The notes below the pieces were generated by a model, which saw only the letters and a program-made list of their open reading frames with translations, did no database searches and was not told where the DNA came from. From NCBI RefSeq assembly GCF_009695545.1, contig NZ_VUNS01000006.1, forward strand, positions 124,001-188,000: 64,000 bases of DNA. Reading direction: 5' to 3'. This document shows positions 1-64,000 of this stretch, piece after piece. The stretch is from Victivallis lenta. GTDB taxonomy: Bacteria > Verrucomicrobiota > Lentisphaeria > Victivallales > Victivallaceae. Position numbers and translations under genes: made by a program. Numbering within the stretch: position 1 is the stretch's first letter; every line of letters starts with the position of its first letter.

Positions 1-1
1 G

Positions 2-1204
2 CGGGAGATCAAGCAGAAATTCTACGGCAACCGCATCGTCATGTTCGCGCCGCTCTATCTGTCGAATTACTGCGTCAACGGCTGCACCTACTGCCCGTAC
101 CACCACCAGAACAAGCATATCCGGCGCAAGAAGCTGACCCAGGACGAAATCCGCGCCGAGGTCATCGCGCTGCAGGACATGGGCCATAAGCGCCTTGCAC
201 TCGAAACCGGCGAGGACCCGGTCAACAATCCGATCGAATATGTGCTTGAGAGCATCAGGACCATCTACTCGATCAGGCATAAGAACGGTGCGATCCGGCG
301 GGTCAACGTGAATATCGCGGCGACTACGGTCGAGAACTACCGCAAACTCAAGGACGCCGGGATCGGCACGTATATCCTGTTTCAGGAGACCTACAACAAA
401 AAGGCGTACGAGGAGCTGCACCCGACCGGGCCGAAGCACAACTACGCCTACCATACCGAGGCGATGGACCGCGCGATGGAGGGCGGCATCGACGATGTCG
501 GCTGCGGCGTACTTTTCGGGCTGAACCTCTACCGCTACGATTTCGTCGGGCTCCTGATGCACGCCGAACACCTCGAAGCGGCGAAGGGAGTCGGCCCGCA
601 CACGATCAGCGTGCCGCGCATCCGCCCGGCGGACGACATCGACGCCGGGGCGTTTTCGAATGCGATTTCGGACGATATCTTCGAGAAGATCGTCGCGGTG
701 CTCCGCATCGCGGTGCCGTATACCGGGATCATCATTTCGACCCGCGAATCCCAGGCGGCGCGCGAGCGTGTGCTGCGGCTCGGCGTGTCGCAGATTTCGG
801 GCGGTTCCCGCACCAGCGTCGGCGGCTATGTGCAGGAAGAGACCGAGGAGGAGAATTCCGCGCAGTTCGACGTCAGCGATACGCGCACGCTCGACGAAGT
901 CGTGAACTGGCTGCTCGGGCTCGGCTACATCCCGAGTTTCTGCACCGCCTGCTACCGGGAGGGGCGCACCGGGGACCGTTTCATGTCGCTCGTGAAGAGC
1001 GGGCAGATCGCGAACTGCTGTCTGCCGAACGCACTGATGACCCTGAAGGAGTATCTCGAGGATTACGCTTCGGACGACACGAAGAAGAAAGGCGAGGCCG
1101 TGATCAGGCGGGAGCTCGGCCATATCACGAATCCCAAAGTGCATGCCGTCGCCGCCGAGCATCTGCGGGAACTGCACGACGGCAAGCGGGATTTCCGTTT
1201 CTGA
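2..1204 (+). CDS. hydG: [FeFe]-hydrogenase maturase HydG, 5'-truncated by window edge
   Basis: Radical SAM tyrosine lyase that makes the CO and CN ligands of the [FeFe]-hydrogenase H-cluster. The reading frame is open from base 2, upstream of the first ATG (41), and the residues there (REIKQKFYGNR) are HydG-like, so the true start lies outside the window. The radical SAM motif CVNGCTYC (CX3CX2C) is near the start of what is visible. A second C-terminal cluster motif, FCTAC followed about 21 residues later by NCC, is the auxiliary Fe-S site that separates HydG from ThiH. About 400 codons of the usual ~470 are present. It implies an anaerobic, hydrogen-metabolising organism. The hydrogenase and HydE/HydF are not in the window. 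Confidence 0.95.
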   Translation, partial: REIKQKFYGNRIVMFAPLYLSNYCVNGCTYCPYHHQNKHIRRKKLTQDEIRAEVIALQDMGHKRLALETGEDPVNNPIEYVLESIRTIYSIRHKNGAIRRVNVNIAATTVENYRKLKDAGIGTYILFQETYNKKAYEELHPTGPKHNYAYHTEAMDRAMEGGIDDVGCGVLFGLNLYRYDFVGLLMHAEHLEAAKGVGPHTISVPRIRPADDIDAGAFSNAISDDIFEKIVAVLRIAVPYTGIIISTRESQAARERVLRLGVSQISGGSRTSVGGYVQEETEEENSAQFDVSDTRTLDEVVNWLLGLGYIPSFCTACYREGRTGDRFMSLVKSGQIANCCLPNALMTLKEYLEDYASDDTKKKGEAVIRRELGHITNPKVHAVAAEHLRELHDGKRDFRF

Positions 1205-1213
1205 TTCCGGAAT

Positions 1214-1239
1214 CGGCGCCCTCCGGAGGGAGGACGCCG
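1214..1239. terminator. GC-rich hairpin between convergent hydG and CobN-like genes
   Basis: CGGCG and CCCTCC pair with GGGAGG and CGCCG around a GGA loop, with one bulged A. It lies in the 41-base gap between two converging genes and could stop transcription from both sides. There is no U-tract on either strand, so intrinsic termination is uncertain. Confidence 0.45.
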
Positions 1240-1245
1240 GCCGGT

Positions 1246-4200
1246 TCAGAGTGATGATTTCCGGCGCCGGTGGCCGAGGATGACGGCGAGCAGCGCGACG
1301 ATGATGATTCCGAGAATCACGCGCAGCGCGGCACGGTTGCTGCCCTCGTCCTGCTTCGGCTGTTCGACGGTCTGCTCCTTCAGCTTCCGGCCGCTGACCT
1401 CTTCCGCCTTCTTCCGTTCCTCGGCCAGCCGGCGCTGCTGCTCGAGAGTTTTGGCGATCTGCCGCTCATACTCCCTGCGCAGTTCGGGGTCCCTGAGCTG
1501 CTCCCTGATCATTTCACGCAGCTTTTCGTTGCGGGTCGGCGGTAGGTCGAACTTCTTCATGAGTTCGACGTGGGTTTCGGCGATCTGGCGGACGGTTTCG
1601 GCGTCGGCCTTCCAATATCCTTTGCGGACGGTTTCGAGCATGACGGCGGTCATCTCCTGAAGCGCCGCGGGATTGTTCTCCTCGAAGTATTTTCGTATTT
1701 CGAGATTCAGCTTGTCGTCAACGTAGACCTCCTTGTACTCCTGCCAGAGATGGTCTTCAAGCATATCGGGCTTCATGACCTCCCAGCCGAAGCTGTTGTG
1801 GAAGGTCTCCACGAAACTGCCGGTCGCGGCGGCGCCCTCCTTCATCATCTCTTTGATGTACTTCGGATTCAGCACCGTGCTGCGCGCCTCGACCATGGCG
1901 GCTTCGCCGGCCTCCTGCACTTTCGGGCGGCCGGGGGTGCGCAGGTCGTTGAAGTAGGCGCCGGGGTCTTTTCCGGTCACGTGCCGCGCCGCGAGGCTGA
2001 GCCCGCCGGTGAATTCATAGACGTGGTCGAGCGACAGCGGCCCCCAGCTGTTGGAGGAGCGGGACTGCACGACCGTATCGGTGTTGACGAGCGCCGCCTT
2101 GAACACCCCCTCGACATGTTCGCCCCAGTGGTCTTCGGTATAGAGCGCGCCCATGTTGTTCAGGTAGGTTTCGGCGATTCCCTTCGTATCTTCCCAGCTG
2201 CCGCTGTTCTGCACCATGCCGGTGACGCCGGTGCCGAAGTTGCCGTTGACGCCGCCGAAAAGGCGGGCGTTGCTGAGCGACTTGGCCTGTTCGGCGGACA
2301 TGCCGCCGGCGATCAGCGCCTTGATGATTTCAAGCGAGCCTTCGCGGACGAAGTTGCCGAATTCTCCGTCCGGATCGGTCGCGGCCAGGCGCACCGCCTT
2401 GTCGATGAGCCGCATGCGGCTGGTCGCGGCTCCCCGGAACTGGCCGGAGGTCTGGATGACGACGTCGATGCGCGGACGCTTGAGTTCCGAAGCCGGAATC
2501 AGCTTCACATCCTGCACCCGGCCGCGCGAATCCCAGACCGGTTCGACGCCGAGCAGATAGAAGATTTCACCGATGTTCGTTCCCTGGGTCCGGATGAATT
2601 CGCCGCCCCAGAGCGAGAAGCCGACTTTCTTCGGATACTCGCCGGTCGATTTGAGCTTGGCCTGGATCAGCGCCTCGGCGAGCTGTCTGCCGACGGCGTA
2701 GCTCTCTCTGGTCGGCGTGCGCTCCGGGTCGATGCCGTAGAGGTTTTTGCCGGTCGGGACGGTATCGGGATTCAGCACCGGGTCGCCGCCGGGCGACGGG
2801 TAGAGGTAGCCGCCGTTGAACGCATTCACGATGGAAGCCAATTCCGCTTCGGTGGATTTGAGCAGGTCCGCCTTGGCCCGGAAGGTGATCTCCTCGGGAG
2901 CCGGTTCCGGTTTCGGCGCCCGCTGCTGCATACGATCCGGCATTCCCATCCCGCGCGGCGGGCCGGCGGGACGCGGCTGCTTCATCTGGCCGGCCATCTG
3001 CTGCATCGCGGCGGCCATCTCCGGCGGAATCGCGCGGCCGTCGGGCAGCTTGCCGGACCCCATCATCTTGCGCATATCGTCAGCGGAAGCGGACATCCCC
3101 TGCGGATGGCCCTGCGGACGCGCCGGAGCGTCCTGCTTCTTTTTGAACTTCTCCGGGTTGACCAGCGCCTCCTTCGCCCGGGCGTGCGCTTTGGAGAGGT
3201 AGTTCTCGGTGAAGAAATGGAGGTCTTCACGCTGCTCCTCTTTCACCTTGCCCGCTTCGAGATCGGCTTTGAACAAGGCGTCGGCGATGGCGTCGACGGT
3301 CATCAGCCGGGCGGTTTCGTTCGCCTCGTCCTCGGAATAGGGGCGGCCGATCACATACAGTCCGCGGTTGACCTTCGAATCCTGGATTTCATGCAGGAAG
3401 TTATGCAGCTTCCCGAGGTCCTCTTCGTTGAGCTTGCCCGCCGCAAAGTCGGGCGAGAGCTTGAGGTCGCGGTCGTAATGCTCCTTCGTCGCGATTTCGA
3501 CAATCGTCCTGGCGTATTCGGACTTTAGCATCGGATTTTCCGCCGCTTCATAGTTCTCCAGCTTTTCGTGAAGCTGGGTGAGCGCGCCGTAGCCGTCCGC
3601 CTGCATGAAGGGGGCGGTCAGGTGGCTGACCATCGTGGCGTAGCTGCGGCGCTTGGCGATCTGTGCTTCGCCGACGTTGTTGATGATGTAGAGATAGTAG
3701 TGCGGCATCTCGCCGACCAGCACGTCCGGCCAGTCGTAACTCGACAGCGCGACCTGCTTCCACGGGGTGAATTCGAGGCTGCCGTGGGTGCCGAAGTGCA
3801 TCATCGCGTCCGCCTTGAAACCGTGGCGCAAGTAGAGGTAAGTCGCGATATAGGTGTGCGGCGGGGCCATCTTGACGCCGTGGACGAGTTTGTTCTCGTC
3901 GCTCCCTTCGCCGGGGAGGGACTGCGGCATCAGGATGACGTTGCCGAACTGAATCCGGCCGATGGCCATATTGCCCTCCGGCGTGCGGAAGGATCTGCCG
4001 GGGAATTCGCCGTAACGCTCCGTCACCGTCCGGTAGAGGTCGGCGGGCATGCTCTTTTCGACCCATGCGTGGTATTCGCCGGGAGTGATGGTGACGGTCT
4101 GCACGCGCGGCACGGCTTTTTCGCCCGCGCTGTTGCCCGCGTTGGTGCCGAAGGCGGCGTTGTTCGCTTCGATCTCCTCATTCAGCTGTTCCGCCGTTTC

Positions 4201-5388
4201 GGGGAGCGGGCCGGTCGTGTAGCCGGCCTTCTGCAGACGCTTGAGCACGTTGAGGATGGATTCCGAGACACCGAGCCCGCCGGTGGCGGCCTCCCTGCCG
4301 ATGGAGCCGTAATAGATGATCGCGATCTTCTTTTCGGAATTCGGCTTGCGCTTCAGGTCCGTCGTCTTTCTGACCAGTTCGGCGAAGCGCTCGAGACGGT
4401 CGGGAATCGTGCGGAATTCGAGCAGCCCGCGGTTGTTGCGGTAGAGCGCCGAGAGCACGAAGGGGACCGCTCCGCCGTCGAGTTCCGGCATGGTGACGCT
4501 CTGGCTCAGCATGCCGCCGGTCATGCCGCGCTGGTCGCGCAGGTACTCCCCGTACGGCTGGCTGACCTTGATCGGGCAGAAGAGCGGGACGTTGTATTTC
4601 TTCAGGAGTTCGACCGCCTTTTCGCCGAGACGGCCGTGCGGCTGGTAGACGACCAGGTCCGGCCTGACCTCCTCGAACATCGGGAGCAGGTTCCACATGC
4701 CGTTGGCGGCGACGACGTTGAGCCCTTTCTTCTCAAGCGCGCCGATCAGCTCTTCCAGAGCGCCGCCGCCGTTGCCGGAGAGCAGGCAGACGGTCGCGGC
4801 ATTCTCCTTGTAGCGGCCGGTCTTTTTGTACCAGGCCAGATACTCCTGATAGGTCTTGAAGGCGTCGTCCTCGCTGATATGGAAGAACGGATGGCGTTCG
4901 ATTTTTTTCGGAGGCTGCGGTCTCGCGGCGCGGAGCCGTTTCCCGTCGACCTCGTAGCGGATATAGTCGAGCATGCGCCGGAAGTTCTCCTTTCCGCCGT
5001 TGCCGAGGTAGGCGGCGATCTCCTCCCGCTGTCTGCCGGTCAGCGTGTTGAGCGCGGTTTCGGTGCGGGTCGAAGCGGTGACGTAGAGCGGCTTCTTCAG
5101 CGTAGCGAGGAGCTGCTGCTGCTTCTCCGTGAAGTTGAGCCCCATGCCGAAGAAGATGATCATGTCATAATTCTTCAGCTCCTCGCCGCTGGTTTCGGTC
5201 CACCTGAGCGGAGTCGCTTCGATGGCCGGATTCAGCTCCTGGTTCATCAGCGGCGCGAGCAGATATTCGGGGTAGTTCACGAAGGCGACCCGGGTGTTCG
5301 AGCCGTAACGGTGATAGAGGCCGACGGCCGCGGCGACGGCGGCGATGATGAGTGCGGCGATCAGGTATTTGGGCGGCAGTTTGCGCAT
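1246..5388 (-). CDS. Membrane-anchored CobN-like chelatase (HmuS-like)
   Basis: A 1380-residue protein of the CobN / magnesium-chelatase H family. The family signature HFGTHGSLEFTPWK is near residue 540. Unlike soluble CobN it has an N-terminal membrane segment (about residues 9-27) and another near the C terminus (about 1352-1372) followed by a basic tail, so the body probably faces the periplasm. A Met/Pro/Gln-rich low-complexity insert spans about 746-833. It is the last gene of an operon and starts one base after the DUF2149 gene. No CobS/CobT partners are visible. CobN-like + ExbB-like + DUF2149 is the layout of Bacteroidetes hmu haem operons, where the CobN homologue is HmuS. I infer a role on haem or another tetrapyrrole; cobalt insertion for B12 is the alternative. 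Confidence 0.85.
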   Translation of the reverse strand: MRKLPPKYLIAALIIAAVAAAVGLYHRYGSNTRVAFVNYPEYLLAPLMNQELNPAIEATPLRWTETSGEELKNYDMIIFFGMGLNFTEKQQQLLATLKKPLYVTASTRTETALNTLTGRQREEIAAYLGNGGKENFRRMLDYIRYEVDGKRLRAARPQPPKKIERHPFFHISEDDAFKTYQEYLAWYKKTGRYKENAATVCLLSGNGGGALEELIGALEKKGLNVVAANGMWNLLPMFEEVRPDLVVYQPHGRLGEKAVELLKKYNVPLFCPIKVSQPYGEYLRDQRGMTGGMLSQSVTMPELDGGAVPFVLSALYRNNRGLLEFRTIPDRLERFAELVRKTTDLKRKPNSEKKIAIIYYGSIGREAATGGLGVSESILNVLKRLQKAGYTTGPLPETAEQLNEEIEANNAAFGTNAGNSAGEKAVPRVQTVTITPGEYHAWVEKSMPADLYRTVTERYGEFPGRSFRTPEGNMAIGRIQFGNVILMPQSLPGEGSDENKLVHGVKMAPPHTYIATYLYLRHGFKADAMMHFGTHGSLEFTPWKQVALSSYDWPDVLVGEMPHYYLYIINNVGEAQIAKRRSYATMVSHLTAPFMQADGYGALTQLHEKLENYEAAENPMLKSEYARTIVEIATKEHYDRDLKLSPDFAAGKLNEEDLGKLHNFLHEIQDSKVNRGLYVIGRPYSEDEANETARLMTVDAIADALFKADLEAGKVKEEQREDLHFFTENYLSKAHARAKEALVNPEKFKKKQDAPARPQGHPQGMSASADDMRKMMGSGKLPDGRAIPPEMAAAMQQMAGQMKQPRPAGPPRGMGMPDRMQQRAPKPEPAPEEITFRAKADLLKSTEAELASIVNAFNGGYLYPSPGGDPVLNPDTVPTGKNLYGIDPERTPTRESYAVGRQLAEALIQAKLKSTGEYPKKVGFSLWGGEFIRTQGTNIGEIFYLLGVEPVWDSRGRVQDVKLIPASELKRPRIDVVIQTSGQFRGAATSRMRLIDKAVRLAATDPDGEFGNFVREGSLEIIKALIAGGMSAEQAKSLSNARLFGGVNGNFGTGVTGMVQNSGSWEDTKGIAETYLNNMGALYTEDHWGEHVEGVFKAALVNTDTVVQSRSSNSWGPLSLDHVYEFTGGLSLAARHVTGKDPGAYFNDLRTPGRPKVQEAGEAAMVEARSTVLNPKYIKEMMKEGAAATGSFVETFHNSFGWEVMKPDMLEDHLWQEYKEVYVDDKLNLEIRKYFEENNPAALQEMTAVMLETVRKGYWKADAETVRQIAETHVELMKKFDLPPTRNEKLREMIREQLRDPELRREYERQIAKTLEQQRRLAEERKKAEEVSGRKLKEQTVEQPKQDEGSNRAALRVILGIIIVALLAVILGHRRRKSSL

Positions 5389-5389
5389 T

Positions 5390-5728
5390 TCAGTTTTCTC
5401 CTTCGGGAACGTAGATGATTTCGCCGGATTCGAGGCGGTAGGCGATGCCGACGCGCTGTCCCTTGCCGGTGCCTTCGGCTTTTTCGGACTTGTAGCGGGT
5501 CACTTTGTTGTCTTTCTTGATGATGATCTCCATATCCGGCTTGCCGGCGTTCTTGACGAACGTCGCGTCCTCGGCGGTCAGGAATTCGGTCATGCGGCTC
5601 TGGATCGCGAAGGCGACCATCAGCGCCACGGCGAACACCATCGCCACATCGAAGAGGTTCATCAGGCTGGAACGCGGATCGACCTCGTCCTCGTCTCGAA
5701 ACAGATCGTCATAGCGGCGTTTTCTCAT
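5390..5728 (-). CDS. DUF2149 family single-pass membrane protein
   Basis: A 112-residue protein with a short acidic/basic cytoplasmic N terminus (MRKRRYDDLFRDEDEVDP), one membrane helix at about residues 26-44 and a small outer domain ending in YVPEGEN. This layout resembles ExbD and is typical of DUF2149. The start at 5728 is chosen because its ATG overlaps the stop of the ExbB-like gene (ATGA); a longer reading would run deep into that gene. DUF2149 proteins occur beside ExbB-like and CobN-like proteins, so the three probably form one inner-membrane energised complex. Confidence 0.8.
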   Translation of the reverse strand: MRKRRYDDLFRDEDEVDPRSSLMNLFDVAMVFAVALMVAFAIQSRMTEFLTAEDATFVKNAGKPDMEIIIKKDNKVTRYKSEKAEGTGKGQRVGIAYRLESGEIIYVPEGEN

Positions 5729-6315
5729 TTCGCGGCCCTTTCGAGGTGGCGATCGAGGACATACTGGAGATTCGAAATCTCCTCCGTATACCAGTGCCGC
5801 TTGACGGAGTAGACCAGCAGCCCGACTCCGGCGACGAGACAGCCGACCACGGTGGTGGCGAAAGCGATCTGCATGTTGTAGGCCATTTCGCCGATGTTGC
5901 CCGAGGCGAGGCCGGCCAGCGCGGGGCCCATCGGGATCAGTGTGCCCATGAGTCCGAGCATCGGGCCGACTTTGGTCAGGAACTTGGCGCGTTCGAGTTC
6001 GCGTTCGTATCCCTGCCGGATTTCGGCGATCCGTTTTTCGCATTCGAGCTCGTCCCAGCCGAGTGCATTGAGTTCGGCGAGGTGGCAGCCGAAGATGCTC
6101 CCTTCATCAAAGTCCGCCGGATCGAGTTCGGGTGACCGGCGGATCTTTTTCAGGAGCTCGCTCCGTTTCCGGCGCTGCTGGAGCAGCACGAGATAGGTCG
6201 AGAAGAATCCTCCCAGCGAGACCAGCGAGGCGACCATCGCCGCGAGCAGCAGCACGATGACCGGCAGGAGCAGGCTGTTGGAGATCCAGTTAAGAATTTG
6301 GGTGACGGTGGACAT
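5725..6315 (-). CDS. MotA/TolQ/ExbB proton channel family protein
   Basis: A 196-residue protein with three predicted membrane segments: an N-terminal one (LLLPVIVLLLAAMVASLVSL) and two near the C terminus, including the family-typical stretch GLMGTLIPMGPALAGLASGN and FATTVVGCLVAGVGLLVYSV. Members couple the proton-motive force to work in the envelope through an ExbD-like partner, here presumably the DUF2149 protein with which it shares a 4-base stop/start overlap. The start overlaps the end of the upstream membrane-protein gene by 26 bases, which suggests translational coupling. No TonB or TonB-dependent receptor is in the window, so what it energises is unknown. Confidence 0.88.
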   Translation of the reverse strand: MSTVTQILNWISNSLLLPVIVLLLAAMVASLVSLGGFFSTYLVLLQQRRKRSELLKKIRRSPELDPADFDEGSIFGCHLAELNALGWDELECEKRIAEIRQGYERELERAKFLTKVGPMLGLMGTLIPMGPALAGLASGNIGEMAYNMQIAFATTVVGCLVAGVGLLVYSVKRHWYTEEISNLQYVLDRHLERAAK

Positions 6316-7000
6316 GGCACTTCTTCCTTTTATATGTTAAATAGACCGTAAAGAAAATCATACTCAGAAAAACCGGGACGGCGAGCAGCCCGAATACGCA
6401 CAGCGAGTCGAAATGATTCTCGTCCCCGGCGGCGGGAATCAGCCGCGCATTCGCCGCGACCGGCAGGAAAATCGCGCCGAGGATCAGAACCCATTCGACG
6501 TGCAGGACGGAGAGAATCCGCGCTTCGCGGTCGCGCCGCAGCAGCCGGGTCAGCTCCGACACCGCGATTCCGGCCGCGGGCAGCAGAACGGCAAGCCAGA
6601 CGGTGATGGTCCGGAACTCGAAGTTCGGAAATTCGTTGAAAAGCCGCATCTGCAGATAGAACACGCCGGCCGGAAGCAGTGCGGACGGCAGAAACACCGC
6701 GTATTTCCACCGCTTGACCCGTTCGCCGGATTCGTGTTCCGCGAGAAGCGAGAATCCGGCCATCAGCGAAAACAGCTCCTGGATGACGACGAGCGCACAC
6801 CAGCTTTCGAGCGTTTCCGCGCCGGAGAGGGCCGTGTCGATCCCGACGAGACTGGTGCGTGCGATCCGCCCTTCGAAGAAGAAGGGCAGCGGCATAAGCA
6901 GCAGGGCCGTCAGGAGTTCCCAGCGGCGCGGCAGAAGCGCGAGCTTGCAGAAACTTTGAAAAGCCGCCGCAATCAGCACGGCGGAGATGAAAAGCGTCAT
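6290..7000 (-). CDS. Polytopic membrane protein of the CobN/ExbB operon
   Basis: A 236-residue protein with about six hydrophobic helices and a basic C-terminal tail (YKRKKCHVHRHPNS). I recognise no motif. Position just upstream of the ExbB-like gene, with overlap, parallels the unnamed membrane protein found in Bacteroidetes hmu operons, but I cannot show homology. The His/Cys-containing tail could be cytoplasmic. The upstream gene ends 7 bases before its start. Confidence 0.7.
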   Translation of the reverse strand: MTLFISAVLIAAAFQSFCKLALLPRRWELLTALLLMPLPFFFEGRIARTSLVGIDTALSGAETLESWCALVVIQELFSLMAGFSLLAEHESGERVKRWKYAVFLPSALLPAGVFYLQMRLFNEFPNFEFRTITVWLAVLLPAAGIAVSELTRLLRRDREARILSVLHVEWVLILGAIFLPVAANARLIPAAGDENHFDSLCVFGLLAVPVFLSMIFFTVYLTYKRKKCHVHRHPNS

Positions 7001-7007
7001 GATGGGA

Positions 7008-7433
7008 TCACTCTTTATAAATGTAGCAGGTCAGGAAGCGGAACCGGCCGCCGTCGCCCCTGCTGTCGATCGTGTAGTGAAAGCGTCTGCCGTCCGGGTT
7101 CCGGAAATAGACGTTCAGGATGCAGGGATCGGTCTTGTTCGCTTCGGCTTTGAGAAATTCCGCCGCGGCATCCATCGACTGTACCGAGCGGTAGTAGTCC
7201 GGCATGTTCACGTCGGACCGCCGGGCGCAGAGGGCGCCGAACTCCTTCGAGTCGTCGCGCGAAGCGATGTCGCGGAGTTTCTGTGCAAACTCCTTCGCGG
7301 CGCTTTCGGTGCCCGCCGCAACCGCCACGGTCCGCGCCTCGTCCGGCACCGTCGGGGAGAAGTGCCGGCAGAACAGGACCACCGCCGCGGCGAGGAGGAC
7401 GACTCCGAGAATCAGTTTCGCTTTGCTGTTCAT
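7008..7433 (-). CDS. Small membrane-anchored or secreted protein, unknown
   Basis: A 141-residue protein with an N-terminal hydrophobic segment (about residues 6-22) and then a soluble domain of about 110 residues rich in charged residues, ending FRFLTCYIYKE. It could be a signal anchor or an uncleaved signal peptide. There is no lipobox and no recognised domain. It sits inside the CobN/ExbB operon between the prepilin-like gene (14-base gap) and the polytopic membrane protein (7-base gap), so it is likely part of the same envelope system. Confidence 0.65.
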   Translation of the reverse strand: MNSKAKLILGVVLLAAAVVLFCRHFSPTVPDEARTVAVAAGTESAAKEFAQKLRDIASRDDSKEFGALCARRSDVNMPDYYRSVQSMDAAAEFLKAEANKTDPCILNVYFRNPDGRRFHYTIDSRGDGGRFRFLTCYIYKE

Positions 7434-7446
7434 GGCCGGATCTCCA

Positions 7447-8262
7447 TTACTGTTTCGGTACTTCCCTGTACTCCCGCAGGCCGTCGGTGCGATAGAAATC
7501 CTCGTCTTTTGTGCCGAAGAAGCCGATCAGCAGGCTTTTGTGGGTCTCGGAGCTGCCGAGGAAGCCGTGGCTCAGGTTTTCGACCGTGGCGTGGCCGTCG
7601 ACCCAGCCGAGGTTCGCGGCGCGGGCGTGGCGGAAGTGGATCGAACCGTCGTCGCCGTAGGAGGCGCCGTTCGAGCCGAGCACGCGCGGATACATGATCG
7701 AGGCCGGATTGAAGCCGCTGCCCATGCTGCCGCCGGAGAGCACGCGGCCGTTGTCGCCGAAGGCGATGACCTTCGACGGATCCCTGACCGAACTCAGCTT
7801 CGGCTGCGGCATCTTCGGTTTCGAGGTTCCGACGCCGTATCCGCCGAGCCAGTAGCCGTTGTAGCCGTATCCGCCGCCGGTCTGGATTTTCGTGATGTCG
7901 CTCACATCGACGTTCTCATACGCCTTGATGTTCGGGCAGACGAAAACGCGGCCGTTGCCGCCTGCGTACGGTACGAGGAAGCCTTCGCGGTCGGTGTAGT
8001 CGTAACCGCCGGAGACATATTTGCCGCACCAGTAGGTTCCGGCTCCCATCGAGCCGACGCTGTACGGGCTGGAGTAGCCGCCGTTGTCGCCGGCGTACTG
8101 GGTGTTGGCCAGCGCGATCTGTTTGACGTTCGAGATGCAGCTCGCGCGCTTGCCGGTTTCGCGCGCCTGCGCCAGCGCCGGCAGCAGCATCCCGGCCAGG
8201 ATGCCGATGATCGCGATCACCACCAGCAGTTCGATCAGTGTGAATCTGATTTTTTGTGACAT
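7447..8262 (-). CDS. Prepilin-like protein with N-terminal methylation motif and H-X9-DG domain
   Basis: A 271-residue protein starting [29 protein letters not shown]..., the classical type IV prepilin/pseudopilin cleavage and helix region. Near the C terminus [12 protein letters not shown] is an H-X9-DG motif, typical of the very large prepilin-like families of Planctomycetes and Lentisphaerae. The start at 8262 has AAGGA seven bases upstream; an earlier in-frame ATG would overlap the preceding gene. The middle is Gly/Tyr-rich and Cys-poor. It is embedded in the putative haem operon, so it may be an envelope component of that system rather than a general pilin. Confidence 0.85.
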
Positions 8263-8287
8263 GGTTTTTCCTTTATGTAAATGATTG

Positions 8288-8980
8288 TTAAGGTTTCCGG
8301 GCAATTTCGAACAGATGCTTCACTCTCTGCTCGATGATTTCATTTTTCCGCGATTTCAGATATGCGAGGCGGGCGCCGGCGCGCTCGGCCGCCTTGCGGA
8401 GCTCCGGCAGCCGCCGCGGCGTCTCTTCGGCCCGGCGCTCCATTTCGCGGCGGATGTCGCTGCGGAGTCGGCCGAGAAGCGCTTCATCGCCGGTTTTGCG
8501 GTATTCTGCGGCGGTTTTGCGGAAGCTCCGCTCCGCCTCGAGCGTCTCTGAGTTGTGAACCGGGCGCCGGACGCCGGGAACCGCCCTGCCGTGTCCGCCG
8601 CCGCTCATGGCGGCGGAGGCGAGGACCGTTTTCAGGTGATTTTCGACAACGCGATCAGGGTCGCTCTTCCACGCCTTCACGGAATGTTCGGCCCGCTGGC
8701 ATTTGGCTTCGAAGTAGGTCCGGCGAGCGGCGGTGAAGGCGATTTCGCGTTCGAGCTGCCGGGTCAGGATCGCGCGGAGTTCGGCTGCCGACTCCGGCGT
8801 ATCGTTTTCGAGCAGCTCCTTCATCCGGCGGAATTCGTTCTGCTCTTCCTCTTCGCGGAAGTCGTACGGCCTGTGCGCGGCCGCCGGCGCGGCGGCGAGC
8901 TTTCCCGCATCGGTTTCAGGACGGGCGGGGGCAGGGGCGGCGGCGACGGCGGCGCCGATCAGCAGCGGCAGAAACATCAT
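8288..8980 (-). CDS. Secreted charged helical protein, unknown
   Basis: A 230-residue product with a short N-terminal signal ([19 protein letters not shown]) followed by a Glu/Arg-rich, largely helical, probably coiled-coil protein. One short Gly/His-rich break (SGGGHGR) occurs near the middle. The start at 8980 is supported by an ATGA overlap with the stop of the FMN-binding gene; a longer in-frame reading would run through that gene and has a low-complexity arginine composition. No domain is recognised. A periplasmic chaperone-like or scaffold role is possible but unproven. Confidence 0.7.
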
Positions 8981-9930
8981 TGGTTCACCTCCCGGGTCAG
9001 GTATCGTTCGGCGATCCGGCGGACTCCGGCCCGGATCGCGCGGCTGCTGTAAGTCGCGCCGGTCACCGCATCGACTTCGCGGAACAGCGCCTGCTTCGGC
9101 GTCAGGCCGTTCCAGCTGCTGAAGAACGGGTCTTCGCGGACGAAATCCAGATAGGCCGGCGTCTCCTGATTGGCGCCGATCAATATGCCGGCGACGGTGC
9201 CGTCCGCCCGGAGCGCGAGGGCGAGCTCGATGGTGTCCGCGAAAGCGGTGGTGCGTTCCGTATCGCCGTTTTCGAGCAGCAGCATGCCGAGTTCGGTTCC
9301 GTCGGCGGCGAGAATCCGGCAGTCGGGGCCGCCGCACGGCAGCAGTTCCGCGTAATCCGGGAACAATTTTTTCAGTTGGCCGTCGAATTGCGGCAACCGC
9401 ATGGCCGCCGGGTTGCTCTGCGCCGCCGGTTTCGGGGCGAGCGCGGTCCTGGCGGCATTGCGGACTCCGGCGATGACGGCGCGGCTGCTGTAAGTCGCAC
9501 GGGTCACGGTGTCGACTTTCTTTTCGGCGGCTTCGGCGAGTTTGAGGCCGTTCCAGCGACGGAAGAACTTCATGCGGGACAGACGGGCCAGATAGGCGGG
9601 CGTTTCGCGGTTTTTGCCGGGCAGGACTCCCGCAATCCGGCCGTCCGCGCCGGTGACGACGCCGACCTCGATGCTGCCGCCGTAACCGTCGGTGCGCGGA
9701 AAGCGCGCGGCGTCCTCGAGGTGGAGTTTTCCGAGCTCTTTGCCGGAACCGTCGAGCAGCCGATATGTGAATGCGTCGGCGGCAGTGACGGATTCGCAGG
9801 CTGGAAACAGCTTGAGCAGTCCGGTGCGGAATTCCGCCGGTACGTCGAGTGACGGCCCGTTACCTTTCGTTCCCGCGGTGGCGAACAGCAGTGTCCCCGC
9901 GGCCAGCAGCAATGTCGCTTTATGCTTCAT
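8977..9930 (-). CDS. Secreted tandem FMN-binding domain protein
   Basis: A 317-residue protein with an N-terminal signal sequence and two FMN_bind domains (about residues 30-160 and 175-310). The second carries the flavinylation motif VDAVTGATYSS, where ApbE attaches FMN to the Thr of the [ST]GAT core. The first has VDTVTRATYSS, with Arg in place of Gly. Each domain repeats the segment 'ETPAYL...FF..WNGL'. Such proteins carry electrons outside the cytoplasm. As first gene of the CobN/ExbB operon it may supply electrons to the envelope system. ATG 9930 is preferred over a TTG one codon upstream. No apbE is seen in the window. Confidence 0.85.
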   Translation of the reverse strand: MKHKATLLLAAGTLLFATAGTKGNGPSLDVPAEFRTGLLKLFPACESVTAADAFTYRLLDGSGKELGKLHLEDAARFPRTDGYGGSIEVGVVTGADGRIAGVLPGKNRETPAYLARLSRMKFFRRWNGLKLAEAAEKKVDTVTRATYSSRAVIAGVRNAARTALAPKPAAQSNPAAMRLPQFDGQLKKLFPDYAELLPCGGPDCRILAADGTELGMLLLENGDTERTTAFADTIELALALRADGTVAGILIGANQETPAYLDFVREDPFFSSWNGLTPKQALFREVDAVTGATYSSRAIRAGVRRIAERYLTREVNQ

Positions 9931-9954
9931 CAACCCGGTTCTTTTGGCTTTTGT

Positions 9955-9970
9955 ATTAGTTTGGTCTAAT
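9955..9970 (-). promoter_or_regulatory. ATTAG-N6-CTAAT operator-like box, copy 1
   Basis: ATTAGTTTGGTCTAAT has perfect 5-base inverted arms around six bases, 25 bases upstream of the FMN-binding gene start. The TTAG...CTAA half-sites resemble DtxR/MntR-type metal-regulator boxes. A second copy with the same spacing lies about 98 bases further upstream. Which regulator binds is inference. Confidence 0.55.
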
Positions 9971-9982
9971 TTTGTTTGCGTT

Positions 9983-10006
9983 AAAAAAACAGTCGTTCTT
10001 CGACTG
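9983..10006 (-). terminator. Rho-independent terminator downstream of the sanA-like gene
   Basis: Read on the minus strand, CAGTCG AAGAA CGACTG forms a six-pair stem followed directly by seven T. It lies after the sanA-like stop and before the FMN-binding operon. A promoter-like pair (TTGCAT, 16 bases, TATATT on the minus strand) lies just upstream of it, so it could also act as an attenuator in the leader of the FMN-binding/CobN operon. Confidence 0.6.
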
Positions 10007-10052
10007 CTTCTGCATAATATAGTTGCGGAAGAGAAAAATGCAATAGCGTATT

Positions 10053-10068
10053 ATTAGATTAATCTAAT
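10053..10068 (-). promoter_or_regulatory. ATTAG-N6-CTAAT operator-like box, copy 2 (perfect palindrome)
   Basis: ATTAGATTAATCTAAT is a perfect 16-base palindrome. It overlaps the last codons and stop of the sanA-like gene and lies upstream of a promoter-like pair directed to the FMN-binding/CobN operon. Together with copy 1 it brackets that promoter, a layout suited to repression by a dimeric metal-sensing regulator. Confidence 0.6.
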
Positions 10069-10774
10069 TTTCTTTGAGGCCGTTTTTCGCGGTGCTCACC
10101 GGAACTGGTTCGCCGAGAAAATGCGGTTCTCGTCCGATGGCGACGTCGAGGAGCGCGAGCACACGGGAAAAGGCTTCGCGCAGGTGGTTGCGGAGCCGGA
10201 ACCGCTTCTGTGCGACGTCGCGCGCGGCGAAGCCGATCGCGTCGATGCCGTGGTGCCCGGCGAGATACAGCGCGCGTTTGCAGTGGAACTCCTGGGAGAT
10301 GATGGTGAGCCGGGTCTGCCCGAACACCCGGCGGGCGCGGCTGACCGAATCGAGGGTGCGGAATCCGGCGAAATCCTCGAAGATGTCTTCCGGCTTCACG
10401 CCTTTTTTCTCGAGCGCCCGGCGCATGGCGGCCGGTTCGTTGTACTCCTTCCGGCTGTTGTCGCCGGAGACGATGATCTTGCGGACCTTTCCGGCGTGAT
10501 AGAGTGCGGCAGCCGCTTCGATGCGGTATTGGAAGTAGGCGTTCGGTCCGTAACGGCCGTCCGGTGCGGTGCCGAGCAGGAGGCCGACTTCGCGCGGCTC
10601 GATTGCGTCGATGCTGTCGCTGACCCGGCTGCCGCAGCGTTCGACGACGGCGTGCGCATGAAGAATCAGCGATGCGGCGCCCAGGCAGAGGAGCGCTGCT
10701 CCCGCCGATGCGAAGCGGATGAAGCGGCGGCGCGGAAGGCGCCGGAGCTGTTCGCGGATGCCGCGCATCGTCAT
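10064..10774 (-). CDS. sanA: SanA/YdcF-like DUF218 membrane protein
   Basis: A 236-residue protein with a basic N terminus, one membrane helix (about residues 20-43) and a DUF218 domain. Family-typical segments visible are VGLLLGTAP, IIVSGDN and LTIISQEFHCKRALYLA. E. coli SanA contributes to envelope barrier function and vancomycin exclusion; the chemistry is not known. The gene begins one base after the AmrS-like gene ends, so they are co-transcribed. Its stop overlaps the perfect palindrome at 10053-10068. Confidence 0.85.
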   Translation of the reverse strand: MTMRGIREQLRRLPRRRFIRFASAGAALLCLGAASLILHAHAVVERCGSRVSDSIDAIEPREVGLLLGTAPDGRYGPNAYFQYRIEAAAALYHAGKVRKIIVSGDNSRKEYNEPAAMRRALEKKGVKPEDIFEDFAGFRTLDSVSRARRVFGQTRLTIISQEFHCKRALYLAGHHGIDAIGFAARDVAQKRFRLRNHLREAFSRVLALLDVAIGREPHFLGEPVPVSTAKNGLKEN

Positions 10775-10775
10775 C

Positions 10776-11654
10776 TCAGATATTCCCGAGCCGGACGTTC
10801 CGGAAACCGCGTTCGAGCGCCCGGTCGCGGAGTGCGTGCAGAAGCGCGGCCGGAGTCCGCGGGCTCTGCCGGTAGTGGTAGGCCGGAAAATATGCGTTGA
10901 AGTGCAGCGGGGTATCGGTCCCGAGGGCCGCTTCGACCCAGTCCAGATACGCCTCCTGCTGCTCCGGCGAATCGTTCCGCCCCGGAATCACGAGATTGGT
11001 CAGCTCAAGGTGGCCGCCGGCCTCGTTTTTAAAGATTTCGCAGGCGGTTCTGACCGGCGCGAGCGATCCGCCGCACATCGACTCGTAGAACTCCTCGCTG
11101 AACCCCTTGACGTCGATGTTGGCGGCATCGACGAGCGGATAAAGCGCGCGTGCCGGTTCCGGCTCGATGAAGCCGTTGGTGACCAGTACGGTTCTGAGAC
11201 CCGACGCGCGCGCCAGCTTCGCGATATCCATCGCGTATTCGATCCAGAGGGTCGGCTCGTTGTAGGTCAGCGAGATCGACGGGCAGTCGTTTGCCGCCGC
11301 GAGCGAAACCGTCTCGCGCGGCGTCAGGATTCTCCAGTCGCCGTTCGCGTTGTAGGTTCCGTGCGAAAGCGAGCTGTTCTGGCAGAAGCAGCAGTCGAGG
11401 TTGCAGCCGAATGCGCCGAGCGAAAGCGTCCGGGTGCCGGGCAGGAAGTTCATGAGCGGTTTCTTCTCGATCGGATCGATTGCGACGGCGGCCGGCCGGG
11501 CGTAGGAGAGCGCATGCAGTTCGCCCGCCGCGTTGCAGCGCATCCGGCACCAGCCGGCGCCCCCGGGCGTGATTACGCAGCGCCGCGGGCAGAGATCGCA
11601 GCGCACCGCTCCCTCCGGGAGCCGGGTGTAGAATCTGGCGGGATTGTCCGGCAT
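10776..11654 (-). CDS. amrS: AmmeMemoRadiSam-type radical SAM protein (AmrS-like)
   Basis: A 292-residue radical SAM protein with CNLDCCFC (CX3CX2C) at about residues 84-91 and an N-terminal Cys-rich stretch (RCDLCPRRC...WCRMRC) typical of AmrS and of glycyl-radical activating-enzyme relatives. Downstream SISLTYNEPTLW and TVLVTNGF are also family-typical. AmrS is usually linked to AMMECR1 and Memo partners, which are not seen here. The substrate is unknown. It is the first gene of a two-gene unit with the SanA-like gene and diverges from hisE. Confidence 0.85.
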   Translation of the reverse strand: MPDNPARFYTRLPEGAVRCDLCPRRCVITPGGAGWCRMRCNAAGELHALSYARPAAVAIDPIEKKPLMNFLPGTRTLSLGAFGCNLDCCFCQNSSLSHGTYNANGDWRILTPRETVSLAAANDCPSISLTYNEPTLWIEYAMDIAKLARASGLRTVLVTNGFIEPEPARALYPLVDAANIDVKGFSEEFYESMCGGSLAPVRTACEIFKNEAGGHLELTNLVIPGRNDSPEQQEAYLDWVEAALGTDTPLHFNAYFPAYHYRQSPRTPAALLHALRDRALERGFRNVRLGNI

Positions 11655-11692
11655 CGGGTGTCCTCCGTATCTGAATCATCCCGGAAAATAAT

Positions 11693-11727
11693 CCGGCTTC
11701 CGGTTTTTTTCAACCCCCGGGAGCCGG
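11693..11727. other. Inverted repeat between divergent amrS and hisE
   Basis: CCGGCTTCCGG and CCGGGAGCCGG pair as an 11-pair stem with one G-U, around a T-rich 13-base loop. It lies 39 bases upstream of the amrS start and well upstream of the hisE promoter, so it may fold in the amrS leader RNA. No function can be assigned. Confidence 0.4.
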
Positions 11728-11774
11728 AAAAGAGGAAAAATGTTGCGCTTTTCGGAAAGTCTCGACGGATGTTG

Positions 11775-11803
11775 TTGCTTTTTGGATGGTGCGGGGCTAT
11801 ATT
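11775..11803 (+). promoter_or_regulatory. Predicted promoter of the hisE operon
   Basis: TTGCTT, 17 bases, TATATT, about 48 bases before the hisE ATG. It is a good housekeeping-type match and the only clear promoter before the nine-gene plus-strand operon. Confidence 0.5.
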
Positions 11804-11850
11804 ATCCGCCGTGACGGAACCATATATTTTGAGACAGGGAAATACCGCAG

Positions 11851-12114
11851 ATGAAAACATTTGATGGGTTGTTCGAAGAGCTGAAAGCGAAGGCCGCCGC
11901 CGCCGATCCCGAATCCGGGACGGTCAGGGAGTTGAACCGCGGCAAGCATTTTATCGGGAAAAAGGTGGTCGAAGAGGCCGGAGAGGTCTGGATGGCCGCC
12001 GAATACGAGGGGCGCGAAAAGACCGCCGAGGAGATTTCCCAGCTGCTCTACCACCTGCAGGTCATGATGATCGCGAATGATCTCGAGCTCGAAGACGTTT
12101 ACAGATACCTCTAA
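11851..12114 (+). CDS. hisE: Phosphoribosyl-ATP pyrophosphatase
   Basis: An 87-residue single-domain HisE, hydrolysing phosphoribosyl-ATP to phosphoribosyl-AMP in step two of histidine synthesis. The all-alpha MazG-like fold is recognisable from [14 protein letters not shown] and [14 protein letters not shown], which carry the acidic metal ligands. It is stand-alone rather than fused to HisI. hisG follows after 21 bases, so the first two histidine steps are co-expressed with envelope genes downstream. Confidence 0.93.
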
Positions 12115-12135
12115 AACCCAGGATACTGCTTTATC

Positions 12136-12984
12136 ATGCTGAAATTGGCGATACCGAACAAGGGCGCTCTTTCCGAGGACGCCGTCCGCCTGCTCGGCGA
12201 AGCGGGCTACAAGTGCTCCCGCTCCGGCCGGGAGCTCGTGGTCAGCGACCGCGTGAACGACATTGATTTCGTTTTTCTGCGTCCGCGCGACATCGCGCTC
12301 TACGTCGGCGACGGGGTCCTCGACCTCGGCATTACCGGGCGCGACCTGAAGGAGGACAGCGGCGCCGACGTCATCGAGCTCTTTCCGCTCGGCTTCGGCC
12401 GTTCGCGCTTCTGCTTCGCGGTCCCGAAGGAGTCGGGGCTGACCGTCGAAAAGCTCGGCGGGCTGCGCATCGCGACCTCGTATCCCGAGCTGCTGCGCCG
12501 GAACCTCGAGAAGCGGAATCTGAAGTGCCCGATCGTCCGTCTCGACGGTGCGGTCGAGATTTCGATCCGCCTCGGCGTGGCGGATGCGATCGCCGACGTG
12601 GTCGAGTCCGGCGCGACGCTGACCGAGGCCGGGCTGGTGGTGACCGGAGAACCGATGCTCTGCTCCGAAGCCGTCCTGATCGGGCGCTCGCCGGAGCTGC
12701 AGGAGTGTCACGAGGTGAAAAAGCTCATTGCGCGGCTGCGCGGCATCATCGTCGCCGGCAGCTATGCGATGATGGAGTACGACATTCCGCGCTCGGCGCT
12801 CGAGGCGGCCTGTTCGATCACTCCCGGAATCGAGTCGCCGACCGTCGCGCCGCTGTCGAATCCGGACTGGGTCGCCGTCAAGTCGATGGTGCTCCGCAAG
12901 GAGTGCAACCGGATCATGGACGAGCTTTATGAAATCGGCGCGCGCGGAATTATCGTGACGGATATCCGCTCCTGCCGGCTTTGA
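12136..12984 (+). CDS. hisG: ATP phosphoribosyltransferase, long form
   Basis: A 282-residue HisG catalysing the first committed step of histidine biosynthesis. The N-terminal LKLAIPNKG and the PRPP-binding region DAIADVVESGATLTEAGL are clear. The C-terminal part (about residues 208-282) matches the HisG_C regulatory domain, making this the long form that needs no HisZ and is normally feedback-inhibited by histidine. Confidence 0.95.
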   Translation: MLKLAIPNKGALSEDAVRLLGEAGYKCSRSGRELVVSDRVNDIDFVFLRPRDIALYVGDGVLDLGITGRDLKEDSGADVIELFPLGFGRSRFCFAVPKESGLTVEKLGGLRIATSYPELLRRNLEKRNLKCPIVRLDGAVEISIRLGVADAIADVVESGATLTEAGLVVTGEPMLCSEAVLIGRSPELQECHEVKKLIARLRGIIVAGSYAMMEYDIPRSALEAACSITPGIESPTVAPLSNPDWVAVKSMVLRKECNRIMDELYEIGARGIIVTDIRSCRL

Positions 12985-13012
12985 GCATATCGGGAAGGAA
13001 GACGGTTCGAAA

Positions 13013-13990
13013 ATGAAAAAGACGATTCTTGAGCGGGCCCGCGAAGTGTTCGATACCGAAGTCTGCGGCGTCAACGCGGTGCGGGACAATCTCGGCGAAT
13101 CCTTCGAGGCGCTGGTCGATCGCTGCATGCGGACGCTTTCGTCCGGCGGAAAGCTGGTCCTGACCGGCGTCGGCAAGAGCGGGTATATCGGCAAGAAGAT
13201 CGCGGCGACGCTGTCGAGCGTCGGCTCCCCGGCGGTGTTCATGCACCCGGTGGAGGCGCGTCACGGCGACCTCGGCATCATGCAGAAGAACGACCTCCTG
13301 ATCGCGCTGTCGTATTCGGGGGAGACCGAGGAGCTGCTCGTTGTGCTGACTCCGGCGAAGCGGCTCGGGGTCGAGCTCGTTTCGATCACCGCCAGCCGGA
13401 CGTCGAGCCTCGGCCGGATGAGCGACCTCGTGGTCGAAATGCCGGTGCCGAAAGAGGCTTGTCCGTTCAATCTCGCGCCGACCACGACGACGACCGCGCT
13501 GCTGGTGCTCGGCGATGCCCTGGCCATGGTGCTGCTCGACGAGCACGGTTTTACGAAGAGCGATTACGGCCGGCTTCATCCGGGCGGGGCGATCGGCCGG
13601 ATGGTGACGCTGCGGGCGGGAGATATCATGCGCGGGCGCGACCGTTCGGCGATCGTCTGCGCCGAGGCGACGGTCCGCGACGCGATCATCCGCATGAGCG
13701 GCGCGCGCTGCGGCTCGGCGATCATCGAGGATGGCGATCGCCGGCTGCTCGGAATCTTCACCGACGGCGATTTCCGCCGCTGGGCCGAGAAGGATATGTC
13801 GGTACTGGAGCGCGCCATGAGCGAAGTCATGACGCCGCACCCGGTGGCGGTCCATGCCGGACAGCTGGCGGTTGAGGTGCTGAAGGTGCTCGAGAGCCGC
13901 CATATCGACGATATCGTGGTTCTTGACGACGACGACCGTGTCGCCGGCTTTATCGATGTGCAGGATCTGCCCGGCTTGAAACTGATGTAA
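13013..13990 (+). CDS. kdsD: D-arabinose-5-phosphate isomerase (KdsD/KpsF/GutQ family)
   Basis: A 325-residue enzyme converting ribulose 5-phosphate to arabinose 5-phosphate for Kdo and LPS synthesis. The SIS domain (about residues 40-170) shows TGVGKSGYIGKKIAATLSS, HPVEARHGDLG and ALSYSGETEEL. Two CBS domains follow (about 205-325). The length is standard. Its place between hisG and two outer-membrane assembly candidates fits an LPS-bearing cell. Confidence 0.93.
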   Translation: MKKTILERAREVFDTEVCGVNAVRDNLGESFEALVDRCMRTLSSGGKLVLTGVGKSGYIGKKIAATLSSVGSPAVFMHPVEARHGDLGIMQKNDLLIALSYSGETEELLVVLTPAKRLGVELVSITASRTSSLGRMSDLVVEMPVPKEACPFNLAPTTTTTALLVLGDALAMVLLDEHGFTKSDYGRLHPGGAIGRMVTLRAGDIMRGRDRSAIVCAEATVRDAIIRMSGARCGSAIIEDGDRRLLGIFTDGDFRRWAEKDMSVLERAMSEVMTPHPVAVHAGQLAVEVLKVLESRHIDDIVVLDDDDRVAGFIDVQDLPGLKLM

Positions 13991-14013
13991 ATTTTCCGGA
14001 ATTCGGAGGCAGC

Positions 14014-15117
14014 ATGGACAATTGCAGACGCTGGATGCTGGTCGCGGTTTTTCTGGTCGGTTCGTTCGCGCTGCGGGCGGACGACCGGGAGGCGACCGAC
14101 AGTTACCGGCTCGGCCGCGAGGCGTATGAGAAGGAGGACTACCGCACGGCTTCGAAGAGATTCGAAGACGCCGAATTGTACGCCGATTCGGCGGTGGTGA
14201 AGTCCAACGCGCTCCGCGCCCGGATCGCCGCGCTGCAGATGTGCGGGCTGCCGTACCAGGAGTTCGAAGCGATTGAGCGGATGCTGACCGAGTATCCGGA
14301 GTATGCCGATTTCGTTTCGCTGATCGACCGGGAGTATGCGCTCGCGAAGATGTACGACGACGGCGTCCGCGAACCGGCGTTCTGGAGTTTGCGCTGGATT
14401 CCGTGGCTGGTCGGCGACGACAAGAGCATCGAGATTTACCGCAAGGCGCTTGAGCGCGCGCCGTTTTCGGAGCGCGCGCCGCAGGCCCGGCTCCGGCTGG
14501 CCTATCTGCTCGACCAGAAAGGCGAGGTGAAGGAGTCTCTCGCCGAGCTGCGCCGGATCATTCAGGAGTTTCCGGATTCGCCCGAGTGCGAGCTGGCCTA
14601 CCTTGCGCTCGGCAACGGGCTTTTCGAGCTCTCCCGCCGCGGCGACGGCGACGCGCGCTATGCGCGCGAGGCCTACGACGTGTTCCGGGAGTTCCAGAAC
14701 AAATATCCCGATGCGCCGGAGAATGACTTTGTGCGCACGATCCTTGCGCAGAGCCGCGACATTCAGGCGGAACGGCTGCTGACGATCGCCGATTTCTATG
14801 AAAGTTCCGGGCGCAGGGAGGCGGCCGAACGTTATCTGGCCCGGATTCTGAAGGAGTTTCCCGACACCGGGGCCGCCGCGGATTCCGAACGCCGCCTGGT
14901 GGAGCTCGACAAGAGCTTCGTCCCCGACGATTTCCAGGTCGGCGCCGAGCCGCGGCTGCAGCGCTATCCGGCCTACAAACTGCCGGAGGAGTCCGGCAAG
15001 CTGCTGATTGTTCCGGGCCGCGGAAACCGCAAATATCTGCTGCCGGTCTACGATCTCGGGCTCGGGAAGAAAGATGATCCGCCCGCCGTGGCGACCGGAA
15101 AAGGGGAGGCGAAATGA
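14014..15117 (+). CDS. Secreted TPR protein, BamD/YfiO-like
   Basis: A 367-residue protein with an N-terminal signal sequence (cleavage near ALRA-DD) and repeated TPR-like helices: a YRLGREAYEKEDYRTASKRF pair near the start, a central block with RLAYLLDQKGEVKESLAELR, and another ending in AERYLARILKEFPDTGAA. Such repeats are typical of BamD-like outer-membrane assembly lipoproteins, although no lipobox Cys is evident. Its end overlaps the LptE-like gene by four bases, which supports an envelope-assembly role. Confidence 0.7.
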   Translation: MDNCRRWMLVAVFLVGSFALRADDREATDSYRLGREAYEKEDYRTASKRFEDAELYADSAVVKSNALRARIAALQMCGLPYQEFEAIERMLTEYPEYADFVSLIDREYALAKMYDDGVREPAFWSLRWIPWLVGDDKSIEIYRKALERAPFSERAPQARLRLAYLLDQKGEVKESLAELRRIIQEFPDSPECELAYLALGNGLFELSRRGDGDARYAREAYDVFREFQNKYPDAPENDFVRTILAQSRDIQAERLLTIADFYESSGRREAAERYLARILKEFPDTGAAADSERRLVELDKSFVPDDFQVGAEPRLQRYPAYKLPEESGKLLIVPGRGNRKYLLPVYDLGLGKKDDPPAVATGKGEAK

Positions 15118-15635
15118 GGAAGATTCATCTGGCCGCGCTGGCGGCGTTTCTGCTGGTTGTCTGCGGCGGATGCGGATACCGGGTCGGGAGTCTCATGCAT
15201 CCGCAGATCAAAACCGTGGCGGTCGCTCCGGTCCAGAACGAGACGGTCGAATACAATCTGACCGCGCAGGTCCGCAATCTGCTCTGCGAACGTTTTATGG
15301 TCGACGGTTCGCTGAAGCTCGTCGACGAGAAGGAGGCGGACTGCATCGTCTATGCCCGGGTGACCGACGTGCGTTTCGCCGAGGTGTCGTGGGCGAAAAA
15401 CGACAAGGACCGGGACGATATTTTCCTGCCGAACGAGTGGAGCGTCACCCTGACGATCGAATATTCGGTCATCATTCCGGGGCGGGTGCAGCCGCTGGTC
15501 GCGGCGAGGAAGGTCACCGGCACCGCGAATTTCGAGACCGGCCCGGACCAGATGATCGGCCGGCTCAACGGCGTCCGGCAGGCCGCCTACGATGCGTCTA
15601 AAAATGTCGTATCCTCGTTTACCGAAGGGTGGTAA
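15114..15635 (+). CDS. lptE: LptE-like outer-membrane lipoprotein
   Basis: A 173-residue lipoprotein with a signal peptide ending in a lipobox (VVCGGC) and the sequence GYRVGSLMHPQIKTVAVAPVQNET, as in the LptE/LPS-assembly lipoprotein family. LptE plugs LptD at the outer membrane during LPS insertion. Sequence conservation in this family is low, so the call rests on the lipobox, the early GYR segment, the length and the neighbouring kdsD and TPR genes. Confidence 0.75.
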   Translation: MRKIHLAALAAFLLVVCGGCGYRVGSLMHPQIKTVAVAPVQNETVEYNLTAQVRNLLCERFMVDGSLKLVDEKEADCIVYARVTDVRFAEVSWAKNDKDRDDIFLPNEWSVTLTIEYSVIIPGRVQPLVAARKVTGTANFETGPDQMIGRLNGVRQAAYDASKNVVSSFTEGW

Positions 15636-15674
15636 AGGCGTTTCCGGCGGAGAGGAAGGGGCGCGTTTGTTAAT

Positions 15675-16976
15675 ATGGTGATCGGTTTTGCCAAAAAAGG
15701 GCAGTCGCTGTTTATCCTGTCGTTTGCCGCGCTGATTTTCTGCGGAACGCTCCTGCTGAAGCTCCCGTGGGCTTTTCATGGCCATCTGGCCTGGGTGGAC
15801 GCCTATTTCACGGCCACGAGCGCGGTTTGCGTAACGGGGCTGTCGTCTGTGGCGACCGGTAAATTCACGCTTTTCGGGCAGCTGGTCATCCTCGGGCTGA
15901 TCCAGCTCGGCGGCATCGGCATCATGACGCTCTCTGCTTCGATCCTGCTGCTGATCGGGCGCGGGCTGTCGTTCAGCAACACGCTGCTGATCTCGAACCT
16001 CTCGGACAATTTTTCCCTGCGCGGCACGGAGGGACTGACCCGGACGGTCATTCAGTATACGCTGGTCAGCGAAGGCATCGGTTTCTTTCTGCTGCTGCCC
16101 GGTTTCTGGGCGAAGTATCCATTGCCCGAAGCGGTCTGGTACTCTTTTTTTCATGCGGTCTCGGCGTTCTGCAACGCCGGGCTCTCCCCGTTCCCGGACA
16201 GCCTGATCGGACAGACCCGCTGGACTCAGATGACGGTTGCCGGGCTGATCATCCTCGGCGGACTCGGCGTCTATGTGATTTACGATTTGCTGATGGTGTT
16301 CCGGCACAAGCAGTACCGGCTCCGGGTCCATTCCCGGGTCGTGCTTGTCGCAACGCTGATCCTGATTGCCGCCGGAACCGTGCTCCTGTGGCTGAACGGC
16401 TATGTGCGGGAGACCGGCCTCAGCTGGTACGACGCGTTTTTTCAGTCTGTCACGGCGCGGACCGCCGGATTCAATTCGGTGGATATCGGTGAACTGCCGG
16501 CGGAGAGCCTGACGCTGATCATCATCCTGATGCTGATCGGCGGCGCGCCGGGGTCGACGGCGGGCGGCATGAAGGTCAGCACCGTCGCTCTGGCCGTCTC
16601 TTCGATCATCGGAACCTTCAAGGGCAATGCGGATGTGCAGATGTTCAAGCGGACGATCCCGATTGCGAACGTCCTGCGCGCCTACACGATCATCGTGACC
16701 TTCATCCTGCTGACCTGCGCCGGGGCGATTTTCCTGCACATGCTGACGCCGGAACGGTTTGCGATGATGGAGTGCTTCTTCGAATCCGCGTCGGCGATCA
16801 GCACGACCGGGCTGTCGACGGGGGCGACTTCGAGCCTGACTTCGTTCGGCAAGATCTATCTGGCGTGTTATATGTTCGTCGGCCGCATCGGGCCGTTCAC
16901 GGTAATGCTGTTCCTGCTCAGCCGGGAGAAGAAGCGGCGGCTGCGCTATCCGGAAGAGCGCATCATCATAGGTTAG
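15675..16976 (+). CDS. ktrB: Potassium uptake channel subunit, KtrB/TrkH family
   Basis: A 433-residue polytopic protein with the four membrane-pore-membrane repeats of the Trk/Ktr family; selectivity-loop segments include AVCVTGLSSV, SAFCNAGLSP, TARTAGFNSV and SAISTTGLST. The size fits KtrB rather than the longer TrkH. It imports K+ (often Na+-coupled) under control of the RCK subunit encoded 11 bases downstream. The Shine-Dalgarno-like GGAGAGGAAGGGG lies somewhat far from the ATG. Confidence 0.9.
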   Translation: MVIGFAKKGQSLFILSFAALIFCGTLLLKLPWAFHGHLAWVDAYFTATSAVCVTGLSSVATGKFTLFGQLVILGLIQLGGIGIMTLSASILLLIGRGLSFSNTLLISNLSDNFSLRGTEGLTRTVIQYTLVSEGIGFFLLLPGFWAKYPLPEAVWYSFFHAVSAFCNAGLSPFPDSLIGQTRWTQMTVAGLIILGGLGVYVIYDLLMVFRHKQYRLRVHSRVVLVATLILIAAGTVLLWLNGYVRETGLSWYDAFFQSVTARTAGFNSVDIGELPAESLTLIIILMLIGGAPGSTAGGMKVSTVALAVSSIIGTFKGNADVQMFKRTIPIANVLRAYTIIVTFILLTCAGAIFLHMLTPERFAMMECFFESASAISTTGLSTGATSSLTSFGKIYLACYMFVGRIGPFTVMLFLLSREKKRRLRYPEERIIIG

Positions 16977-16987
16977 GAGTTTGACAT

Positions 16988-17644
16988 ATGGCAAGGAATC
17001 ATTATGCGGTGCTCGGGCTCGGCTCGTTCGGGGCGAAGCTGGCGGTCGCCCTCGCCAGGGCGGGCAACACGGTTCTGGTGGTGGATATCGACCAGCAGCG
17101 GGTGGACGACCTGCGCGACAAGGTGACCGAAGCGATCATCGCCGATGTCAGCAACGAGGAGGTCGTCCGCGAACTCAATGTGCGCAAATTCGATGCGGTG
17201 ATTCTCGGCATGAGTTCGCACTTCGAGGACCAGGTGCTGGCGCTGACGCTGCTGAAGCAGGAGGGTGTCCGCAAGGTCATCGTCAAGGCGAATACGACGA
17301 TTCAGGAGCGGATTCTGTTCCGGCTCGGCGCTGACGAGGTGTTCCAGCCCGAGCAGGATGTGGCCGAACGGCTCGCCCGGCGGCTGACCATGGACAACAT
17401 CACCGACCTGTTTGAATTCAAAGGTTCCGCGATCGCGGAGGTTACGGTGCCGGAGCAGCTCTCCGGCCAGTCGCTGCGCCAGCTGGACCTGCGCAACCGT
17501 TTCAACGTGACCGTCCTGCTGATGCGCAAGCCGGGCGGCTCGGCGGAGACGGTCATGACCCCGGACACCCTGCTTGAAAAAGGCGACCAGCTCACCGTTT
17601 TCGGCAGTCAGAAATCGATTATCGAACTGTTCAAGGAGAAATGA
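16988..17644 (+). CDS. ktrA: Potassium channel regulatory RCK subunit, KtrA/TrkA family
   Basis: A 218-residue cytoplasmic protein with an N-terminal Rossmann RCK_N domain (GLGSFGAKLAVALARAG...VVDID nucleotide-binding motif) and a C-terminal RCK_C domain (about residues 135-218). It gates the KtrB-like channel encoded just upstream in response to ATP/ADP or cyclic-di-AMP. A single RCK unit per chain is the KtrA layout, unlike duplicated E. coli TrkA. Confidence 0.92.
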   Translation: MARNHYAVLGLGSFGAKLAVALARAGNTVLVVDIDQQRVDDLRDKVTEAIIADVSNEEVVRELNVRKFDAVILGMSSHFEDQVLALTLLKQEGVRKVIVKANTTIQERILFRLGADEVFQPEQDVAERLARRLTMDNITDLFEFKGSAIAEVTVPEQLSGQSLRQLDLRNRFNVTVLLMRKPGGSAETVMTPDTLLEKGDQLTVFGSQKSIIELFKEK

Positions 17645-17647
17645 AAA

Positions 17648-18079
17648 ATGGCTGAATGCATCTTCTGCAAGATCGTCAAGGGGGAAATCCCGTCGTTCAA
17701 GGTTTACGAGGATGAGCTTGTATATGCGTTTCTGGATATCGGCCCGATCAATTTCGGGCATACGCTGGTGATCCCGAAGGAGCACCACGAGTCCTCCGCC
17801 ACGATTCCGGAGGAGACGGCCGGGCGCATGTTCCGCATCGGCGCCCGCATCGGCGTGGCGCTCAAGCGTGAACTCGACTTCGAGGCGTTCAATCTGCATC
17901 TGGCCGACGGCACCGCGGCGGGGCAGGTGGTCATGCACGCCCATCTGCACGTGATTCCGCGCGGCGTCGAGGACGGCTTTCACTGGAACTGGCGGCAGCT
18001 GCGTTACGAGGACGGCCGGGCGGCCGACTGCGCGGAGAAGATCGCGAAGCGCCTTGCCGCGGCGGCGAAACAGGCCTGA
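17648..18079 (+). CDS. HIT family nucleotide hydrolase
   Basis: A 143-residue histidine-triad protein. The N-terminal CIFCKIVKGEIPS and the active-site HAHLHVIP (H-x-H-x-H) are diagnostic of the HINT/PKCI branch, which hydrolyses nucleoside phosphoramidates and related adenylates. It starts three bases after ktrA. The two Cys near the N terminus may bind zinc as in some HIT proteins. Confidence 0.93.
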   Translation: MAECIFCKIVKGEIPSFKVYEDELVYAFLDIGPINFGHTLVIPKEHHESSATIPEETAGRMFRIGARIGVALKRELDFEAFNLHLADGTAAGQVVMHAHLHVIPRGVEDGFHWNWRQLRYEDGRAADCAEKIAKRLAAAAKQA

Positions 18080-18094
18080 CGGCAGGAGGTGCGT

Positions 18095-18736
18095 ATGCGG
18101 AGCGCGTGTTTGACGATGGCGGCGCTGCTGCTGGCGCTGCTGCCTTTCGCGGCGAAGGGCGACCGGCTCGACACGCTGGTCGCCCAGCTGGACCGTCTCG
18201 AACCGGCTTTCTGGAAGGCGCTGGCGATGAAATCCGATTCGGACTACCGCCGCGATGTGGAGAAACAGCTCAGCGAGACCGTTGCGACGGCCCGCGAAGT
18301 GCAGAAAGTCGCGTCGCGTTACGGCAGCCGTCACCCGAACATCACGACCGAGCTGAACAAAATCCGCACCATTTTTCAGGAGGTCGAGCCGTTTTCCGCC
18401 CAGAATTACCGCTTCGGCTTCAAATACACTTCCCTGCGCGATTACGAGCAGCAGTTCCGCAAAGACCAGCCGGAGATGAGGAAGAAGCGCGAGAAGCCGA
18501 CCATGGCGAATGTCAGGATCGCCGATTACGAACGGTGGCTGGACGAGGTCATGCGCGACAATGTGAACCGGGTCCGCCGTCAGCGCGGCGGCAGCAGCGG
18601 CAGCGGCAGCGGCGGCGGCGAGAAATCCGACGAGGCGATGAAGGCGCGTACCGTCACCTTCTTTCATGCCGTTGCGACGATCCGCCTGACGCTGATGAAA
18701 TACCGGCAGGAGGGCAGGCCCGACTTTCCGGAATAA
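18095..18736 (+). CDS. Secreted protein with Gly/Ser linker, unknown
   Basis: A 213-residue protein with a signal peptide (cleavage near AAKG), a helical charged body and a low-complexity linker GGSSGSGSGGG at about residues 167-177, followed by a short C-terminal helix. ATG 18095 is chosen because AGGAGG sits five bases upstream; an in-frame GTG two codons earlier overlaps that site. Last gene of the hisE operon. No family recognised. Confidence 0.7.
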   Translation: MRSACLTMAALLLALLPFAAKGDRLDTLVAQLDRLEPAFWKALAMKSDSDYRRDVEKQLSETVATAREVQKVASRYGSRHPNITTELNKIRTIFQEVEPFSAQNYRFGFKYTSLRDYEQQFRKDQPEMRKKREKPTMANVRIADYERWLDEVMRDNVNRVRRQRGGSSGSGSGGGEKSDEAMKARTVTFFHAVATIRLTLMKYRQEGRPDFPE

Positions 18737-18752
18737 CGGTGTCCGCCGGACG

Positions 18753-18995
18753 CTATCTGGATTTGCGGACGAGAAGCAGCATCATCAGCGCGACGATGAC
18801 GGCGGCCGCAAAACCGGCCTGCTCGTTGTAGAAATAGCCGCAGGCGCCGCCCGCGATGGCGGCGGGCAGGAAGATCAGCATCAGAGTGAAGATGCAGCCG
18901 GCGATCTTGATGCCGAGCGTGATGATGATGACCAGGGTCAGCGCCGCGCCGGCGGCGAGCAGCACGGTCGTCGCGTCGATTGTCTGTAAGTCCAT
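18753..18995 (-). CDS. Small three-helix membrane protein
   Basis: An 80-residue, almost wholly hydrophobic protein with about three membrane helices and a basic end (LLVRKSR). It converges on the preceding operon. A GGGACGA stretch just upstream of the ATG could be the ribosome site. No family recognised; coding is supported by composition and absence of a competing gene. Confidence 0.5.
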   Translation of the reverse strand: MDLQTIDATTVLLAAGAALTLVIIITLGIKIAGCIFTLMLIFLPAAIAGGACGYFYNEQAGFAAAVIVALMMLLLVRKSR

Positions 18996-19072
18996 TCGTC
19001 CCGTTTTATGTTGCGGATTTCAGTCAGAGACTTACTATACCGCGTCAAACGCCGTTCCGCAAGCGGCGAATC

Positions 19073-19555
19073 TCAGATCGTCGCCCATATCGCGGTGACC
19101 AGGTCGATATAGACCCAGCTCTGAGCCGCCATTGCCGGGACGATCAGCAGGGCCGGGTACCGGACCGGCCGGAGGGGAGGCCGGAAACTCAGTCCCGCCA
19201 TCACCAGAGCGGTCAGGAGGGTGCCGAGCAGTGCCAGCAGCGTCAGCTGGAGATCGAAGAGGCCGCAGCCGGGAATGAAGTTCAGGCCGAATGACATCAG
19301 AAATGTGAAATAAACCGTGATTACGAGCGTCAGGAGCGCATTCGCCGCAGTTCTGGCCGGCGGTTCCGAGCGGACGGCGGCGATTCCGGCCGCAATCATT
19401 CCGAGGTAGGCCGGAATCGAGTGAAGCGCCATGACCCAGACCGGCCAGCCGGCAGGATTGAGGCGCCCGACCGGGCCGGGCAGAAAGAAGAAGAGCGGAA
19501 GAATTGCCGCTGTCGCGGCGATTGTGAGCGGCGCTGTCTGCCTGGACGTTGTCAT
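19073..19555 (-). CDS. Four-to-five-helix membrane protein, unknown
   Basis: A 160-residue hydrophobic protein (MTTSRQTAPLTIAATAAILP...) with evenly spaced membrane helices. The start at 19555 overlaps the stop of the Sel1-repeat gene (ATGA), so the two are translationally coupled. No motif recognised. Confidence 0.6.
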   Translation of the reverse strand: MTTSRQTAPLTIAATAAILPLFFFLPGPVGRLNPAGWPVWVMALHSIPAYLGMIAAGIAAVRSEPPARTAANALLTLVITVYFTFLMSFGLNFIPGCGLFDLQLTLLALLGTLLTALVMAGLSFRPPLRPVRYPALLIVPAMAAQSWVYIDLVTAIWATI

Positions 19556-20871
19556 TCCGTTTTTTCTCCCATTCTGCTTTGAAAGCGTTTGCTTCTGAGC
19601 AGCCGCCGGGCGCAGCCGAGCTTTTTCCGGGCGGCTTCGAGGTGAAATCCGGCTGCGGCGGGGTCGGGGGAGCCGTCGAGTCCGAACAGCCGGATGCGGC
19701 CGAGCCGGTAGTGGGAGTACGGGTCTTGGGGATCGATTTCGAGAACGCGGGTGAAGTATGCGGCAGCCTTCCGGCAATCGCCTGCCTGCTGTGCGAGGAG
19801 CCCGAGATTGTAAAGCGCATCGTCGTCGTCCGGATTGGCGGCGACCGCTTTTTCAAGCCAGTATTCCGCCCGTTCCGGATTCTTCTCCGTCCCGATGCCT
19901 TTCAGATACATATAACCCAGATCGTTCAGATTTTTGCTGTAACCGTGCGTGAAAGCATATTTGGTCCATAAGAATGATTTGCGCAGATTCCGTTTCACGC
20001 CGCGGCCGCTGTAATAGGCAACCGAGAGATTGTAGGCGGCATGCACGTCTCGGAATTTCAGAAAATAATTCCGGTTCCATTCGAATGATTTCCGGTATGA
20101 CTTGCGCACTCCGCCCCAGCCTTCATAGTAAAAGTACGCTATTTTGCCGCAGGCCCAGTGATCGCCCAGCTCAAGTGCGCGCCGGTAAAGGGAGAGCGCT
20201 TTTCTGCGGTCTTGCCGGACGCCGCGGCCGTGTTCATAGGAGCAGCCGAGGTTGTAGGTCGCCATGTCATGTCCCTGAGCCGCGGCGATCCGGTAATATT
20301 TGACCGCCAGCCGGTGATTCACCGGGACTCCTTTGCCGAAATCATAATGAACTGCCAGGTTGTAACACGCTTCACAATCTCCTTCGTCGGCCAGCTTCCG
20401 GTAGAGCTGAGCTGCTTCGGCGAGCTGTTCCGCAGTCGGGGAGGGGAGAAGATCGGACAGCAGGTAGCCCAGATCGAAAATCGCTTCGCGGTGGCCGCCG
20501 GCAATCGCCAGCCGGTACCAGCGTTCGGCTTCCGCAAGCCCGGCACCCGGAATCTCTCCCCGTTCGCAGGCTTTGCCGCAGTTGCGCTGCGCGTATTCAT
20601 CGCCCGCTTCTGCTGCGCGGGACAGCAGTTCCAGCCCGGCTTTGAGATCGGCCGGACCGCCTTCTCCGTTCTTCAGCATAAGGCCGAGGTTGTTCATTGC
20701 GGTGAGATTGCCCTGCTCCGCGGCGCGCCGGTACCACTCTCGGGCAGCCGCTTTATCGCATTCGGTTTCGTCGTCTCCGAAATCGAGTTTGCAGCCAAGA
20801 CGGCATTGGGCTTCGGCATCCCCGCTTTTTGCCTGCCGCATCAGCTCTTTCCAACCGGTTTCCTGATCCAT
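19552..20871 (-). CDS. Sel1-repeat/TPR protein
   Basis: A 439-residue protein built of Sel1-like repeats (for example EAQCRLGCKLDFGDDETECDK, TAMNNLGLMLKNGEGG, MATYNLGCSYEHGRGVRQD) ending in a TPR unit (DDALYNLGLLAQQAGDCRKAAAYF). Such solenoids are protein-protein interaction scaffolds. There is no signal peptide, so it is probably cytoplasmic. GGAGGG seven bases before 20871 supports this start over an in-frame ATG six codons earlier. Confidence 0.85.
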   Translation of the reverse strand: MDQETGWKELMRQAKSGDAEAQCRLGCKLDFGDDETECDKAAAREWYRRAAEQGNLTAMNNLGLMLKNGEGGPADLKAGLELLSRAAEAGDEYAQRNCGKACERGEIPGAGLAEAERWYRLAIAGGHREAIFDLGYLLSDLLPSPTAEQLAEAAQLYRKLADEGDCEACYNLAVHYDFGKGVPVNHRLAVKYYRIAAAQGHDMATYNLGCSYEHGRGVRQDRRKALSLYRRALELGDHWACGKIAYFYYEGWGGVRKSYRKSFEWNRNYFLKFRDVHAAYNLSVAYYSGRGVKRNLRKSFLWTKYAFTHGYSKNLNDLGYMYLKGIGTEKNPERAEYWLEKAVAANPDDDDALYNLGLLAQQAGDCRKAAAYFTRVLEIDPQDPYSHYRLGRIRLFGLDGSPDPAAAGFHLEAARKKLGCARRLLRSKRFQSRMGEKTE

Positions 20872-20913
20872 TTTCGAACCCTCCTGCAATTATGACGCCC
20901 GGCTGCCGGTTTT

Positions 20914-20942
20914 CTTAGCGCTTATCCCTAATAAGCTCTAAG
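20914..20942. other. Stem-loop between Sel1 and amidohydrolase genes
   Basis: CTTAG-C-GCTTAT, loop CCCTA, ATAAGC-T-CTAAG: eleven pairs with one mismatch. It lies between the amidohydrolase stop and the Sel1 start, both minus strand. There is no T-run on the minus strand, so it may be a weak terminator or an operator for the Sel1 gene. Confidence 0.45.
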
Positions 20943-20962
20943 CGCTTTTGCGGGATGCAGCG

Positions 20963-21751
20963 TTACGGGAGGCGGAGGAGCTCCGCGGCGTTCCGGTGGA
21001 AAATCTGCTCCTGCTCGGCGGGAGAGAGCGGCAGCGAACGGATGAAGCCGAGCTGCTCTTTCTGGCCGTACCACGGAGAGTCGGTGCCGAAGAGGATGCG
21101 TCCGGCGCCGTGGGCGCGAATGATCCGGAGCAGCCGGTCGGCTTCGATATAGTCCGGGGAGGCCATGGCCAGATCCAGATAGACCGGCAGCCCGGTCAGG
21201 TATTTTTCGACGTCATCCCACATGGCAAGTCCGCCGAGGTGGGCGAGAATGAGCTTGACCCCGGGGAAGCGACGGTGAAATTCCGCGAGTTTTTCCGGGG
21301 TGCCCCGGCAGGGGGAATCGAACATCGCATCCCATCCGGCGTGGGTCACGACGAAGAGCCCGAGTTCTTCGCAGCGCTCCCAGACCGGGAACAGCCGCTC
21401 TTCGTCGAACCGGAAATGCTGGTATTCGGGGTGGACTTTGATGCCGGGGAGTCCGGCCGCCGCCACGGTTTCGATGGTCCGGAGCGGTTCCGGCTCGTCC
21501 GGATGAATGCCGCCGGTCATGATGAGCGGCCTCCGGTTTTCGCGCACGGCCCAGGCATTGATGTTCGTGCTGTTCCCGGGGGCGTTCACGACGGTCAGGC
21601 CGACCGCAAGATCGATTCCGGCCTCGCGCATCGACGCTTCGAGCCCGCTCCGGGTTCCGTCCGACCAGGCCGGAATTCTGGCCGCGCAGACCGCCAGCGC
21701 TTTGGCCGCCACTTTTTCGGGATAGAAATGTGCGTGAAAATCGATAACCAT
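20963..21751 (-). CDS. Amidohydrolase-2 / TIM-barrel metal-dependent hydrolase
   Basis: A 262-residue protein starting MVIDFHAHFYPEK, where HAH is the N-terminal metal-binding motif of the amidohydrolase superfamily. Later GIKVHPEYQHF, VVTHAGWDAMF and GRILFGTDSPW supply the typical strand-end His and Asp ligands. The substrate is not inferable; TatD-like and decarboxylase-type members share these motifs. ATG 21751 fits the family N terminus, though its ribosome site is weak. Confidence 0.85.
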   Translation of the reverse strand: MVIDFHAHFYPEKVAAKALAVCAARIPAWSDGTRSGLEASMREAGIDLAVGLTVVNAPGNSTNINAWAVRENRRPLIMTGGIHPDEPEPLRTIETVAAAGLPGIKVHPEYQHFRFDEERLFPVWERCEELGLFVVTHAGWDAMFDSPCRGTPEKLAEFHRRFPGVKLILAHLGGLAMWDDVEKYLTGLPVYLDLAMASPDYIEADRLLRIIRAHGAGRILFGTDSPWYGQKEQLGFIRSLPLSPAEQEQIFHRNAAELLRLP

Positions 21752-21820
21752 TTTAAATGAAAACGGACGGTTCCGGGAATTACCCCGAAGCCGCCCGCAG
21801 TGCATTAACCGGAACGTTTC

Positions 21821-22981
21821 TTATTTGACCGGTTCGTCCATCGGGGTCGCCGCGAGCTTCTGGAGCCATTCGACCTTCGGGAAATAGTCCTTGTAGTACG
21901 AGCGGATCAGGATCTCAAGCCCCTTCGTGCCGTACTCCCAGTCGAGGATCTTGTCTCCGAGCGCCTTGCGGACATTGCTCTGGTCGAAGACGATATCCGA
22001 CGAGAAATACGGGAAAAGGTCGCCGAGGAAGCGGCTCATGAGCTTGTTGTCCATGTTCGGCGAATCCTCGTTCGGGTCGATCGAAACCCCTTCGAGTCGC
22101 AACACGCCGCAGACCGCGTCCTGGATCTGGCGGGTGGTCAGCGGGCTTTCGCCGGTGACATGGTAGGCCCGGTTCTCCACAGGCTGCTGGAAAAGCGCCG
22201 TAATCGCCTCCTGCACATAATCGATCGGCACGAAATAGACATGCTCGGACGGGATCGTTGCGAAGTTGATGCCGAGATTGACCGGCTGGACGTGCGGAAC
22301 GCCGAGCTTCGAGCAGCGATGGCTCTTGAGCTTGCCGAGAAATTCGAGAATGCGGTAGAAAGCCAGCGGCTTGCGGATGCGCCCGTCCGAGCGGCGCCCG
22401 GTGATGATCGACGGCCGGTAGATCGAAAACGGGATTCCCGAATTCCGGACCAGCATTTCAGCCTTGTACTTGCTCTCTTCATAGGGATTGTTGAAGCCGC
22501 TGTCGATCGGATTGTCCTCGATGGCGCGCCCGACCAGCCTGCCCGCGATATACGCGGTTCCGACATAATGGAGCTCCTTGACCTTGAGCAGCTTGGCAAG
22601 CTCGACGATGTTTTTGCTGCCCTGGTAATTGATGCGGAACGTCCGCCCGGTCGGGTCCTGTCCCAGATTCACGTCGGCCGCGCAGTGGAAGACCACGTTC
22701 ACGCCTTCGAGCAGCGGATTTTTCGCCATTTCAACCGGATCGAGGTCGACCACATCGCCTTCGATGACGCTGACCTTCGAGAGAATCCGGTCCGCAAGCT
22801 CGGGACAGCCGTCGAATTTGCATTCGTCGCGGATGATCTCCTCCGTCCTCTGCCGGGCGCTCTTTACGGCACTTTTGCGGGCAAGGCAGACAAACTCGCA
22901 ATCCTGCCGTTCACGGAGCAGCGCAACGACAAAGGCGCTGCCGACGAGACCGGTGATGCCGGTCAGAAAAATTTTCTTCAT
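21821..22981 (-). CDS. Extended SDR, thioester-reductase-like NAD(P)-binding protein
   Basis: A 386-residue protein with the Rossmann start KKIFLTGITGLVGSAFVVALL (TGxxGxxG) and NAD_binding_4 features: VIEGDVVDL, VVFHCAADVNLG and an active-site region YIAGR...NPYEESKYKAE (Y-x3-K). This branch includes reductase domains acting on carrier-bound acyl thioesters and sterol/sugar-type SDRs. No carrier protein is nearby, so it stands alone. AGGGA lies upstream of ATG 22981. Confidence 0.8.
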   Translation of the reverse strand: MKKIFLTGITGLVGSAFVVALLRERQDCEFVCLARKSAVKSARQRTEEIIRDECKFDGCPELADRILSKVSVIEGDVVDLDPVEMAKNPLLEGVNVVFHCAADVNLGQDPTGRTFRINYQGSKNIVELAKLLKVKELHYVGTAYIAGRLVGRAIEDNPIDSGFNNPYEESKYKAEMLVRNSGIPFSIYRPSIITGRRSDGRIRKPLAFYRILEFLGKLKSHRCSKLGVPHVQPVNLGINFATIPSEHVYFVPIDYVQEAITALFQQPVENRAYHVTGESPLTTRQIQDAVCGVLRLEGVSIDPNEDSPNMDNKLMSRFLGDLFPYFSSDIVFDQSNVRKALGDKILDWEYGTKGLEILIRSYYKDYFPKVEWLQKLAATPMDEPVK

Positions 22982-23116
22982 AGTCCCTGGTTTTTTCGTT
23001 GTGACCCAATCGTTCAAAATAGCAAAATACGTTTAGACTATACACCTGAATCCGTGTGAATTCAAGCAGACCCCCTAAAAAAAGTCCCGAGATCGCCGTC
23101 AAAACCGGTTCGGGGC

Positions 23117-23155
23117 TTGATTTTGGAGGGCGCAAGGTCTATCTTATTACAATAA
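23117..23155 (+). promoter_or_regulatory. Predicted znuA promoter with palindromic box
   Basis: TTGATT, 17 bases, TATCTT, followed by TTATT-AC-AATAA (23144-23155), a 5-2-5 inverted repeat overlapping the -10 element. This position suits a Zur/Fur-type repressor, which would be expected for a zinc-uptake operon. The regulator assignment is inference. Confidence 0.45.
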
Positions 23156-23175
23156 CAGTTTGCCGGGGAGGGTAT

Positions 23176-24195
23176 ATGGGGTTACGAAAAATTCATCTGG
23201 CGATTCCGCTGCTCGCCGCGCTGATTCTGGCCGGCTGCGGGGAAGAGAAAAAATCCGCCGGCGACGGGCGGATGCCGGTTTACAGCGGGCTGCCGCCGGT
23301 CGCGTTTCTGGCCTCGGCCGTCGGCGGGGAGCGGGTCGACTCGCATTCGATGCTGCCCGAAGGGCGCAGCCCGCACGATTATTCGCCGGGCCCGCGCGAG
23401 GTTCGCGGCGTCGTGTCGTCCAGGCTCTTCTTCACGACCGGCATGAGTTTCGAGAATACGGTCAGCCGGGCGCTTGCGCCGGAGCGCACGCGCATTGTCG
23501 ATGTGAGCGCGGGCGTTGAGCGGATCCCGTTCGACGGCGTCGGCTGCGACGACCCGTCGCACCGCCACGAGGGGGCCGCCGTGCACGATCACGACTGCGG
23601 ACACAATCATAAGCACGGCGAAGTCTGCACGCACGATCACGACCGCGCCGGGGAGGCGCCCTGCGACGACTGCGCGAAGGACCACGCGCACGGCGCCAGC
23701 GATCCGCATGTCTGGCTTTCGGCGCACAACGCGGCGGTTATGGCGGAGAATATCGCAAAGGCGCTTTCCGAAGCCGATCCCGCCGGCGCCGCCGTCTACG
23801 CCGCGAATCTCGAGGCGCTCAAGCGGAAGCTGCGGGAGGGCGAGGAGTATGCGAAGCGGTCGCTCGCTCCGTATGCGGGGCGCGAATTTTATGTCTATCA
23901 CCCGGCTTTCGGGTATTTTGCGAAGATGGTCAATCTCCGGCAGGAGGCGATCGAACTCGGCGGCCGCGAGGCGACGCCGAAGCGCCTTTCGGAAATCATC
24001 CGGCGCGCGCTGGAGAACCGTGTCAGGGTCGTTTTCGTGCAGCCGCAGTTCAATCCGAACAGCGCCCGGGCGCTCGGCAATGCCATCGGCGGCAAGGTCG
24101 CGCCGCTTGACGCGCTCGCCGCGGACATCCCCGCCAATATCCGCGCGATGACCGACGCCCTGATCGAAGGATTCGCATCCGAGGGGAGGAAATAG
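23176..24195 (+). CDS. znuA: Zinc ABC transporter substrate-binding lipoprotein
   Basis: A 339-residue ZnuA-type cluster A-I binding protein. A signal peptide ends in a lipobox (LILAGC). A long His/Asp/Cys-rich loop (about residues 132-178, with HDHDCGHNHKHGE and CTHDHD) precedes DPHVWLS, the metal-binding strand. The His-rich loop is a hallmark of zinc rather than manganese binding. GGGGAGGG precedes ATG 23176. It is followed after six bases by the ATPase gene. Confidence 0.93.
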   Translation: MGLRKIHLAIPLLAALILAGCGEEKKSAGDGRMPVYSGLPPVAFLASAVGGERVDSHSMLPEGRSPHDYSPGPREVRGVVSSRLFFTTGMSFENTVSRALAPERTRIVDVSAGVERIPFDGVGCDDPSHRHEGAAVHDHDCGHNHKHGEVCTHDHDRAGEAPCDDCAKDHAHGASDPHVWLSAHNAAVMAENIAKALSEADPAGAAVYAANLEALKRKLREGEEYAKRSLAPYAGREFYVYHPAFGYFAKMVNLRQEAIELGGREATPKRLSEIIRRALENRVRVVFVQPQFNPNSARALGNAIGGKVAPLDALAADIPANIRAMTDALIEGFASEGRK

Positions 24196-24201
24196 AACCC
24201 G

Positions 24202-24996
24202 ATGGCTTCCTCTCCGCAAATTATCGTTGAACTGTCGGATGTCTGGTTCGGTTACGAGCCGGGCGTCCCGGCGCTCGAAGGCGTGAATTTCAAAATCGAA
24301 CGCGGCCGCTCCGGCTGCATCGTCGGCCCGAACGGCGGCGGAAAAAGCACGCTGATGCGGCTGCTGCTCGGGCTCCTGACGCCGCAGAGGGGGAAAATCC
24401 GGGTTTTCGGCACGACTCCGGTTGCGGCGCGCCCGCATATCGGCTATATGCCGCAGTATCATCAGCTCGACGCGGCGTTTCCGGTCACGGTCTTCGAGGT
24501 CGTGCTGATGGGGCGTATGCGGAAGGGGTTCTGGGGGCGCTACGCCGCGGCCGACCGCGAGGCGGCGCGCAGGGCACTTGAGGAGATGGGGATTCCGGAG
24601 CTCGCGTCGCGCAGCTTCTCGGAGCTCTCCGGCGGCCAGCGCCAGCGGGTGCTGATCGCCCGGGCGCTGGCGAGCGAGCCGGAACTGCTGCTGCTCGACG
24701 AGCCGACCGCGAACATCGATCCCGGCGCCGAAGAGCAGTTCTACGCGACGCTCGATGTGCTGCGGAAGCGCATGACCGTCCTGACCGTGTCGCACGACCT
24801 CGGTTTCGTGAACCGCGAAATCGACCTTGTGATCTGTGTCAACCGGCGCGTGACGGTACACGAGGCCGCGGCCTTTTCCGCCGAGACGGCCAACGAGGTC
24901 TATCATCATCAGGTGAACCTGATCAAGCATGATCACGCCTGTTTCTGCAACTGCGAGCACCGCCGCACGGAGCCGGAGAGGGAGGACGCGAAATGA
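24202..24996 (+). CDS. znuC: Zinc ABC transporter ATPase
   Basis: A 264-residue ABC ATPase with Walker A GPNGGGKST, signature LSGGQRQR, Walker B LLLLDEPT and the switch His in TVSHD. The C-terminal tail is His/Cys-rich (HHQVNLIKHDHACFCNCEH), which could sense or bind zinc. It overlaps the permease gene by four bases. Confidence 0.92.
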   Translation: MASSPQIIVELSDVWFGYEPGVPALEGVNFKIERGRSGCIVGPNGGGKSTLMRLLLGLLTPQRGKIRVFGTTPVAARPHIGYMPQYHQLDAAFPVTVFEVVLMGRMRKGFWGRYAAADREAARRALEEMGIPELASRSFSELSGGQRQRVLIARALASEPELLLLDEPTANIDPGAEEQFYATLDVLRKRMTVLTVSHDLGFVNREIDLVICVNRRVTVHEAAAFSAETANEVYHHQVNLIKHDHACFCNCEHRRTEPEREDAK

Positions 24997-25832
24997 ACGT
25001 TTTCCAGGAGCTGCTGCGTCCGGAGATGAGCGTCTGGCGTTATGCGCTGATCATCGGGGCGCTTTCGAGTGTTTCGCTCGGCATCGTCGGGACGATGGTC
25101 GTGACGCGGCGGATCAGTTCGCTGGCCGGGGCCGCGTCGCATGCGGCGCTGGGCGGAATCGGCGTCGCGCTGTTCCTGCAGCAGATGCTGCTGCCGTGGT
25201 TTGCGCCGATGCTCGGCGCGGTGATCGGGTCGGTTTCGGCCGCGCTGGTGGTCGGCGTCGTGAATCTGTATGCGCGGGAGCGGGAAGACACGATCATCAA
25301 CGTGGTCTGGGCGCTCTGGATGTCGATCGGCCTGATTTTCCTGCACTGGACGAGCGGATATGTGGATCTCCAGGGGTATCTGTTCGGCAACATCCTGCTG
25401 GTGACCCGGACGGAGATCTATATGACGCTGGGGCTGGATCTGCTGATCCTCATCCCGACGCTGCTGTTTTACAACAACATCCTTGCGATGTCGTTCGACG
25501 GCACGTTCGCGGAACTGCGCGGGGTGCGCGTGAAGCTGATCTATTTCCTGCTGCTGGTCCTGACGGCGCTGGCGATCGTGCTGCTGATCAACGTGGTCGG
25601 CATCATTCTCGTCATTGCGCTTCTGACGCTGCCCGCGGCGACGGCGGGGTGTTTTACGCGCCACCTGTGGTCGATGATGCTGGGCGCGACGATTTTGAGC
25701 GGGGTGTTTCTGGTCGGCGGCCTGTTCGGCGGTTTCTGGATCGACCTGCCTTCCGGGCCGGTGATCGTGGTGCTGGCGGCGCTGGTCTATCTGTGCGGAC
25801 TCGGATTTACCGCGTGGCGGAAGCGCGGTTGA
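24993..25832 (+). CDS. znuB: Zinc ABC transporter permease
   Basis: A 279-residue ABC-3 family permease with about eight membrane helices. Typical segments are SSVSLGIVGTMVVTRRISSLAGAASHAALGG, which contains the coupling region, and LALLTLPAAT-like IALLTLPAATAG. It follows znuC with an ATGA overlap and completes the znuACB transporter. Confidence 0.92.
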   Translation: MNVFQELLRPEMSVWRYALIIGALSSVSLGIVGTMVVTRRISSLAGAASHAALGGIGVALFLQQMLLPWFAPMLGAVIGSVSAALVVGVVNLYAREREDTIINVVWALWMSIGLIFLHWTSGYVDLQGYLFGNILLVTRTEIYMTLGLDLLILIPTLLFYNNILAMSFDGTFAELRGVRVKLIYFLLLVLTALAIVLLINVVGIILVIALLTLPAATAGCFTRHLWSMMLGATILSGVFLVGGLFGGFWIDLPSGPVIVVLAALVYLCGLGFTAWRKRG

Positions 25833-25863
25833 GGATTTTTTTGAATTTCAGGGGGTGGTGCGA

Positions 25864-26628
25864 ATGAAAAAACGGAATCTGATTTTCTGCGGGGCGGCCT
25901 GTTCGGCGCTGCTGCTTTTTGCCGCCGGGTGCGGCCCTTCCACGGCGGAGGAGTGTCTGAAGAACGGCGCCGACCGCGGTGCGAACGGGGACTGGAAGGG
26001 TGCGCTTAAAATGGCGGACCGCGCCGCGGAGCTGAGTCCGGACAACGTTTCGGCGCTCGTGCTGCGGGCGGTTGCCTGCGACGCGCTCGGCGAACGCGAC
26101 CGCGCGCTCGATGCGGCGCGCCAGGCCGCCGTGCGCAACCCGGAGAGCTTTGCGGCGCAGTATACGCTCGGCCGGCTCTATGCGGCCGATCCGGCGCGTT
26201 ACACCGATGCGCTTCCGGCGCTGACCCGCGCCGCGTCGCTGCGCGGTTTTAAGGACCGCGGCACGCTGGTCATGCTGGCGAATACGCTGGTTGCCCAGCG
26301 TTCGCCGTCGGCGATGAGCTGGCTCAATACGCTTGTCCGCATCGCGCCGGAGCTCGAATCCGAGGCGGCGTACCACAATCTGCTCGGCATTGCGCAGGCG
26401 CATGCCAGGCGTCCCGACGCGGCGCGTCAGGCGTTCACCCGCGCCTACCAGCTGGGCCGGAACAATCCGACGATCGTCTACAATATCGGCGCCTTTTTCG
26501 ACCGTTATGCCTCGAATCCGCGCGCGGCGGCGTCGTTTTACCGGAAGTTCCTCGAACTCGCCGGGGAAGATGCGGCCTTTGCGGCTCGGAAGAGCGAAGT
26601 CACGGCGCGCCTCGCGCGCATACGGTGA
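25864..26628 (+). CDS. TPR lipoprotein, unknown
   Basis: A 254-residue protein with a lipoprotein signal (LLFAAGC) and TPR-like repeats (GDWKGALKMADRAAELSPDNVSALVLRA and following). ATG 25864 follows a purine-rich GGGGGTGG stretch. It sits between znuB and dnaG on the same strand with short gaps. Function unknown; TPR lipoproteins often scaffold envelope complexes. Confidence 0.75.
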   Translation: MKKRNLIFCGAACSALLLFAAGCGPSTAEECLKNGADRGANGDWKGALKMADRAAELSPDNVSALVLRAVACDALGERDRALDAARQAAVRNPESFAAQYTLGRLYAADPARYTDALPALTRAASLRGFKDRGTLVMLANTLVAQRSPSAMSWLNTLVRIAPELESEAAYHNLLGIAQAHARRPDAARQAFTRAYQLGRNNPTIVYNIGAFFDRYASNPRAAASFYRKFLELAGEDAAFAARKSEVTARLARIR

Positions 26629-26649
26629 GGCGGGAGGAGCTGCGGTTCG

Positions 26650-28455
26650 ATGGGATTCGGCGTTTCGAAGGATGTGATCGAGGAGATCCGCTCCCGCTGC
26701 GATATCGTGGACCTGATCGGGAGTTTTGTGCCGCTCAAGCGGTCCGGAACCAACACCTACAAGGGGCTCTGTCCGTTCCATCAGGAGAAGACGCCGTCGT
26801 TCCATGTGGATGCGTCGCGGCAGATGTACCACTGTTTCGGGTGCGGCAAGGGCGGCGACGTGTTCCGTTTCTATATGGATAAGGAGAATGTCGGCTTTTC
26901 CGACGCGCTGCATATGCTTGCATCGCGCGTCGGCGTGGTGATTCCGGAGAACTCGGGTGAGAACAGCGATCCTGCCGAGGGCCGCCGCCGGGCCGATGCG
27001 CGGGAGCGGCTCTACCGCGTCAACGAGGATTTCTGCTGCTTCTTCGAGCGGACGCTGCTCGGGAACCCTGATTCCCCGCCGACCCAGTACCTGATCAAGC
27101 GCGGGATTCCGCGCGACGTTGCGGAGAAATTCCGCATCGGCGCGGCGCCGGATGCGTGGACCGCCTGTCTCGAATACGGGCTTTCGCTCGGTTATACCGA
27201 AGAGGAGCTCGTTACCTCCGGAATCGTCCGCCGCAAAGAGGAGACCGGGAGGCTCTTCGACCACTTCAAGGGGCGGCTCACCTTTGCGATCACGAACGAA
27301 CAGGGCAGGGTTGTCGGGTTTTCGGCCCGCTCGCTCGAAGCCAAGCCGCCGGCCGGCAAATACATCAATACGCCGGAGAGCCCGGTGTTCAAGAAGGGGA
27401 ATCTGCTTTATGCGCTGCCGCTGGCGCGCAAGATGATGGTCGAGAAGAATATGGCGATTCTCTGCGAAGGCCAGCTCGATACGATCGCCTTCCACCGCGC
27501 CGGCTTCGAGTGCGCGGTCGCGCCGCAGGGGACCGGGTTCACCGAGGGGCAGGCGCGGATTCTGAAGCGCTATGCGAACCGGATTTTCCTCGCCTTCGAT
27601 GCGGATTCCGCCGGGCAGAAGGCGATTCTGCGCGCGGTCGAACTCCTGCTGCCGCTGTCGATGGAGATCAAGGTGATCCGCATACCGGGCGGCAAGGACC
27701 CGGACGAGTTGTTCCGCAACGGCGGCCCGGACGCGGTTGCCGCGGCGGTCGATGACGCGATTCCGTGGCTCGACGTGCTGGTCGCTTCGCTGCCGGAACG
27801 GTACGATATGGACTCCCCCGCCGGGCGCGGCCGGGCCGCCGGGGAGGTGGCCGGCTACCTGCTGAAGATCACGAGCCAGGTCGAGCTTGAGCTGTATATC
27901 CGCAAGGCCGCCACGGCGCTCCAGATCAGCGAGGAGGCGTTCTGGTCCGAGCTGCGCCGGATACAGGCCGGGGCGCGCCGGAGCGATTTTTCGGCGGTTC
28001 CCACCGAAACGGCGGTTCCGGCGCCGAAGCCGGAGAAATTCGCATCGGCGCCGGGGCTTTCGGCTGCGCTGCTGACGCTGCTTGAGCTGGCGATTTCGTC
28101 CGAGGAGGCGGCGAAGCGGCTGTCGGAACTCTGTTCGCCGGAGGAGCTCGGCAGCGAGGACACGGTCGGCCGGGCGTTGAACGCCGTGATCGACGCGGCC
28201 CAGAACGGAGTGCATGCGAACGCGGCTTCACTGCTCGGGGAGATGCTGATCGAGTCGCCGGACCCGGCGGTCAGCCGGGTGCTGGTCGAGCACCGGGAGT
28301 TCGCCGATCCGGAGAAGGCGCTGGCCGACTCCGTCGCGCAGCTGCGGCGCGCCCGCAGCAGGGAATCGCGGGCCGAGCTGCTGGTCCGGCTCCGCGGCAC
28401 GGTCGATCCGGCCGAAAAAATGGCGATACTGAAACAAATTTCCGAATTGCGGTGA
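26650..28455 (+). CDS. dnaG: DNA primase
   Basis: A 601-residue primase making RNA primers at the fork. The N-terminal zinc-binding domain shows CPFHQEKTPSF...YHCFGCGKGGD, followed by the RNA polymerase core and a TOPRIM domain (AILCEGQLDTIAFHRAG and LAFDADSAGQKA with the metal-binding acidic residues). A C-terminal helicase-interacting domain makes up the rest. Length is normal. It lacks the usual rpsU/rpoD neighbours. Confidence 0.96.
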   Translation: MGFGVSKDVIEEIRSRCDIVDLIGSFVPLKRSGTNTYKGLCPFHQEKTPSFHVDASRQMYHCFGCGKGGDVFRFYMDKENVGFSDALHMLASRVGVVIPENSGENSDPAEGRRRADARERLYRVNEDFCCFFERTLLGNPDSPPTQYLIKRGIPRDVAEKFRIGAAPDAWTACLEYGLSLGYTEEELVTSGIVRRKEETGRLFDHFKGRLTFAITNEQGRVVGFSARSLEAKPPAGKYINTPESPVFKKGNLLYALPLARKMMVEKNMAILCEGQLDTIAFHRAGFECAVAPQGTGFTEGQARILKRYANRIFLAFDADSAGQKAILRAVELLLPLSMEIKVIRIPGGKDPDELFRNGGPDAVAAAVDDAIPWLDVLVASLPERYDMDSPAGRGRAAGEVAGYLLKITSQVELELYIRKAATALQISEEAFWSELRRIQAGARRSDFSAVPTETAVPAPKPEKFASAPGLSAALLTLLELAISSEEAAKRLSELCSPEELGSEDTVGRALNAVIDAAQNGVHANAASLLGEMLIESPDPAVSRVLVEHREFADPEKALADSVAQLRRARSRESRAELLVRLRGTVDPAEKMAILKQISELR

Positions 28456-28504
28456 CACGGTGCGGATTTCCGGCCGTTCCGCGGATGGAACAGGAAGGTG
28501 AGAG

Positions 28505-29107
28505 ATGAAACGGTTCTGGTTGATTTGTGCGGCGGGCGCGGCAGCGGTCCTGACCGGCTGCGTGCGGGAGGTCGAGAGCAAGGAGCAGAAGTTCGTGGCG
28601 GGGTCCCTGCCGCTGCCGGAGTACGCGCCGCTCGAGCGCTACAAGCTCGGCATCAACCTCGAGGGGGATCGCGAATATGTGGCGGGCGGCGACAGCACGC
28701 TGCATTTCACGATCACGAACCTCGATACGGAGCCGGTGCGGATTCCGGAGTGGTATATGAACGAGCCGGACAACCTGCTGCTCTACTGCCAGCCGTGGTT
28801 CCCCGGCCAGGAGGAGCCGGATGAAAATCTCTGGGTGCCGATCGAGATCGAGACGAAGAAGCCGGATTTCCGTTTCCCGCTGGAGCTCTCCCCGGAGAGC
28901 AAGGTGTTCATCGACCGCGACCTGCGCATCCTGCGCGCCCTGAAGCTGACGCCGGAGGGGGAGCGGCGCTTCTTCATCAAGGTGAAGCTGAATCTGAAGT
29001 CGGTCGACGTCGAGAGTCCGGTTTTCGGCATTTCGGTCCATTCGCAGGAGGCCGAGGAGGCGAAGCTCAAGGCGCAGCAGCAGAGGAAACAGCGTGAAGC
29101 CCTCTGA
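28505..29107 (+). CDS. Lipoprotein, unknown
   Basis: A 200-residue protein with a lipobox (AAVLTGC) and a probable beta-rich domain followed by a Lys/Gln-rich helical end (AEEAKLKAQQQRKQR). No family recognised. Its end overlaps the acyltransferase gene by 14 bases. Confidence 0.7.
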   Translation: MKRFWLICAAGAAAVLTGCVREVESKEQKFVAGSLPLPEYAPLERYKLGINLEGDREYVAGGDSTLHFTITNLDTEPVRIPEWYMNEPDNLLLYCQPWFPGQEEPDENLWVPIEIETKKPDFRFPLELSPESKVFIDRDLRILRALKLTPEGERRFFIKVKLNLKSVDVESPVFGISVHSQEAEEAKLKAQQQRKQREAL

Positions 29108-29630
29108 GGAGACCGCCTGCGGCGTGACGCCGGAGGAGTTCGAGCGGTTTACGCTCTATTGCTGCCGCTCCGACAACAGCGTGGACAATCTGCGCCGGGC
29201 CGAGCTGCTCGGTTTCGGCGGAGGAGTGCGGATCGCGCCGGGGGCGATCGTCCGCATCGGCGCGAATCCGATCGGCGAAAACAGTTTTATCGGGCTTTAC
29301 TGCTATGTGAACGGCGACGTGCGCATCGGCCGCAATGTCCTGATCGGTCCGTACTGTTCGCTGCCGGCCGGGAATCATAAATTCGACCCGGCGACGCAGA
29401 GTTTTGCGACGAAGCGGGATGCCGCGAAGCCGATCGTGATCGGCGACGGCAGCTGGCTCGCGTCGGGATGCACGGTGACCGGCGGCGTGACGGTGGGACG
29501 CTGCAATCTCATTTGCGCGAACTCCGTCGTCACGCACGATACGCCGGATTATGCGATCATGGCCGGCACGCCGGCACGCCGGATCGGGGAGATCGACCCG
29601 GAGAGCGGCGAGTACCGTTACTGGAAGTGA
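29094..29630 (+). CDS. Hexapeptide-repeat acyltransferase
   Basis: A 178-residue left-handed beta-helix protein. Repeats such as IAPGAIVRIGANPIGENSFIG, DVRIGRNVLIGPYCSL and VIGDGSWLASGCTVTGGVTVG, with a catalytic-type His in AGNHKFD, place it with the CysE/LacA/NodL/WbbJ O-acetyltransferases. The substrate, probably a sugar, is not inferable. It overlaps the preceding lipoprotein gene. Confidence 0.85.
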   Translation: MKPSEETACGVTPEEFERFTLYCCRSDNSVDNLRRAELLGFGGGVRIAPGAIVRIGANPIGENSFIGLYCYVNGDVRIGRNVLIGPYCSLPAGNHKFDPATQSFATKRDAAKPIVIGDGSWLASGCTVTGGVTVGRCNLICANSVVTHDTPDYAIMAGTPARRIGEIDPESGEYRYWK

Positions 29631-29684
29631 AACGCGCGTTCCGCGAGCGTTTTCCGCCGGAGGGCGGAGGGAAGGGGGCCTGTC

Positions 29685-31799
29685 GTGAAGTTTATCGGGA
29701 GACATACCGGAAACACGGTTTTTCCGTCGCCGGAGCCGGGGGAGGCGGTCGGTTTGAATCCGCCCCCGCTGCAATGGGTTCCGGAACCGGGGTCCGGTCC
29801 TTACCGGGTCACCGTGACCGGCGCGGACGGCGGAACCCTGTTCGATGTCGAAACGGAGCGGAACGTCTTCCGCTTTCCCGCGAAGCTGCCGGCGGGCCGC
29901 TATCGCTGGAATGTGCGCCGCGGTGCCGACGAGCGCGGCGAATGGGCGTTCACGGTTTCGCCGGATGCCGTCGAGTTCCTGCCGCCGTCGGCGGAGGAGC
30001 TGCTCGCCGCGCTGCCTGCGGAGCGCCCGCGCCACATCTACTTTCCGGAGGAGCTCGCTTCTCTGGCGGCCGCCCATCCGGTCCAGCTGGCAATTCTCGA
30101 ACGCAATGTGAAGCTGGCTCTGGAAGAGGGATTCATGCGCTACCCCGATTTCTGGCGCGCCGGCGGCCGCACCGATTACCGCAGCGCCCTCGACGAAGTG
30201 CGCCGGTTTCTCGACCGTAACACGGCGGCCTGTGCGCTGCTGTGGCTCTTCCGGCGCGAGCGCCGGGCGGGGGAGTATGCCCGGCGGGCGCTGCTGACGG
30301 TCTGCGAGTGGAATCCGGCCGGGGCGTGTTCGGTCGCGGGGCCGTGGGGCGACGAAGTCGGGCTCTCGATCGTGCGGATTCTGCCCGCCGTGTTCGACTG
30401 GGTTTACGAACTGCTTTCTCCGCAGGAGCGGCGCTGGGCGGCGGAGACGCTGCGGCAGCACGCGCGGCAGGTTTACGGGCTCCTGACGGAGGGCGATTAT
30501 TTCGGGGAACCCGGCAATTCGCACTCCGGCCGGCTGCCCGGGTATCTCGGGGAGCTTGCACTGGTGCTGCACGGCGAAATTCCGGAGGAGGAGTGCCGGC
30601 GCTGGCTCGCGTGCGCGCTTGATCTGTACGGTTCGATCTTTCCGCACTACGGCGGCCGCGACGGCGGCTGGGCCGAGGGGCCGTTCTACGCCTCCAGCTA
30701 TACGAAGTGGTATCTGCCGTTTTTTCTGGCCGTGGAGCGCATCAGCGGATTTTCATTTCTGGTCAAGCCGTTTTTCCGCCATGTCGCGGAGTTCTTCCTG
30801 CATTTCGCCGTGCCGGGAATGGAGTGCCATCCGTTCGGCGACGGTCACTGGCCGACTGAATCCGAGTGGCCCGGATTTCAGGCGCAGAATCCGTTCGGCA
30901 TTTATGCCGAACGCTTCGGTCCGGAGCTCGCAAGGCGGTTTTCGGCGCGCTGCGACGCCGCGATCGAACGCTATGAGCTGCATCTGCTCGATGTGATCCG
31001 GCCGGAGCCGCGCGCCCCGCTGCCGCCGGAGAGCCGGGTCGGTACCGACCGCAGCTATGTTTCGCACGATGCCGGACTGGCGAGCCTGCACACCTGTCTT
31101 GCGTGTCCGGAGCGCGATATCGCGGTTTTCGCCCGTGCGAGCCGTTACGGCACGCCGAGCCACCAGCACGCGGACCAGGGGGACTTCGCCCTGCTGATCG
31201 GCGGGCAGGCGTTTCTTGCGCCGAGCGGCAGCTTCGGGTATCAGTTCGGCGAGCCGCACCACCGGATCTGGACGCAGCAGACCGTTGCGGCGAACTGCTT
31301 CCTCATCGACGGGGAAGGGCAGAAGAAGAACAGCCCCGAGGCGACGGGATGGATGGAGACGGAGCTGGAGCGGGAGGATGTTTCGCGTATCGTCATGCAC
31401 CTCGAAGAAGCGTATCCGATGCTCGAACGCTGTACGCGCACACTGATTTTCAACCATCGTACCGGCGCTTTGACCGTGACCGATGAAATCCGGGCCGCGA
31501 AACCGGTCGCGCCCGACTGGCGGCTGCACAGCTATGTCGCGCCGGAGCCGGACGGAGCAGGATTCCGCATTGTCCGTCCGGCCGGCATCCTCCGTTTCGA
31601 GGTGCGCGGCCCCGGAGAAGCGGTCTATTCGGCCGGAAACCGTTACTGTTATCCGAACGGAGCCGCGGAGGAGACGGTTCCGTGCCGCGAGCGCGAGCCC
31701 CAGTGGCATATGAACTGGCGCTTCGCTCCGGCGAAGGAGTTCGTGATAGAAGCCGTGTTTCATCCCGATTGCAACCAGAGGAGGAAAGAGGAATGCTGA
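29685..31799 (+). CDS. Heparinase II/III-like polysaccharide lyase candidate
   Basis: A 704-residue protein with a DUF4962-type N-terminal domain, a central alpha-barrel (including FGEPGNSHSGRLPGYLGELAL and GWAEGPFYASSY) and a C-terminal heparinase II/III-like beta domain (GTPSHQHADQGDFALLIGGQAFL). The NSH and HQHAD histidines resemble catalytic sites of PL12/15/17/21-type lyases for uronic-acid polysaccharides. There is no signal peptide, so it probably acts on imported oligosaccharide. The start is GTG 29685 with GGAAGGGGG upstream. It overlaps the next gene by seven bases. Confidence 0.8.
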   Translation: MKFIGRHTGNTVFPSPEPGEAVGLNPPPLQWVPEPGSGPYRVTVTGADGGTLFDVETERNVFRFPAKLPAGRYRWNVRRGADERGEWAFTVSPDAVEFLPPSAEELLAALPAERPRHIYFPEELASLAAAHPVQLAILERNVKLALEEGFMRYPDFWRAGGRTDYRSALDEVRRFLDRNTAACALLWLFRRERRAGEYARRALLTVCEWNPAGACSVAGPWGDEVGLSIVRILPAVFDWVYELLSPQERRWAAETLRQHARQVYGLLTEGDYFGEPGNSHSGRLPGYLGELALVLHGEIPEEECRRWLACALDLYGSIFPHYGGRDGGWAEGPFYASSYTKWYLPFFLAVERISGFSFLVKPFFRHVAEFFLHFAVPGMECHPFGDGHWPTESEWPGFQAQNPFGIYAERFGPELARRFSARCDAAIERYELHLLDVIRPEPRAPLPPESRVGTDRSYVSHDAGLASLHTCLACPERDIAVFARASRYGTPSHQHADQGDFALLIGGQAFLAPSGSFGYQFGEPHHRIWTQQTVAANCFLIDGEGQKKNSPEATGWMETELEREDVSRIVMHLEEAYPMLERCTRTLIFNHRTGALTVTDEIRAAKPVAPDWRLHSYVAPEPDGAGFRIVRPAGILRFEVRGPGEAVYSAGNRYCYPNGAAEETVPCREREPQWHMNWRFAPAKEFVIEAVFHPDCNQRRKEEC

Positions 31800-33541
31800 A
31801 ACTTATCATGCCGAATGGACTGAGCCGGGACTACCGGACGATCCGGCGATTCATCAAAATCATGGAGACGATGGGCGCCTACGGGTTCCGGGACCTGGCC
31901 GAAAACGTCTACCCGAATCACAGATTTTCGTGGATGAAGCGTTCGCCGGGCGGAACGGAGAAGCATTCGCGTCCGCAGAAGCTCCGGCTGATGTTCGAGG
32001 AGCTCGGGCCGACCTTCGTCAAGCTCGGGCAGATCCTGTCGACCCGGCCGGACCTGATTTCGAAGCCTTACGCCGACGAGCTGACCCGGCTGACCGAACA
32101 TGTCGCCCCGTTCCCGGTCGAGCAGGTCGAAGCGATCATCGTCGAAGAGTTCGGCAAGCCGCCGCAGGAGCTGTTCGCGGAATTCAGCAGCCGGCCGATG
32201 GCCGCCGCCAGCATCGGGCAGGTGCATGCCGCGAAACTGAAGGACGGCATGGAGGTCGTGGTCAAGGTGCGCCGTCCCGGCATCGTCGAAACGATCAACA
32301 CCGATCTGGAAATCATGCGTTTCATCGCCGGGAAGATGGAAGAGTATTCGGAGTCCTTCGAGCGGATGGAGCCGACCCGGATCGTTTCCGAATTCGCCTA
32401 TTCGCTGAGCAGGGAGCTGAATTACCGCGCCGAAGCGGCGAATTTGCTGCTGTTCCATAAAAATATGTCCGGCACGTCGAATATGAAAGTGCCGGCGCTC
32501 GTGCAGGAGCTTTCGGGCGAGAAGGTGCTGACCATGGAGCGTATTCACGGGGACTCGGTCACGACGGTGCTGGCCGACCCGGAGAAGGCCGCCCGGTACG
32601 ACCTGAAGTTTCTGGCGGAGGTCGGGGTGAACTCGATGCTGAGCCAGATTTTCGAATACGGCTTCTTCCACGCCGATCCGCATCCCGGAAATATCTTTCT
32701 GCTGAAGGGCAATATTCTGGTCTTTATCGATTTCGGCATGATGGGGCGGGTCAGCATCGCCGAGCGGCACGATTTCGTGAAGGTCATCGACTACATGCTG
32801 CGCGGGGAGATTTCGCTGATGACCGACTGCGCGCTGCGCATGACCATCTCCGGGCAGTTCGCCGGCAGCCGTGACGATCTCGAGCGCGACGTTTCGGATC
32901 TGGTCGACGAGAACATCAATCTGCCGCTCGACAAGATCAGCGTGGCGCACATCCTCGAACAATTGCTGCAGTTGTTCGAGAAGTATCATATGGCGCTCAA
33001 GCCGAATCTCTATATGATGTTCAAGGCGCTCATCACGATCGAGCACATCGGGCGGAGTTTCAATCCGCAGCTGAAGATCGTCGAGATGGTCCGGCCGTTC
33101 ATACAGCAGATGAAGCTGCGCGGCATGGACCCGCGCGGACACATCCGGCGGTTTCTGGATAATTTCGGCGACAACCTCACGGCGCTCGAGTCGCTGCCGC
33201 TGTCGCTGCGCAACGTGGTTTCGAAGTTCGAGGCGGGGCAGCTGACCTTGCGGGTCGAACACCACCGGCTCAACGATATCGAGGAGACGCTTTACGTGAC
33301 CGGTGAACGGCTGTCGCGTTCGCTGCTGGTCGCTGCGCTGCTGGTCGGTTCGGCGCTGATCGTCGTTGCGAAGATTCCGCCGTACTGGGGGGAGAATACC
33401 TCGGTGATCGGCATGTTCGGCTTCCTGATTTCCGGCGGCCTGAGTCTGGTGATCCTGATCGCCGACCACCGCCAGCGCCGCAGCTTCCTGCGCGACCGCG
33501 TCAAGCGGCGGCGCGAGGAGGAGATGAAATTGCACAAGTGA
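31793..33541 (+). CDS. ABC1/UbiB/AarF atypical kinase-like protein
   Basis: A 582-residue protein with UbiB-family motifs: KLGQILSTRPDL (KxGQ), MAAASIGQVHAAKL (Ala-rich loop), VVKVRRPGI (Lys), FFHADPHPGNIF and FIDFGMMG (metal binding). Two C-terminal membrane helices follow (about residues 515-560). UbiB-family proteins support quinone or prenyl-lipid biology; the ATPase target here is unknown. ATG 31793 is preceded by GAGGAAAGAGG. Confidence 0.9.
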   Translation: MLKLIMPNGLSRDYRTIRRFIKIMETMGAYGFRDLAENVYPNHRFSWMKRSPGGTEKHSRPQKLRLMFEELGPTFVKLGQILSTRPDLISKPYADELTRLTEHVAPFPVEQVEAIIVEEFGKPPQELFAEFSSRPMAAASIGQVHAAKLKDGMEVVVKVRRPGIVETINTDLEIMRFIAGKMEEYSESFERMEPTRIVSEFAYSLSRELNYRAEAANLLLFHKNMSGTSNMKVPALVQELSGEKVLTMERIHGDSVTTVLADPEKAARYDLKFLAEVGVNSMLSQIFEYGFFHADPHPGNIFLLKGNILVFIDFGMMGRVSIAERHDFVKVIDYMLRGEISLMTDCALRMTISGQFAGSRDDLERDVSDLVDENINLPLDKISVAHILEQLLQLFEKYHMALKPNLYMMFKALITIEHIGRSFNPQLKIVEMVRPFIQQMKLRGMDPRGHIRRFLDNFGDNLTALESLPLSLRNVVSKFEAGQLTLRVEHHRLNDIEETLYVTGERLSRSLLVAALLVGSALIVVAKIPPYWGENTSVIGMFGFLISGGLSLVILIADHRQRRSFLRDRVKRRREEEMKLHK

Positions 33542-33671
33542 CCGTTTCTTCCCGGACGGCGGGGGGGCGGGCGGCCGGTATTGCGGGTGGACACGGTGTT
33601 TTCACCCGATCGCCGCGGCGCGGTCCGCGATGCCGCCGAATGGAAAATTTTAAAAAACACGGTTCCCCTGT

Positions 33672-33699
33672 TTGATTTCTGCTGATTGATTAGTATAAT
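33672..33699 (+). promoter_or_regulatory. Predicted promoter of the RiPP operon
   Basis: TTGATT, 16 bases, TATAAT, in an AT-rich stretch that contrasts with the GC-rich surroundings and lies about 73 bases before the first precursor ATG. It is the only clear promoter before eleven further same-strand genes. No hairpin or terminator is seen between the precursors and the maturases, so one transcript may cover the cluster. Confidence 0.6.
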
Positions 33700-33771
33700 A
33701 TATACGGCAGATTTCCGGGGGGGAACTTCCGGGGCGATGAGTAAGGGATGCAGATGTAAGGAGGTCTGGTG

Positions 33772-34089
33772 ATGGCATGGACTCAGAATGAAATCGAAGC
33801 GTGCATTGAGAGCTGCAGGAAAAAAGCGGCGGTTGACGCGGAGTTCCGCAGGAAACTGCTGGCCGATCCCGCTGCTGCCGTGAAAGAGGTTTCCGGCAAG
33901 GAGATTCCGGCCGGGTTCAAGATTCGAATTCTCGAAAACGATCCGGCTTACGACGCGACGTTCGTGCTGCCTCCGCTGGTTTCGGGAAACATCTCCGACC
34001 GCGAGCTTGACGAAGTCGCCGCCGGCATCTGCGGCATGCAGACCTGTGCGATGGACGCCTGCGGCATAGCCGGGAATGGTTCCAAGTAA
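33772..34089 (+). CDS. NHLP-type RiPP precursor 1, three-Cys core
   Basis: A 105-residue precursor with a nitrile-hydratase-like (NHLP) leader: FRRKLLADPAAAVKE, an IPAGFKI strand, ENDPAYDATFVLPP and the end motif ELDEVAAG. The predicted core after AAG is ICGMQTCAMDACGIAGNGSK, with cysteines spaced C-x4-C-x4-C and a C-terminal Lys. AAGGAGG lies seven bases before ATG 33772. It is the first of three tandem paralogues. The cleavage site is inferred from the C39 peptidase preference for GG/AG and was not seen directly. Confidence 0.9.
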   Translation: MAWTQNEIEACIESCRKKAAVDAEFRRKLLADPAAAVKEVSGKEIPAGFKIRILENDPAYDATFVLPPLVSGNISDRELDEVAAGICGMQTCAMDACGIAGNGSK

Positions 34090-34105
34090 ATTGCGGAGGG
34101 GCTCT

Positions 34106-34423
34106 ATGCAGTGGACGCAGCAGCAGATCGACGAGTGTATCGAAGCGTGTCGCAGGCGGGCCGCCGTCGATGCGGGGTTCCGCGGGAAGCTGCTGTCCGA
34201 TCCGGCGGCGGCGATCCGGGAACTTTCCGGCCGGGAGATTCCGGCCGGGTTCCGGATCAAGGTGCTGGAAAACGATCCGGCTTACGATGCGACGTTCGTG
34301 CTGCCGCCGCCGGTCGCGGGCGGCGTTTCCGACAATGAGCTGGACGACGTGGCCGGCGGCGCAGTTTGCGGCAGTTATGCCTGCGAACCGCACGCCTGCG
34401 GCACCCACGGCAAACCTAAATGA
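34106..34423 (+). CDS. NHLP-type RiPP precursor 2, three-Cys core
   Basis: A 105-residue paralogue (MQWTQQQIDECIEACRRRA...) with the same leader and the end motif ELDDVAGG. The predicted core is AVCGSYACEPHACGTHGKPK, again C-x4-C-x4-C-G and ending in Lys. GGAGGGG precedes ATG 34106. Its leader DNA is nearly identical to that of precursor 3 over about 95 bases, while the core differs, as expected if leaders are held for enzyme recognition and cores diversify. Confidence 0.9.
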   Translation: MQWTQQQIDECIEACRRRAAVDAGFRGKLLSDPAAAIRELSGREIPAGFRIKVLENDPAYDATFVLPPPVAGGVSDNELDDVAGGAVCGSYACEPHACGTHGKPK

Positions 34424-34441
34424 TTTCGGAGGGATAGAACG

Positions 34442-34753
34442 ATGGCCTGGACTCAACAGGAAATCAACGAGTGCATCAATTTGTGCAAACAGAAGGCGGC
34501 GGCGGATGCGGAGTTCCGCAGGAAGCTGCTGTCCGATCCGGCGGCGGCGATCCGGGAGCTTTCCGGCCGGGAGATTCCGGCCGGGTTCCGGATCAAGGTG
34601 CTGGAAAACGATCCGGCCTATGATGCGACGTTCGTGCTGCCTCCGGCGGTCTCCGGCGGCGTGTCGGACAAAGAGCTTGACGGCGTGACCGGCGGAAGTG
34701 CGCTCTGCGCCTTTGAAACCTGTGCCGCAAACGCCTGCGGGGCGGACAAGTGA
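34442..34753 (+). CDS. NHLP-type RiPP precursor 3, three-Cys core
   Basis: A 103-residue paralogue (MAWTQQEINECINLCKQKA...) with end motif ELDGVTGG. The predicted core is SALCAFETCAANACGADK, 18 residues, sharing C-x4-C-x3-A-C-G and the C-terminal Lys. It lies 26 bases before the radical SAM/SPASM gene. All three leaders also carry two Cys near the N terminus (C-x3-C), which are outside the core. Confidence 0.9.
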   Translation: MAWTQQEINECINLCKQKAAADAEFRRKLLSDPAAAIRELSGREIPAGFRIKVLENDPAYDATFVLPPAVSGGVSDKELDGVTGGSALCAFETCAANACGADK

Positions 34754-34779
34754 CGCAGTCGCGCGGCGGATGCTGATTC

Positions 34780-36075
34780 ATGCTCTGGTCGAGATACAAC
34801 CATCTGTTCCGGTCGGAAGGGCGCGGGTGGCTGCTCTACAATGCGTTGTCCAATTCGTTTCTGGCGCTGCCTGAGCCGTTCGGCGAAAAGTTCGCGGAAT
34901 TGCGCGCCGGGGATGAGTTCCGGTGCGATGATCCCGGCGTCACGCTGCAGTTGATCGCCGCCAAGGCGGTGGTCGATTCCGGCGAGGACGACCGGCTGCG
35001 CGACGTATTGCGCATGAAGCGGCGGCTGGCGGATCTGAGCGAACGCATGCTGCTGCTGACGGTTGCGCCGACGCGGAGCTGCAACTTTGCGTGTCCGTAC
35101 TGCTTCGAGGCCAACCGGGCCGGAATCGACATGAGCCGCGAGACGGAGGAGCAGCTGGTCCGGTTTGCGGAGCGGTTTCAGCCGGGGCAGTTGTTCGGCG
35201 TGACCTGGTTCGGCGGCGAGCCGCTGTTGCGTTTCGCGCAGCTCCGGCGGCTCTCCGAACGGTTTCTGGCGCTGGATTTCCGCCGTTACAGCGCTTCGCT
35301 GATCACCAACGGCTACCTGCTGGATGCGGACAAGGCGGCGCTGCTCGACGAACTCGCAATCCGGGAGGTGCAGATCACGCTCGACGGCCCCGAGGAGGTG
35401 CACGACCGGCGGCGCACACTGGTCTCCGGCGGCGGGACATTCCGGCGGATTCTGGAAAATATCGACGCGCTGTTCGCCTCCGGATGGACCGGGCGGCTGC
35501 TGCTGCGGGTCAATGTCGACCGGACCAATGCGGAGGAGTACCACCGCATCTGCGAATTTCTGTACGGGCGCTATTCCGATCACGCGAAGCGGCTGCATGT
35601 CTACCCCGGCATCGTTCATGCGATGGGCAGGGAGAATCCGGATACCGCGTGTCTCTTCGATGTCGACGAGGCGGCGGATTTCCAGATCGAACAGTTCCGC
35701 CGGCACGGAGTGCGGAATCACCCGTTCTACCCCGGCCGCAAGCTTTTCAACTGCATCGCCGCGCGGCGGAACGGCTACGTGGTCGGTCCCGAGGGCGAAC
35801 TTTACAAGTGCTGGAACGATATCGGCATCGCGGAGCGGATCGTCGGCCATATCGACCCGGAGAAGCCGTGGAACAATGCGCTGCTCGCGGAGTGGCTTGA
35901 GGGGCAGTGTGCGCTGAACGATCCGGAGTGCCTCTCCTGCGGGCTGATGCCGGTGTGCGACGGCGGCTGCCCCGCGCTGCGGCGGGAGAAGGCCCCGCAT
36001 TGTTCGCGTTACCGGAACCGGCTGCCTGAATTGCTGGAGGCCCACTATGATGCGACCCGGAGCGGCGACGATTGA
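34780..36075 (+). CDS. Radical SAM/SPASM peptide maturase
   Basis: A 431-residue enzyme with radical SAM motif CNFACPYC (C101, C105, C108) and a C-terminal SPASM domain: NCIAARRNGYVVGPEGELYKC, then CLSCGLMPVCDGGC (CX2CX5CX3C) and a final Cys in APHC. SPASM enzymes make thioether (sactionine, ranthionine) or C-C crosslinks in peptides. The N-terminal YNHLFR...LLYNALSNSFLAL segment recurs in RiPP maturases. Sitting directly after three Cys-rich precursors, it is the best candidate for crosslinking their cysteines; which residues are joined is unknown. Confidence 0.88.
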   Translation: MLWSRYNHLFRSEGRGWLLYNALSNSFLALPEPFGEKFAELRAGDEFRCDDPGVTLQLIAAKAVVDSGEDDRLRDVLRMKRRLADLSERMLLLTVAPTRSCNFACPYCFEANRAGIDMSRETEEQLVRFAERFQPGQLFGVTWFGGEPLLRFAQLRRLSERFLALDFRRYSASLITNGYLLDADKAALLDELAIREVQITLDGPEEVHDRRRTLVSGGGTFRRILENIDALFASGWTGRLLLRVNVDRTNAEEYHRICEFLYGRYSDHAKRLHVYPGIVHAMGRENPDTACLFDVDEAADFQIEQFRRHGVRNHPFYPGRKLFNCIAARRNGYVVGPEGELYKCWNDIGIAERIVGHIDPEKPWNNALLAEWLEGQCALNDPECLSCGLMPVCDGGCPALRREKAPHCSRYRNRLPELLEAHYDATRSGDD

Positions 36076-37099
36076 GATCGAGCCGGTTCACCTGTTCAAC
36101 CTGAAGGATTACCGGCTGTTGTTCACGGCGCGCCAGCAGGCGTTTTTCGGGGATTCGGCGCCGGGCGGCGGGCATCTGCTGTTCGGCGCGCGCTGCTGCG
36201 GCGAACCGGCGGGCGTGGTGTGGGGCGGGCCGGACCGGAATCCGGGCGGGTTGTTCTTATTCCATTTGTATGTGCCGGAGCGCTTCCGGCGGCGCGGCAT
36301 CGGGCGGCAGCTGCTGGAAACGGTGTGCGCCGCCGCATCGGAGGCGGGATTCCGCGAGGTGTATGTGCGGTTTCGCCGCCGGAACCGTGCGGAAAACGCG
36401 TTGTGGAATTTTCTGGAAAGGGTCCCCGGGCCGTGTGTCCGGCTGGAGACGGCGTTCCGGCTGGAGCTGCCTGCCGGAGCGGAACGCGAACTGCGGGTGC
36501 GTTCCCGTTCCGGGCGGTGGCGGCTGCTGCCGCTGGAAGCGGCGCTGGATGCGCTGGGGGAGACGGAGCGCGCGGCGATGGCGGAGCGGGAGCGGCGTTT
36601 CCGTGAAGGGCTGGAGCGGCTTCCGCTGACGGATCCGGCGGCGTGGCGGAGATTTCTGCGTGACGGGGTTTTTCTCGCTCCCTTCGGGGAGCATTCGGAG
36701 TTGCCGCAGTTCGGGCGGGCCTGCGTGGAACGCGACTCCGGGCGGCTGGCCGGATGGCTTTCCGGCGAGGTGGCCGGCGGCGGACTGCATGTGCGGCGCG
36801 CTTTTGTGGAGCCGGAGTTTCGCGGCGGCGAGGTGATGGCGCTGCTGGCGGAGGAAGTCTACCAATGGATGCGGCAAACCGGCGGCCCGGTCCGCTGGGA
36901 GGTGAAGTATTGGAACCGGGTGTTTCAGCGGGGCTGCCTGCGGTACGCCGGGCGTTTGAAGATCAGTGAATCGGTCGAAGACTGCGTGAAAATAATACCG
37001 GTAACAGATGGAGGCGGTGAAAATGAACAAAATCGAAGAGAATCTGGCGAAGTGGAAGGAGATCGAGGCGAAGGTGATTGCACGGGCGCTGACCGATGA
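36047..37099 (+). CDS. Double GNAT-domain protein, candidate peptide acyltransferase
   Basis: A 350-residue protein with two GNAT-like halves. The N-terminal one is clear: LFLFHLYVPERFRRRGIGRQLLETVCAAA holds the acyl-CoA pyrophosphate loop (RRRGIG). The second (LHVRRAFVEPEFRGGEVMALLAEEVYQW) is weaker. GNAT-like maturases acylate Lys or Orn in NHLP-leader lipopeptides (selidamides), so this may acylate the Lys present in all four cores here. It overlaps the SPASM gene by 29 bases and the fourth precursor by 77 bases; its last 25 or so residues are therefore read over that gene. Confidence 0.75.
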   Translation: MMRPGAATIEIEPVHLFNLKDYRLLFTARQQAFFGDSAPGGGHLLFGARCCGEPAGVVWGGPDRNPGGLFLFHLYVPERFRRRGIGRQLLETVCAAASEAGFREVYVRFRRRNRAENALWNFLERVPGPCVRLETAFRLELPAGAERELRVRSRSGRWRLLPLEAALDALGETERAAMAERERRFREGLERLPLTDPAAWRRFLRDGVFLAPFGEHSELPQFGRACVERDSGRLAGWLSGEVAGGGLHVRRAFVEPEFRGGEVMALLAEEVYQWMRQTGGPVRWEVKYWNRVFQRGCLRYAGRLKISESVEDCVKIIPVTDGGGENEQNRRESGEVEGDRGEGDCTGADR

Positions 37100-37364
37100 G
37101 GCGTTCCGCACCCGCCTGGAGCAGGACCCCCGCGAAACGATCGAAACCGAGTTTCAGTGCAAAGTCAGCGGCGACGTGACTTTCAGAGTGCGTGAGGAGG
37201 AGAATCCCGGCGAAATGACCATTCTGCTGCCGAAGCTCCCGAAAAAGGAGATGGGCGAGCAGTTGACCGACCGCGAAATCGACGACATCGTGGCGGCGGG
37301 GAACATCGGCATCGCGGTCGGCATCGTGACCACCGACATCGTGCTGGTCAAGGGGATCGCCTGA
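37023..37364 (+). CDS. NHLP/proteusin precursor 4, cysteine-free hydrophobic core
   Basis: A 113-residue precursor with a divergent NHLP leader (AFRTRLEQDPRETIETEF, VTFRVREEENPGEMTILLPKLPKKE, REIDDIVAAG). The predicted core NIGIAVGIVTTDIVLVKGIA has no Cys; it is rich in beta-branched and small residues like polytheonamide-type proteusins and has one Lys. GGAGGCGG precedes ATG 37023. It lies directly before the epimerase gene, its likely enzyme. The leader Cys in FQCK is outside the core. Confidence 0.85.
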   Translation: MNKIEENLAKWKEIEAKVIARALTDEAFRTRLEQDPRETIETEFQCKVSGDVTFRVREEENPGEMTILLPKLPKKEMGEQLTDREIDDIVAAGNIGIAVGIVTTDIVLVKGIA

Positions 37365-37383
37365 CCGTCGAAGGAGGGCCGGA

Positions 37384-38751
37384 TTGAATTTTGCCGATTA
37401 CAAGCGGTTTCTGGAATGGTATATGGGGGACGACGAATTCCGGGAACGGTTCGACTGCGCCCCGGCGGCCGCGCTGCGCGAGGCGGCCCTGAGTCCGGAA
37501 ACCTCCGTGGAGTTCCTGCAGGCGATCGCGGCGGGCTGCCGCAGTTACAATTTCCGTCCGGTTATGGAGCGTTTTCCCGCCGAGCTGGCGGAACTGCGGG
37601 GCTTCGCGGCGGCGCTGGAGGAGGCCAACCCGTTCACGGTGCGCTGCCGGAACGCCTGCGGCGGCAATGCGCGCTTCGAGGAGTGGCGGGAGCGCCGGCG
37701 CCGGGCGAACCGGGCGGTGCTTCAGCCGCTCTATTTCGACCGCTCTTTCAATATCGCGGTCGCGTATGAATTGGGAGTGGGGTGCTCCGGACAGTGCGGC
37801 TTCTGCTGCTTCGACGCGCCGCCGCTGCAGGAGAATTTCCGGTACACGCCGGAGAACCGGGAGCTGTGGCGCGGTGTGCTGGCGCTCTTTTGCGAACTGC
37901 TCGGCGACCGGGCGGGGGCGGCGGCGCTCTACTGGGCGACCGATCCGTTCGACAACCCGGATCTGGAGAAGTTCTACCGGGATTTTTACGAATTGAACCA
38001 AGTCTGGCCGCCGATCACCACGCGCTGGCCGCTGCGCGACCCGGAGCGGACCCGCCGTTTTGCCGGAGAGGGGCGCGAACACGGCCAGCCCGGCTGCCGC
38101 TTTTCGATGACGGAGCGCGGGGAGTTGCGGCGCTTTTTCCGGGCGTTTTCGGCGGAGGAGGCGATGGACTGGAGCCTCGTGCTGAACAACCCGGAATCGC
38201 TGAACCGCTATTCGGCCAGCGGCCGGGCGCGGCAGGCGGAGCCGGAGATGCCGGGAAGGTGTCAGGAGGACACCACCAGCTGCTGTCTCTCCGGCTTTCT
38301 GGTGAATTTGTGTCGCCGGAGCATCCGGCTGGTGTCGCCTTGCGTGCCGGATGAGGCGAATCCGTACGGCTTTCACCTGTGGAGCGAGGCGTCGTTCCGC
38401 GACGCGGCGGAGCTGGAACGGGTTCTCGGCGGAATGCAGGAACGTTTTTTCCCGGAAGGGCCGGAGGCGCTGCCGTTCCTGCGGCTGCCGCCCGTCTGGA
38501 ATCTGGAGATTTCCGGGGGGCGCGCTGAACTCACTTCCCGCTATCTGGTGCGGCGCTTCGCGGTGTCGCCGCAGGAGGCTGCGCTGCTGGAACGCCTGAA
38601 AACCGGTATCTCCCGGCGGGAGTTCGACCGGGAGTTCGGCGGGGAGCTGGCGTTTCTCGGGAAAACGCATGGATTGTTGGAAACGCTGTGGAAATCCGGC
38701 ATGCTGTCGGAGGAGGAAGAGAATTGGACCGGTTCGATATCACGTTGGTGA
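37384..38751 (+). CDS. PoyD-like radical SAM peptide epimerase
   Basis: A 455-residue radical SAM protein with CSGQCGFC (C134, C138, C141). The following region (FDAPPLQENFRYTPENRELW and ALYWATDPFDNPDLEKFY) matches PoyD/OspD-type RiPP epimerases, which turn L- into D-residues. The N terminus (FLEWYMGDDEFRERFDCAPAAALREA) itself resembles an NHLP/Nif11-like leader segment. A Cys-rich stretch (RCQEDTTSCC) lies further on, where epimerases keep an H-donor Cys. The start is TTG 37384 behind GGAGGG. It follows precursor 4 by 19 bases. Confidence 0.88.
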   Translation: MNFADYKRFLEWYMGDDEFRERFDCAPAAALREAALSPETSVEFLQAIAAGCRSYNFRPVMERFPAELAELRGFAAALEEANPFTVRCRNACGGNARFEEWRERRRRANRAVLQPLYFDRSFNIAVAYELGVGCSGQCGFCCFDAPPLQENFRYTPENRELWRGVLALFCELLGDRAGAAALYWATDPFDNPDLEKFYRDFYELNQVWPPITTRWPLRDPERTRRFAGEGREHGQPGCRFSMTERGELRRFFRAFSAEEAMDWSLVLNNPESLNRYSASGRARQAEPEMPGRCQEDTTSCCLSGFLVNLCRRSIRLVSPCVPDEANPYGFHLWSEASFRDAAELERVLGGMQERFFPEGPEALPFLRLPPVWNLEISGGRAELTSRYLVRRFAVSPQEAALLERLKTGISRREFDREFGGELAFLGKTHGLLETLWKSGMLSEEEENWTGSISRW

Positions 38752-40655
38752 ATATGCCTTTCGCAATGCCGCTGATCGCGCCGCTGGGCGTCGGCGTGCT
38801 GTGCGGGGCGCTGCGCAGGGCCGGCTGCCGCGTCCGCTGCCGGTTTGCGAATGTCGACCTGGCGGAGCGTGTGCCGGAGGAGCTTTATGACTACCCCGCC
38901 TCGAACGGCTTGAATGTGGATGTGATGCTGGCGGACTGGCTGTTCGCGGAGCCGTTGTTCGGGCCGGACCCGGAGCGCGACCGCCGTTTCCTTGAAATCC
39001 TGCAGGATGAGTGCGGCCACGACCGGGTGGTCTGGAACGGCCGCTACCGCTCGTCCGGCGACCTGCTGCGCGACGTTCCGCTGCTGAAGCGCGAGGCGGC
39101 CCGCTGCGTGGAAAAGACCGCCGCCGCGCTGGCGGACGGCTCCACCCGGATCGTCGGCTGTTCGAGCACCTTCTTCCAGCGGCTCGCTTCGCTGGCGCTG
39201 CTGAAGCGGGTCAGGGAGCTGAATCCGGAAGTGGTGACCTTTCTGGGCGGTTCCGACTGCGAAGGAGAGGCGGGGATGGAGGCGGTGCGCAGTTTCCCGT
39301 TCGTCGATTATGTGTTCTGCGGCGAGGGCGACCTGACCGTGCCGGAGATGACCCGCCGGGTGGTGCGGAACGAGCGTTCGGCGGAGCTTCCCTTCGGCGT
39401 GTTCGACCGGGCCAAGGCGGAGCGGGGCGTGCCGGAGGTCGCCTGCGTGCCGGGCGATGCGATCGCCGAACCCGATTCGAGCGACTACTACGAACGGATC
39501 AAAGGGAGCCGCCTGCACCGGGCCGCCGTGCGGAAGTATTTTCTGGAAAGTTCGCGCGGCTGCTGGAAAGGGCAGAAGCAGCATTGCAGTTTCTGCGGCC
39601 TCAACGGGGAGCGGGTCGCCTACCGGCGCAAAGATCCCGGACAGGTGCTGGCCGAACTGCGCCGCGGCTACCGGGAGTTCGGCTGCCGCATCTTCCTGAC
39701 CGCCGATACGGTGCTTGACCTGAATACGATGCGCGACACGCTGCGCATCTTCGGGGAGGAGGCTCCCGACGCTGTCATCAGTTATGAGACGGTTTCGACG
39801 CTGACCGAGGAGCAGGTGCGGTTTCTGGCCGACTGCGGCGTGATGGTGATCCAGAGCGGGATTGAAACGCTGCACCCGAAGCATATCCGGCTGCTGAACA
39901 AGGGCAACGGCACGTTGTCGAGCATCGCGCTGCTGAAATTCGCGCTGGAGAATCGTATCCAGGTGCTGTGGAACATGCTCAGCGGCATTCCCGGCGACTC
40001 GCCGGAGGAGTATCGCTGGGTGATGGAGCTGATTCCGAAGCTTGCCCACCTGCCGGGTCCGAACTGGGGCGCGATCCGCTTCGACAAGTTCAGCCTGTAC
40101 TGGAAGGAGCCGGAGCGGTTCGGCCTGAAGCTGGCTCCGATGAAAGGCTACCGCGTGCTGATGCCGGAAGATTCGGTCCGCCTAGAACGGTGGGCGCTCT
40201 TCTATGACAATCTGAATCCTGCCGCCCGCACCGGCCAGCAGGAGATCGCCGAGGTGCGCAAGGCGGTCGATGCGTGGTACCGGGATTCCCACCCCGCGAA
40301 GCATCATCTGGAATTCACCGCTCCCGACCGGCTCCGCGACACCCGCCCCGGCGCACTGGCGGCGGAGTACCGGCTTTCCCCCGATGAACAGGCGGTGCTC
40401 CGGGCGGCGCGCTCCCCGGCCGACCGGGCCGCAGTGGAGGCGTTGCCCGGAAATCCGGTGCGGGCGATTGAAAATATGAAGGAACACGGCTATCTTATCG
40501 AAGTGGAAAACCGGCTGCTGGCGCTGCCGCTGATTCCTCCGGGCGCGGAGCGGATCGAAAAAAGCAGAATGCGCTACCGCAGCCTTTTCCGCGGGCAGAC
40601 GCTCCCCGCCGCGACGGTGTGGGAGGAGGGCGCTTTCATACAGGTCGGCCGCTGA
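38724..40655 (+). CDS. Cobalamin-binding radical SAM RiPP maturase (PoyB/C-like)
   Basis: A 643-residue protein with an N-terminal B12-binding-like region (about residues 1-200, LVNMPFAMPLIAPLGVGVL... LGGSDCEGEAG) and a radical SAM motif of the RiPP type, CWKGQKQHCSFCGLNG (C280, C288, C291; CX7CX2C rather than CX3CX2C). Relatives C-methylate unactivated carbons, as in polytheonamide. The start is inferred as TTG 38724 with GGAGGA six bases upstream, overlapping the epimerase end by 28 bases; a more upstream ATG at 38688 is possible. Likely substrate: precursor 4. Confidence 0.88.
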   Translation: MDRFDITLVNMPFAMPLIAPLGVGVLCGALRRAGCRVRCRFANVDLAERVPEELYDYPASNGLNVDVMLADWLFAEPLFGPDPERDRRFLEILQDECGHDRVVWNGRYRSSGDLLRDVPLLKREAARCVEKTAAALADGSTRIVGCSSTFFQRLASLALLKRVRELNPEVVTFLGGSDCEGEAGMEAVRSFPFVDYVFCGEGDLTVPEMTRRVVRNERSAELPFGVFDRAKAERGVPEVACVPGDAIAEPDSSDYYERIKGSRLHRAAVRKYFLESSRGCWKGQKQHCSFCGLNGERVAYRRKDPGQVLAELRRGYREFGCRIFLTADTVLDLNTMRDTLRIFGEEAPDAVISYETVSTLTEEQVRFLADCGVMVIQSGIETLHPKHIRLLNKGNGTLSSIALLKFALENRIQVLWNMLSGIPGDSPEEYRWVMELIPKLAHLPGPNWGAIRFDKFSLYWKEPERFGLKLAPMKGYRVLMPEDSVRLERWALFYDNLNPAARTGQQEIAEVRKAVDAWYRDSHPAKHHLEFTAPDRLRDTRPGALAAEYRLSPDEQAVLRAARSPADRAAVEALPGNPVRAIENMKEHGYLIEVENRLLALPLIPPGAERIEKSRMRYRSLFRGQTLPAATVWEEGAFIQVGR

Positions 40656-40667
40656 ACAGGGTGATGG

Positions 40668-41993
40668 ATGAACAGGAATCTTTTCCGCAAAAATGCGATG
40701 CTCAAGGCCGCTTCGCCGTTTGAGCTGAACCGGCTGGTTTCCATTTTCAACGGGCGCGAGGCGCTGGCGCTGCTGGCGCTGGGCGTGACGGTGATCGCGG
40801 CGCTGGCATGGGGGATTTTCGGGGTGATCTACGAACGGGTCAGCGGGAACGGAATCGTGATGCTGCAGAGCCAGTTCGACACGATCCAGGCCCCCGCCGG
40901 AGGAGTGCTGATCTCCTTCGACCTCGAAACCGGCGACTTTGTCAGGCGCGGTCAGATGGTCGGGCGGCTTTTCTCGTTTTCAGATCTCGAAAACCTGCGC
41001 GAAAGCTATCAGAAGCTGAAAATGCTTCAGGGCAATCTGGAGGAGGTCCGCCGGTACACCGACCGGCTGAAAAAGGGCAAGCAGAGCCATTTTCAGAAAA
41101 GTTCCGAAGTGCTGGATGAGACGATCGGCCGCCTGAATGAGGAGCTGGAGTGGCTGAGCCGCTACGTGGACAAGGGCAGGGACCTCTCCGAGCGCGGCAC
41201 GATCTCGCAGCAGCAGTGGCACGAGGAGCAGGAAAAATACCATGCCAAGCTCAAGAACCGCGCCGACTACCTGCTCAAGAAACTCGAGGAGGAAAATTCG
41301 CTCTCCGAAGCTGATTTCACGCTCGCCAAGGAGATCATGTCCGTGGAGGTCGAGGTAAACTCCGCGCTTTTCGAGGTCGCGCTGCTGCGCAACAAGCTCG
41401 AATACAACACCCGGATCGTCAGCACCCATTCCGGCACCGTGACCAGCGTGAACTACACTCCGGGGTCGATCGTGGCCGCCGAAGCCAACCTCGCCAGCCT
41501 GATCGACCTCGACGACCAGACCGACGAGACGTGGGAGCTGTATGCATATTTCTCCGTTGCCGACAGCAAGAAGATCCGGCCCGGGATGAGCGCGATCGTG
41601 ACCCCGTCGTCGGTGAAGGCCGAGCGCGACGGTTCCATCCGCGGCACGGTCACCCATGTCGGGACCTATATTCTGCCGGTCGAATCGATCGACCGCACCT
41701 TCCGCAATGCCGCATTCGCGCAATATCTGCTCAGGCAGTGTGCGAATATGCCGGTCGAAGTGCGCATTCTGCTGTCGCGGGACCGGAACTCCCCGAACGG
41801 TTTCCGCTGGACTTCCGGCTCCGGTCCGGATATCGAGGTCAGCGCCGGGACTCTCTGCGCGGCCAGCGTGGTCGTGGACAGGGAGCCGCCGCTGGAACTG
41901 GTCTTTTCCGGATTGCGCAGATTCATGTTCGGCCAGGGCGTAATGGAGGAGTTCCAGTTGAAAAACGCCCGGACCGGCTCCGGAGGCGAGTGA
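40668..41993 (+). CDS. NHLM-type HlyD secretion adaptor
   Basis: A 441-residue membrane-fusion protein. One N-terminal membrane helix (LALLALGVTVIAALAWGIFGVIY, about 30-58), a biotinyl-lipoyl-like half motif (IQAPAGGVLISFDLETGDFVRRGQMVG), a long coiled coil (about 105-220) and the second half (TRIVSTHSGTVTSVNYTPGSIV) are visible. It matches adaptors of nitrile-hydratase-leader microcin (NHLM) exporters and should link the two ABC proteins downstream to the cell envelope. Confidence 0.88.
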   Translation: MNRNLFRKNAMLKAASPFELNRLVSIFNGREALALLALGVTVIAALAWGIFGVIYERVSGNGIVMLQSQFDTIQAPAGGVLISFDLETGDFVRRGQMVGRLFSFSDLENLRESYQKLKMLQGNLEEVRRYTDRLKKGKQSHFQKSSEVLDETIGRLNEELEWLSRYVDKGRDLSERGTISQQQWHEEQEKYHAKLKNRADYLLKKLEEENSLSEADFTLAKEIMSVEVEVNSALFEVALLRNKLEYNTRIVSTHSGTVTSVNYTPGSIVAAEANLASLIDLDDQTDETWELYAYFSVADSKKIRPGMSAIVTPSSVKAERDGSIRGTVTHVGTYILPVESIDRTFRNAAFAQYLLRQCANMPVEVRILLSRDRNSPNGFRWTSGSGPDIEVSAGTLCAASVVVDREPPLELVFSGLRRFMFGQGVMEEFQLKNARTGSGGE

Positions 41994-41996
41994 CCC

Positions 41997-44159
41997 ATGA
42001 CGCTGCGGAAAAGACGGGTCGAATGCCCGATGGTGCTCCAGATGGAGGCGGCTGAATGCGGCGCCGCCGCGCTGGCGATGGTGATGTCGTATTACGGCGC
42101 GGTCGTGCCGCTGGAGCGGCTGCGCGACGAGTGCGGCGTCTCCCGCGACGGCAGCAAGGCTTCGAGCCTGCTCAAAGTGGCGCGCAACTACCATTTCAGG
42201 GCGCAGGGATACCGCGAAGAGGAGCTTGACGGGCTGGAACGCCATGCGCTGCCGCTGATCCTCTTCTGGAACTTCAATCATTTCGTGGTCTATACCGGGC
42301 GCTGTGGGCGGAAGTTCTGCATCAACGATCCCGCCCTCGGACCGCGGCTGGTGGATGCGAAAGAGATGGACGAGTCGTTCAGCGGCGTGCTGCTGGAGAT
42401 CGTCCCCGGCGAAGGTTTCGGGCGGTTCGGGCGCGAACCGTCGCTCGCCGGCTCGCTGTGGCGGCGGCTGGAAGGGTGCCGCGGCACCTTTCTTCTGCTG
42501 CTGCTGACCGGGCTGCTGCTGGTGCCGGGCAATCTGCTCACTCCGAACCTGTCGAAGATTTTCATCGACAACTTCATGATGGACCGTTTCTACAACTGGG
42601 GGACGCCGCTGATCACGCTGGCGCTGCTGACGCTGCTGGTCACGCTCTTTCTGACCTGGATTCAGTGCAACGGCCTGGTGCGGCTGAATCTGAAGGTGGC
42701 CCTGACGGGATCGGCTTCGTTTCTGTTCCGGGTGCTGCACCTGCCGGTGAGCTTTTTTGCCGGCCGCCAGAGCGGCGAACTGGCGACCCGCGTGCAGCTG
42801 AACGACCGGGTCGCGGCATTTCTCTCGGAACAGCTCGCCGCGAATCTTCTCAGTTTGATCACGCTCTTTTTCTATGCGGTCGTGATGTTCTGCTACGACG
42901 CGGTGCTCGGCACGCTGGCGGCGGTGATGGGCGCGGCGGTGCTGCTTCTGCTCCAACGGAAGCTCAAATCACGCAAGCTGCTCGGGCAGAGCATCCAGCT
43001 GGATACCGGCATGCTCTACGGCACCAGCGCCACCGGCGTGATGCTGATCGAGACGCTGAAGGCGTCGGGCGGTGAAAACGACTTCTTTTCCGGCTGGAGC
43101 GGATTTCAGGCCCGGAGCCTGCTCGGGCGGCAGAAACTGGAGGCCTCCACCGTGCTGCTCGGCACCTTCCCGAACAGCGTGCAGAAGGTCACTGTGGCGC
43201 TGGTCACCGGTCTGGGGGCGCTGCGGATTCTGGCCGGCAGCATGACCGGCGGCGCGTATCTGGTCTTTCAGCTGATTCTCGGTTACTTCTTCGTTCCGCT
43301 CGAACAGCTGGTCAACCTCGGCAATTCGCTGCAGGAGATCGATGCCGGGCTGAAGCGGCTCGACGATGTGATGACCTGCCGCGAGGACCCGTATTCGTTC
43401 GAAGAGGGGCCGCGCCATGCCGGCGAGCCGGTGCCGAAACTGGAGGGACGGCTGGAGCTGCGCGACGTTGCGTTCGGCTACAATCCGACCGCCGAGCCGG
43501 TGCTGCGCAACTTCAGCCTGACGGTGAAGCCGGGGGAACGGGTTGCGATCGTCGGTCCGTCCGGTTCGGGCAAATCCACGGTGGCGAAACTGATCGCGGG
43601 GCTGTATCGGCCGTGGCAGGGAGAGATCCGGTTCGACGGTGAACCGCGCGAATATTATTCGCACACGGAGCTTTTCAATTCCTTTGCGATGGTCGACCAG
43701 GATATCTTCCTGTTTCGCGGCACCATCTGCGACAATCTGACCATGTTCGACCGTTCCATCCCGATCGCGGATGTCGAGCGGGCCGCGCGCGACGCATGCA
43801 TCCACGACCAGATCGCGGCGCGCAGTTTCGGCTATTTTTCGGAAGTTGGCGAGGGCGGCGGCAATTTCAGCGGCGGCGAACGCCAGCGGCTCGAAATCGC
43901 ACGGGCGCTGGTGTCGAATCCCTCCCTGCTGCTGCTGGACGAGGCGACCAGCGCGCTTGATCCGGAGACGGAGTTGCGGATCGACCGCAATTTACGCCGC
44001 CGCGGCTGCAGCTGCGTGATTATCGCGCACCGCCTCAGCACGATCCGGGATGCCGACCGGATCGTGGTGCTCGAACGCGGAGAGGTCGTGGAGACCGGAA
44101 CCCATGAAGAACTGCTGGCGAAGGGCGGCTTCTACGCCCGGCTGCTTGCGAACATATGA
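41997..44159 (+). CDS. NHLM ABC exporter with N-terminal C39 peptidase
   Basis: A 720-residue peptidase-containing ABC transporter. The C39 domain has QMEAAECGAAALAMV (catalytic Cys 21), LFWNFNHFVVY (His) and INDPA (Asp). Six membrane helices follow, then the ATPase with Walker A GPSGSGKST, signature FSGGERQR and Walker B LLLLDEAT. It should cleave leaders after GG/AG and export the cores. It starts three bases after the HlyD gene. Confidence 0.92.
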   Translation: MTLRKRRVECPMVLQMEAAECGAAALAMVMSYYGAVVPLERLRDECGVSRDGSKASSLLKVARNYHFRAQGYREEELDGLERHALPLILFWNFNHFVVYTGRCGRKFCINDPALGPRLVDAKEMDESFSGVLLEIVPGEGFGRFGREPSLAGSLWRRLEGCRGTFLLLLLTGLLLVPGNLLTPNLSKIFIDNFMMDRFYNWGTPLITLALLTLLVTLFLTWIQCNGLVRLNLKVALTGSASFLFRVLHLPVSFFAGRQSGELATRVQLNDRVAAFLSEQLAANLLSLITLFFYAVVMFCYDAVLGTLAAVMGAAVLLLLQRKLKSRKLLGQSIQLDTGMLYGTSATGVMLIETLKASGGENDFFSGWSGFQARSLLGRQKLEASTVLLGTFPNSVQKVTVALVTGLGALRILAGSMTGGAYLVFQLILGYFFVPLEQLVNLGNSLQEIDAGLKRLDDVMTCREDPYSFEEGPRHAGEPVPKLEGRLELRDVAFGYNPTAEPVLRNFSLTVKPGERVAIVGPSGSGKSTVAKLIAGLYRPWQGEIRFDGEPREYYSHTELFNSFAMVDQDIFLFRGTICDNLTMFDRSIPIADVERAARDACIHDQIAARSFGYFSEVGEGGGNFSGGERQRLEIARALVSNPSLLLLDEATSALDPETELRIDRNLRRRGCSCVIIAHRLSTIRDADRIVVLERGEVVETGTHEELLAKGGFYARLLANI

Positions 44160-44166
44160 AGAAACC

Positions 44167-46887
44167 ATGAGAACTGACCGCATCGGACAACTGCTGAACT
44201 CCATCGCGACCGGCGAATACGCCTTTTCCGGCCGTGCCATCCCGCTGGATGATCCGGAGAGCTGCTGGATTGTGCTCTCCGGCGCGCTCGATCTCTTTTC
44301 GGCGCGCATGATGCCTGACGGCTCCTGCGGCGCGCGCCTGCCGGCCGGGACGGGCGACTGTCCGCTTCACTGCGTGATTCCGGGCGTCGCTGCCGTTGCG
44401 GACGGGGAAGGGCGGCGGATTCTGCTGGCGATGCCGCTGCCCGGCACGCGCTGCGTGAAGGTGCCGTCCGCGGCGCTGGAAGCGCTCTGTCGCCGGGAGC
44501 CGGAGCTGGCGGAATTTCGCCGCGCCGGCCTGGCGCTCTGGCTGGAGAGTTTCGGCGGGGAGACCGCCGGGGAGGCGGGAATCGAGGAGCGGGCGGAGGC
44601 GTTCCGGCGCTCCCTGCCGGAGCGCTGCGTTGAGGCCGCCCGCCGGTTGCGCGGGCAGGAGCGCGAGCGGCTCCGCGCGAAGTTCCGCGAGAGGGACGAA
44701 AGCCGCCGGAACGCGCTGGGCCGCATCTGTGACGTGCTGCGTCCGAAAGCGCGGTTCCGGCTGCCGCCTTCGACCGGCGACGCGCTGTTTGATGCGTGTG
44801 CCGCCGCCGGGAGCGTGATGGGGGTGGAGCTGCACTGTCCCGGCCGGCACTTCTTTTCCGGCGGCGACTCGCCGGAGGAACGGATTCGCCGGATCTGCGA
44901 CTACAATCAGGTCCGCTGCCGCAAAGTGGAGTTGGCGCAGGGGTGGGAGCAGCAGGATTTCACCGCTTTTGTCGCCTTCCGCCGGGAGTCCGGCGAACCG
45001 GTGGCACTGCTCGGGCGCAGCGGTGACGAGGCCCGTTTGTTCGATCCCGCCGAAGAACGGCTGCACCGGGTTTCCCGGAAGGAGGCCGCGACACTGGCGG
45101 AGGACGGCTGGTGCTTCTATGCACCGTTCCCGCCGGGGCGGATCACGCCGGGGCGGCTGCTGGCGATGGCGTTCCGGGGCGCGCGCGGCGACCTGTCGGC
45201 GCTGCTGTGGCTGATGCTGCTCGGAGCGTTGCTGAGCATGGCGGTGCCGATCATCAACGGCGTGATTTTCGGAACCGTGATTCCGACGGCGGACCGGGTG
45301 CTGCTGATGCAGCTCTTCGGGATTTCGCTGCTCTTCGCGGTCACCCAGGGGGTATTCGAATATGTGGAGTCGATCGCGATCCTGCGCATTCACGTTCGGG
45401 CTGAGTACACGCTTCAGGCGGCGGTCTGGGACCGGCTGCTGAATCTGCCGGCCCGTTTTTTTCGCGCGTTCAGCACCGGTGATCTCGCCACGCGCAGCCT
45501 CGGGATCATGCAGATCGGCGAAATCCTGTCGGTTTCCACGGTCAAAGCGGCGGTCGCGGGCTGTTTCTGCTTTCCGTCGCTGATTCTGATGTTCTACTAC
45601 GATTTGCTGCTCGGGGTGATTTCGCTGCTGATTCTGCTGGCGGTGCTCGGCATCTTCGCGGTACTGGCGGTGATGATGGTGCGCCGCCACACCCGTATCC
45701 TGGCCGAAGAGGGGGAGCTGAACGGGGAGCTGGTGCAGTTCTTCAACGGCATCTCCAAAATCCGCACGGCCGGAGCGGAGAATGCCGCTTTCGCGCGCTG
45801 GGCCGGCCGGTTCAGCCTCAAGAAACGGATCTACCGCTCTTTCGCAAACTGCCGCAGCTTCGCGACCGTCGTGAATGCAGTGATTCCGGTCGTAACCATC
45901 GGGACGGTGATTGCGATCGTGACCTGGCAGTATTTCCACGCGAAAGACGCCGAGTCGCTGATGAGTTCCGCCGATTTCGTCAGCTTCGTGTCTGCGCTGG
46001 GGATCGTCAGCGCGGCGGTCGGGCAGATGGTCATGGCGCTGATTTCGGCGGTCGGCGCGATTCCGGTCTACCGGCGGCTGCGCCCGATTCTGGAGGCGGA
46101 GTCGGAGAATGACGCGGCCAAGCCTCCGCCGGGAAAACTTTCCGGCGCGATCGACGTCAGAAATGTGTCGTTCCGGTACGGTCCCGATCAGCGGCAGATT
46201 CTTTCCGGCCTTTCGATGCAGGTGAAGCCAGGGGAGTTCGTCGCGGTAGTCGGGGAGTCCGGTTCCGGCAAGTCCACGCTGCTGCGGCTGCTGCTCGGTT
46301 TTGAGATGCCCGGCAGCGGCAGCATCACCTATGACGGGCAGGACGTCAGCCATGTGAATCTGCAGGCGCTGCGCGCCCGGATCGGTGTGGTGCTGCAGGA
46401 CAGCCGGCTGCTGCCCGACACCGTGCTGCGCAACATCATCGGCCACTCCGGAAAACTGACCATAGACGATGCGTGGGAGGCGGCGCGCCTGGCGGGCTGC
46501 GAACGGGATATCCGCGAGATGCCGATGGGGATGCATACGATGCTTTCCGCCGGGGGCGGTTCCGTTTCCGGCGGTCAGCGCCAGCGCATTCTGATCGCGC
46601 GGGCGCTGGCGAAGAAACCGGCGGTGCTGCTTTTCGACGAGGCGACCAGCGCGCTGGACAACGAAACCCAGGCAGCGGTCAGCGCCGGAATCGAACAGCT
46701 CAAGGTTTCGCGGCTGCTGATCGCCCACCGCCTCAGCACCGTGATGAATGCGGACCGGATCTATGTGCTGCACGAGGGGCGCATGGCCGAGTGCGGCACC
46801 TATCGGCAATTGATGGAACAAGACGGCGTTTTCGCGCGGCTCGCCCGGCGGCAGCTAGCGGAAGCCGGGGAGAAATCCGAGAAATGA
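44167..46887 (+). CDS. NHLM second ABC protein without peptidase
   Basis: A 906-residue ABC exporter protein. The first ~330 residues form a non-peptidase domain with NHLM-family size. Six membrane helices (about 375-660) and an ATPase follow, with Walker A GESGSGKST, signature VSGGQRQR and Walker B VLLFDEAT. NHLM loci usually carry this protein beside the C39-type one, presumably as a heterodimer partner. The start at 44167 lies seven bases after the previous stop. Confidence 0.88.
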   Translation: MRTDRIGQLLNSIATGEYAFSGRAIPLDDPESCWIVLSGALDLFSARMMPDGSCGARLPAGTGDCPLHCVIPGVAAVADGEGRRILLAMPLPGTRCVKVPSAALEALCRREPELAEFRRAGLALWLESFGGETAGEAGIEERAEAFRRSLPERCVEAARRLRGQERERLRAKFRERDESRRNALGRICDVLRPKARFRLPPSTGDALFDACAAAGSVMGVELHCPGRHFFSGGDSPEERIRRICDYNQVRCRKVELAQGWEQQDFTAFVAFRRESGEPVALLGRSGDEARLFDPAEERLHRVSRKEAATLAEDGWCFYAPFPPGRITPGRLLAMAFRGARGDLSALLWLMLLGALLSMAVPIINGVIFGTVIPTADRVLLMQLFGISLLFAVTQGVFEYVESIAILRIHVRAEYTLQAAVWDRLLNLPARFFRAFSTGDLATRSLGIMQIGEILSVSTVKAAVAGCFCFPSLILMFYYDLLLGVISLLILLAVLGIFAVLAVMMVRRHTRILAEEGELNGELVQFFNGISKIRTAGAENAAFARWAGRFSLKKRIYRSFANCRSFATVVNAVIPVVTIGTVIAIVTWQYFHAKDAESLMSSADFVSFVSALGIVSAAVGQMVMALISAVGAIPVYRRLRPILEAESENDAAKPPPGKLSGAIDVRNVSFRYGPDQRQILSGLSMQVKPGEFVAVVGESGSGKSTLLRLLLGFEMPGSGSITYDGQDVSHVNLQALRARIGVVLQDSRLLPDTVLRNIIGHSGKLTIDDAWEAARLAGCERDIREMPMGMHTMLSAGGGSVSGGQRQRILIARALAKKPAVLLFDEATSALDNETQAAVSAGIEQLKVSRLLIAHRLSTVMNADRIYVLHEGRMAECGTYRQLMEQDGVFARLARRQLAEAGEKSEK

Positions 46888-48113
46888 AGAAAAAATACGT
46901 ATGGCTTTTCCTGCTGCTTCTGGCGGCGGCGATCGCGGTCGGTTCCCGGACCGAAGTCGCTGGTTTCCTGCGTCGCAATTTCGCGGCGACCTTCAGCGAA
47001 GTTTTGCCGTCCGAACCGACGAAATTGCGGGCGCGCTATTTGAAAAAGCACCCGCAGGAGCTGAATATTGCGGTTTTCGGGCCGTGGGACTATTATGCGC
47101 GGCAGGGCTTCATTCTTGATAAGGCGGTTCAGCTGGCGATCGACGAGGTGAACGCGGCCGGCGGAATTCTCGGACGCCGGGTCAATCCGGTCTGGGTGGA
47201 CAACGGGAATTACAGCGCGATTGCGCAGGAGCAGGCCGAAAAGCTGGCCGCTGATCCGTCTATTTTCGCAGTGCTCGGGCCGGTCACGTCGGGGCGGGTG
47301 CTGCAGTTCAACTCCCTGTTCGGGGATGCCGGGCTGCCGGAGGTGGCGCCGCTGGCCCAGAGCGAGCGGATCAACCGCGACAGAACCAATGCGCTGCTGT
47401 TCATGCCGATCGCTTCCGACCTGGCCGAAAGCAGGGCGCTGGCAGCCTGGGCGGAGAGGGAGAAACGGAACAATTTTCTGATTCTGAACGACGACAGCCG
47501 TTTCCCGATGAGTTACGGCAGCTGTGTGGAGCAGTCATTTTATGAGAAAGATCTGCTGGTGTACGGCCGGGTGCTTTTCGACCAGAGCAGCAAAAAGAAT
47601 TACATCCGCGATCAGGTGCTGCAATATCTCGACTACTTTCCGGTGCAGAACATCATCTACCTGAGCAAGACCGGAGACGCTTCCGACTATGCGGACCTTG
47701 CGGACCGGGTTTTCACGTGGCTGCCGGAGGGAACGCTCTACTTCAATGAATTCACGACGCTTGATCGGCTGCTGAAAATCCGGCTTGACCGCAACCGGGT
47801 TTTCGTTCCCGCCGCGATTCCGTTGAATGAGGCGAACCGCGCCGAACTGCGCAAGTTCCTGAAGATGGAGAATTACGAGCGCGATTTCCTGTCGCTGATT
47901 GCGTACCGTTCGGTTCACATTTTCGCGGATGCGATTCGGCAGGCCGGGACCCTCGAGCCCGGTAGAATCGCCGAAACCATGCGTACCGGAGTGATGCAGA
48001 CCCCGCTGGGCGAGTTTCGTTTTTCCGCCGATGGTTTCGAGGCCGACCCGCCGCTGGAGATTCTTTCGCTGGAGGAGCTGGAAAAGCGCTGGCGGGCAAT
48101 CGCCGCCGAATGA
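46884..48113 (+). CDS. LivJ-type periplasmic ligand-binding protein
   Basis: A 409-residue protein anchored or secreted by an N-terminal hydrophobic helix (KKKYVWLFLLLLAAAIAVG). The body is a type-I periplasmic binding fold of the branched-chain amino acid/amide class (AVQLAIDEVNAAGGILGRRV, FAVLGPVTSGRVL, NFLILNDDSRFP). It overlaps the second ABC gene (ATGA), so it belongs to the operon. No importer permease is present. It may bind the product, a cue or an immunity ligand; all of these are guesses. Confidence 0.8.
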   Translation: MKKKYVWLFLLLLAAAIAVGSRTEVAGFLRRNFAATFSEVLPSEPTKLRARYLKKHPQELNIAVFGPWDYYARQGFILDKAVQLAIDEVNAAGGILGRRVNPVWVDNGNYSAIAQEQAEKLAADPSIFAVLGPVTSGRVLQFNSLFGDAGLPEVAPLAQSERINRDRTNALLFMPIASDLAESRALAAWAEREKRNNFLILNDDSRFPMSYGSCVEQSFYEKDLLVYGRVLFDQSSKKNYIRDQVLQYLDYFPVQNIIYLSKTGDASDYADLADRVFTWLPEGTLYFNEFTTLDRLLKIRLDRNRVFVPAAIPLNEANRAELRKFLKMENYERDFLSLIAYRSVHIFADAIRQAGTLEPGRIAETMRTGVMQTPLGEFRFSADGFEADPPLEILSLEELEKRWRAIAAE

Positions 48114-48413
48114 GTTTTCGCTGTACCGGAGTAAAATCTCCTGAACGCGCATGGGATTTCTGCGTCCCGGTCTTTCTGACTGAGGCGTCCGAGCTCATCG
48201 AATATGCGGTGCGGGAAAATGGATATCGGCCTTGAGCTGATTAAAATGGGGCTGGCGTGGCACGATCCGCGTTATGCGCCGAAGGCGAAAGAGTACGCCG
48301 AGGCGGAAGCGGAAGCCCGGAAGGAGAAACGGGGGCTTTGGAGCGACGACAAACCCGTTGCCCCGTGGGACTGGCGCAAGCAGCAGAACGACGACGCCGA
48401 CGAAGATGATTGA
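48110..48413 (+). pseudogene. Staphylococcal-nuclease-like remnant
   Basis: Two pieces in different frames. The first, from 48110, reads MSFRCTGVKSPERAWDF...TEASELIEYAV, like the start of a thermonuclease domain; the second (48204-48413) reads IGLELIKMGLAWHDPRY and GLWSDDKPVAPWDWRK, the family C-terminal end. The central part of the domain is missing and the frame changes near 48205. It begins at the stop of the ligand-binding gene. A small intact protein of unknown kind is less likely. Confidence 0.6.
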
Positions 48414-48427
48414 AAGGAAATCCGAGA

Positions 48428-48820
48428 ATGAAAATAGTTTGTCCGGAATGTAGTCAGAAATGCGAGCTGGGTGATGAATATGACGGCGTCACCGTGGAGT
48501 GTCCGCGATGCGAGAAAGAGTTTGTGGCCCGCAAGCCTGTACCGCTGATCGTCTGTCCGGCCTGTCAGGGGAGAGCAAGTGTGATGGCGGAAGCCTGCCC
48601 GCACTGCGGACATCCGATTTTGCCGCCTGCGCCGAAGCCGTCTCCCATGCCGCAGACGGTAATCCGGCCGCAGCAGCCGGATCAGCCGATTCGGGTGGAT
48701 ACCGGTGAAAATGTTTGGAGTCGTAATCGGGGATGTGTCGATTTTCTGGTTTTCGGCCCCCTTACCGTGATTGTGCTGATCATAATACTTTACGGATGCA
48801 GCAAAATGAACGGAATGTAA
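48428..48820 (+). CDS. Zinc-ribbon protein with C-terminal membrane helix
   Basis: A 130-residue protein with two zinc-ribbon-type Cys sets (CPECSQKC...ECPRCEKEF and CPACQGRA...ACPHCGHP), a Pro-rich linker and a C-terminal membrane helix (VFGPLTVIVLIIILYG). AAGGAAA precedes ATG 48428. The topology suggests a cytoplasmic zinc ribbon tethered to the membrane. Function unknown. The 207 bases from its end to the tmRNA hold only the tmRNA terminator; I see nothing else there. Confidence 0.75.
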   Translation: MKIVCPECSQKCELGDEYDGVTVECPRCEKEFVARKPVPLIVCPACQGRASVMAEACPHCGHPILPPAPKPSPMPQTVIRPQQPDQPIRVDTGENVWSRNRGCVDFLVFGPLTVIVLIIILYGCSKMNGM

Positions 48821-48977
48821 ATCGTGTGAGCGGTGTTTTGTTGCAACTTCGATTCAGGAATCGCCGGATGGCACAAATACCCGTGTTCCGTGAGATGCGC
48901 AGAATGTGAGGCTGGTGTGAAACTTCGGGGCTTTCTTTTGCTCATGGGAAAGAATAATATTACATACAAAAACATCA

Positions 48978-49010
48978 AAAAATATCCCCTCAGAACTTGA
49001 ATTCTGAGGG
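48978..49010 (-). terminator. Rho-independent terminator of tmRNA
   Basis: On the minus strand CCCTCAGAA pairs with TTCTGAGGG around a six-base loop, followed by GATATTTTTT. It lies 18 bases after the tmRNA 3' end. Confidence 0.8.
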
Positions 49011-49025
49011 AAGTCTAAGGTGAAA

Positions 49026-49384
<359 letters not shown>

Positions 49385-49400
49385 TTTATTGGATACTTTC

Positions 49401-49428
49401 AATATATCCTGTTTTCCGCAAAAGTCAA
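49401..49428 (-). promoter_or_regulatory. tmRNA promoter
   Basis: Minus-strand TTGACT, 16 bases, TATATT, ending 17 bases before the mature 5' end, so a short leader would be removed by RNase P. Confidence 0.65.
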
Positions 49429-49450
49429 GGCTTCCGTTTTCGAAAGCGCA

Positions 49451-49837
49451 TCAATGGCAGAATTGCCGCACCAGCCAGAGCCCGCAGCAGACTGCCGCCA
49501 GCCCCGAAAGATTCTGGAGCCCGATGTTCAGCAGCGCCTTCCACGGCGCTCCCGCCTGCATGAGGTTCGCGCTCTCCAGTGCGAAGGTTGAGAATGTCGT
49601 GAAGGCACCGAGAAAACCGACCAGCAGCACCGGCGCATAGGCGGCGTGCCTGTGCAGTTTGTCGGCGAAGAGAGCATAGAAGATTCCGGCCAGAAAGCAG
49701 CCGAGCACATTGACGGTCAGGGTCGCGTACGGCAGTTCCCAGGTGCCGCGGCGCAGAAACGCAAGATTCACCAGGTAACGGAGCGTACTGCCGACGGCTC
49801 CGGCTCCGGCGACCAGGAGAAGCAGTTTGAGTGACAT
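49451..49837 (-). CDS. crcB: Fluoride channel CrcB/FluC
   Basis: A 128-residue four-helix channel exporting fluoride. GAVGSTLRYLVN, TLTVNVLGCFLAG and GFLGAFTTFSTFALES are diagnostic. The start at 49837 (MSLKLLLLVAGAGA) has GGAAG about seven bases upstream; a longer reading adds a non-family extension. I looked for a fluoride riboswitch in the leader and could not recognise one. Confidence 0.93.
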   Translation of the reverse strand: MSLKLLLLVAGAGAVGSTLRYLVNLAFLRRGTWELPYATLTVNVLGCFLAGIFYALFADKLHRHAAYAPVLLVGFLGAFTTFSTFALESANLMQAGAPWKALLNIGLQNLSGLAAVCCGLWLVRQFCH

Positions 49838-50066
49838 CGGGCGGGCTTCCTTATGATACCTGCTGGCCATGAAATGTAATGTTCCGGCCAACGGTTTTTA
49901 CCGGAACGGCTTCCGCATAAAATAACCGCATTTCCGGGAAAATCAACCGGAAGAGCCGTCCTTCCGATTGATTTCAGGAGAAAACCGCTTTATATTATGC
50001 CCGGATTCTTTTGCCGGAGAGCCGGCCGCGGCCGGCTCCGTCAACTCAAGTATGGAAGGAGCAGAC

Positions 50067-51845
50067 ATGTCGCAGCCGACGCCATCGGATTCGGGAACCC
50101 CGGCCGCCGGAGCGTGGAAGATCAATTCCATCTGTCTCGGGCTCCTCGCCCTCCTGCTCCTGCTGGTCTTCTGGCCCGGACTGAACTATCCGTTCCTGCG
50201 GGATTGGGATGACGGCAATTTCGTCATGTTCAATTCGAACCTCGCGTTCACTCTGGAAAATTTCCGGCTTTACGCGCTTGAGCCGTTTCAGGATCTTTAT
50301 ACCCCGCTGCCGATGTATTCGTTCATGCTCGACCGCGCATTGTTCGGACTCGAGCCGCTTGGCTTCCGGCTGCATAATCTCCTGCTGCATTTCACCGCCG
50401 CCGCTTTCCTGTTCCTGATGATCCGGCAGCTCGGCGCAAGGGCCTGGCTGGCTCTGGGGGCCGCGCTGCTGTGGGCGGCCAATCCGCAGAAGGTCGAATC
50501 GGTGATCTGGATTACCGAGCGGAAGGATGTGCTTTGCGGCGCGTTTGCCTTCGCGTCCCTCTGGTTTTTTCTGCGCAGCGTTTCTCGAAGGCGCGTTCCG
50601 TGGATCGCCGGAATTCTGGCCGTTCTGGCGATCTTTGCGAAACCGGCCGCGATTTCGCTGCCGGGGGTCATGATCGTCGGTTTGATCTGTCTCCGGGGAA
50701 AGCGTTTGTCCGTCCGGGAATATTGGCGCATTCTGCGGCTGCCGGTGCTGCTTTCTCTGGGCGCAGTGGTCTGGTCGAGTCTGGTGACGGCGAAGACGAA
50801 TCCCGGTGTGATGGAGACGAATCTGCTGATTCCGCTGCACAATATGTTCTGGTATCCGCTCACGGCGCTGATTCCGTATGAGACGAACCCGATTTATCCG
50901 GAGGTCCGCGGCTGGAGCGAACTCGCGCTGCCGGCGGCGGGCGGAATCGCGCTGCTCGGCATCTACGTCCTCGCAGCCCGGAAGCTCGGGATGCCCTGGC
51001 GGAGGATCGTCTGTCTGCTGTTGATCATCGGCGGTTTTTCCGTTCCGGTGCTCGGCATGCTTCAATATACGACGTTCCATTATTGCGATCGTTACAACTA
51101 TCTGGTTTCCGGCGCGGCGTGGCTGGCCGTTGCGGTTCCGGCCGAGCTTTTGATGCGCCGGCTGCCGGGGGCCGTCCGGTATGTCAAAGGCATTCTGGCG
51201 CTTGCGTTCATGGCTTTCTGGGTGCTGACCTGGAGTTACATCCCGCGTTGGGAGTATTGTGATTTTCTGTTTGCTTACCCAATTGAGCATGACCCGGTTC
51301 CGAATGTCAAGGCGCTGGAGAGCGGTATTTATGCGGCGCTCCGCACCGACAATCTTGCGCTGCTTTCGAGGATCGCAGAACACATGCGGACGAATCATGG
51401 CGAGTACGGCATAGCCGAGCAGCAGGCGGCCGATCTGATCTGTTTCCTGCTCGGGCATGTCGCTCTGCTCAAGCAGGACCTGCCGACGGCTTTTGCCGCC
51501 TATGCTCCGCTGATTTCGCGGGTGGAGCAGACAGGGGCTGCGGGATTTCTCTGGCCGAGGCTGACGCTGGCGATGCTTTTCCGGGATCTGGCTCTGATCT
51601 CCATGCATGAGGGGAATCCGCAGCGTGCCGTCCGGTTTCTGGATATGGAGCTCAAGGTTCGGCGGAAGGACCGTCTTCAGTATGATCTGGCGTCGGCCAT
51701 GCGGGCGAAGCTGCTGGGCGATCGTGCGGGAGAAGCGCGCGCCTGGAAGCGGATTGTGGAGCTGGCTCCCGGCATCCCCGAATATCAGGAGAGGTACGAG
51801 CGCTTGAAACAGGAGGCCGCTGCCGCCGGGCAGCCGACTGAATGA
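50067..51845 (+). CDS. TMTC-like polytopic membrane glycosyltransferase candidate
   Basis: A 592-residue protein with about ten membrane helices and a soluble C-terminal helical part with TPR-like character. The region WDDGNFVMFN..., LYTPLPMYSFMLDRALFG, LHNLLLHF and AANPQKVESVIWITERKDVL is typical of the TMTC/GT-C-fold family that uses lipid-linked sugars. GGAAGGA precedes ATG 50067. The acceptor is unknown. It is coupled to the DUF3089 gene downstream. Confidence 0.8.
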   Translation: MSQPTPSDSGTPAAGAWKINSICLGLLALLLLLVFWPGLNYPFLRDWDDGNFVMFNSNLAFTLENFRLYALEPFQDLYTPLPMYSFMLDRALFGLEPLGFRLHNLLLHFTAAAFLFLMIRQLGARAWLALGAALLWAANPQKVESVIWITERKDVLCGAFAFASLWFFLRSVSRRRVPWIAGILAVLAIFAKPAAISLPGVMIVGLICLRGKRLSVREYWRILRLPVLLSLGAVVWSSLVTAKTNPGVMETNLLIPLHNMFWYPLTALIPYETNPIYPEVRGWSELALPAAGGIALLGIYVLAARKLGMPWRRIVCLLLIIGGFSVPVLGMLQYTTFHYCDRYNYLVSGAAWLAVAVPAELLMRRLPGAVRYVKGILALAFMAFWVLTWSYIPRWEYCDFLFAYPIEHDPVPNVKALESGIYAALRTDNLALLSRIAEHMRTNHGEYGIAEQQAADLICFLLGHVALLKQDLPTAFAAYAPLISRVEQTGAAGFLWPRLTLAMLFRDLALISMHEGNPQRAVRFLDMELKVRRKDRLQYDLASAMRAKLLGDRAGEARAWKRIVELAPGIPEYQERYERLKQEAAAAGQPTE

Positions 51846-51865
51846 ATATCAGAAAGGATGCGTTG

Positions 51866-52909
51866 ATGAAACATTGGATGAAATATTTTCTTTTCGCCTG
51901 GTTCGGTGCTGCACTGCTGCTGGTCGGCGGCTGCTGCGGCGGCCCTTCCGACCCGGAGGCGGCCTGCATCCGCGAGGCGGAGACGAATCCGGTCGATTAT
52001 TCCGACCGGGCCAACTGGGTTTTGCTGCCGGACCGGACGCCGGAAAAGCTCGAGCCGGTCGATATTTTTTACATTTATCCGACCGTTTACGTCAGCAGGA
52101 CGCACCCGGTCATGCACTGGGATTCGCCGAAGATGGCCGCGAAGACGCGGAATATCGCGCTGCAGCAGACCGGGCCGTTCTCGACGCTCGGGAATGTCTA
52201 TGCGCCGTTCGTCCGGCAGGGCGAGCTGCACCGGGCTCTGGCGGATCTGGCTGAGCGGCCCGGCCGCAACGAATCGATGCGGTTCGGATTCCGCGATACG
52301 GAGGAAGCGTTCCGCTATTATCTCGAACACTGGAACGGCGGGCGCCCGTTTATTCTGGTCGGGCACAGCCAGGGGGCCTATGACCTGCTGGAGCTCCTGA
52401 AGCGGGAATTCAGGGAGCCCGCGCTTCAGAAAAAGCTTATCGCCGCTTACCTGATCGGCTGCCCGGTGACGGATGCCGATCTCGCGGAGGCGCCGTACCT
52501 GAAGACGGCCGAAGGGCCGCTCGATTTCGGCGTTATCGTCAGCTGGAACACCGAAGCGCCCGAGGCGGCTCCGTCGCTTTTCACCGGCCGCCCCGGAACG
52601 CGCTGCATCAATCCGCTCAACTGGCGGACCGATGCGGTCGAAGCGCCTGCTTCCGCGAATATCGGGGCCGTCTTTTTCGACGGAGAGAACCGGGTAACGG
52701 GTGAGATCCCCGGTTTCTGCAGTGCGAAGGTCGAGCCGGTCACCGGGGCGCTCGTGGCCGTCCCGCAGTTTCCGGGGCAGTACGACAGCCCGATTCTCGG
52801 GGCGGGCATCTATCATATGAACGACATCTATTTCTTTTACCGGAATATCGAAGTGAATGCCCGTGACCGGGCGGCAAATTATTTCAACTCCAACGAACGG
52901 GCGGAATGA
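51866..52909 (+). CDS. DUF3089 alpha/beta-hydrolase-like lipoprotein
   Basis: A 347-residue protein with a lipobox (LLLVGGC) and a DUF3089 domain: VDIFYIYPTVY near the N terminus, and GHSQGAYDLLELL with the nucleophile Ser of an alpha/beta hydrolase. ATG 51866 has AAGGA eight bases upstream; an in-frame ATG at 51842 overlaps the previous stop but lacks a ribosome site. It is probably a periplasmic or outer-membrane esterase; substrate unknown. Confidence 0.85.
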   Translation: MKHWMKYFLFAWFGAALLLVGGCCGGPSDPEAACIREAETNPVDYSDRANWVLLPDRTPEKLEPVDIFYIYPTVYVSRTHPVMHWDSPKMAAKTRNIALQQTGPFSTLGNVYAPFVRQGELHRALADLAERPGRNESMRFGFRDTEEAFRYYLEHWNGGRPFILVGHSQGAYDLLELLKREFREPALQKKLIAAYLIGCPVTDADLAEAPYLKTAEGPLDFGVIVSWNTEAPEAAPSLFTGRPGTRCINPLNWRTDAVEAPASANIGAVFFDGENRVTGEIPGFCSAKVEPVTGALVAVPQFPGQYDSPILGAGIYHMNDIYFFYRNIEVNARDRAANYFNSNERAE

Positions 52910-53970
52910 TGGAACGGATTCAAGTCGGACTCGGCGACCGGGCCTACGAAATCGTGATCGGGCCGGGCGCGCGTGCGCTCGCCGCGGATTTGACCGGGCG
53001 GCGTAATTTTCTCGTGACCGATTCCCGCGTCGCGGAATTGTGGGGCAGCTGGGCGGCGAAGGAGATTCCGCAGGCCGGCAGCTTCGTGTTTCCGGCCGGG
53101 GAACGGCATAAGACGCCGGAGACGGTCGTCAGTATCTGCCGCCGTGCGGCGGAACTCCGTTTCGACCGGAAAGCGCGTTTTGTCGCACTGGGCGGCGGTG
53201 TGGTCGGCGATATGACCGGGTTTGCGGCGGCGATCTATATGCGCGGCGCCGGGTTCGTCCAGATTCCGACCACGCTGCTGGCCATGGTCGATTCGAGTGT
53301 CGGCGGAAAGACCGGCGTGGATATCCCGGAGGGTAAAAACCTGATCGGCGCGTTTCACCAGCCTGAGCAGGTATTGATCGACCCCGACTTTCTGGCCACG
53401 CTGCCGCCGGGGGAGCTTCGCTGCGGGCTGGCCGAGATTCTGAAGACCGGGGTGATTTTCGATGAAGCGTTGTTTGCGGAGCTTGAACGCGATCCGGACT
53501 CTCTGACTGTCGCGCCGGATTATGCGAGGTTCGTTCCGCTGATCCGCCGTTCGTGCGAGCTCAAGGCGCAGGTGGTGGCCGCCGATGAACGCGAGGCCGG
53601 AATCCGTGCGCTTCTGAACTACGGGCACACCTTCGGCCATGCGGTCGAGCTGCTGTCGGATTTTTCGATCGGGCACGGGGAGGGGGTTGCGGTCGGTATG
53701 TGCTGTGCCGGTGAGCTGGCCGCCCGGCTCGGACTCTGGACGAGGAAGGAGGCGGAACGGCAGAAGCGCGCCATTGCGGCGCTGGGGCTGCCGGTTGCGC
53801 TGCCGCGTCACTGCACGGTTCCGGCCATGCTGGAGGCGATGCGCCGCGACAAGAAGAACCGCGACGGCGCGATCGCGCTTGTGCTGCCGCGCCGGATCGG
53901 TGCGGCGGAAGTGAACCGTGACGTGGCCGATGCCGAGATCGGCGCGGCGCTGGAGGCCGTTCATGCTTGA
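52906..53970 (+). CDS. aroB: 3-Dehydroquinate synthase
   Basis: A 354-residue NAD-dependent enzyme of the shikimate pathway. GGGVVGDMTGFAAAIYMRGAGFVQIPTTLLAMVDSSVGGKTGVD, here split by position, covers the substrate and NAD site; LLNYGHTFGHAVE carries zinc ligands. It overlaps the preceding lipoprotein gene by four bases and dprA by eight. Confidence 0.96.
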   Translation: MMERIQVGLGDRAYEIVIGPGARALAADLTGRRNFLVTDSRVAELWGSWAAKEIPQAGSFVFPAGERHKTPETVVSICRRAAELRFDRKARFVALGGGVVGDMTGFAAAIYMRGAGFVQIPTTLLAMVDSSVGGKTGVDIPEGKNLIGAFHQPEQVLIDPDFLATLPPGELRCGLAEILKTGVIFDEALFAELERDPDSLTVAPDYARFVPLIRRSCELKAQVVAADEREAGIRALLNYGHTFGHAVELLSDFSIGHGEGVAVGMCCAGELAARLGLWTRKEAERQKRAIAALGLPVALPRHCTVPAMLEAMRRDKKNRDGAIALVLPRRIGAAEVNRDVADAEIGAALEAVHA

Positions 53971-55087
53971 CCGCGAAGCGACGATCGTCCTGAACATGAT
54001 TCCGGGGATCGGGCATGTCAGATATACGGCGCTGAAGGAGGCGTTCGGTTCGCCCGCCGCGGTGTTCGGGCGGACAGCCGAAGAGCTCGAGGCGGTCCCT
54101 GGTGTCGGGCCGCAGCTGGCGGAGAAGGTCGCCTCCTACGACTGGGAAGCCGGGCTGCGGGCCGAGCTTGATCTCTGCGACCGGGCCGGCGTCCGGATTC
54201 TCACGCTGTGGGACGAGGCTTACCCGCAGATTCTGCGCACTTTGTACGATCCGCCGCTCTGTCTTTATGTGCGCGGCAAGCTGCCGCCGTTCCCGAACAA
54301 TGCGGTCGCCGTGGTCGGCACGCGCCGGATGACGCAGTACGGCGCGCGCATGACCCGGATGATTACGGAGGAGGCGGTGGCGGCCGGTTACGCGGTCGTC
54401 TCCGGGCTGGCTTTCGGAGTGGATACCGTCGCACATTCGGCGGCGGTGGAGATGAACGGCGTGACGGTCGCGGTGCTCGGCGGCGGCCTGATGCGGATTC
54501 ATCCGCAGGAAAATGTGCCGCTGGCCCGCCGGATTGTCGAGACGGGCGGTGCGCTGGTCAGCGAATTCCCGATGATGTGTCCGGTAAGCCGGACCACCTT
54601 TCCGCGACGCAACCGGATCGTGGCCGGCATGTGCTGCGCGACGATCGTCACCGAAGCCGGCGTCGGGTCGGGTGCGCTGATCACCGCCCGCCAGGCGCTC
54701 GACAACTCCCGCGAGGTGTGCGCGGTTCCGGGGCACGCCGACAATATGCAGGCGAAGGGATGTCACGCGCTGATCAAGGAGGGAGCCGCGCTGGTCGAAT
54801 CGTTCAGCGATGTGCTCGACGTGCTCGGGGCCCGGGGCGGATACCTGCCCGGACTCGAGCCGGATGAGGTCTGCGAAGGAAAAGTCGCCTACGATCCGGG
54901 GTCGTCGAGCGATCTTTCCGCCGACGAGCGGAAAATCCTGAAGCTGCTCGGCGGGAGCGAGATGGCGCTGGAGGAGCTGGCCGGAGCGGCCGGATTTGAA
55001 ACCGGCCGGCTGCTCGGCGTCCTGATGAGCCTCGAAATGAAGATGCTCGTCGAGCACGGCGCAAATCAGGTGTACCGCCTGATTTGA
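53963..55087 (+). CDS. dprA: DNA-processing protein DprA
   Basis: A 374-residue DprA/Smf protein that loads RecA on incoming single-stranded DNA in transformation. An N-terminal helix-hairpin-helix-like region (IPGIGHVRYTALKEAF, VPGVGPQLAEKV) precedes the Rossmann-like core (VAVVGTRRMTQYGARMT, SGLAFGVDTVAHSAA, FPRRNRIVAGMC, GSGALITARQALD). A C-terminal winged-helix part follows. ATG 53963 overlaps aroB by eight bases. Confidence 0.94.
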   Translation: MLDREATIVLNMIPGIGHVRYTALKEAFGSPAAVFGRTAEELEAVPGVGPQLAEKVASYDWEAGLRAELDLCDRAGVRILTLWDEAYPQILRTLYDPPLCLYVRGKLPPFPNNAVAVVGTRRMTQYGARMTRMITEEAVAAGYAVVSGLAFGVDTVAHSAAVEMNGVTVAVLGGGLMRIHPQENVPLARRIVETGGALVSEFPMMCPVSRTTFPRRNRIVAGMCCATIVTEAGVGSGALITARQALDNSREVCAVPGHADNMQAKGCHALIKEGAALVESFSDVLDVLGARGGYLPGLEPDEVCEGKVAYDPGSSSDLSADERKILKLLGGSEMALEELAGAAGFETGRLLGVLMSLEMKMLVEHGANQVYRLI

Positions 55088-55120
55088 GCGTAAAATTTGT
55101 AAAAAAAACACAAACCGCAC

Positions 55121-55149
55121 TTGCAAATGCGGCGACCCGGAAATATATT
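55121..55149 (+). promoter_or_regulatory. Promoter of the tRNA-Val pair
   Basis: TTGCAA, 17 bases, TATATT, about 22 bases before the first tRNA. The -35 element lies inside CCGCA-N8-TGCGG, an imperfect dyad. Confidence 0.55.
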
Positions 55150-55170
55150 AAGAAATACTGAATCCTGAAA

Positions 55171-55247
55171 GGGCGTATAGCTCAGTTGGTTAGAGCGCCA
55201 CGTTGACATCGTGGAGGTCACAGATTCGAGTTCTGTTACGCCCACCA
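55171..55247 (+). tRNA. tRNA-Val (GAC), copy 1
   Basis: A 77-base cloverleaf with GGGCGTA acceptor stem paired to TACGCCC, D-arm AGCTCAGTTGGTTAGAGC, anticodon arm CCACG-TTGACAT-CGTGG giving anticodon GAC, and encoded CCA. Confidence 0.95.
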
Positions 55248-55283
55248 TTTTTTAATGGTCCGGGAACGGCAAAATCTTTATCA

Positions 55284-55360
55284 GGGCGTATAGCTCAGTT
55301 GGTTAGAGCGCCACGTTGACATCGTGGAGGTCACAGATTCGAGTTCTGTTACGCCCACCA
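55284..55360 (+). tRNA. tRNA-Val (GAC), copy 2
   Basis: Identical over all 77 bases to copy 1, 36 bases downstream, with encoded CCA. Both are probably read from the one promoter upstream of copy 1. Confidence 0.95.
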
Positions 55361-55393
55361 TCCTTCGCTAAAGCTACGGATGGCGAGCCATCC

Positions 55394-55514
55394 TTTCCTG
55401 CGAGCAAGGCGAGTGAAAAGGATGAGCGCAGACAGGAGTACCCGCAGGGGAAGGATGTCCTCCATAGCGCACAGCGCGTCGGAGGACCGGCAAACCATTC
55501 TTTCCTGCGAGCAA
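55394..55514 (+). repeat. 14-base direct repeat after the tRNA genes
   Basis: TTTCCTGCGAGCAA occurs at 55394-55407 and 55501-55514. The first copy lies within CATCCTTT...AAAAGGATG, a small inverted repeat. The stretch between the second tRNA and the GIY-YIG remnant holds no gene that I can support. Confidence 0.5.
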
Positions 55515-55525
55515 AGATAGTCACC

Positions 55526-55832
55526 ATGTTTTACACTTACATGCTTCGCTCTCTATCCCATCCCGCTGAACGCTGCATCGGAAGTACCGGAGATTTAAAA
55601 TCACGATTGATTAAGCATTACATAAGGTGATGTTCCATATACTTCTGAATTCACGCCGTGGAAAGTGGAAGCGTATTTGCTTTTGAAACCAGAGAGAAAG
55701 CCGCGGCATTTGAAGATGATCTCAAATCCGGCAGCGGTCATGTTTTCGCAAAGCGTCACTTTTCGTTCGAGTCGTTGATAGATTCCTTACAAAACTCGAA
55801 CCGATTTTGTGGAAGTTCGAGATCTTTGTTAT
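55526..55832 (+). pseudogene. GIY-YIG nuclease-like gene with frameshifts
   Basis: The start MFYTYMLRSLSHPAERCIGSTGDLKSRL is a GIY-YIG (UPF0213-like) N terminus, stopping at 55630. The match continues in other frames: DVPYTSEFTPWKVEAY, then FETREKAAAFEDDLKSGSGHVF. At least two frame changes break it. Such small nuclease-like genes often sit beside tRNA genes. Sequencing error is the alternative. Confidence 0.7.
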
Positions 55833-56069
55833 GAGTATGTTTATATCGGGTCACCATTTTTCCCCTGATCCGAATTTATTCCGGGAGCGGTTTTTTCGGC
55901 GTTTTTCTCTGCATGTGGCCGTTTCATCTCTTTCCTGCCGTAATTCCAATTGATTTTATTTGAAATTGATATGCTTCCATTTATATGCGTATCGATATTT
56001 TTTGAATTTGTAATCTATTGTTTCCCAATTGAATACGGAAGTATTTGTTCCGTTTTCGGAAATCTGTGT
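55833..56069. other. Gene-free AT-rich stretch before the GntR regulator
   Basis: No gene is supported here. Base composition is far more AT-rich than elsewhere in the window, and CAATTGA-like motifs recur (near 55948, 56030 and again at 56108-56124), which could be spaced regulator sites for the GntR/LacI-type gene that follows. Confidence 0.4.
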
Positions 56070-56124
56070 TTGACAATGAATTCAATTTCTGCCATAATAT
56101 TTGCAGAGCAATTGAATGAATTGC
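56070..56124 (+). promoter_or_regulatory. Promoter and dyad of the GntR/LacI-type gene
   Basis: TTGACA, 17 bases, CATAAT (56070-56098), followed by GCAATT-gaatg-AATTGC (56108-56124), a 6-5-6 inverted repeat over the expected transcription start. This is where an autorepressor would bind. Confidence 0.55.
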
Positions 56125-56140
56125 ATATCACAGAGGTAAT

Positions 56141-57256
56141 ATGATTCAGCCAACGATGAAAAATCCGCTCAAGCACCGGCAGGTTTTCGACTACCTGTGC
56201 GAAGCGATCGAAGCCGGAATATTCGTTCCGGGCAGGCGGCTGCCATCCGAACGGATGCTGGCGGAAGAGCTCGAGGTGAATGTCGCGACCGTCCGCCGCG
56301 CGTTTCGTGACCTGATCGCGGGCGGCGTGGTCGAAAAACGGGTGGGGGACGGCACTTACATCTGCGTCCGGCCGAAGGGGCCGCGCGAAAACATCATCAA
56401 TTTCATCCTGTCGAACTACGAGGGCGACGTGCAGCGCGAGCTGGTCAAGCTTGCCGTGGAAGAGGGGAAGCGCCTCGGCGTCGGCTGCCGAATCAGCTAT
56501 GCCGGCAGCGCGGACCTCGTCATGCAGATCCGCACCTTCCTGCGGTTCCGCCAGCCGACCGTCATTCTCGGGGACAGCTCGATCGGCGAAGAGGCGATCC
56601 GCGAGATCGGCCGCGCTCCCGGGCTCTTCGTCGTCATTGCGAACCGGCTCGACCATCTCGGCATCCCGTCGGTCATCGGCAACGACTATGCCGGAATCAA
56701 CATTCTCGTGCACCGTCTGCGGGAGCTCGGTCACCGCAGCATCGCGCTGCTGCACAACAACTCGGGACATCCGATCGAGAATACGCAGATTGCGGTCTGG
56801 AAGTCCTGCTGCCCGGAGGCGGCCCGGCCGGAGCTTGAGTTCCGGGCGAACGTCCCCTCCGGCGAACATCCGGCCGAATATGCGTATGAGAAGGTTCTCC
56901 GTTCCCTGCCCGGGAGCGGGGCGACCGCACTCATCGCGCTGAACGACGAACTTGCGGTCGGCGCCCTGTCGGCGGCGGCGGAGCTCGGGCGTCCGGTTCC
57001 CGCCTCGCTTTCGGTCGTTTCGATCGGGGATTCGGTGCTCGGGCGTTTCGCAACACCGCCGCTGACGGAGCTGAATCCGAATCTGCCGGAGCATCTGCGC
57101 CAGGCCTTCAGCCTGCTCCGCCGCAACCAGGAACTCAGCTACAAGCTCGAACTCCTGCGCATCGTGGAGCCGGAGCTGGTCGAACGCCGCAGCACGGCCC
57201 CATGCGTTGCCGCGGAACGGATGGAACGGATCACAGACACTCCCCTGCAATCATAA
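56141..57256 (+). CDS. GntR-family regulator with LacI-type sensor domain
   Basis: A 371-residue DNA-binding protein. The GntR winged helix is at about residues 10-75 ([32 protein letters not shown]). The rest is a periplasmic-binding-protein-like sensor as in LacI/AraR regulators ([31 protein letters not shown]). Such hybrids sense sugars. It lies before a prepilin-like and a glycoside-hydrolase gene and probably controls them. Confidence 0.88.
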
Positions 57257-57272
57257 TAGAAAGGTTATCCGG

Positions 57273-57932
<660 letters not shown>

Positions 57933-57948
57933 ATTGGAGAAAACTGCG

Positions 57949-60156
57949 ATGCTGAAACTTGGAAATTATCTGTTGTGCGGCTGGCTGCTCGCCGCCTGGT
58001 GCGGATCGGCCGCGGCCGGGGTGCAGGCGGTTCCGGACCGGGATTCTTCGGTTTATGCGCCGGGGGAGGCGGTCCGTTTCGCGTTCCGTCCGGACGGGGC
58101 GGAGCGAATTGTCTGCCGCGTTCTGGACTTCGACCGCAAAACGGTCCGCGAGGCGGCTCTGAAGGCCGGGGAAGAGCTGCGGCTCGACACGCTGGAGAAC
58201 GGTTATTACGACCTTGAATTCGAAGCGTTCGACGCGGCCGGGAAGCGGACCGGGCGCGGCAGTTGGCCGTTCGCGGTGATTCCGGAGGTCGATCGTTCGA
58301 AGCTGGACTGGACGCGGAACCAGTTCGGCGCCATGGTCATGCCGCACACTGCATATCCGCTGGCGGACCGGAAGCGCGACGCGGAGATGATGAGCCGGAT
58401 CGGCATCCGTTTCGTCCGGACGCAGCGTCTGTCGTGGATTCAGATCCAGCCGGACGAAAACCGCCCGCCGGACTGGACGATGTCGGACCGCGAAACGGAA
58501 ATCTACCTTGACAACCATCTCGCCATTGTTGCGAACACCGGCTGGCCGCTCCAGCTCTGGGCGTCGTCCGGACGCGGCAGCGGCATGCGCAATCCGGACA
58601 AGATGTTTCCGGCCAGGGACCGGATGGAACAGCTGAAAAGCTTTTACACCGAACTGGCAAAGCGCTATCGCGGCAGGATCGCTTACTGGGAGGTCGGCAA
58701 CGAAGTTGACGCGGCGCTCTTCTGGCTCGGCCGCCCGGAGAATGCCGCCGCCGGGAATAAAGACGCGATCCTGAAGGACTTCTGCGATTACTACACAGTC
58801 GTGGCCCGTGCGATCCGGGCCGGCGATCCGGAGGCGAAAATCGGCCCGAATACGACCGGCGCCGCGCCGGACGGACACACCTACCGCGACTGGCTGCGCA
58901 AATTCCTGTCGGACCCGGAAGCGAACCGCGAAATGGATTTTTTTTCGAGTCATTACCGCTGCGACATTCCGGCGATCCGCAATGTTTTCGCCGAGAAGGG
59001 AAAGGCGCCGGAGACCGACGCCATCGTCACCGAGATCGGCGGCATGGCGCACGTGGTCGGCCGCACGATTCCGACCTGGCGGGAGAAGAAGAGCAATATC
59101 CGCGTGACCTACATCCAGTGCGGCGCGGCATGGATCGAGGGCGGCAAGGCGCTCTGCAAATTCCTGCTGCGCGACATCCCGAATATTCCGCCGCAGGCGT
59201 GGATTGCCGGGATGCTTGAGAAGGATTTCAAACTCCGCCCCGAGTATGTCGCTTATGCGACGCTGATCCGTGAGTTCGGCAACGCGGTTCCGGCCGGCGA
59301 GCTGAATGTCGTGCGCCGTTCCGGCTCCGGCTGGCTGCAGTGCTTTTCGGGCGACACAGGGGCGGGGAAGGTGAATTTGCTGATTCTGAACGATGCGGGC
59401 CGGGCGCGGATCACGCTCGATACGTCGGAGGAGACGCTGCTGCTGGTCGACCCGATGGGGCGTGAGCGCCGGCTCGCGGCGGCGGACGGGAAAGTGTCGT
59501 TCGAGATGACGAGTGATGTTCCGCTCTTCCTGCGCGGCCGCATCACGCCCGATCCGGGCCCGGTCGAATATCCGAAGCCTGTCGTCGCAAAGGTGTACAG
59601 GCCGGAGGTCAACGGCGGATTCGAGAAAAAAGCGGAGCTGAACCGGATTCCGGGCTGGCGGGTCATCACCGACGAGGTCGGCGGCAGGGGCGGCCGTGCC
59701 GTGAATTTCCGCGTCGAAACCGACCGTGACGTGAAGTTCTCGGGGAAACAGTCGCTCCGCATGCATGCGGAGCGCAAGAGCGGCTGGTACGGCGTGATGT
59801 GCGTCCTGCCGGCGGAGGCGCTCCCGAAGCCGGGACCCGGCGAATACCTCGAGCTTGCGGTCCGCTACCGGCTCAGGGCGGAGAAGGTCGCGGGGACCGG
59901 AACCGCGGTGACCTTTTCGTTGCGGGAGAAGAACCTGCGCCGGGTCAGCTGGAGCGATTCGGCCTTCGAGTGGGGCTCGTTCGACTGGGAAATGCGCGGG
60001 AAACGGGCCCGTTACGACCGTCTCCCGGAAAACTTCGGTTCGCTGACGGTCGAATTTTATCTCGGCCAGGCGACCGGAACGGTCTGGATCGACGACGTCG
60101 AGATCACGGCGACCCTCTACCGGCAGCCCGGAGCCGATGCGCGCGGGATCAACTGA
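57949..60156 (+). CDS. Secreted clan GH-A glycoside hydrolase (GH39/GH5-like)
   Basis: A 735-residue protein with a signal peptide (cleavage near SAAA-GV), an N-terminal beta domain, a TIM barrel (about 120-420) and C-terminal beta domains. YWEVGNEVD has the acid/base Glu at the end of strand 4, and ETDAIVTEIGG offers the nucleophile candidate near strand 7. IGIRFVRTQRLSWIQIQP is the strand-2 region. The family is uncertain (GH39-like by layout). It ends the GntR-prepilin-GH unit. Confidence 0.78.
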   Translation: MLKLGNYLLCGWLLAAWCGSAAAGVQAVPDRDSSVYAPGEAVRFAFRPDGAERIVCRVLDFDRKTVREAALKAGEELRLDTLENGYYDLEFEAFDAAGKRTGRGSWPFAVIPEVDRSKLDWTRNQFGAMVMPHTAYPLADRKRDAEMMSRIGIRFVRTQRLSWIQIQPDENRPPDWTMSDRETEIYLDNHLAIVANTGWPLQLWASSGRGSGMRNPDKMFPARDRMEQLKSFYTELAKRYRGRIAYWEVGNEVDAALFWLGRPENAAAGNKDAILKDFCDYYTVVARAIRAGDPEAKIGPNTTGAAPDGHTYRDWLRKFLSDPEANREMDFFSSHYRCDIPAIRNVFAEKGKAPETDAIVTEIGGMAHVVGRTIPTWREKKSNIRVTYIQCGAAWIEGGKALCKFLLRDIPNIPPQAWIAGMLEKDFKLRPEYVAYATLIREFGNAVPAGELNVVRRSGSGWLQCFSGDTGAGKVNLLILNDAGRARITLDTSEETLLLVDPMGRERRLAAADGKVSFEMTSDVPLFLRGRITPDPGPVEYPKPVVAKVYRPEVNGGFEKKAELNRIPGWRVITDEVGGRGGRAVNFRVETDRDVKFSGKQSLRMHAERKSGWYGVMCVLPAEALPKPGPGEYLELAVRYRLRAEKVAGTGTAVTFSLREKNLRRVSWSDSAFEWGSFDWEMRGKRARYDRLPENFGSLTVEFYLGQATGTVWIDDVEITATLYRQPGADARGIN

Positions 60157-60216
60157 CCTCCCGCAGCCGGGGCGGCGGCGCTTGCCCCGGCATATCTCCG
60201 GAAAACCGGTTCGGAC

Positions 60217-60268
60217 AGCGTATCTTTAATAAAATTGAATTATTTTTTAATTTTATTAAAGATACGCT
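60217..60268. repeat. Perfect 20-base inverted repeat
   Basis: AGCGTATCTTTAATAAAATT at 60217-60236 and its exact complement at 60249-60268 around a 12-base AT loop (three further weak pairs possible). It lies between the glycoside-hydrolase stop and the DUF2089 gene, and its right end meets the -35 element of the next promoter. It could be a terminator for the upstream gene, an operator for the downstream one, or both. Confidence 0.8.
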
Positions 60269-60296
60269 TGCTTTTATTGATGGGATCCGGTATAAT
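60268..60296 (+). promoter_or_regulatory. Promoter of the DUF2089 operon
   Basis: TTGCTT, 17 bases, TATAAT, 32 bases before the ATG at 60329. The -35 starts at the last base of the 20-base inverted repeat. Confidence 0.65.
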
Positions 60297-60328
60297 ATCG
60301 GCTGTGAAACCATAAACGGGAGCATCCG

Positions 60329-60694
60329 ATGGCAAAAGATCATTTTTCCTGTTTCTGCCAGAATTGCGGCGGGGAGCTCGGCATCGAAAAGCTGGTCTGC
60401 CGGAACTGCGATCTGGCGATCGAGGGGCGGATCGAACTTCCCCGGCTGGCGCGGCTGACGGCGGAGGACCGTGAATTCATCGAGCTCTTCGTGCTCTCCG
60501 CCGGGTCGCTGAAGGAGGTCGGCAAGGTGCTGAAGCTCTCGTACCCGACCGTGCGCGCCCGGCTCGACCGGGTGATCGCGAATCTTCAGGAGCTGGATCG
60601 GAGCCGGCAGGCGGTCCGGCTGGAGATCATCAGGAGACTGGAACGCGGCGAGCTCACAGCGGAGCAGGCGGCGAACGAACTGGCCCGGAATTGA
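60329..60694 (+). CDS. DUF2089 zinc-ribbon/HTH regulator
   Basis: A 121-residue protein. A zinc ribbon (CQNCGGELGIEKLVCRNC) precedes a sigma-like helix-turn-helix (EFIELFVLSAGSLKEVGKVLKLSYPTVRARLDRVI) and a short C-terminal helix unit (IRRLERGELTAEQAANELA), like a SHOCT-type segment. This is the DUF2089 layout; the family is associated with membrane-protein neighbours. It probably regulates its own operon. It is followed after 13 bases by the large membrane protein. Confidence 0.85.
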   Translation: MAKDHFSCFCQNCGGELGIEKLVCRNCDLAIEGRIELPRLARLTAEDREFIELFVLSAGSLKEVGKVLKLSYPTVRARLDRVIANLQELDRSRQAVRLEIIRRLERGELTAEQAANELARN

Positions 60695-60707
60695 AGGAGG
60701 AACCGTT

Positions 60708-63200
60708 ATGCTCGAAGAGTTGAATCATGTGCTGATGCTGTGGGAGATTCTGTCGTTTTACCTGCCGGCCGTGGCGGCGGGCGTGATCGTCGTCGTCACG
60801 CTTCTGCTGGTCTGTCGAGACCGCCGGCGGCGGAGCCTCGCCCTCGAAGCGCCGCCGGAATCCCGGCGGATCGCGGCGCTGGCCGAATCGGGCCTTGTCA
60901 GCCCGGAGGAGGCGCGGCGGCTGCTGGCGGAGTGCAACGCCCTGCCGGAGGTCCGGGAGACCGCGCCTGTTCCGGATCTGCCGCTCCGGCTCGTATCGGC
61001 GTTCGGGCGCATTTTCGGCGTCATGAAACTCGTTTTGTATCTCGGCCGGATCGGGGCGCTCGGCATTCTCCGGCTGATGGCGCAGTCGTCGAACTATGTC
61101 CGGGGCATCGACGCTGAGCTTGAGGACGGCCGGCTCTTTTTTGCGCTTTCGGCATTTCTCGTGCTGGTCTCGGTGCTGGAGCTGGCGGCGTCGGTCCGGC
61201 TCCTGCGCGGCAGCCTGGCGGCCCGCAACTTGCTTGTTTTCTGCTGGATCGCGGATTTCGCACTGCTGATGACGGCTTATGCCGGGTACGATTCTCTGTA
61301 CTATGCGCTCCCGGCGGCGGCCTGCGGGATCTATTCGCTTCATGTGCTGGTGTTCCGCCGCGATGCGGTCCGGCGCATTGCCGCGCGGGGACCGGAACCG
61401 GGCCGGGGGGCGAAGTCGGCGGTGGCCGGAATTGCCGCCGCCGCACTGCTGTTCGGCATTTTCGGGCTGCCGCTCCTGAATCCGGGGCTGGAGGGTATGA
61501 AGCCGGTCATGTCGCTCGTCTCCACCGGCATCGGCGGCCCGGCGCAGATCCGCTGTCAGAAAATCCTGCTGATCGCGGGAACTCCGGATGCGGAGACGGC
61601 GGAATTCTGCAGCCTGCTTGCTCCGCTTCTCACGGCGGACGCGGGGATTCCGTGTGAAATCCGCCGCTTCGATGGGCCGGTTCCGCTCGACGATCATCTG
61701 CGCGAGCTGCCGTTCATGGTTTCGCGCGTGAAGTGCCTCCCCGGGCTGGGCGGCGGCTGGAGCGGGGTCAGCCTGATTTCTCCGGGCCGTGGCGCAAACG
61801 TCACGGAGACGCTCGGGAAGCTGCTTGCCCGCGTCAGACAGCCCATCGCCTTCCGGGTCGAGCTTCTGGACGGGCGCACTTCGGCCGGACTGAACTTCCA
61901 CGGGCTTGCGGTCGAAGAGGGGTGTCTGAGTTTCGACGGAACCTTTGTGGCCGCTTCCGGTCCGGGGGCGCGGAATCTCTCGCTGCGGAATGCGGCGCCG
62001 CGTGCGGCCCGGGCGATGCGGATTCTGTGGGAGGCGCAGCGCGAAAAGCCGACGGTCCGGCTTCCTGCCGCCGCGCTCCCGGAGCCGCTCCCTTTCGAGC
62101 CGGAGTCGCTGCCGGAGGATTTCCGCCTCTGCTACCGGGGGCGGTCGATCCATTACGGCCTCTTCGCGGTCTACCGCTTTCCGGCCGGGGAACCGGGGCG
62201 GGATGAGGAGAGGGTCACCGCGTTCCTCCGGCCGCTCGGCTTCGAGAAGGAGCCGCACTCCTGGTATGACGGCACGCTGCAGTATCGCCGGAAGGACGGC
62301 TCGGCTGTCCTGCTTTCTCTGCGGCATCCGGTTCGCTTCCGCGAGCTCGGCACGGTGGCGGAGTTCAATCAGATGACCGTCATGCTCAGGGCGCCGCGGA
62401 CGGAGTGGAACGCGGCGGAGAGCGCCGCTTTCCGCGCCCGGCTTCTCGCGGACGACCCGCGTTCGTTCGCCAATGCGAACGGGCTGCGGCTGCTGGAGGG
62501 GGATGAGCTTGTCGCCGCGTTCGACCGGGCCGTCGGGCCGGAGCTGTCGCTCGAAGAGAAGCTGTTGATATTCGACAGCGTCGGGGAGGCGGAGCCGCAG
62601 AAGACGCTTGCCGGGCGCGGCGACGCGCTCTATGCGGAGATTCTCGACGGACTTGCGGCGGAATTCAATACGGAGCGGTTCATCTGCGACCTTGACAGGC
62701 TGCTCGACATCGTTCGCGGACAGCCGGAGCGGCGGGAGGCGCTGGAGCGGCGTTTTCCCGGCGTCTTTCACCGGGTCGCGCTGCCGGAGAAGCCCGACGC
62801 CGGCGGCGCCCGTTCGTCCGAACTCGTCATTGAACCCGGGCGGCTCGCACCGGTCCACGTCATCCTCGAGACAGAGGTTCCGGGCGGAGGACCCGCGCTG
62901 GAATTCGCGTTCAGCCTCGTGCGGCAGTCGAACGGCAGGTATGCGCTGAGAGCCGGATCGGTTTGTCGGAACGGAATCACGTCCGGAAAGCTTGCCGAAG
63001 AACATTACTGGACTTTGAAACGGGAGTCGGCGGCAGGCGAAGGCCGATGGATGACCGGCAGCTCCGGCTGCGGGCTCCGCCGGGCCTCCGGCGGAATGCG
63101 GGAACCGGGAACGCTCTTCTGCGGCATGACGGTCGATCCCGGTCCGGACCGGTTCCGGTTTCATATCGTTTATACCGACAAGGCGGAGGAGGAAGAATGA
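60708..63200 (+). CDS. Large membrane protein, tandem paralogue 1
   Basis: An 830-residue protein with a first helix at about residues 14-34, a cytoplasmic SHOCT-like segment (ALAESGLVSPEEARRLLAECNALP), four or five more helices to about 265, and a roughly 560-residue outer domain that I cannot identify. The outer part is charged and Arg-rich without repeats. It is the first of two paralogues next to the DUF2089 gene. Confidence 0.7.
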   Translation: MLEELNHVLMLWEILSFYLPAVAAGVIVVVTLLLVCRDRRRRSLALEAPPESRRIAALAESGLVSPEEARRLLAECNALPEVRETAPVPDLPLRLVSAFGRIFGVMKLVLYLGRIGALGILRLMAQSSNYVRGIDAELEDGRLFFALSAFLVLVSVLELAASVRLLRGSLAARNLLVFCWIADFALLMTAYAGYDSLYYALPAAACGIYSLHVLVFRRDAVRRIAARGPEPGRGAKSAVAGIAAAALLFGIFGLPLLNPGLEGMKPVMSLVSTGIGGPAQIRCQKILLIAGTPDAETAEFCSLLAPLLTADAGIPCEIRRFDGPVPLDDHLRELPFMVSRVKCLPGLGGGWSGVSLISPGRGANVTETLGKLLARVRQPIAFRVELLDGRTSAGLNFHGLAVEEGCLSFDGTFVAASGPGARNLSLRNAAPRAARAMRILWEAQREKPTVRLPAAALPEPLPFEPESLPEDFRLCYRGRSIHYGLFAVYRFPAGEPGRDEERVTAFLRPLGFEKEPHSWYDGTLQYRRKDGSAVLLSLRHPVRFRELGTVAEFNQMTVMLRAPRTEWNAAESAAFRARLLADDPRSFANANGLRLLEGDELVAAFDRAVGPELSLEEKLLIFDSVGEAEPQKTLAGRGDALYAEILDGLAAEFNTERFICDLDRLLDIVRGQPERREALERRFPGVFHRVALPEKPDAGGARSSELVIEPGRLAPVHVILETEVPGGGPALEFAFSLVRQSNGRYALRAGSVCRNGITSGKLAEEHYWTLKRESAAGEGRWMTGSSGCGLRRASGGMREPGTLFCGMTVDPGPDRFRFHIVYTDKAEEEE

Positions 63201-64000
63201 ACGGAATCGAAACCATCCATCTGCTGTGGAACCTTCTCGCCATCTGGCTGCCGGGCGCGGCTGTCGGGGCGATGATCGTCTGCACCGTCCTGCTGATCCG
63301 GCGCGACCGCTACTGCCGGAAGCTCGCGCTGGCCGAGTCGCCCGAGGCGGCGGAAATCCGCGCGCTTGCCGCGTCCGGCGCCGTCACGCCGGAGGAGGCC
63401 GGAAAACTGCTGGCCGGCTGCAATGCGCTCCCGGCCGTCCGTGAAACCTCGCCGCTGCCGGACCTGCCGCTCAAGCTCGTATCGGCTTTCGGGCGGATTT
63501 ACAGCACGATGAAAATCGTCATGCTGGCCGGAGTCTTTGCGGCATTCCGGGCGGTTCACCTGGCGGCCTCCGCGCCCGGCTTCCGGGGAGAGTACGAGTA
63601 CCGGGCCGAGAACCTGCCGCTGCTGCTCGGCGTGTCGGGTGCGGTGCTGATTCTCGCCGTGCTGGAATTCATCGCGTCGGTCCGGCTGCTGCACGGCAGC
63701 TTCGCGGCGCGCAATTATCTGATTTTCAACTGGATCTTGAATTTTCTGCTGATCCGCTGCGCGCTGGCGGCGTTCGGTTCGCCGCTCTATTTTGTTCCGG
63801 CGGTCGGAGCGGGGGCTTATGCGCTTTACGTTCTCGCATTCCGGCGCGGCGCAGTGCGGAAAATCACGGCGGAGCGCCCGGAACCCGGGCGCGGCGGCCG
63901 GCTCCTGACCGGCGTTGCCGCCGCCGCGGCGCTGGCGGCGGGACTCTGTTTCGGTTCGGCGCAGTATGAGAAACTCAATGAATTCTTTATCGTGCAGACG
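63197..64000 (+). CDS. Large membrane protein, tandem paralogue 2, 3'-truncated
   Basis: The frame is open from ATG 63197 (overlapping the previous stop) to the window end, 268 codons. It repeats the plan of paralogue 1: helix, then LAASGAVTPEEAGKLLAGCNALPAV, LPLKLVSAFGRIYSTMKIV, helices and RPEPGRGG. The outer domain would lie beyond the window. Clear duplication with many matching positions. Confidence 0.75.
   Translation, partial: MNGIETIHLLWNLLAIWLPGAAVGAMIVCTVLLIRRDRYCRKLALAESPEAAEIRALAASGAVTPEEAGKLLAGCNALPAVRETSPLPDLPLKLVSAFGRIYSTMKIVMLAGVFAAFRAVHLAASAPGFRGEYEYRAENLPLLLGVSGAVLILAVLEFIASVRLLHGSFAARNYLIFNWILNFLLIRCALAAFGSPLYFVPAVGAGAYALYVLAFRRGAVRKITAERPEPGRGGRLLTGVAAAAALAAGLCFGSAQYEKLNEFFIVQT

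Follow-up and report, generated by a model that had tools for sequence, protein, structure and literature searches.

Most of the PoyD-type peptide epimerases characterised so far belong to clusters of sponge-symbiont, marine or cyanobacterial origin. In pythonamide biosynthesis (ereAIMBD of Ca. Eudoremicrobium), as in the Victivallis operon described here, an NHLP precursor is accompanied by a PoyD-type epimerase, EreD, and a B12 radical SAM enzyme, EreB, which acts on Val and Ala (PMC9259500). EreD and EreB flip and C-methylate interleaved residues of the core: D configuration is found at V10, A12, A14, V16 and V18 and C-methyl groups at V9, V13 and V15, among others (PMC9259500). Polytheonamide (poy) and aeronamide (aer) likewise combine an NHLP leader, a PoyD-type epimerase, a Cx7Cx2C methyltransferase (PoyC) and leader removal by a Cys protease. 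Nostatin A (nst) of Nostoc is made from an NHLP precursor with a short core of 30 residues by the PoyD-like NstF and the class B cobalamin C-methyltransferase NstA (PMC11583998), and landornamide A (osp) has a short NHLP core in which the PoyD-type OspD produces D-Ile4 and D-Val13 (PMC10028609). In two independent rhizobial clusters (M. huakuii 7653R, S. meliloti), genes for a PoyD-type epimerase and a TIGR03975 protein are paired; on the M. huakuii plasmid, a Nif11 precursor, a PoyD-type epimerase, a GNAT and a TIGR03975 protein are encoded consecutively. A GNAT is also found in the NHLP and Nif11 clusters for selidamides (phaeornamide, kamptornamide, nostolysamides) (PMC13060382). Sets of an NHLP precursor, an epimerase and a C-methyltransferase, as well as short cores served by PoyD-type enzymes, are already known.

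The window, the whole 64,000-nucleotide stretch of DNA that we analysed, comes from the 5.55-Mb genome of a gut bacterium of the Victivallis group, for which the nearest named relative found was Victivallis vadensis DSM 14823 (epimerase 93% identical). Directly visible in it is a tight block encoding precursor 4, a PoyD-type epimerase and a B12-type radical SAM C-methyltransferase, within a longer operon. The operon encodes, in order, three precursors with Cys cores, a radical SAM enzyme of the SPASM type, a GNAT, the precursor 4 block and an NHLP exporter, all on the forward (+) strand. The exporter genes specify an HlyD-type secretion protein of the NHLP system (40668..41993; TIGR03794, 529 bits), an exporter with a C39 leader peptidase (NHLM ABC1, 41997..44159; TIGR03796, 1017 bits; PF03412, E 1e-31) and a permease/ATPase (NHLM ABC2, 44167..46887, start inferred; TIGR03797, 922 bits), and each of the three TIGR profiles scored above its cut-off. 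The whole genome encodes four NHLP leaders, every one within this operon. NHLP genes adjoining the exporter of V. vadensis were already listed in 2010 (PMC2887384). Since the genome has cobQ, a cobalamin synthesis gene, synthesis of cobalamin is plausible.

The precursor 4 gene runs from an ATG at 37023, with an SD-like GGAGG 5′ of it, to a stop codon at 37362-37364. Its leader (37023..37301; residues 1-93, or 1-92 if the cut falls after VAA) is nitrile-hydratase-like, as in proteusins: residues 10-92 matched the NHLP leader model TIGR03793 with 53.4 bits, above the curated cut-off of 50.9. Also as in proteusins, a double-Gly-type site precedes the core and the NHLP exporter carries a C39 peptidase. 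Given the NHLP, PoyD and TIGR03975 profile matches of its three proteins, the block is not a product of chance. The protein ends in ...DDIVAAG-NIGIAVGIVTTDIVLVKGIA, of which the last 20 residues (37302..37361) are taken as the core from sequence and conservation. Cleavage would occur either between G and N of DDIVAAGN or between A and G of VAAGN, so that the Gly-Gly position is occupied by Ala-Gly or Ala-Ala. The motif of the NHLP leader family at the cleavage site is ELSDEQLDAVAGG, directly before the cut (PMC2887384). Compared with this motif and with the sister precursors, precursor 4 has one extra residue between the LxxxxI motif and the Gly. Because of this longer leader end, cleavage may take place one residue earlier and give a 21-residue core that starts with Gly93 (GNIGIAVG...); the initial annotation had counted about 20 residues. 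Without modification, the 20-mer has a calculated mass of 1965.187 ([M+2H]2+ 983.601) and the 21-mer one of 2022.209 (1012.112).

The core had been described as rich in Ile, Val, Thr and Ala, and indeed these make up 13 of its 20 residues, while their share in the genes nearby is 23% (binomial P 9e-5). It is hydrophobic (mean 0.58), with an alternation of hydrophobicity that is not unusual (P 0.39 at 180 degrees). We also considered an amphipathic alpha-helix or beta alternation, which did no better than shuffles, and a likeness to the short Nostoc cores ATIGIYGPLQIVKS and AVIGVIGPLQYVKS, which shuffled sequences matched equally well (P 0.12-0.67). The NX5N motif and the long core of polytheonamide-type channels are absent; the 20-21 residues contain one Asn.

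The epimerase gene (37384..38751, 455 amino acids) starts with a TTG exactly 19 bases past the precursor 4 stop at 37364, the distance given in the initial annotation. The protein matched TIGR04517 (rSAM_PoyD) over positions 2-445 of 446 with E 4.7e-91 and 306 bits, which is below the curated cut-off of 325 bits; we therefore regard it as a divergent homologue and call it PoyD-type, and do not file it under TIGR04517. We aligned nine PoyD-type proteins from Victivallales, a further member of the same phylum, Nostoc, Kovacikia, Mesorhizobium and Sinorhizobium. Four Cys are invariant in this alignment: C134, C138 and C141 of the CxxxCxxC motif, and C301 (codon 38284..38286), the only one outside the cluster motif and a candidate hydrogen-atom donor. 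PoyD homologues have been reviewed as having a single strictly conserved Cys, Cys372, proposed to be the H-atom donor (PMC8326336). Going by this description in text, we take C301 to be its counterpart. Identity to the aligned members from outside Victivallales is 26-30%, and with the profile score under the cut-off this means that the sites chosen by the enzyme are not predictable. A sequence search against solved structures gave no match for the epimerase or the methyltransferase and weak matches only for the GNAT. AlphaFold models built from three-sequence alignments were too poor for use (pLDDT 42 for the epimerase, 46 for the GNAT).

The C-methyltransferase frame overlaps the end of the epimerase gene at 38751, as had been noted before, by 28 bases from a TTG at 38724 or by 64 from a GTG at 38688. 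The TTG, which has an SD-like GGAGGA upstream, is probably the start and gives a protein of 643 amino acids (38724..40655). This protein scored 655 bits against TIGR03975, the family of RiPP radical SAM C-methyltransferases, far above the cut-off of 281.85. Along with other family motifs, it carries CWKGQKQHCSFC, which is the Cx7Cx2C motif reported for PoyC (PMC11285071). Its match to the B12-binding domain PF02310 was weak, 27.4 bits (E 3e-6), below the gathering score of 32.1.

We then looked at how the block is distributed and conserved. A search of 198 genomes of the class detected precursor 4 in 4, all of them carriers of the block. Precursor 4 and the epimerase are complete in V. vadensis and in two further genomes, G022 and G393, and two families are spanned; the same block is present in all three, with the methyltransferase of G393 divided over contigs. 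Another genome, G356, has the operon in pieces over two contigs, without the precursor 4 stretch. Among 137 genomes of the order, the same five carry the epimerase, the GNAT and the SPASM enzyme, and the SPASM query gave one additional remote match outside these five. None of the 137 has a half-operon that would show which type of precursor the GNAT belongs to, and no relatives of the epimerase or the GNAT were found in viral contigs. The core is identical at 20/20, 18/20 and 18/20 positions in the three other genomes. Compared with G393, 12 changes on 16.8 synonymous sites stand beside 2 on 43.2 non-synonymous sites (omega about 0.02); compared with G022, the counts are 4 on 16.7 and 2 on 43.3. 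The core is under purifying selection. Precursor 4 as a whole, like its leader, is 90-97% identical in relatives and so exceeds both the epimerase (71-93%) and the GNAT (74-89%) in conservation. This order of conservation, in four genomes, leans toward a fixed role for precursor 4 and is not what one would usually expect of an arms-race toxin.

Upstream of the block lie the genes for the three sister NHLP precursors (33772-34089, 34106-34423 and 34442-34753; TIGR03793, 50-54 bits), whose cores have the pattern C-x4-C-x4-C. The one that we compared directly with precursor 4 is 31% identical to it, and the leaders of the Cys precursors group apart from that of precursor 4, which is of a different type. 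The SPASM radical SAM maturase that follows (34780..36075) resembles Clo7bot, TIGR04463 and CefB, all below cut-off; CefB is a "Cys-every-fifth" enzyme. This maturase probably acts on the Cys precursors and not on precursor 4. Next comes a gene for a probable tandem GNAT acyltransferase (36047..37099, end varies; PF00583, E 2.3e-16 for the N-terminal half), which had gone unmentioned in the initial annotation; its homologue in G022 ends about at the precursor 4 start. A P-loop-like RRRGIG is confined to the N-terminal half, and a second, degenerate GNAT-like domain in the C-terminal half is suggested only by the low-confidence model (pLDDT 46).

Set beside the described systems, the operon differs from each. 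Pythonamide has a 46-residue core and the enzymes EreI and FkbM-type EreM, and a GNAT is absent from its five named genes. Polytheonamide and aeronamide have cores of about 49 residues with NX5N, N-methylation and dehydration, whereas no NX5N core motif and no N-methylation or dehydration enzymes were found among the Victivallis operon genes examined. In nostatin A, a cyclodehydratase and a LanM-like enzyme introduce azoles and dehydro residues, and the only D-residue is a substituted Pro. Landornamide A carries lanthionines and ornithines, and C-methylation is not among its six listed modification steps. The rhizobial clusters have a Nif11 leader, not an NHLP leader, and longer Ala/Val/Thr-rich tails, and no transporter is annotated within the stretch read. 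The selidamide members described are lanthipeptides, whereas fatty acylation is putative in Victivallis. The operon is unusual in pairing a proteusin with a second RiPP type; it is not a new kind of system.

An NHLP leader, a PoyD-type epimerase, a Cx7Cx2C methyltransferase, an NHLP exporter and a core conserved in two families together point to a proteusin that contains D-residues and is probably C-methylated. We hold with good confidence that precursor 4 is a short proteusin that is epimerized, C-methylated and freed of its leader by the C39 exporter. This agrees with the initial annotation, and, being a prediction from homology, it makes D-residues very likely and C-methylation likely. By analogy with characterised relatives, precursor 4 would be a RiPP substrate in which the epimerase inverts some core Ile and Val, possibly also Ala or Thr, by abstracting the Calpha hydrogen and donating another from Cys301. 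The TIGR03975 enzyme would next methylate unactivated side-chain carbons of residues that are still L, and the upstream GNAT gene may provide for acylation of Lys17. Cleavage behind VAAG or VAA and secretion, both by the exporter, would release a hydrophobic, D-residue-containing peptide of 20-21 residues from its leader. The number and place of the modifications are speculative: the PoyD-like enzymes of nostatin A (NstF) and carnazolamide (CcaD) epimerize a single Pro (PMC11583998, PMC10676384), so richness in Ile, Val, Thr and Ala does not tell how many residues are flipped. With OspD flipping only two residues (PMC10028609) and the Victivallis epimerase being divergent, one could imagine one or two inversions, minor C-methylation and a mostly linear L-peptide; we find this rather unlikely for a core so dense in Val and Ile, as EreD flips Val, among others, at several sites (PMC9259500). 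The shortness of the core had been taken to argue against a polytheonamide-like membrane-spanning helix. That stands for a monomeric channel, which is unlikely from so short a core; shortness itself is not unusual, being shared with landornamide and nostatin A. Gramicidin A, a 15-mer, crosses membranes as a dimer, and a hydrophobic core of this length is compatible with two alternating D/L 20-residue helices placed head to head. We give such a pore very little credence, for all four genomes retain the charged residues Asp12 and Lys17, the alternation of hydrophobicity is ordinary and the alternating D-pattern is an assumption.

Another question is which precursor these enzymes use. All four share one operon and one exporter, and the epimerase and methyltransferase might conceivably serve the three Cys-core precursors and leave precursor 4 alone. 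This we regard as highly improbable: precursor 4 lies directly 5′ of the epimerase in 4/4 genomes that have it, its leader is of a distinct type, and the Cys cores match the Cys-every-fifth relatives of the SPASM enzyme. Because leader types differ and the Cys cores fit the SPASM enzyme, precursor 4 is the most likely substrate of the epimerase and methyltransferase. The layout of the GNAT resembles that of selidamide acyltransferases, such as the tandem NpuN with a P-loop in the N-terminal domain and relatives in NHLP and Nif11 clusters (PMC13060382), and Lys17 acylation may be a reasonable, if speculative, addition. Our preferred reading of an epimerized, C-methylated proteusin could thus be extended, the two not being mutually exclusive, by an acyl or fatty acyl group that the GNAT attaches to Lys17 and perhaps also to the Lys with which the Cys cores end. 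The GNAT gene is placed between the two precursor groups, RRRGIG occurs in its N-terminal half only, as in NpuN, Lys17 is invariant, Lys terminates every Cys core examined, and M. huakuii has a GNAT within its consecutive set. Against this, the comparison with proven selidamide GNATs is by description and not by sequence, the rhizobial GNAT gives a weak match (E 7e-4), the tandem fold comes from a low-confidence model, and GNATs elsewhere serve in self-immunity or N-terminal acetylation. We consider the extension possible and put it forward tentatively. A bolder idea, which we think unlikely, is that one operon and one exporter yield RiPPs of two different sorts, namely a set crosslinked through Cys and a short proteusin with D-residues, C-methyls and acyl-Lys together. 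Precursor 4 would in that case serve Victivallales as a fixed signal or effector, not as a diversifying toxin.

Our literature search for an epimerized Victivallis peptide found no paper. With the close relative V. vadensis DSM 14823 available as a deposited strain, the peptide could be studied together with an anaerobe that produces it. A core of 20-21 residues is short enough to place each D-residue and methyl group by MS/MS, which would make precursor 4 a compact test case for how an epimerase chooses its sites and how epimerization is interleaved with C-methylation. The near-fixed core raises the question of which proteusin function prevents diversification.

When the N terminus of the PoyD-type epimerase (37384-38751) was inspected, residues 2-40 (window 37387-37503) were found to resemble TIGR04509, the NHLP-related peptide model (E 2.7e-4). 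A similar stretch is present in all nine PoyD-type homologues (9/9), and from the sequence it is possible that it acts as a leader mimic or a leader-binding domain.

Three further NHLP precursors and a SPASM radical SAM enzyme lie at window 33772-36075. The precursors carry C-x4-C-x4-C cores with Lys at the C-terminal end, and the enzyme gave sub-threshold matches to CefB, Clo7bot, and TIGR04463. Together they point to a second RiPP, probably of the thioether type, which has its exporter in common with precursor 4. Directly 3′ of the exporter genes is a periplasmic-binding-protein-like gene (46884-48110; PF13458), possibly for peptide sensing or immunity; G356, from the same order, has a similar gene (L011:1490-2719).

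Related clusters occur elsewhere. G348, from the same phylum, contains a polytheonamide-like cluster (L010:1796-19001) with the NHLP core TITVVGVGIAAVTVNTGANVNQTANGNINVNANVNVQVNMSVQTTTTSTN, a homologue of PoyD (547 bits), three enzymes resembling TIGR03975 (identified by score in one case and by alignment in the other two), a LanM-type dehydratase, a HemK-like methyltransferase, HlyD, and a C39-type exporter. On a Nostoc sp. UHCC 0926 plasmid (L015:6657-9044), unannotated NHLP-like precursors sit directly 5′ of a PoyD-type epimerase; their very short cores, ATIGIYGPLQIVKS and AVIGVIGPLQYVKS, are not significantly similar to that of Victivallis precursor 4. Rhizobial plasmids (Mesorhizobium huakuii 7653R, L017:5056-9935; Sinorhizobium meliloti, L018:3242-8969) encode a PoyD-type epimerase and a TIGR03975 enzyme beside Nif11 precursors with Ala/Val/Thr-rich tails, with a GNAT in one of the two clusters. 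This rhizobial set represents a parallel combination outside proteusins.
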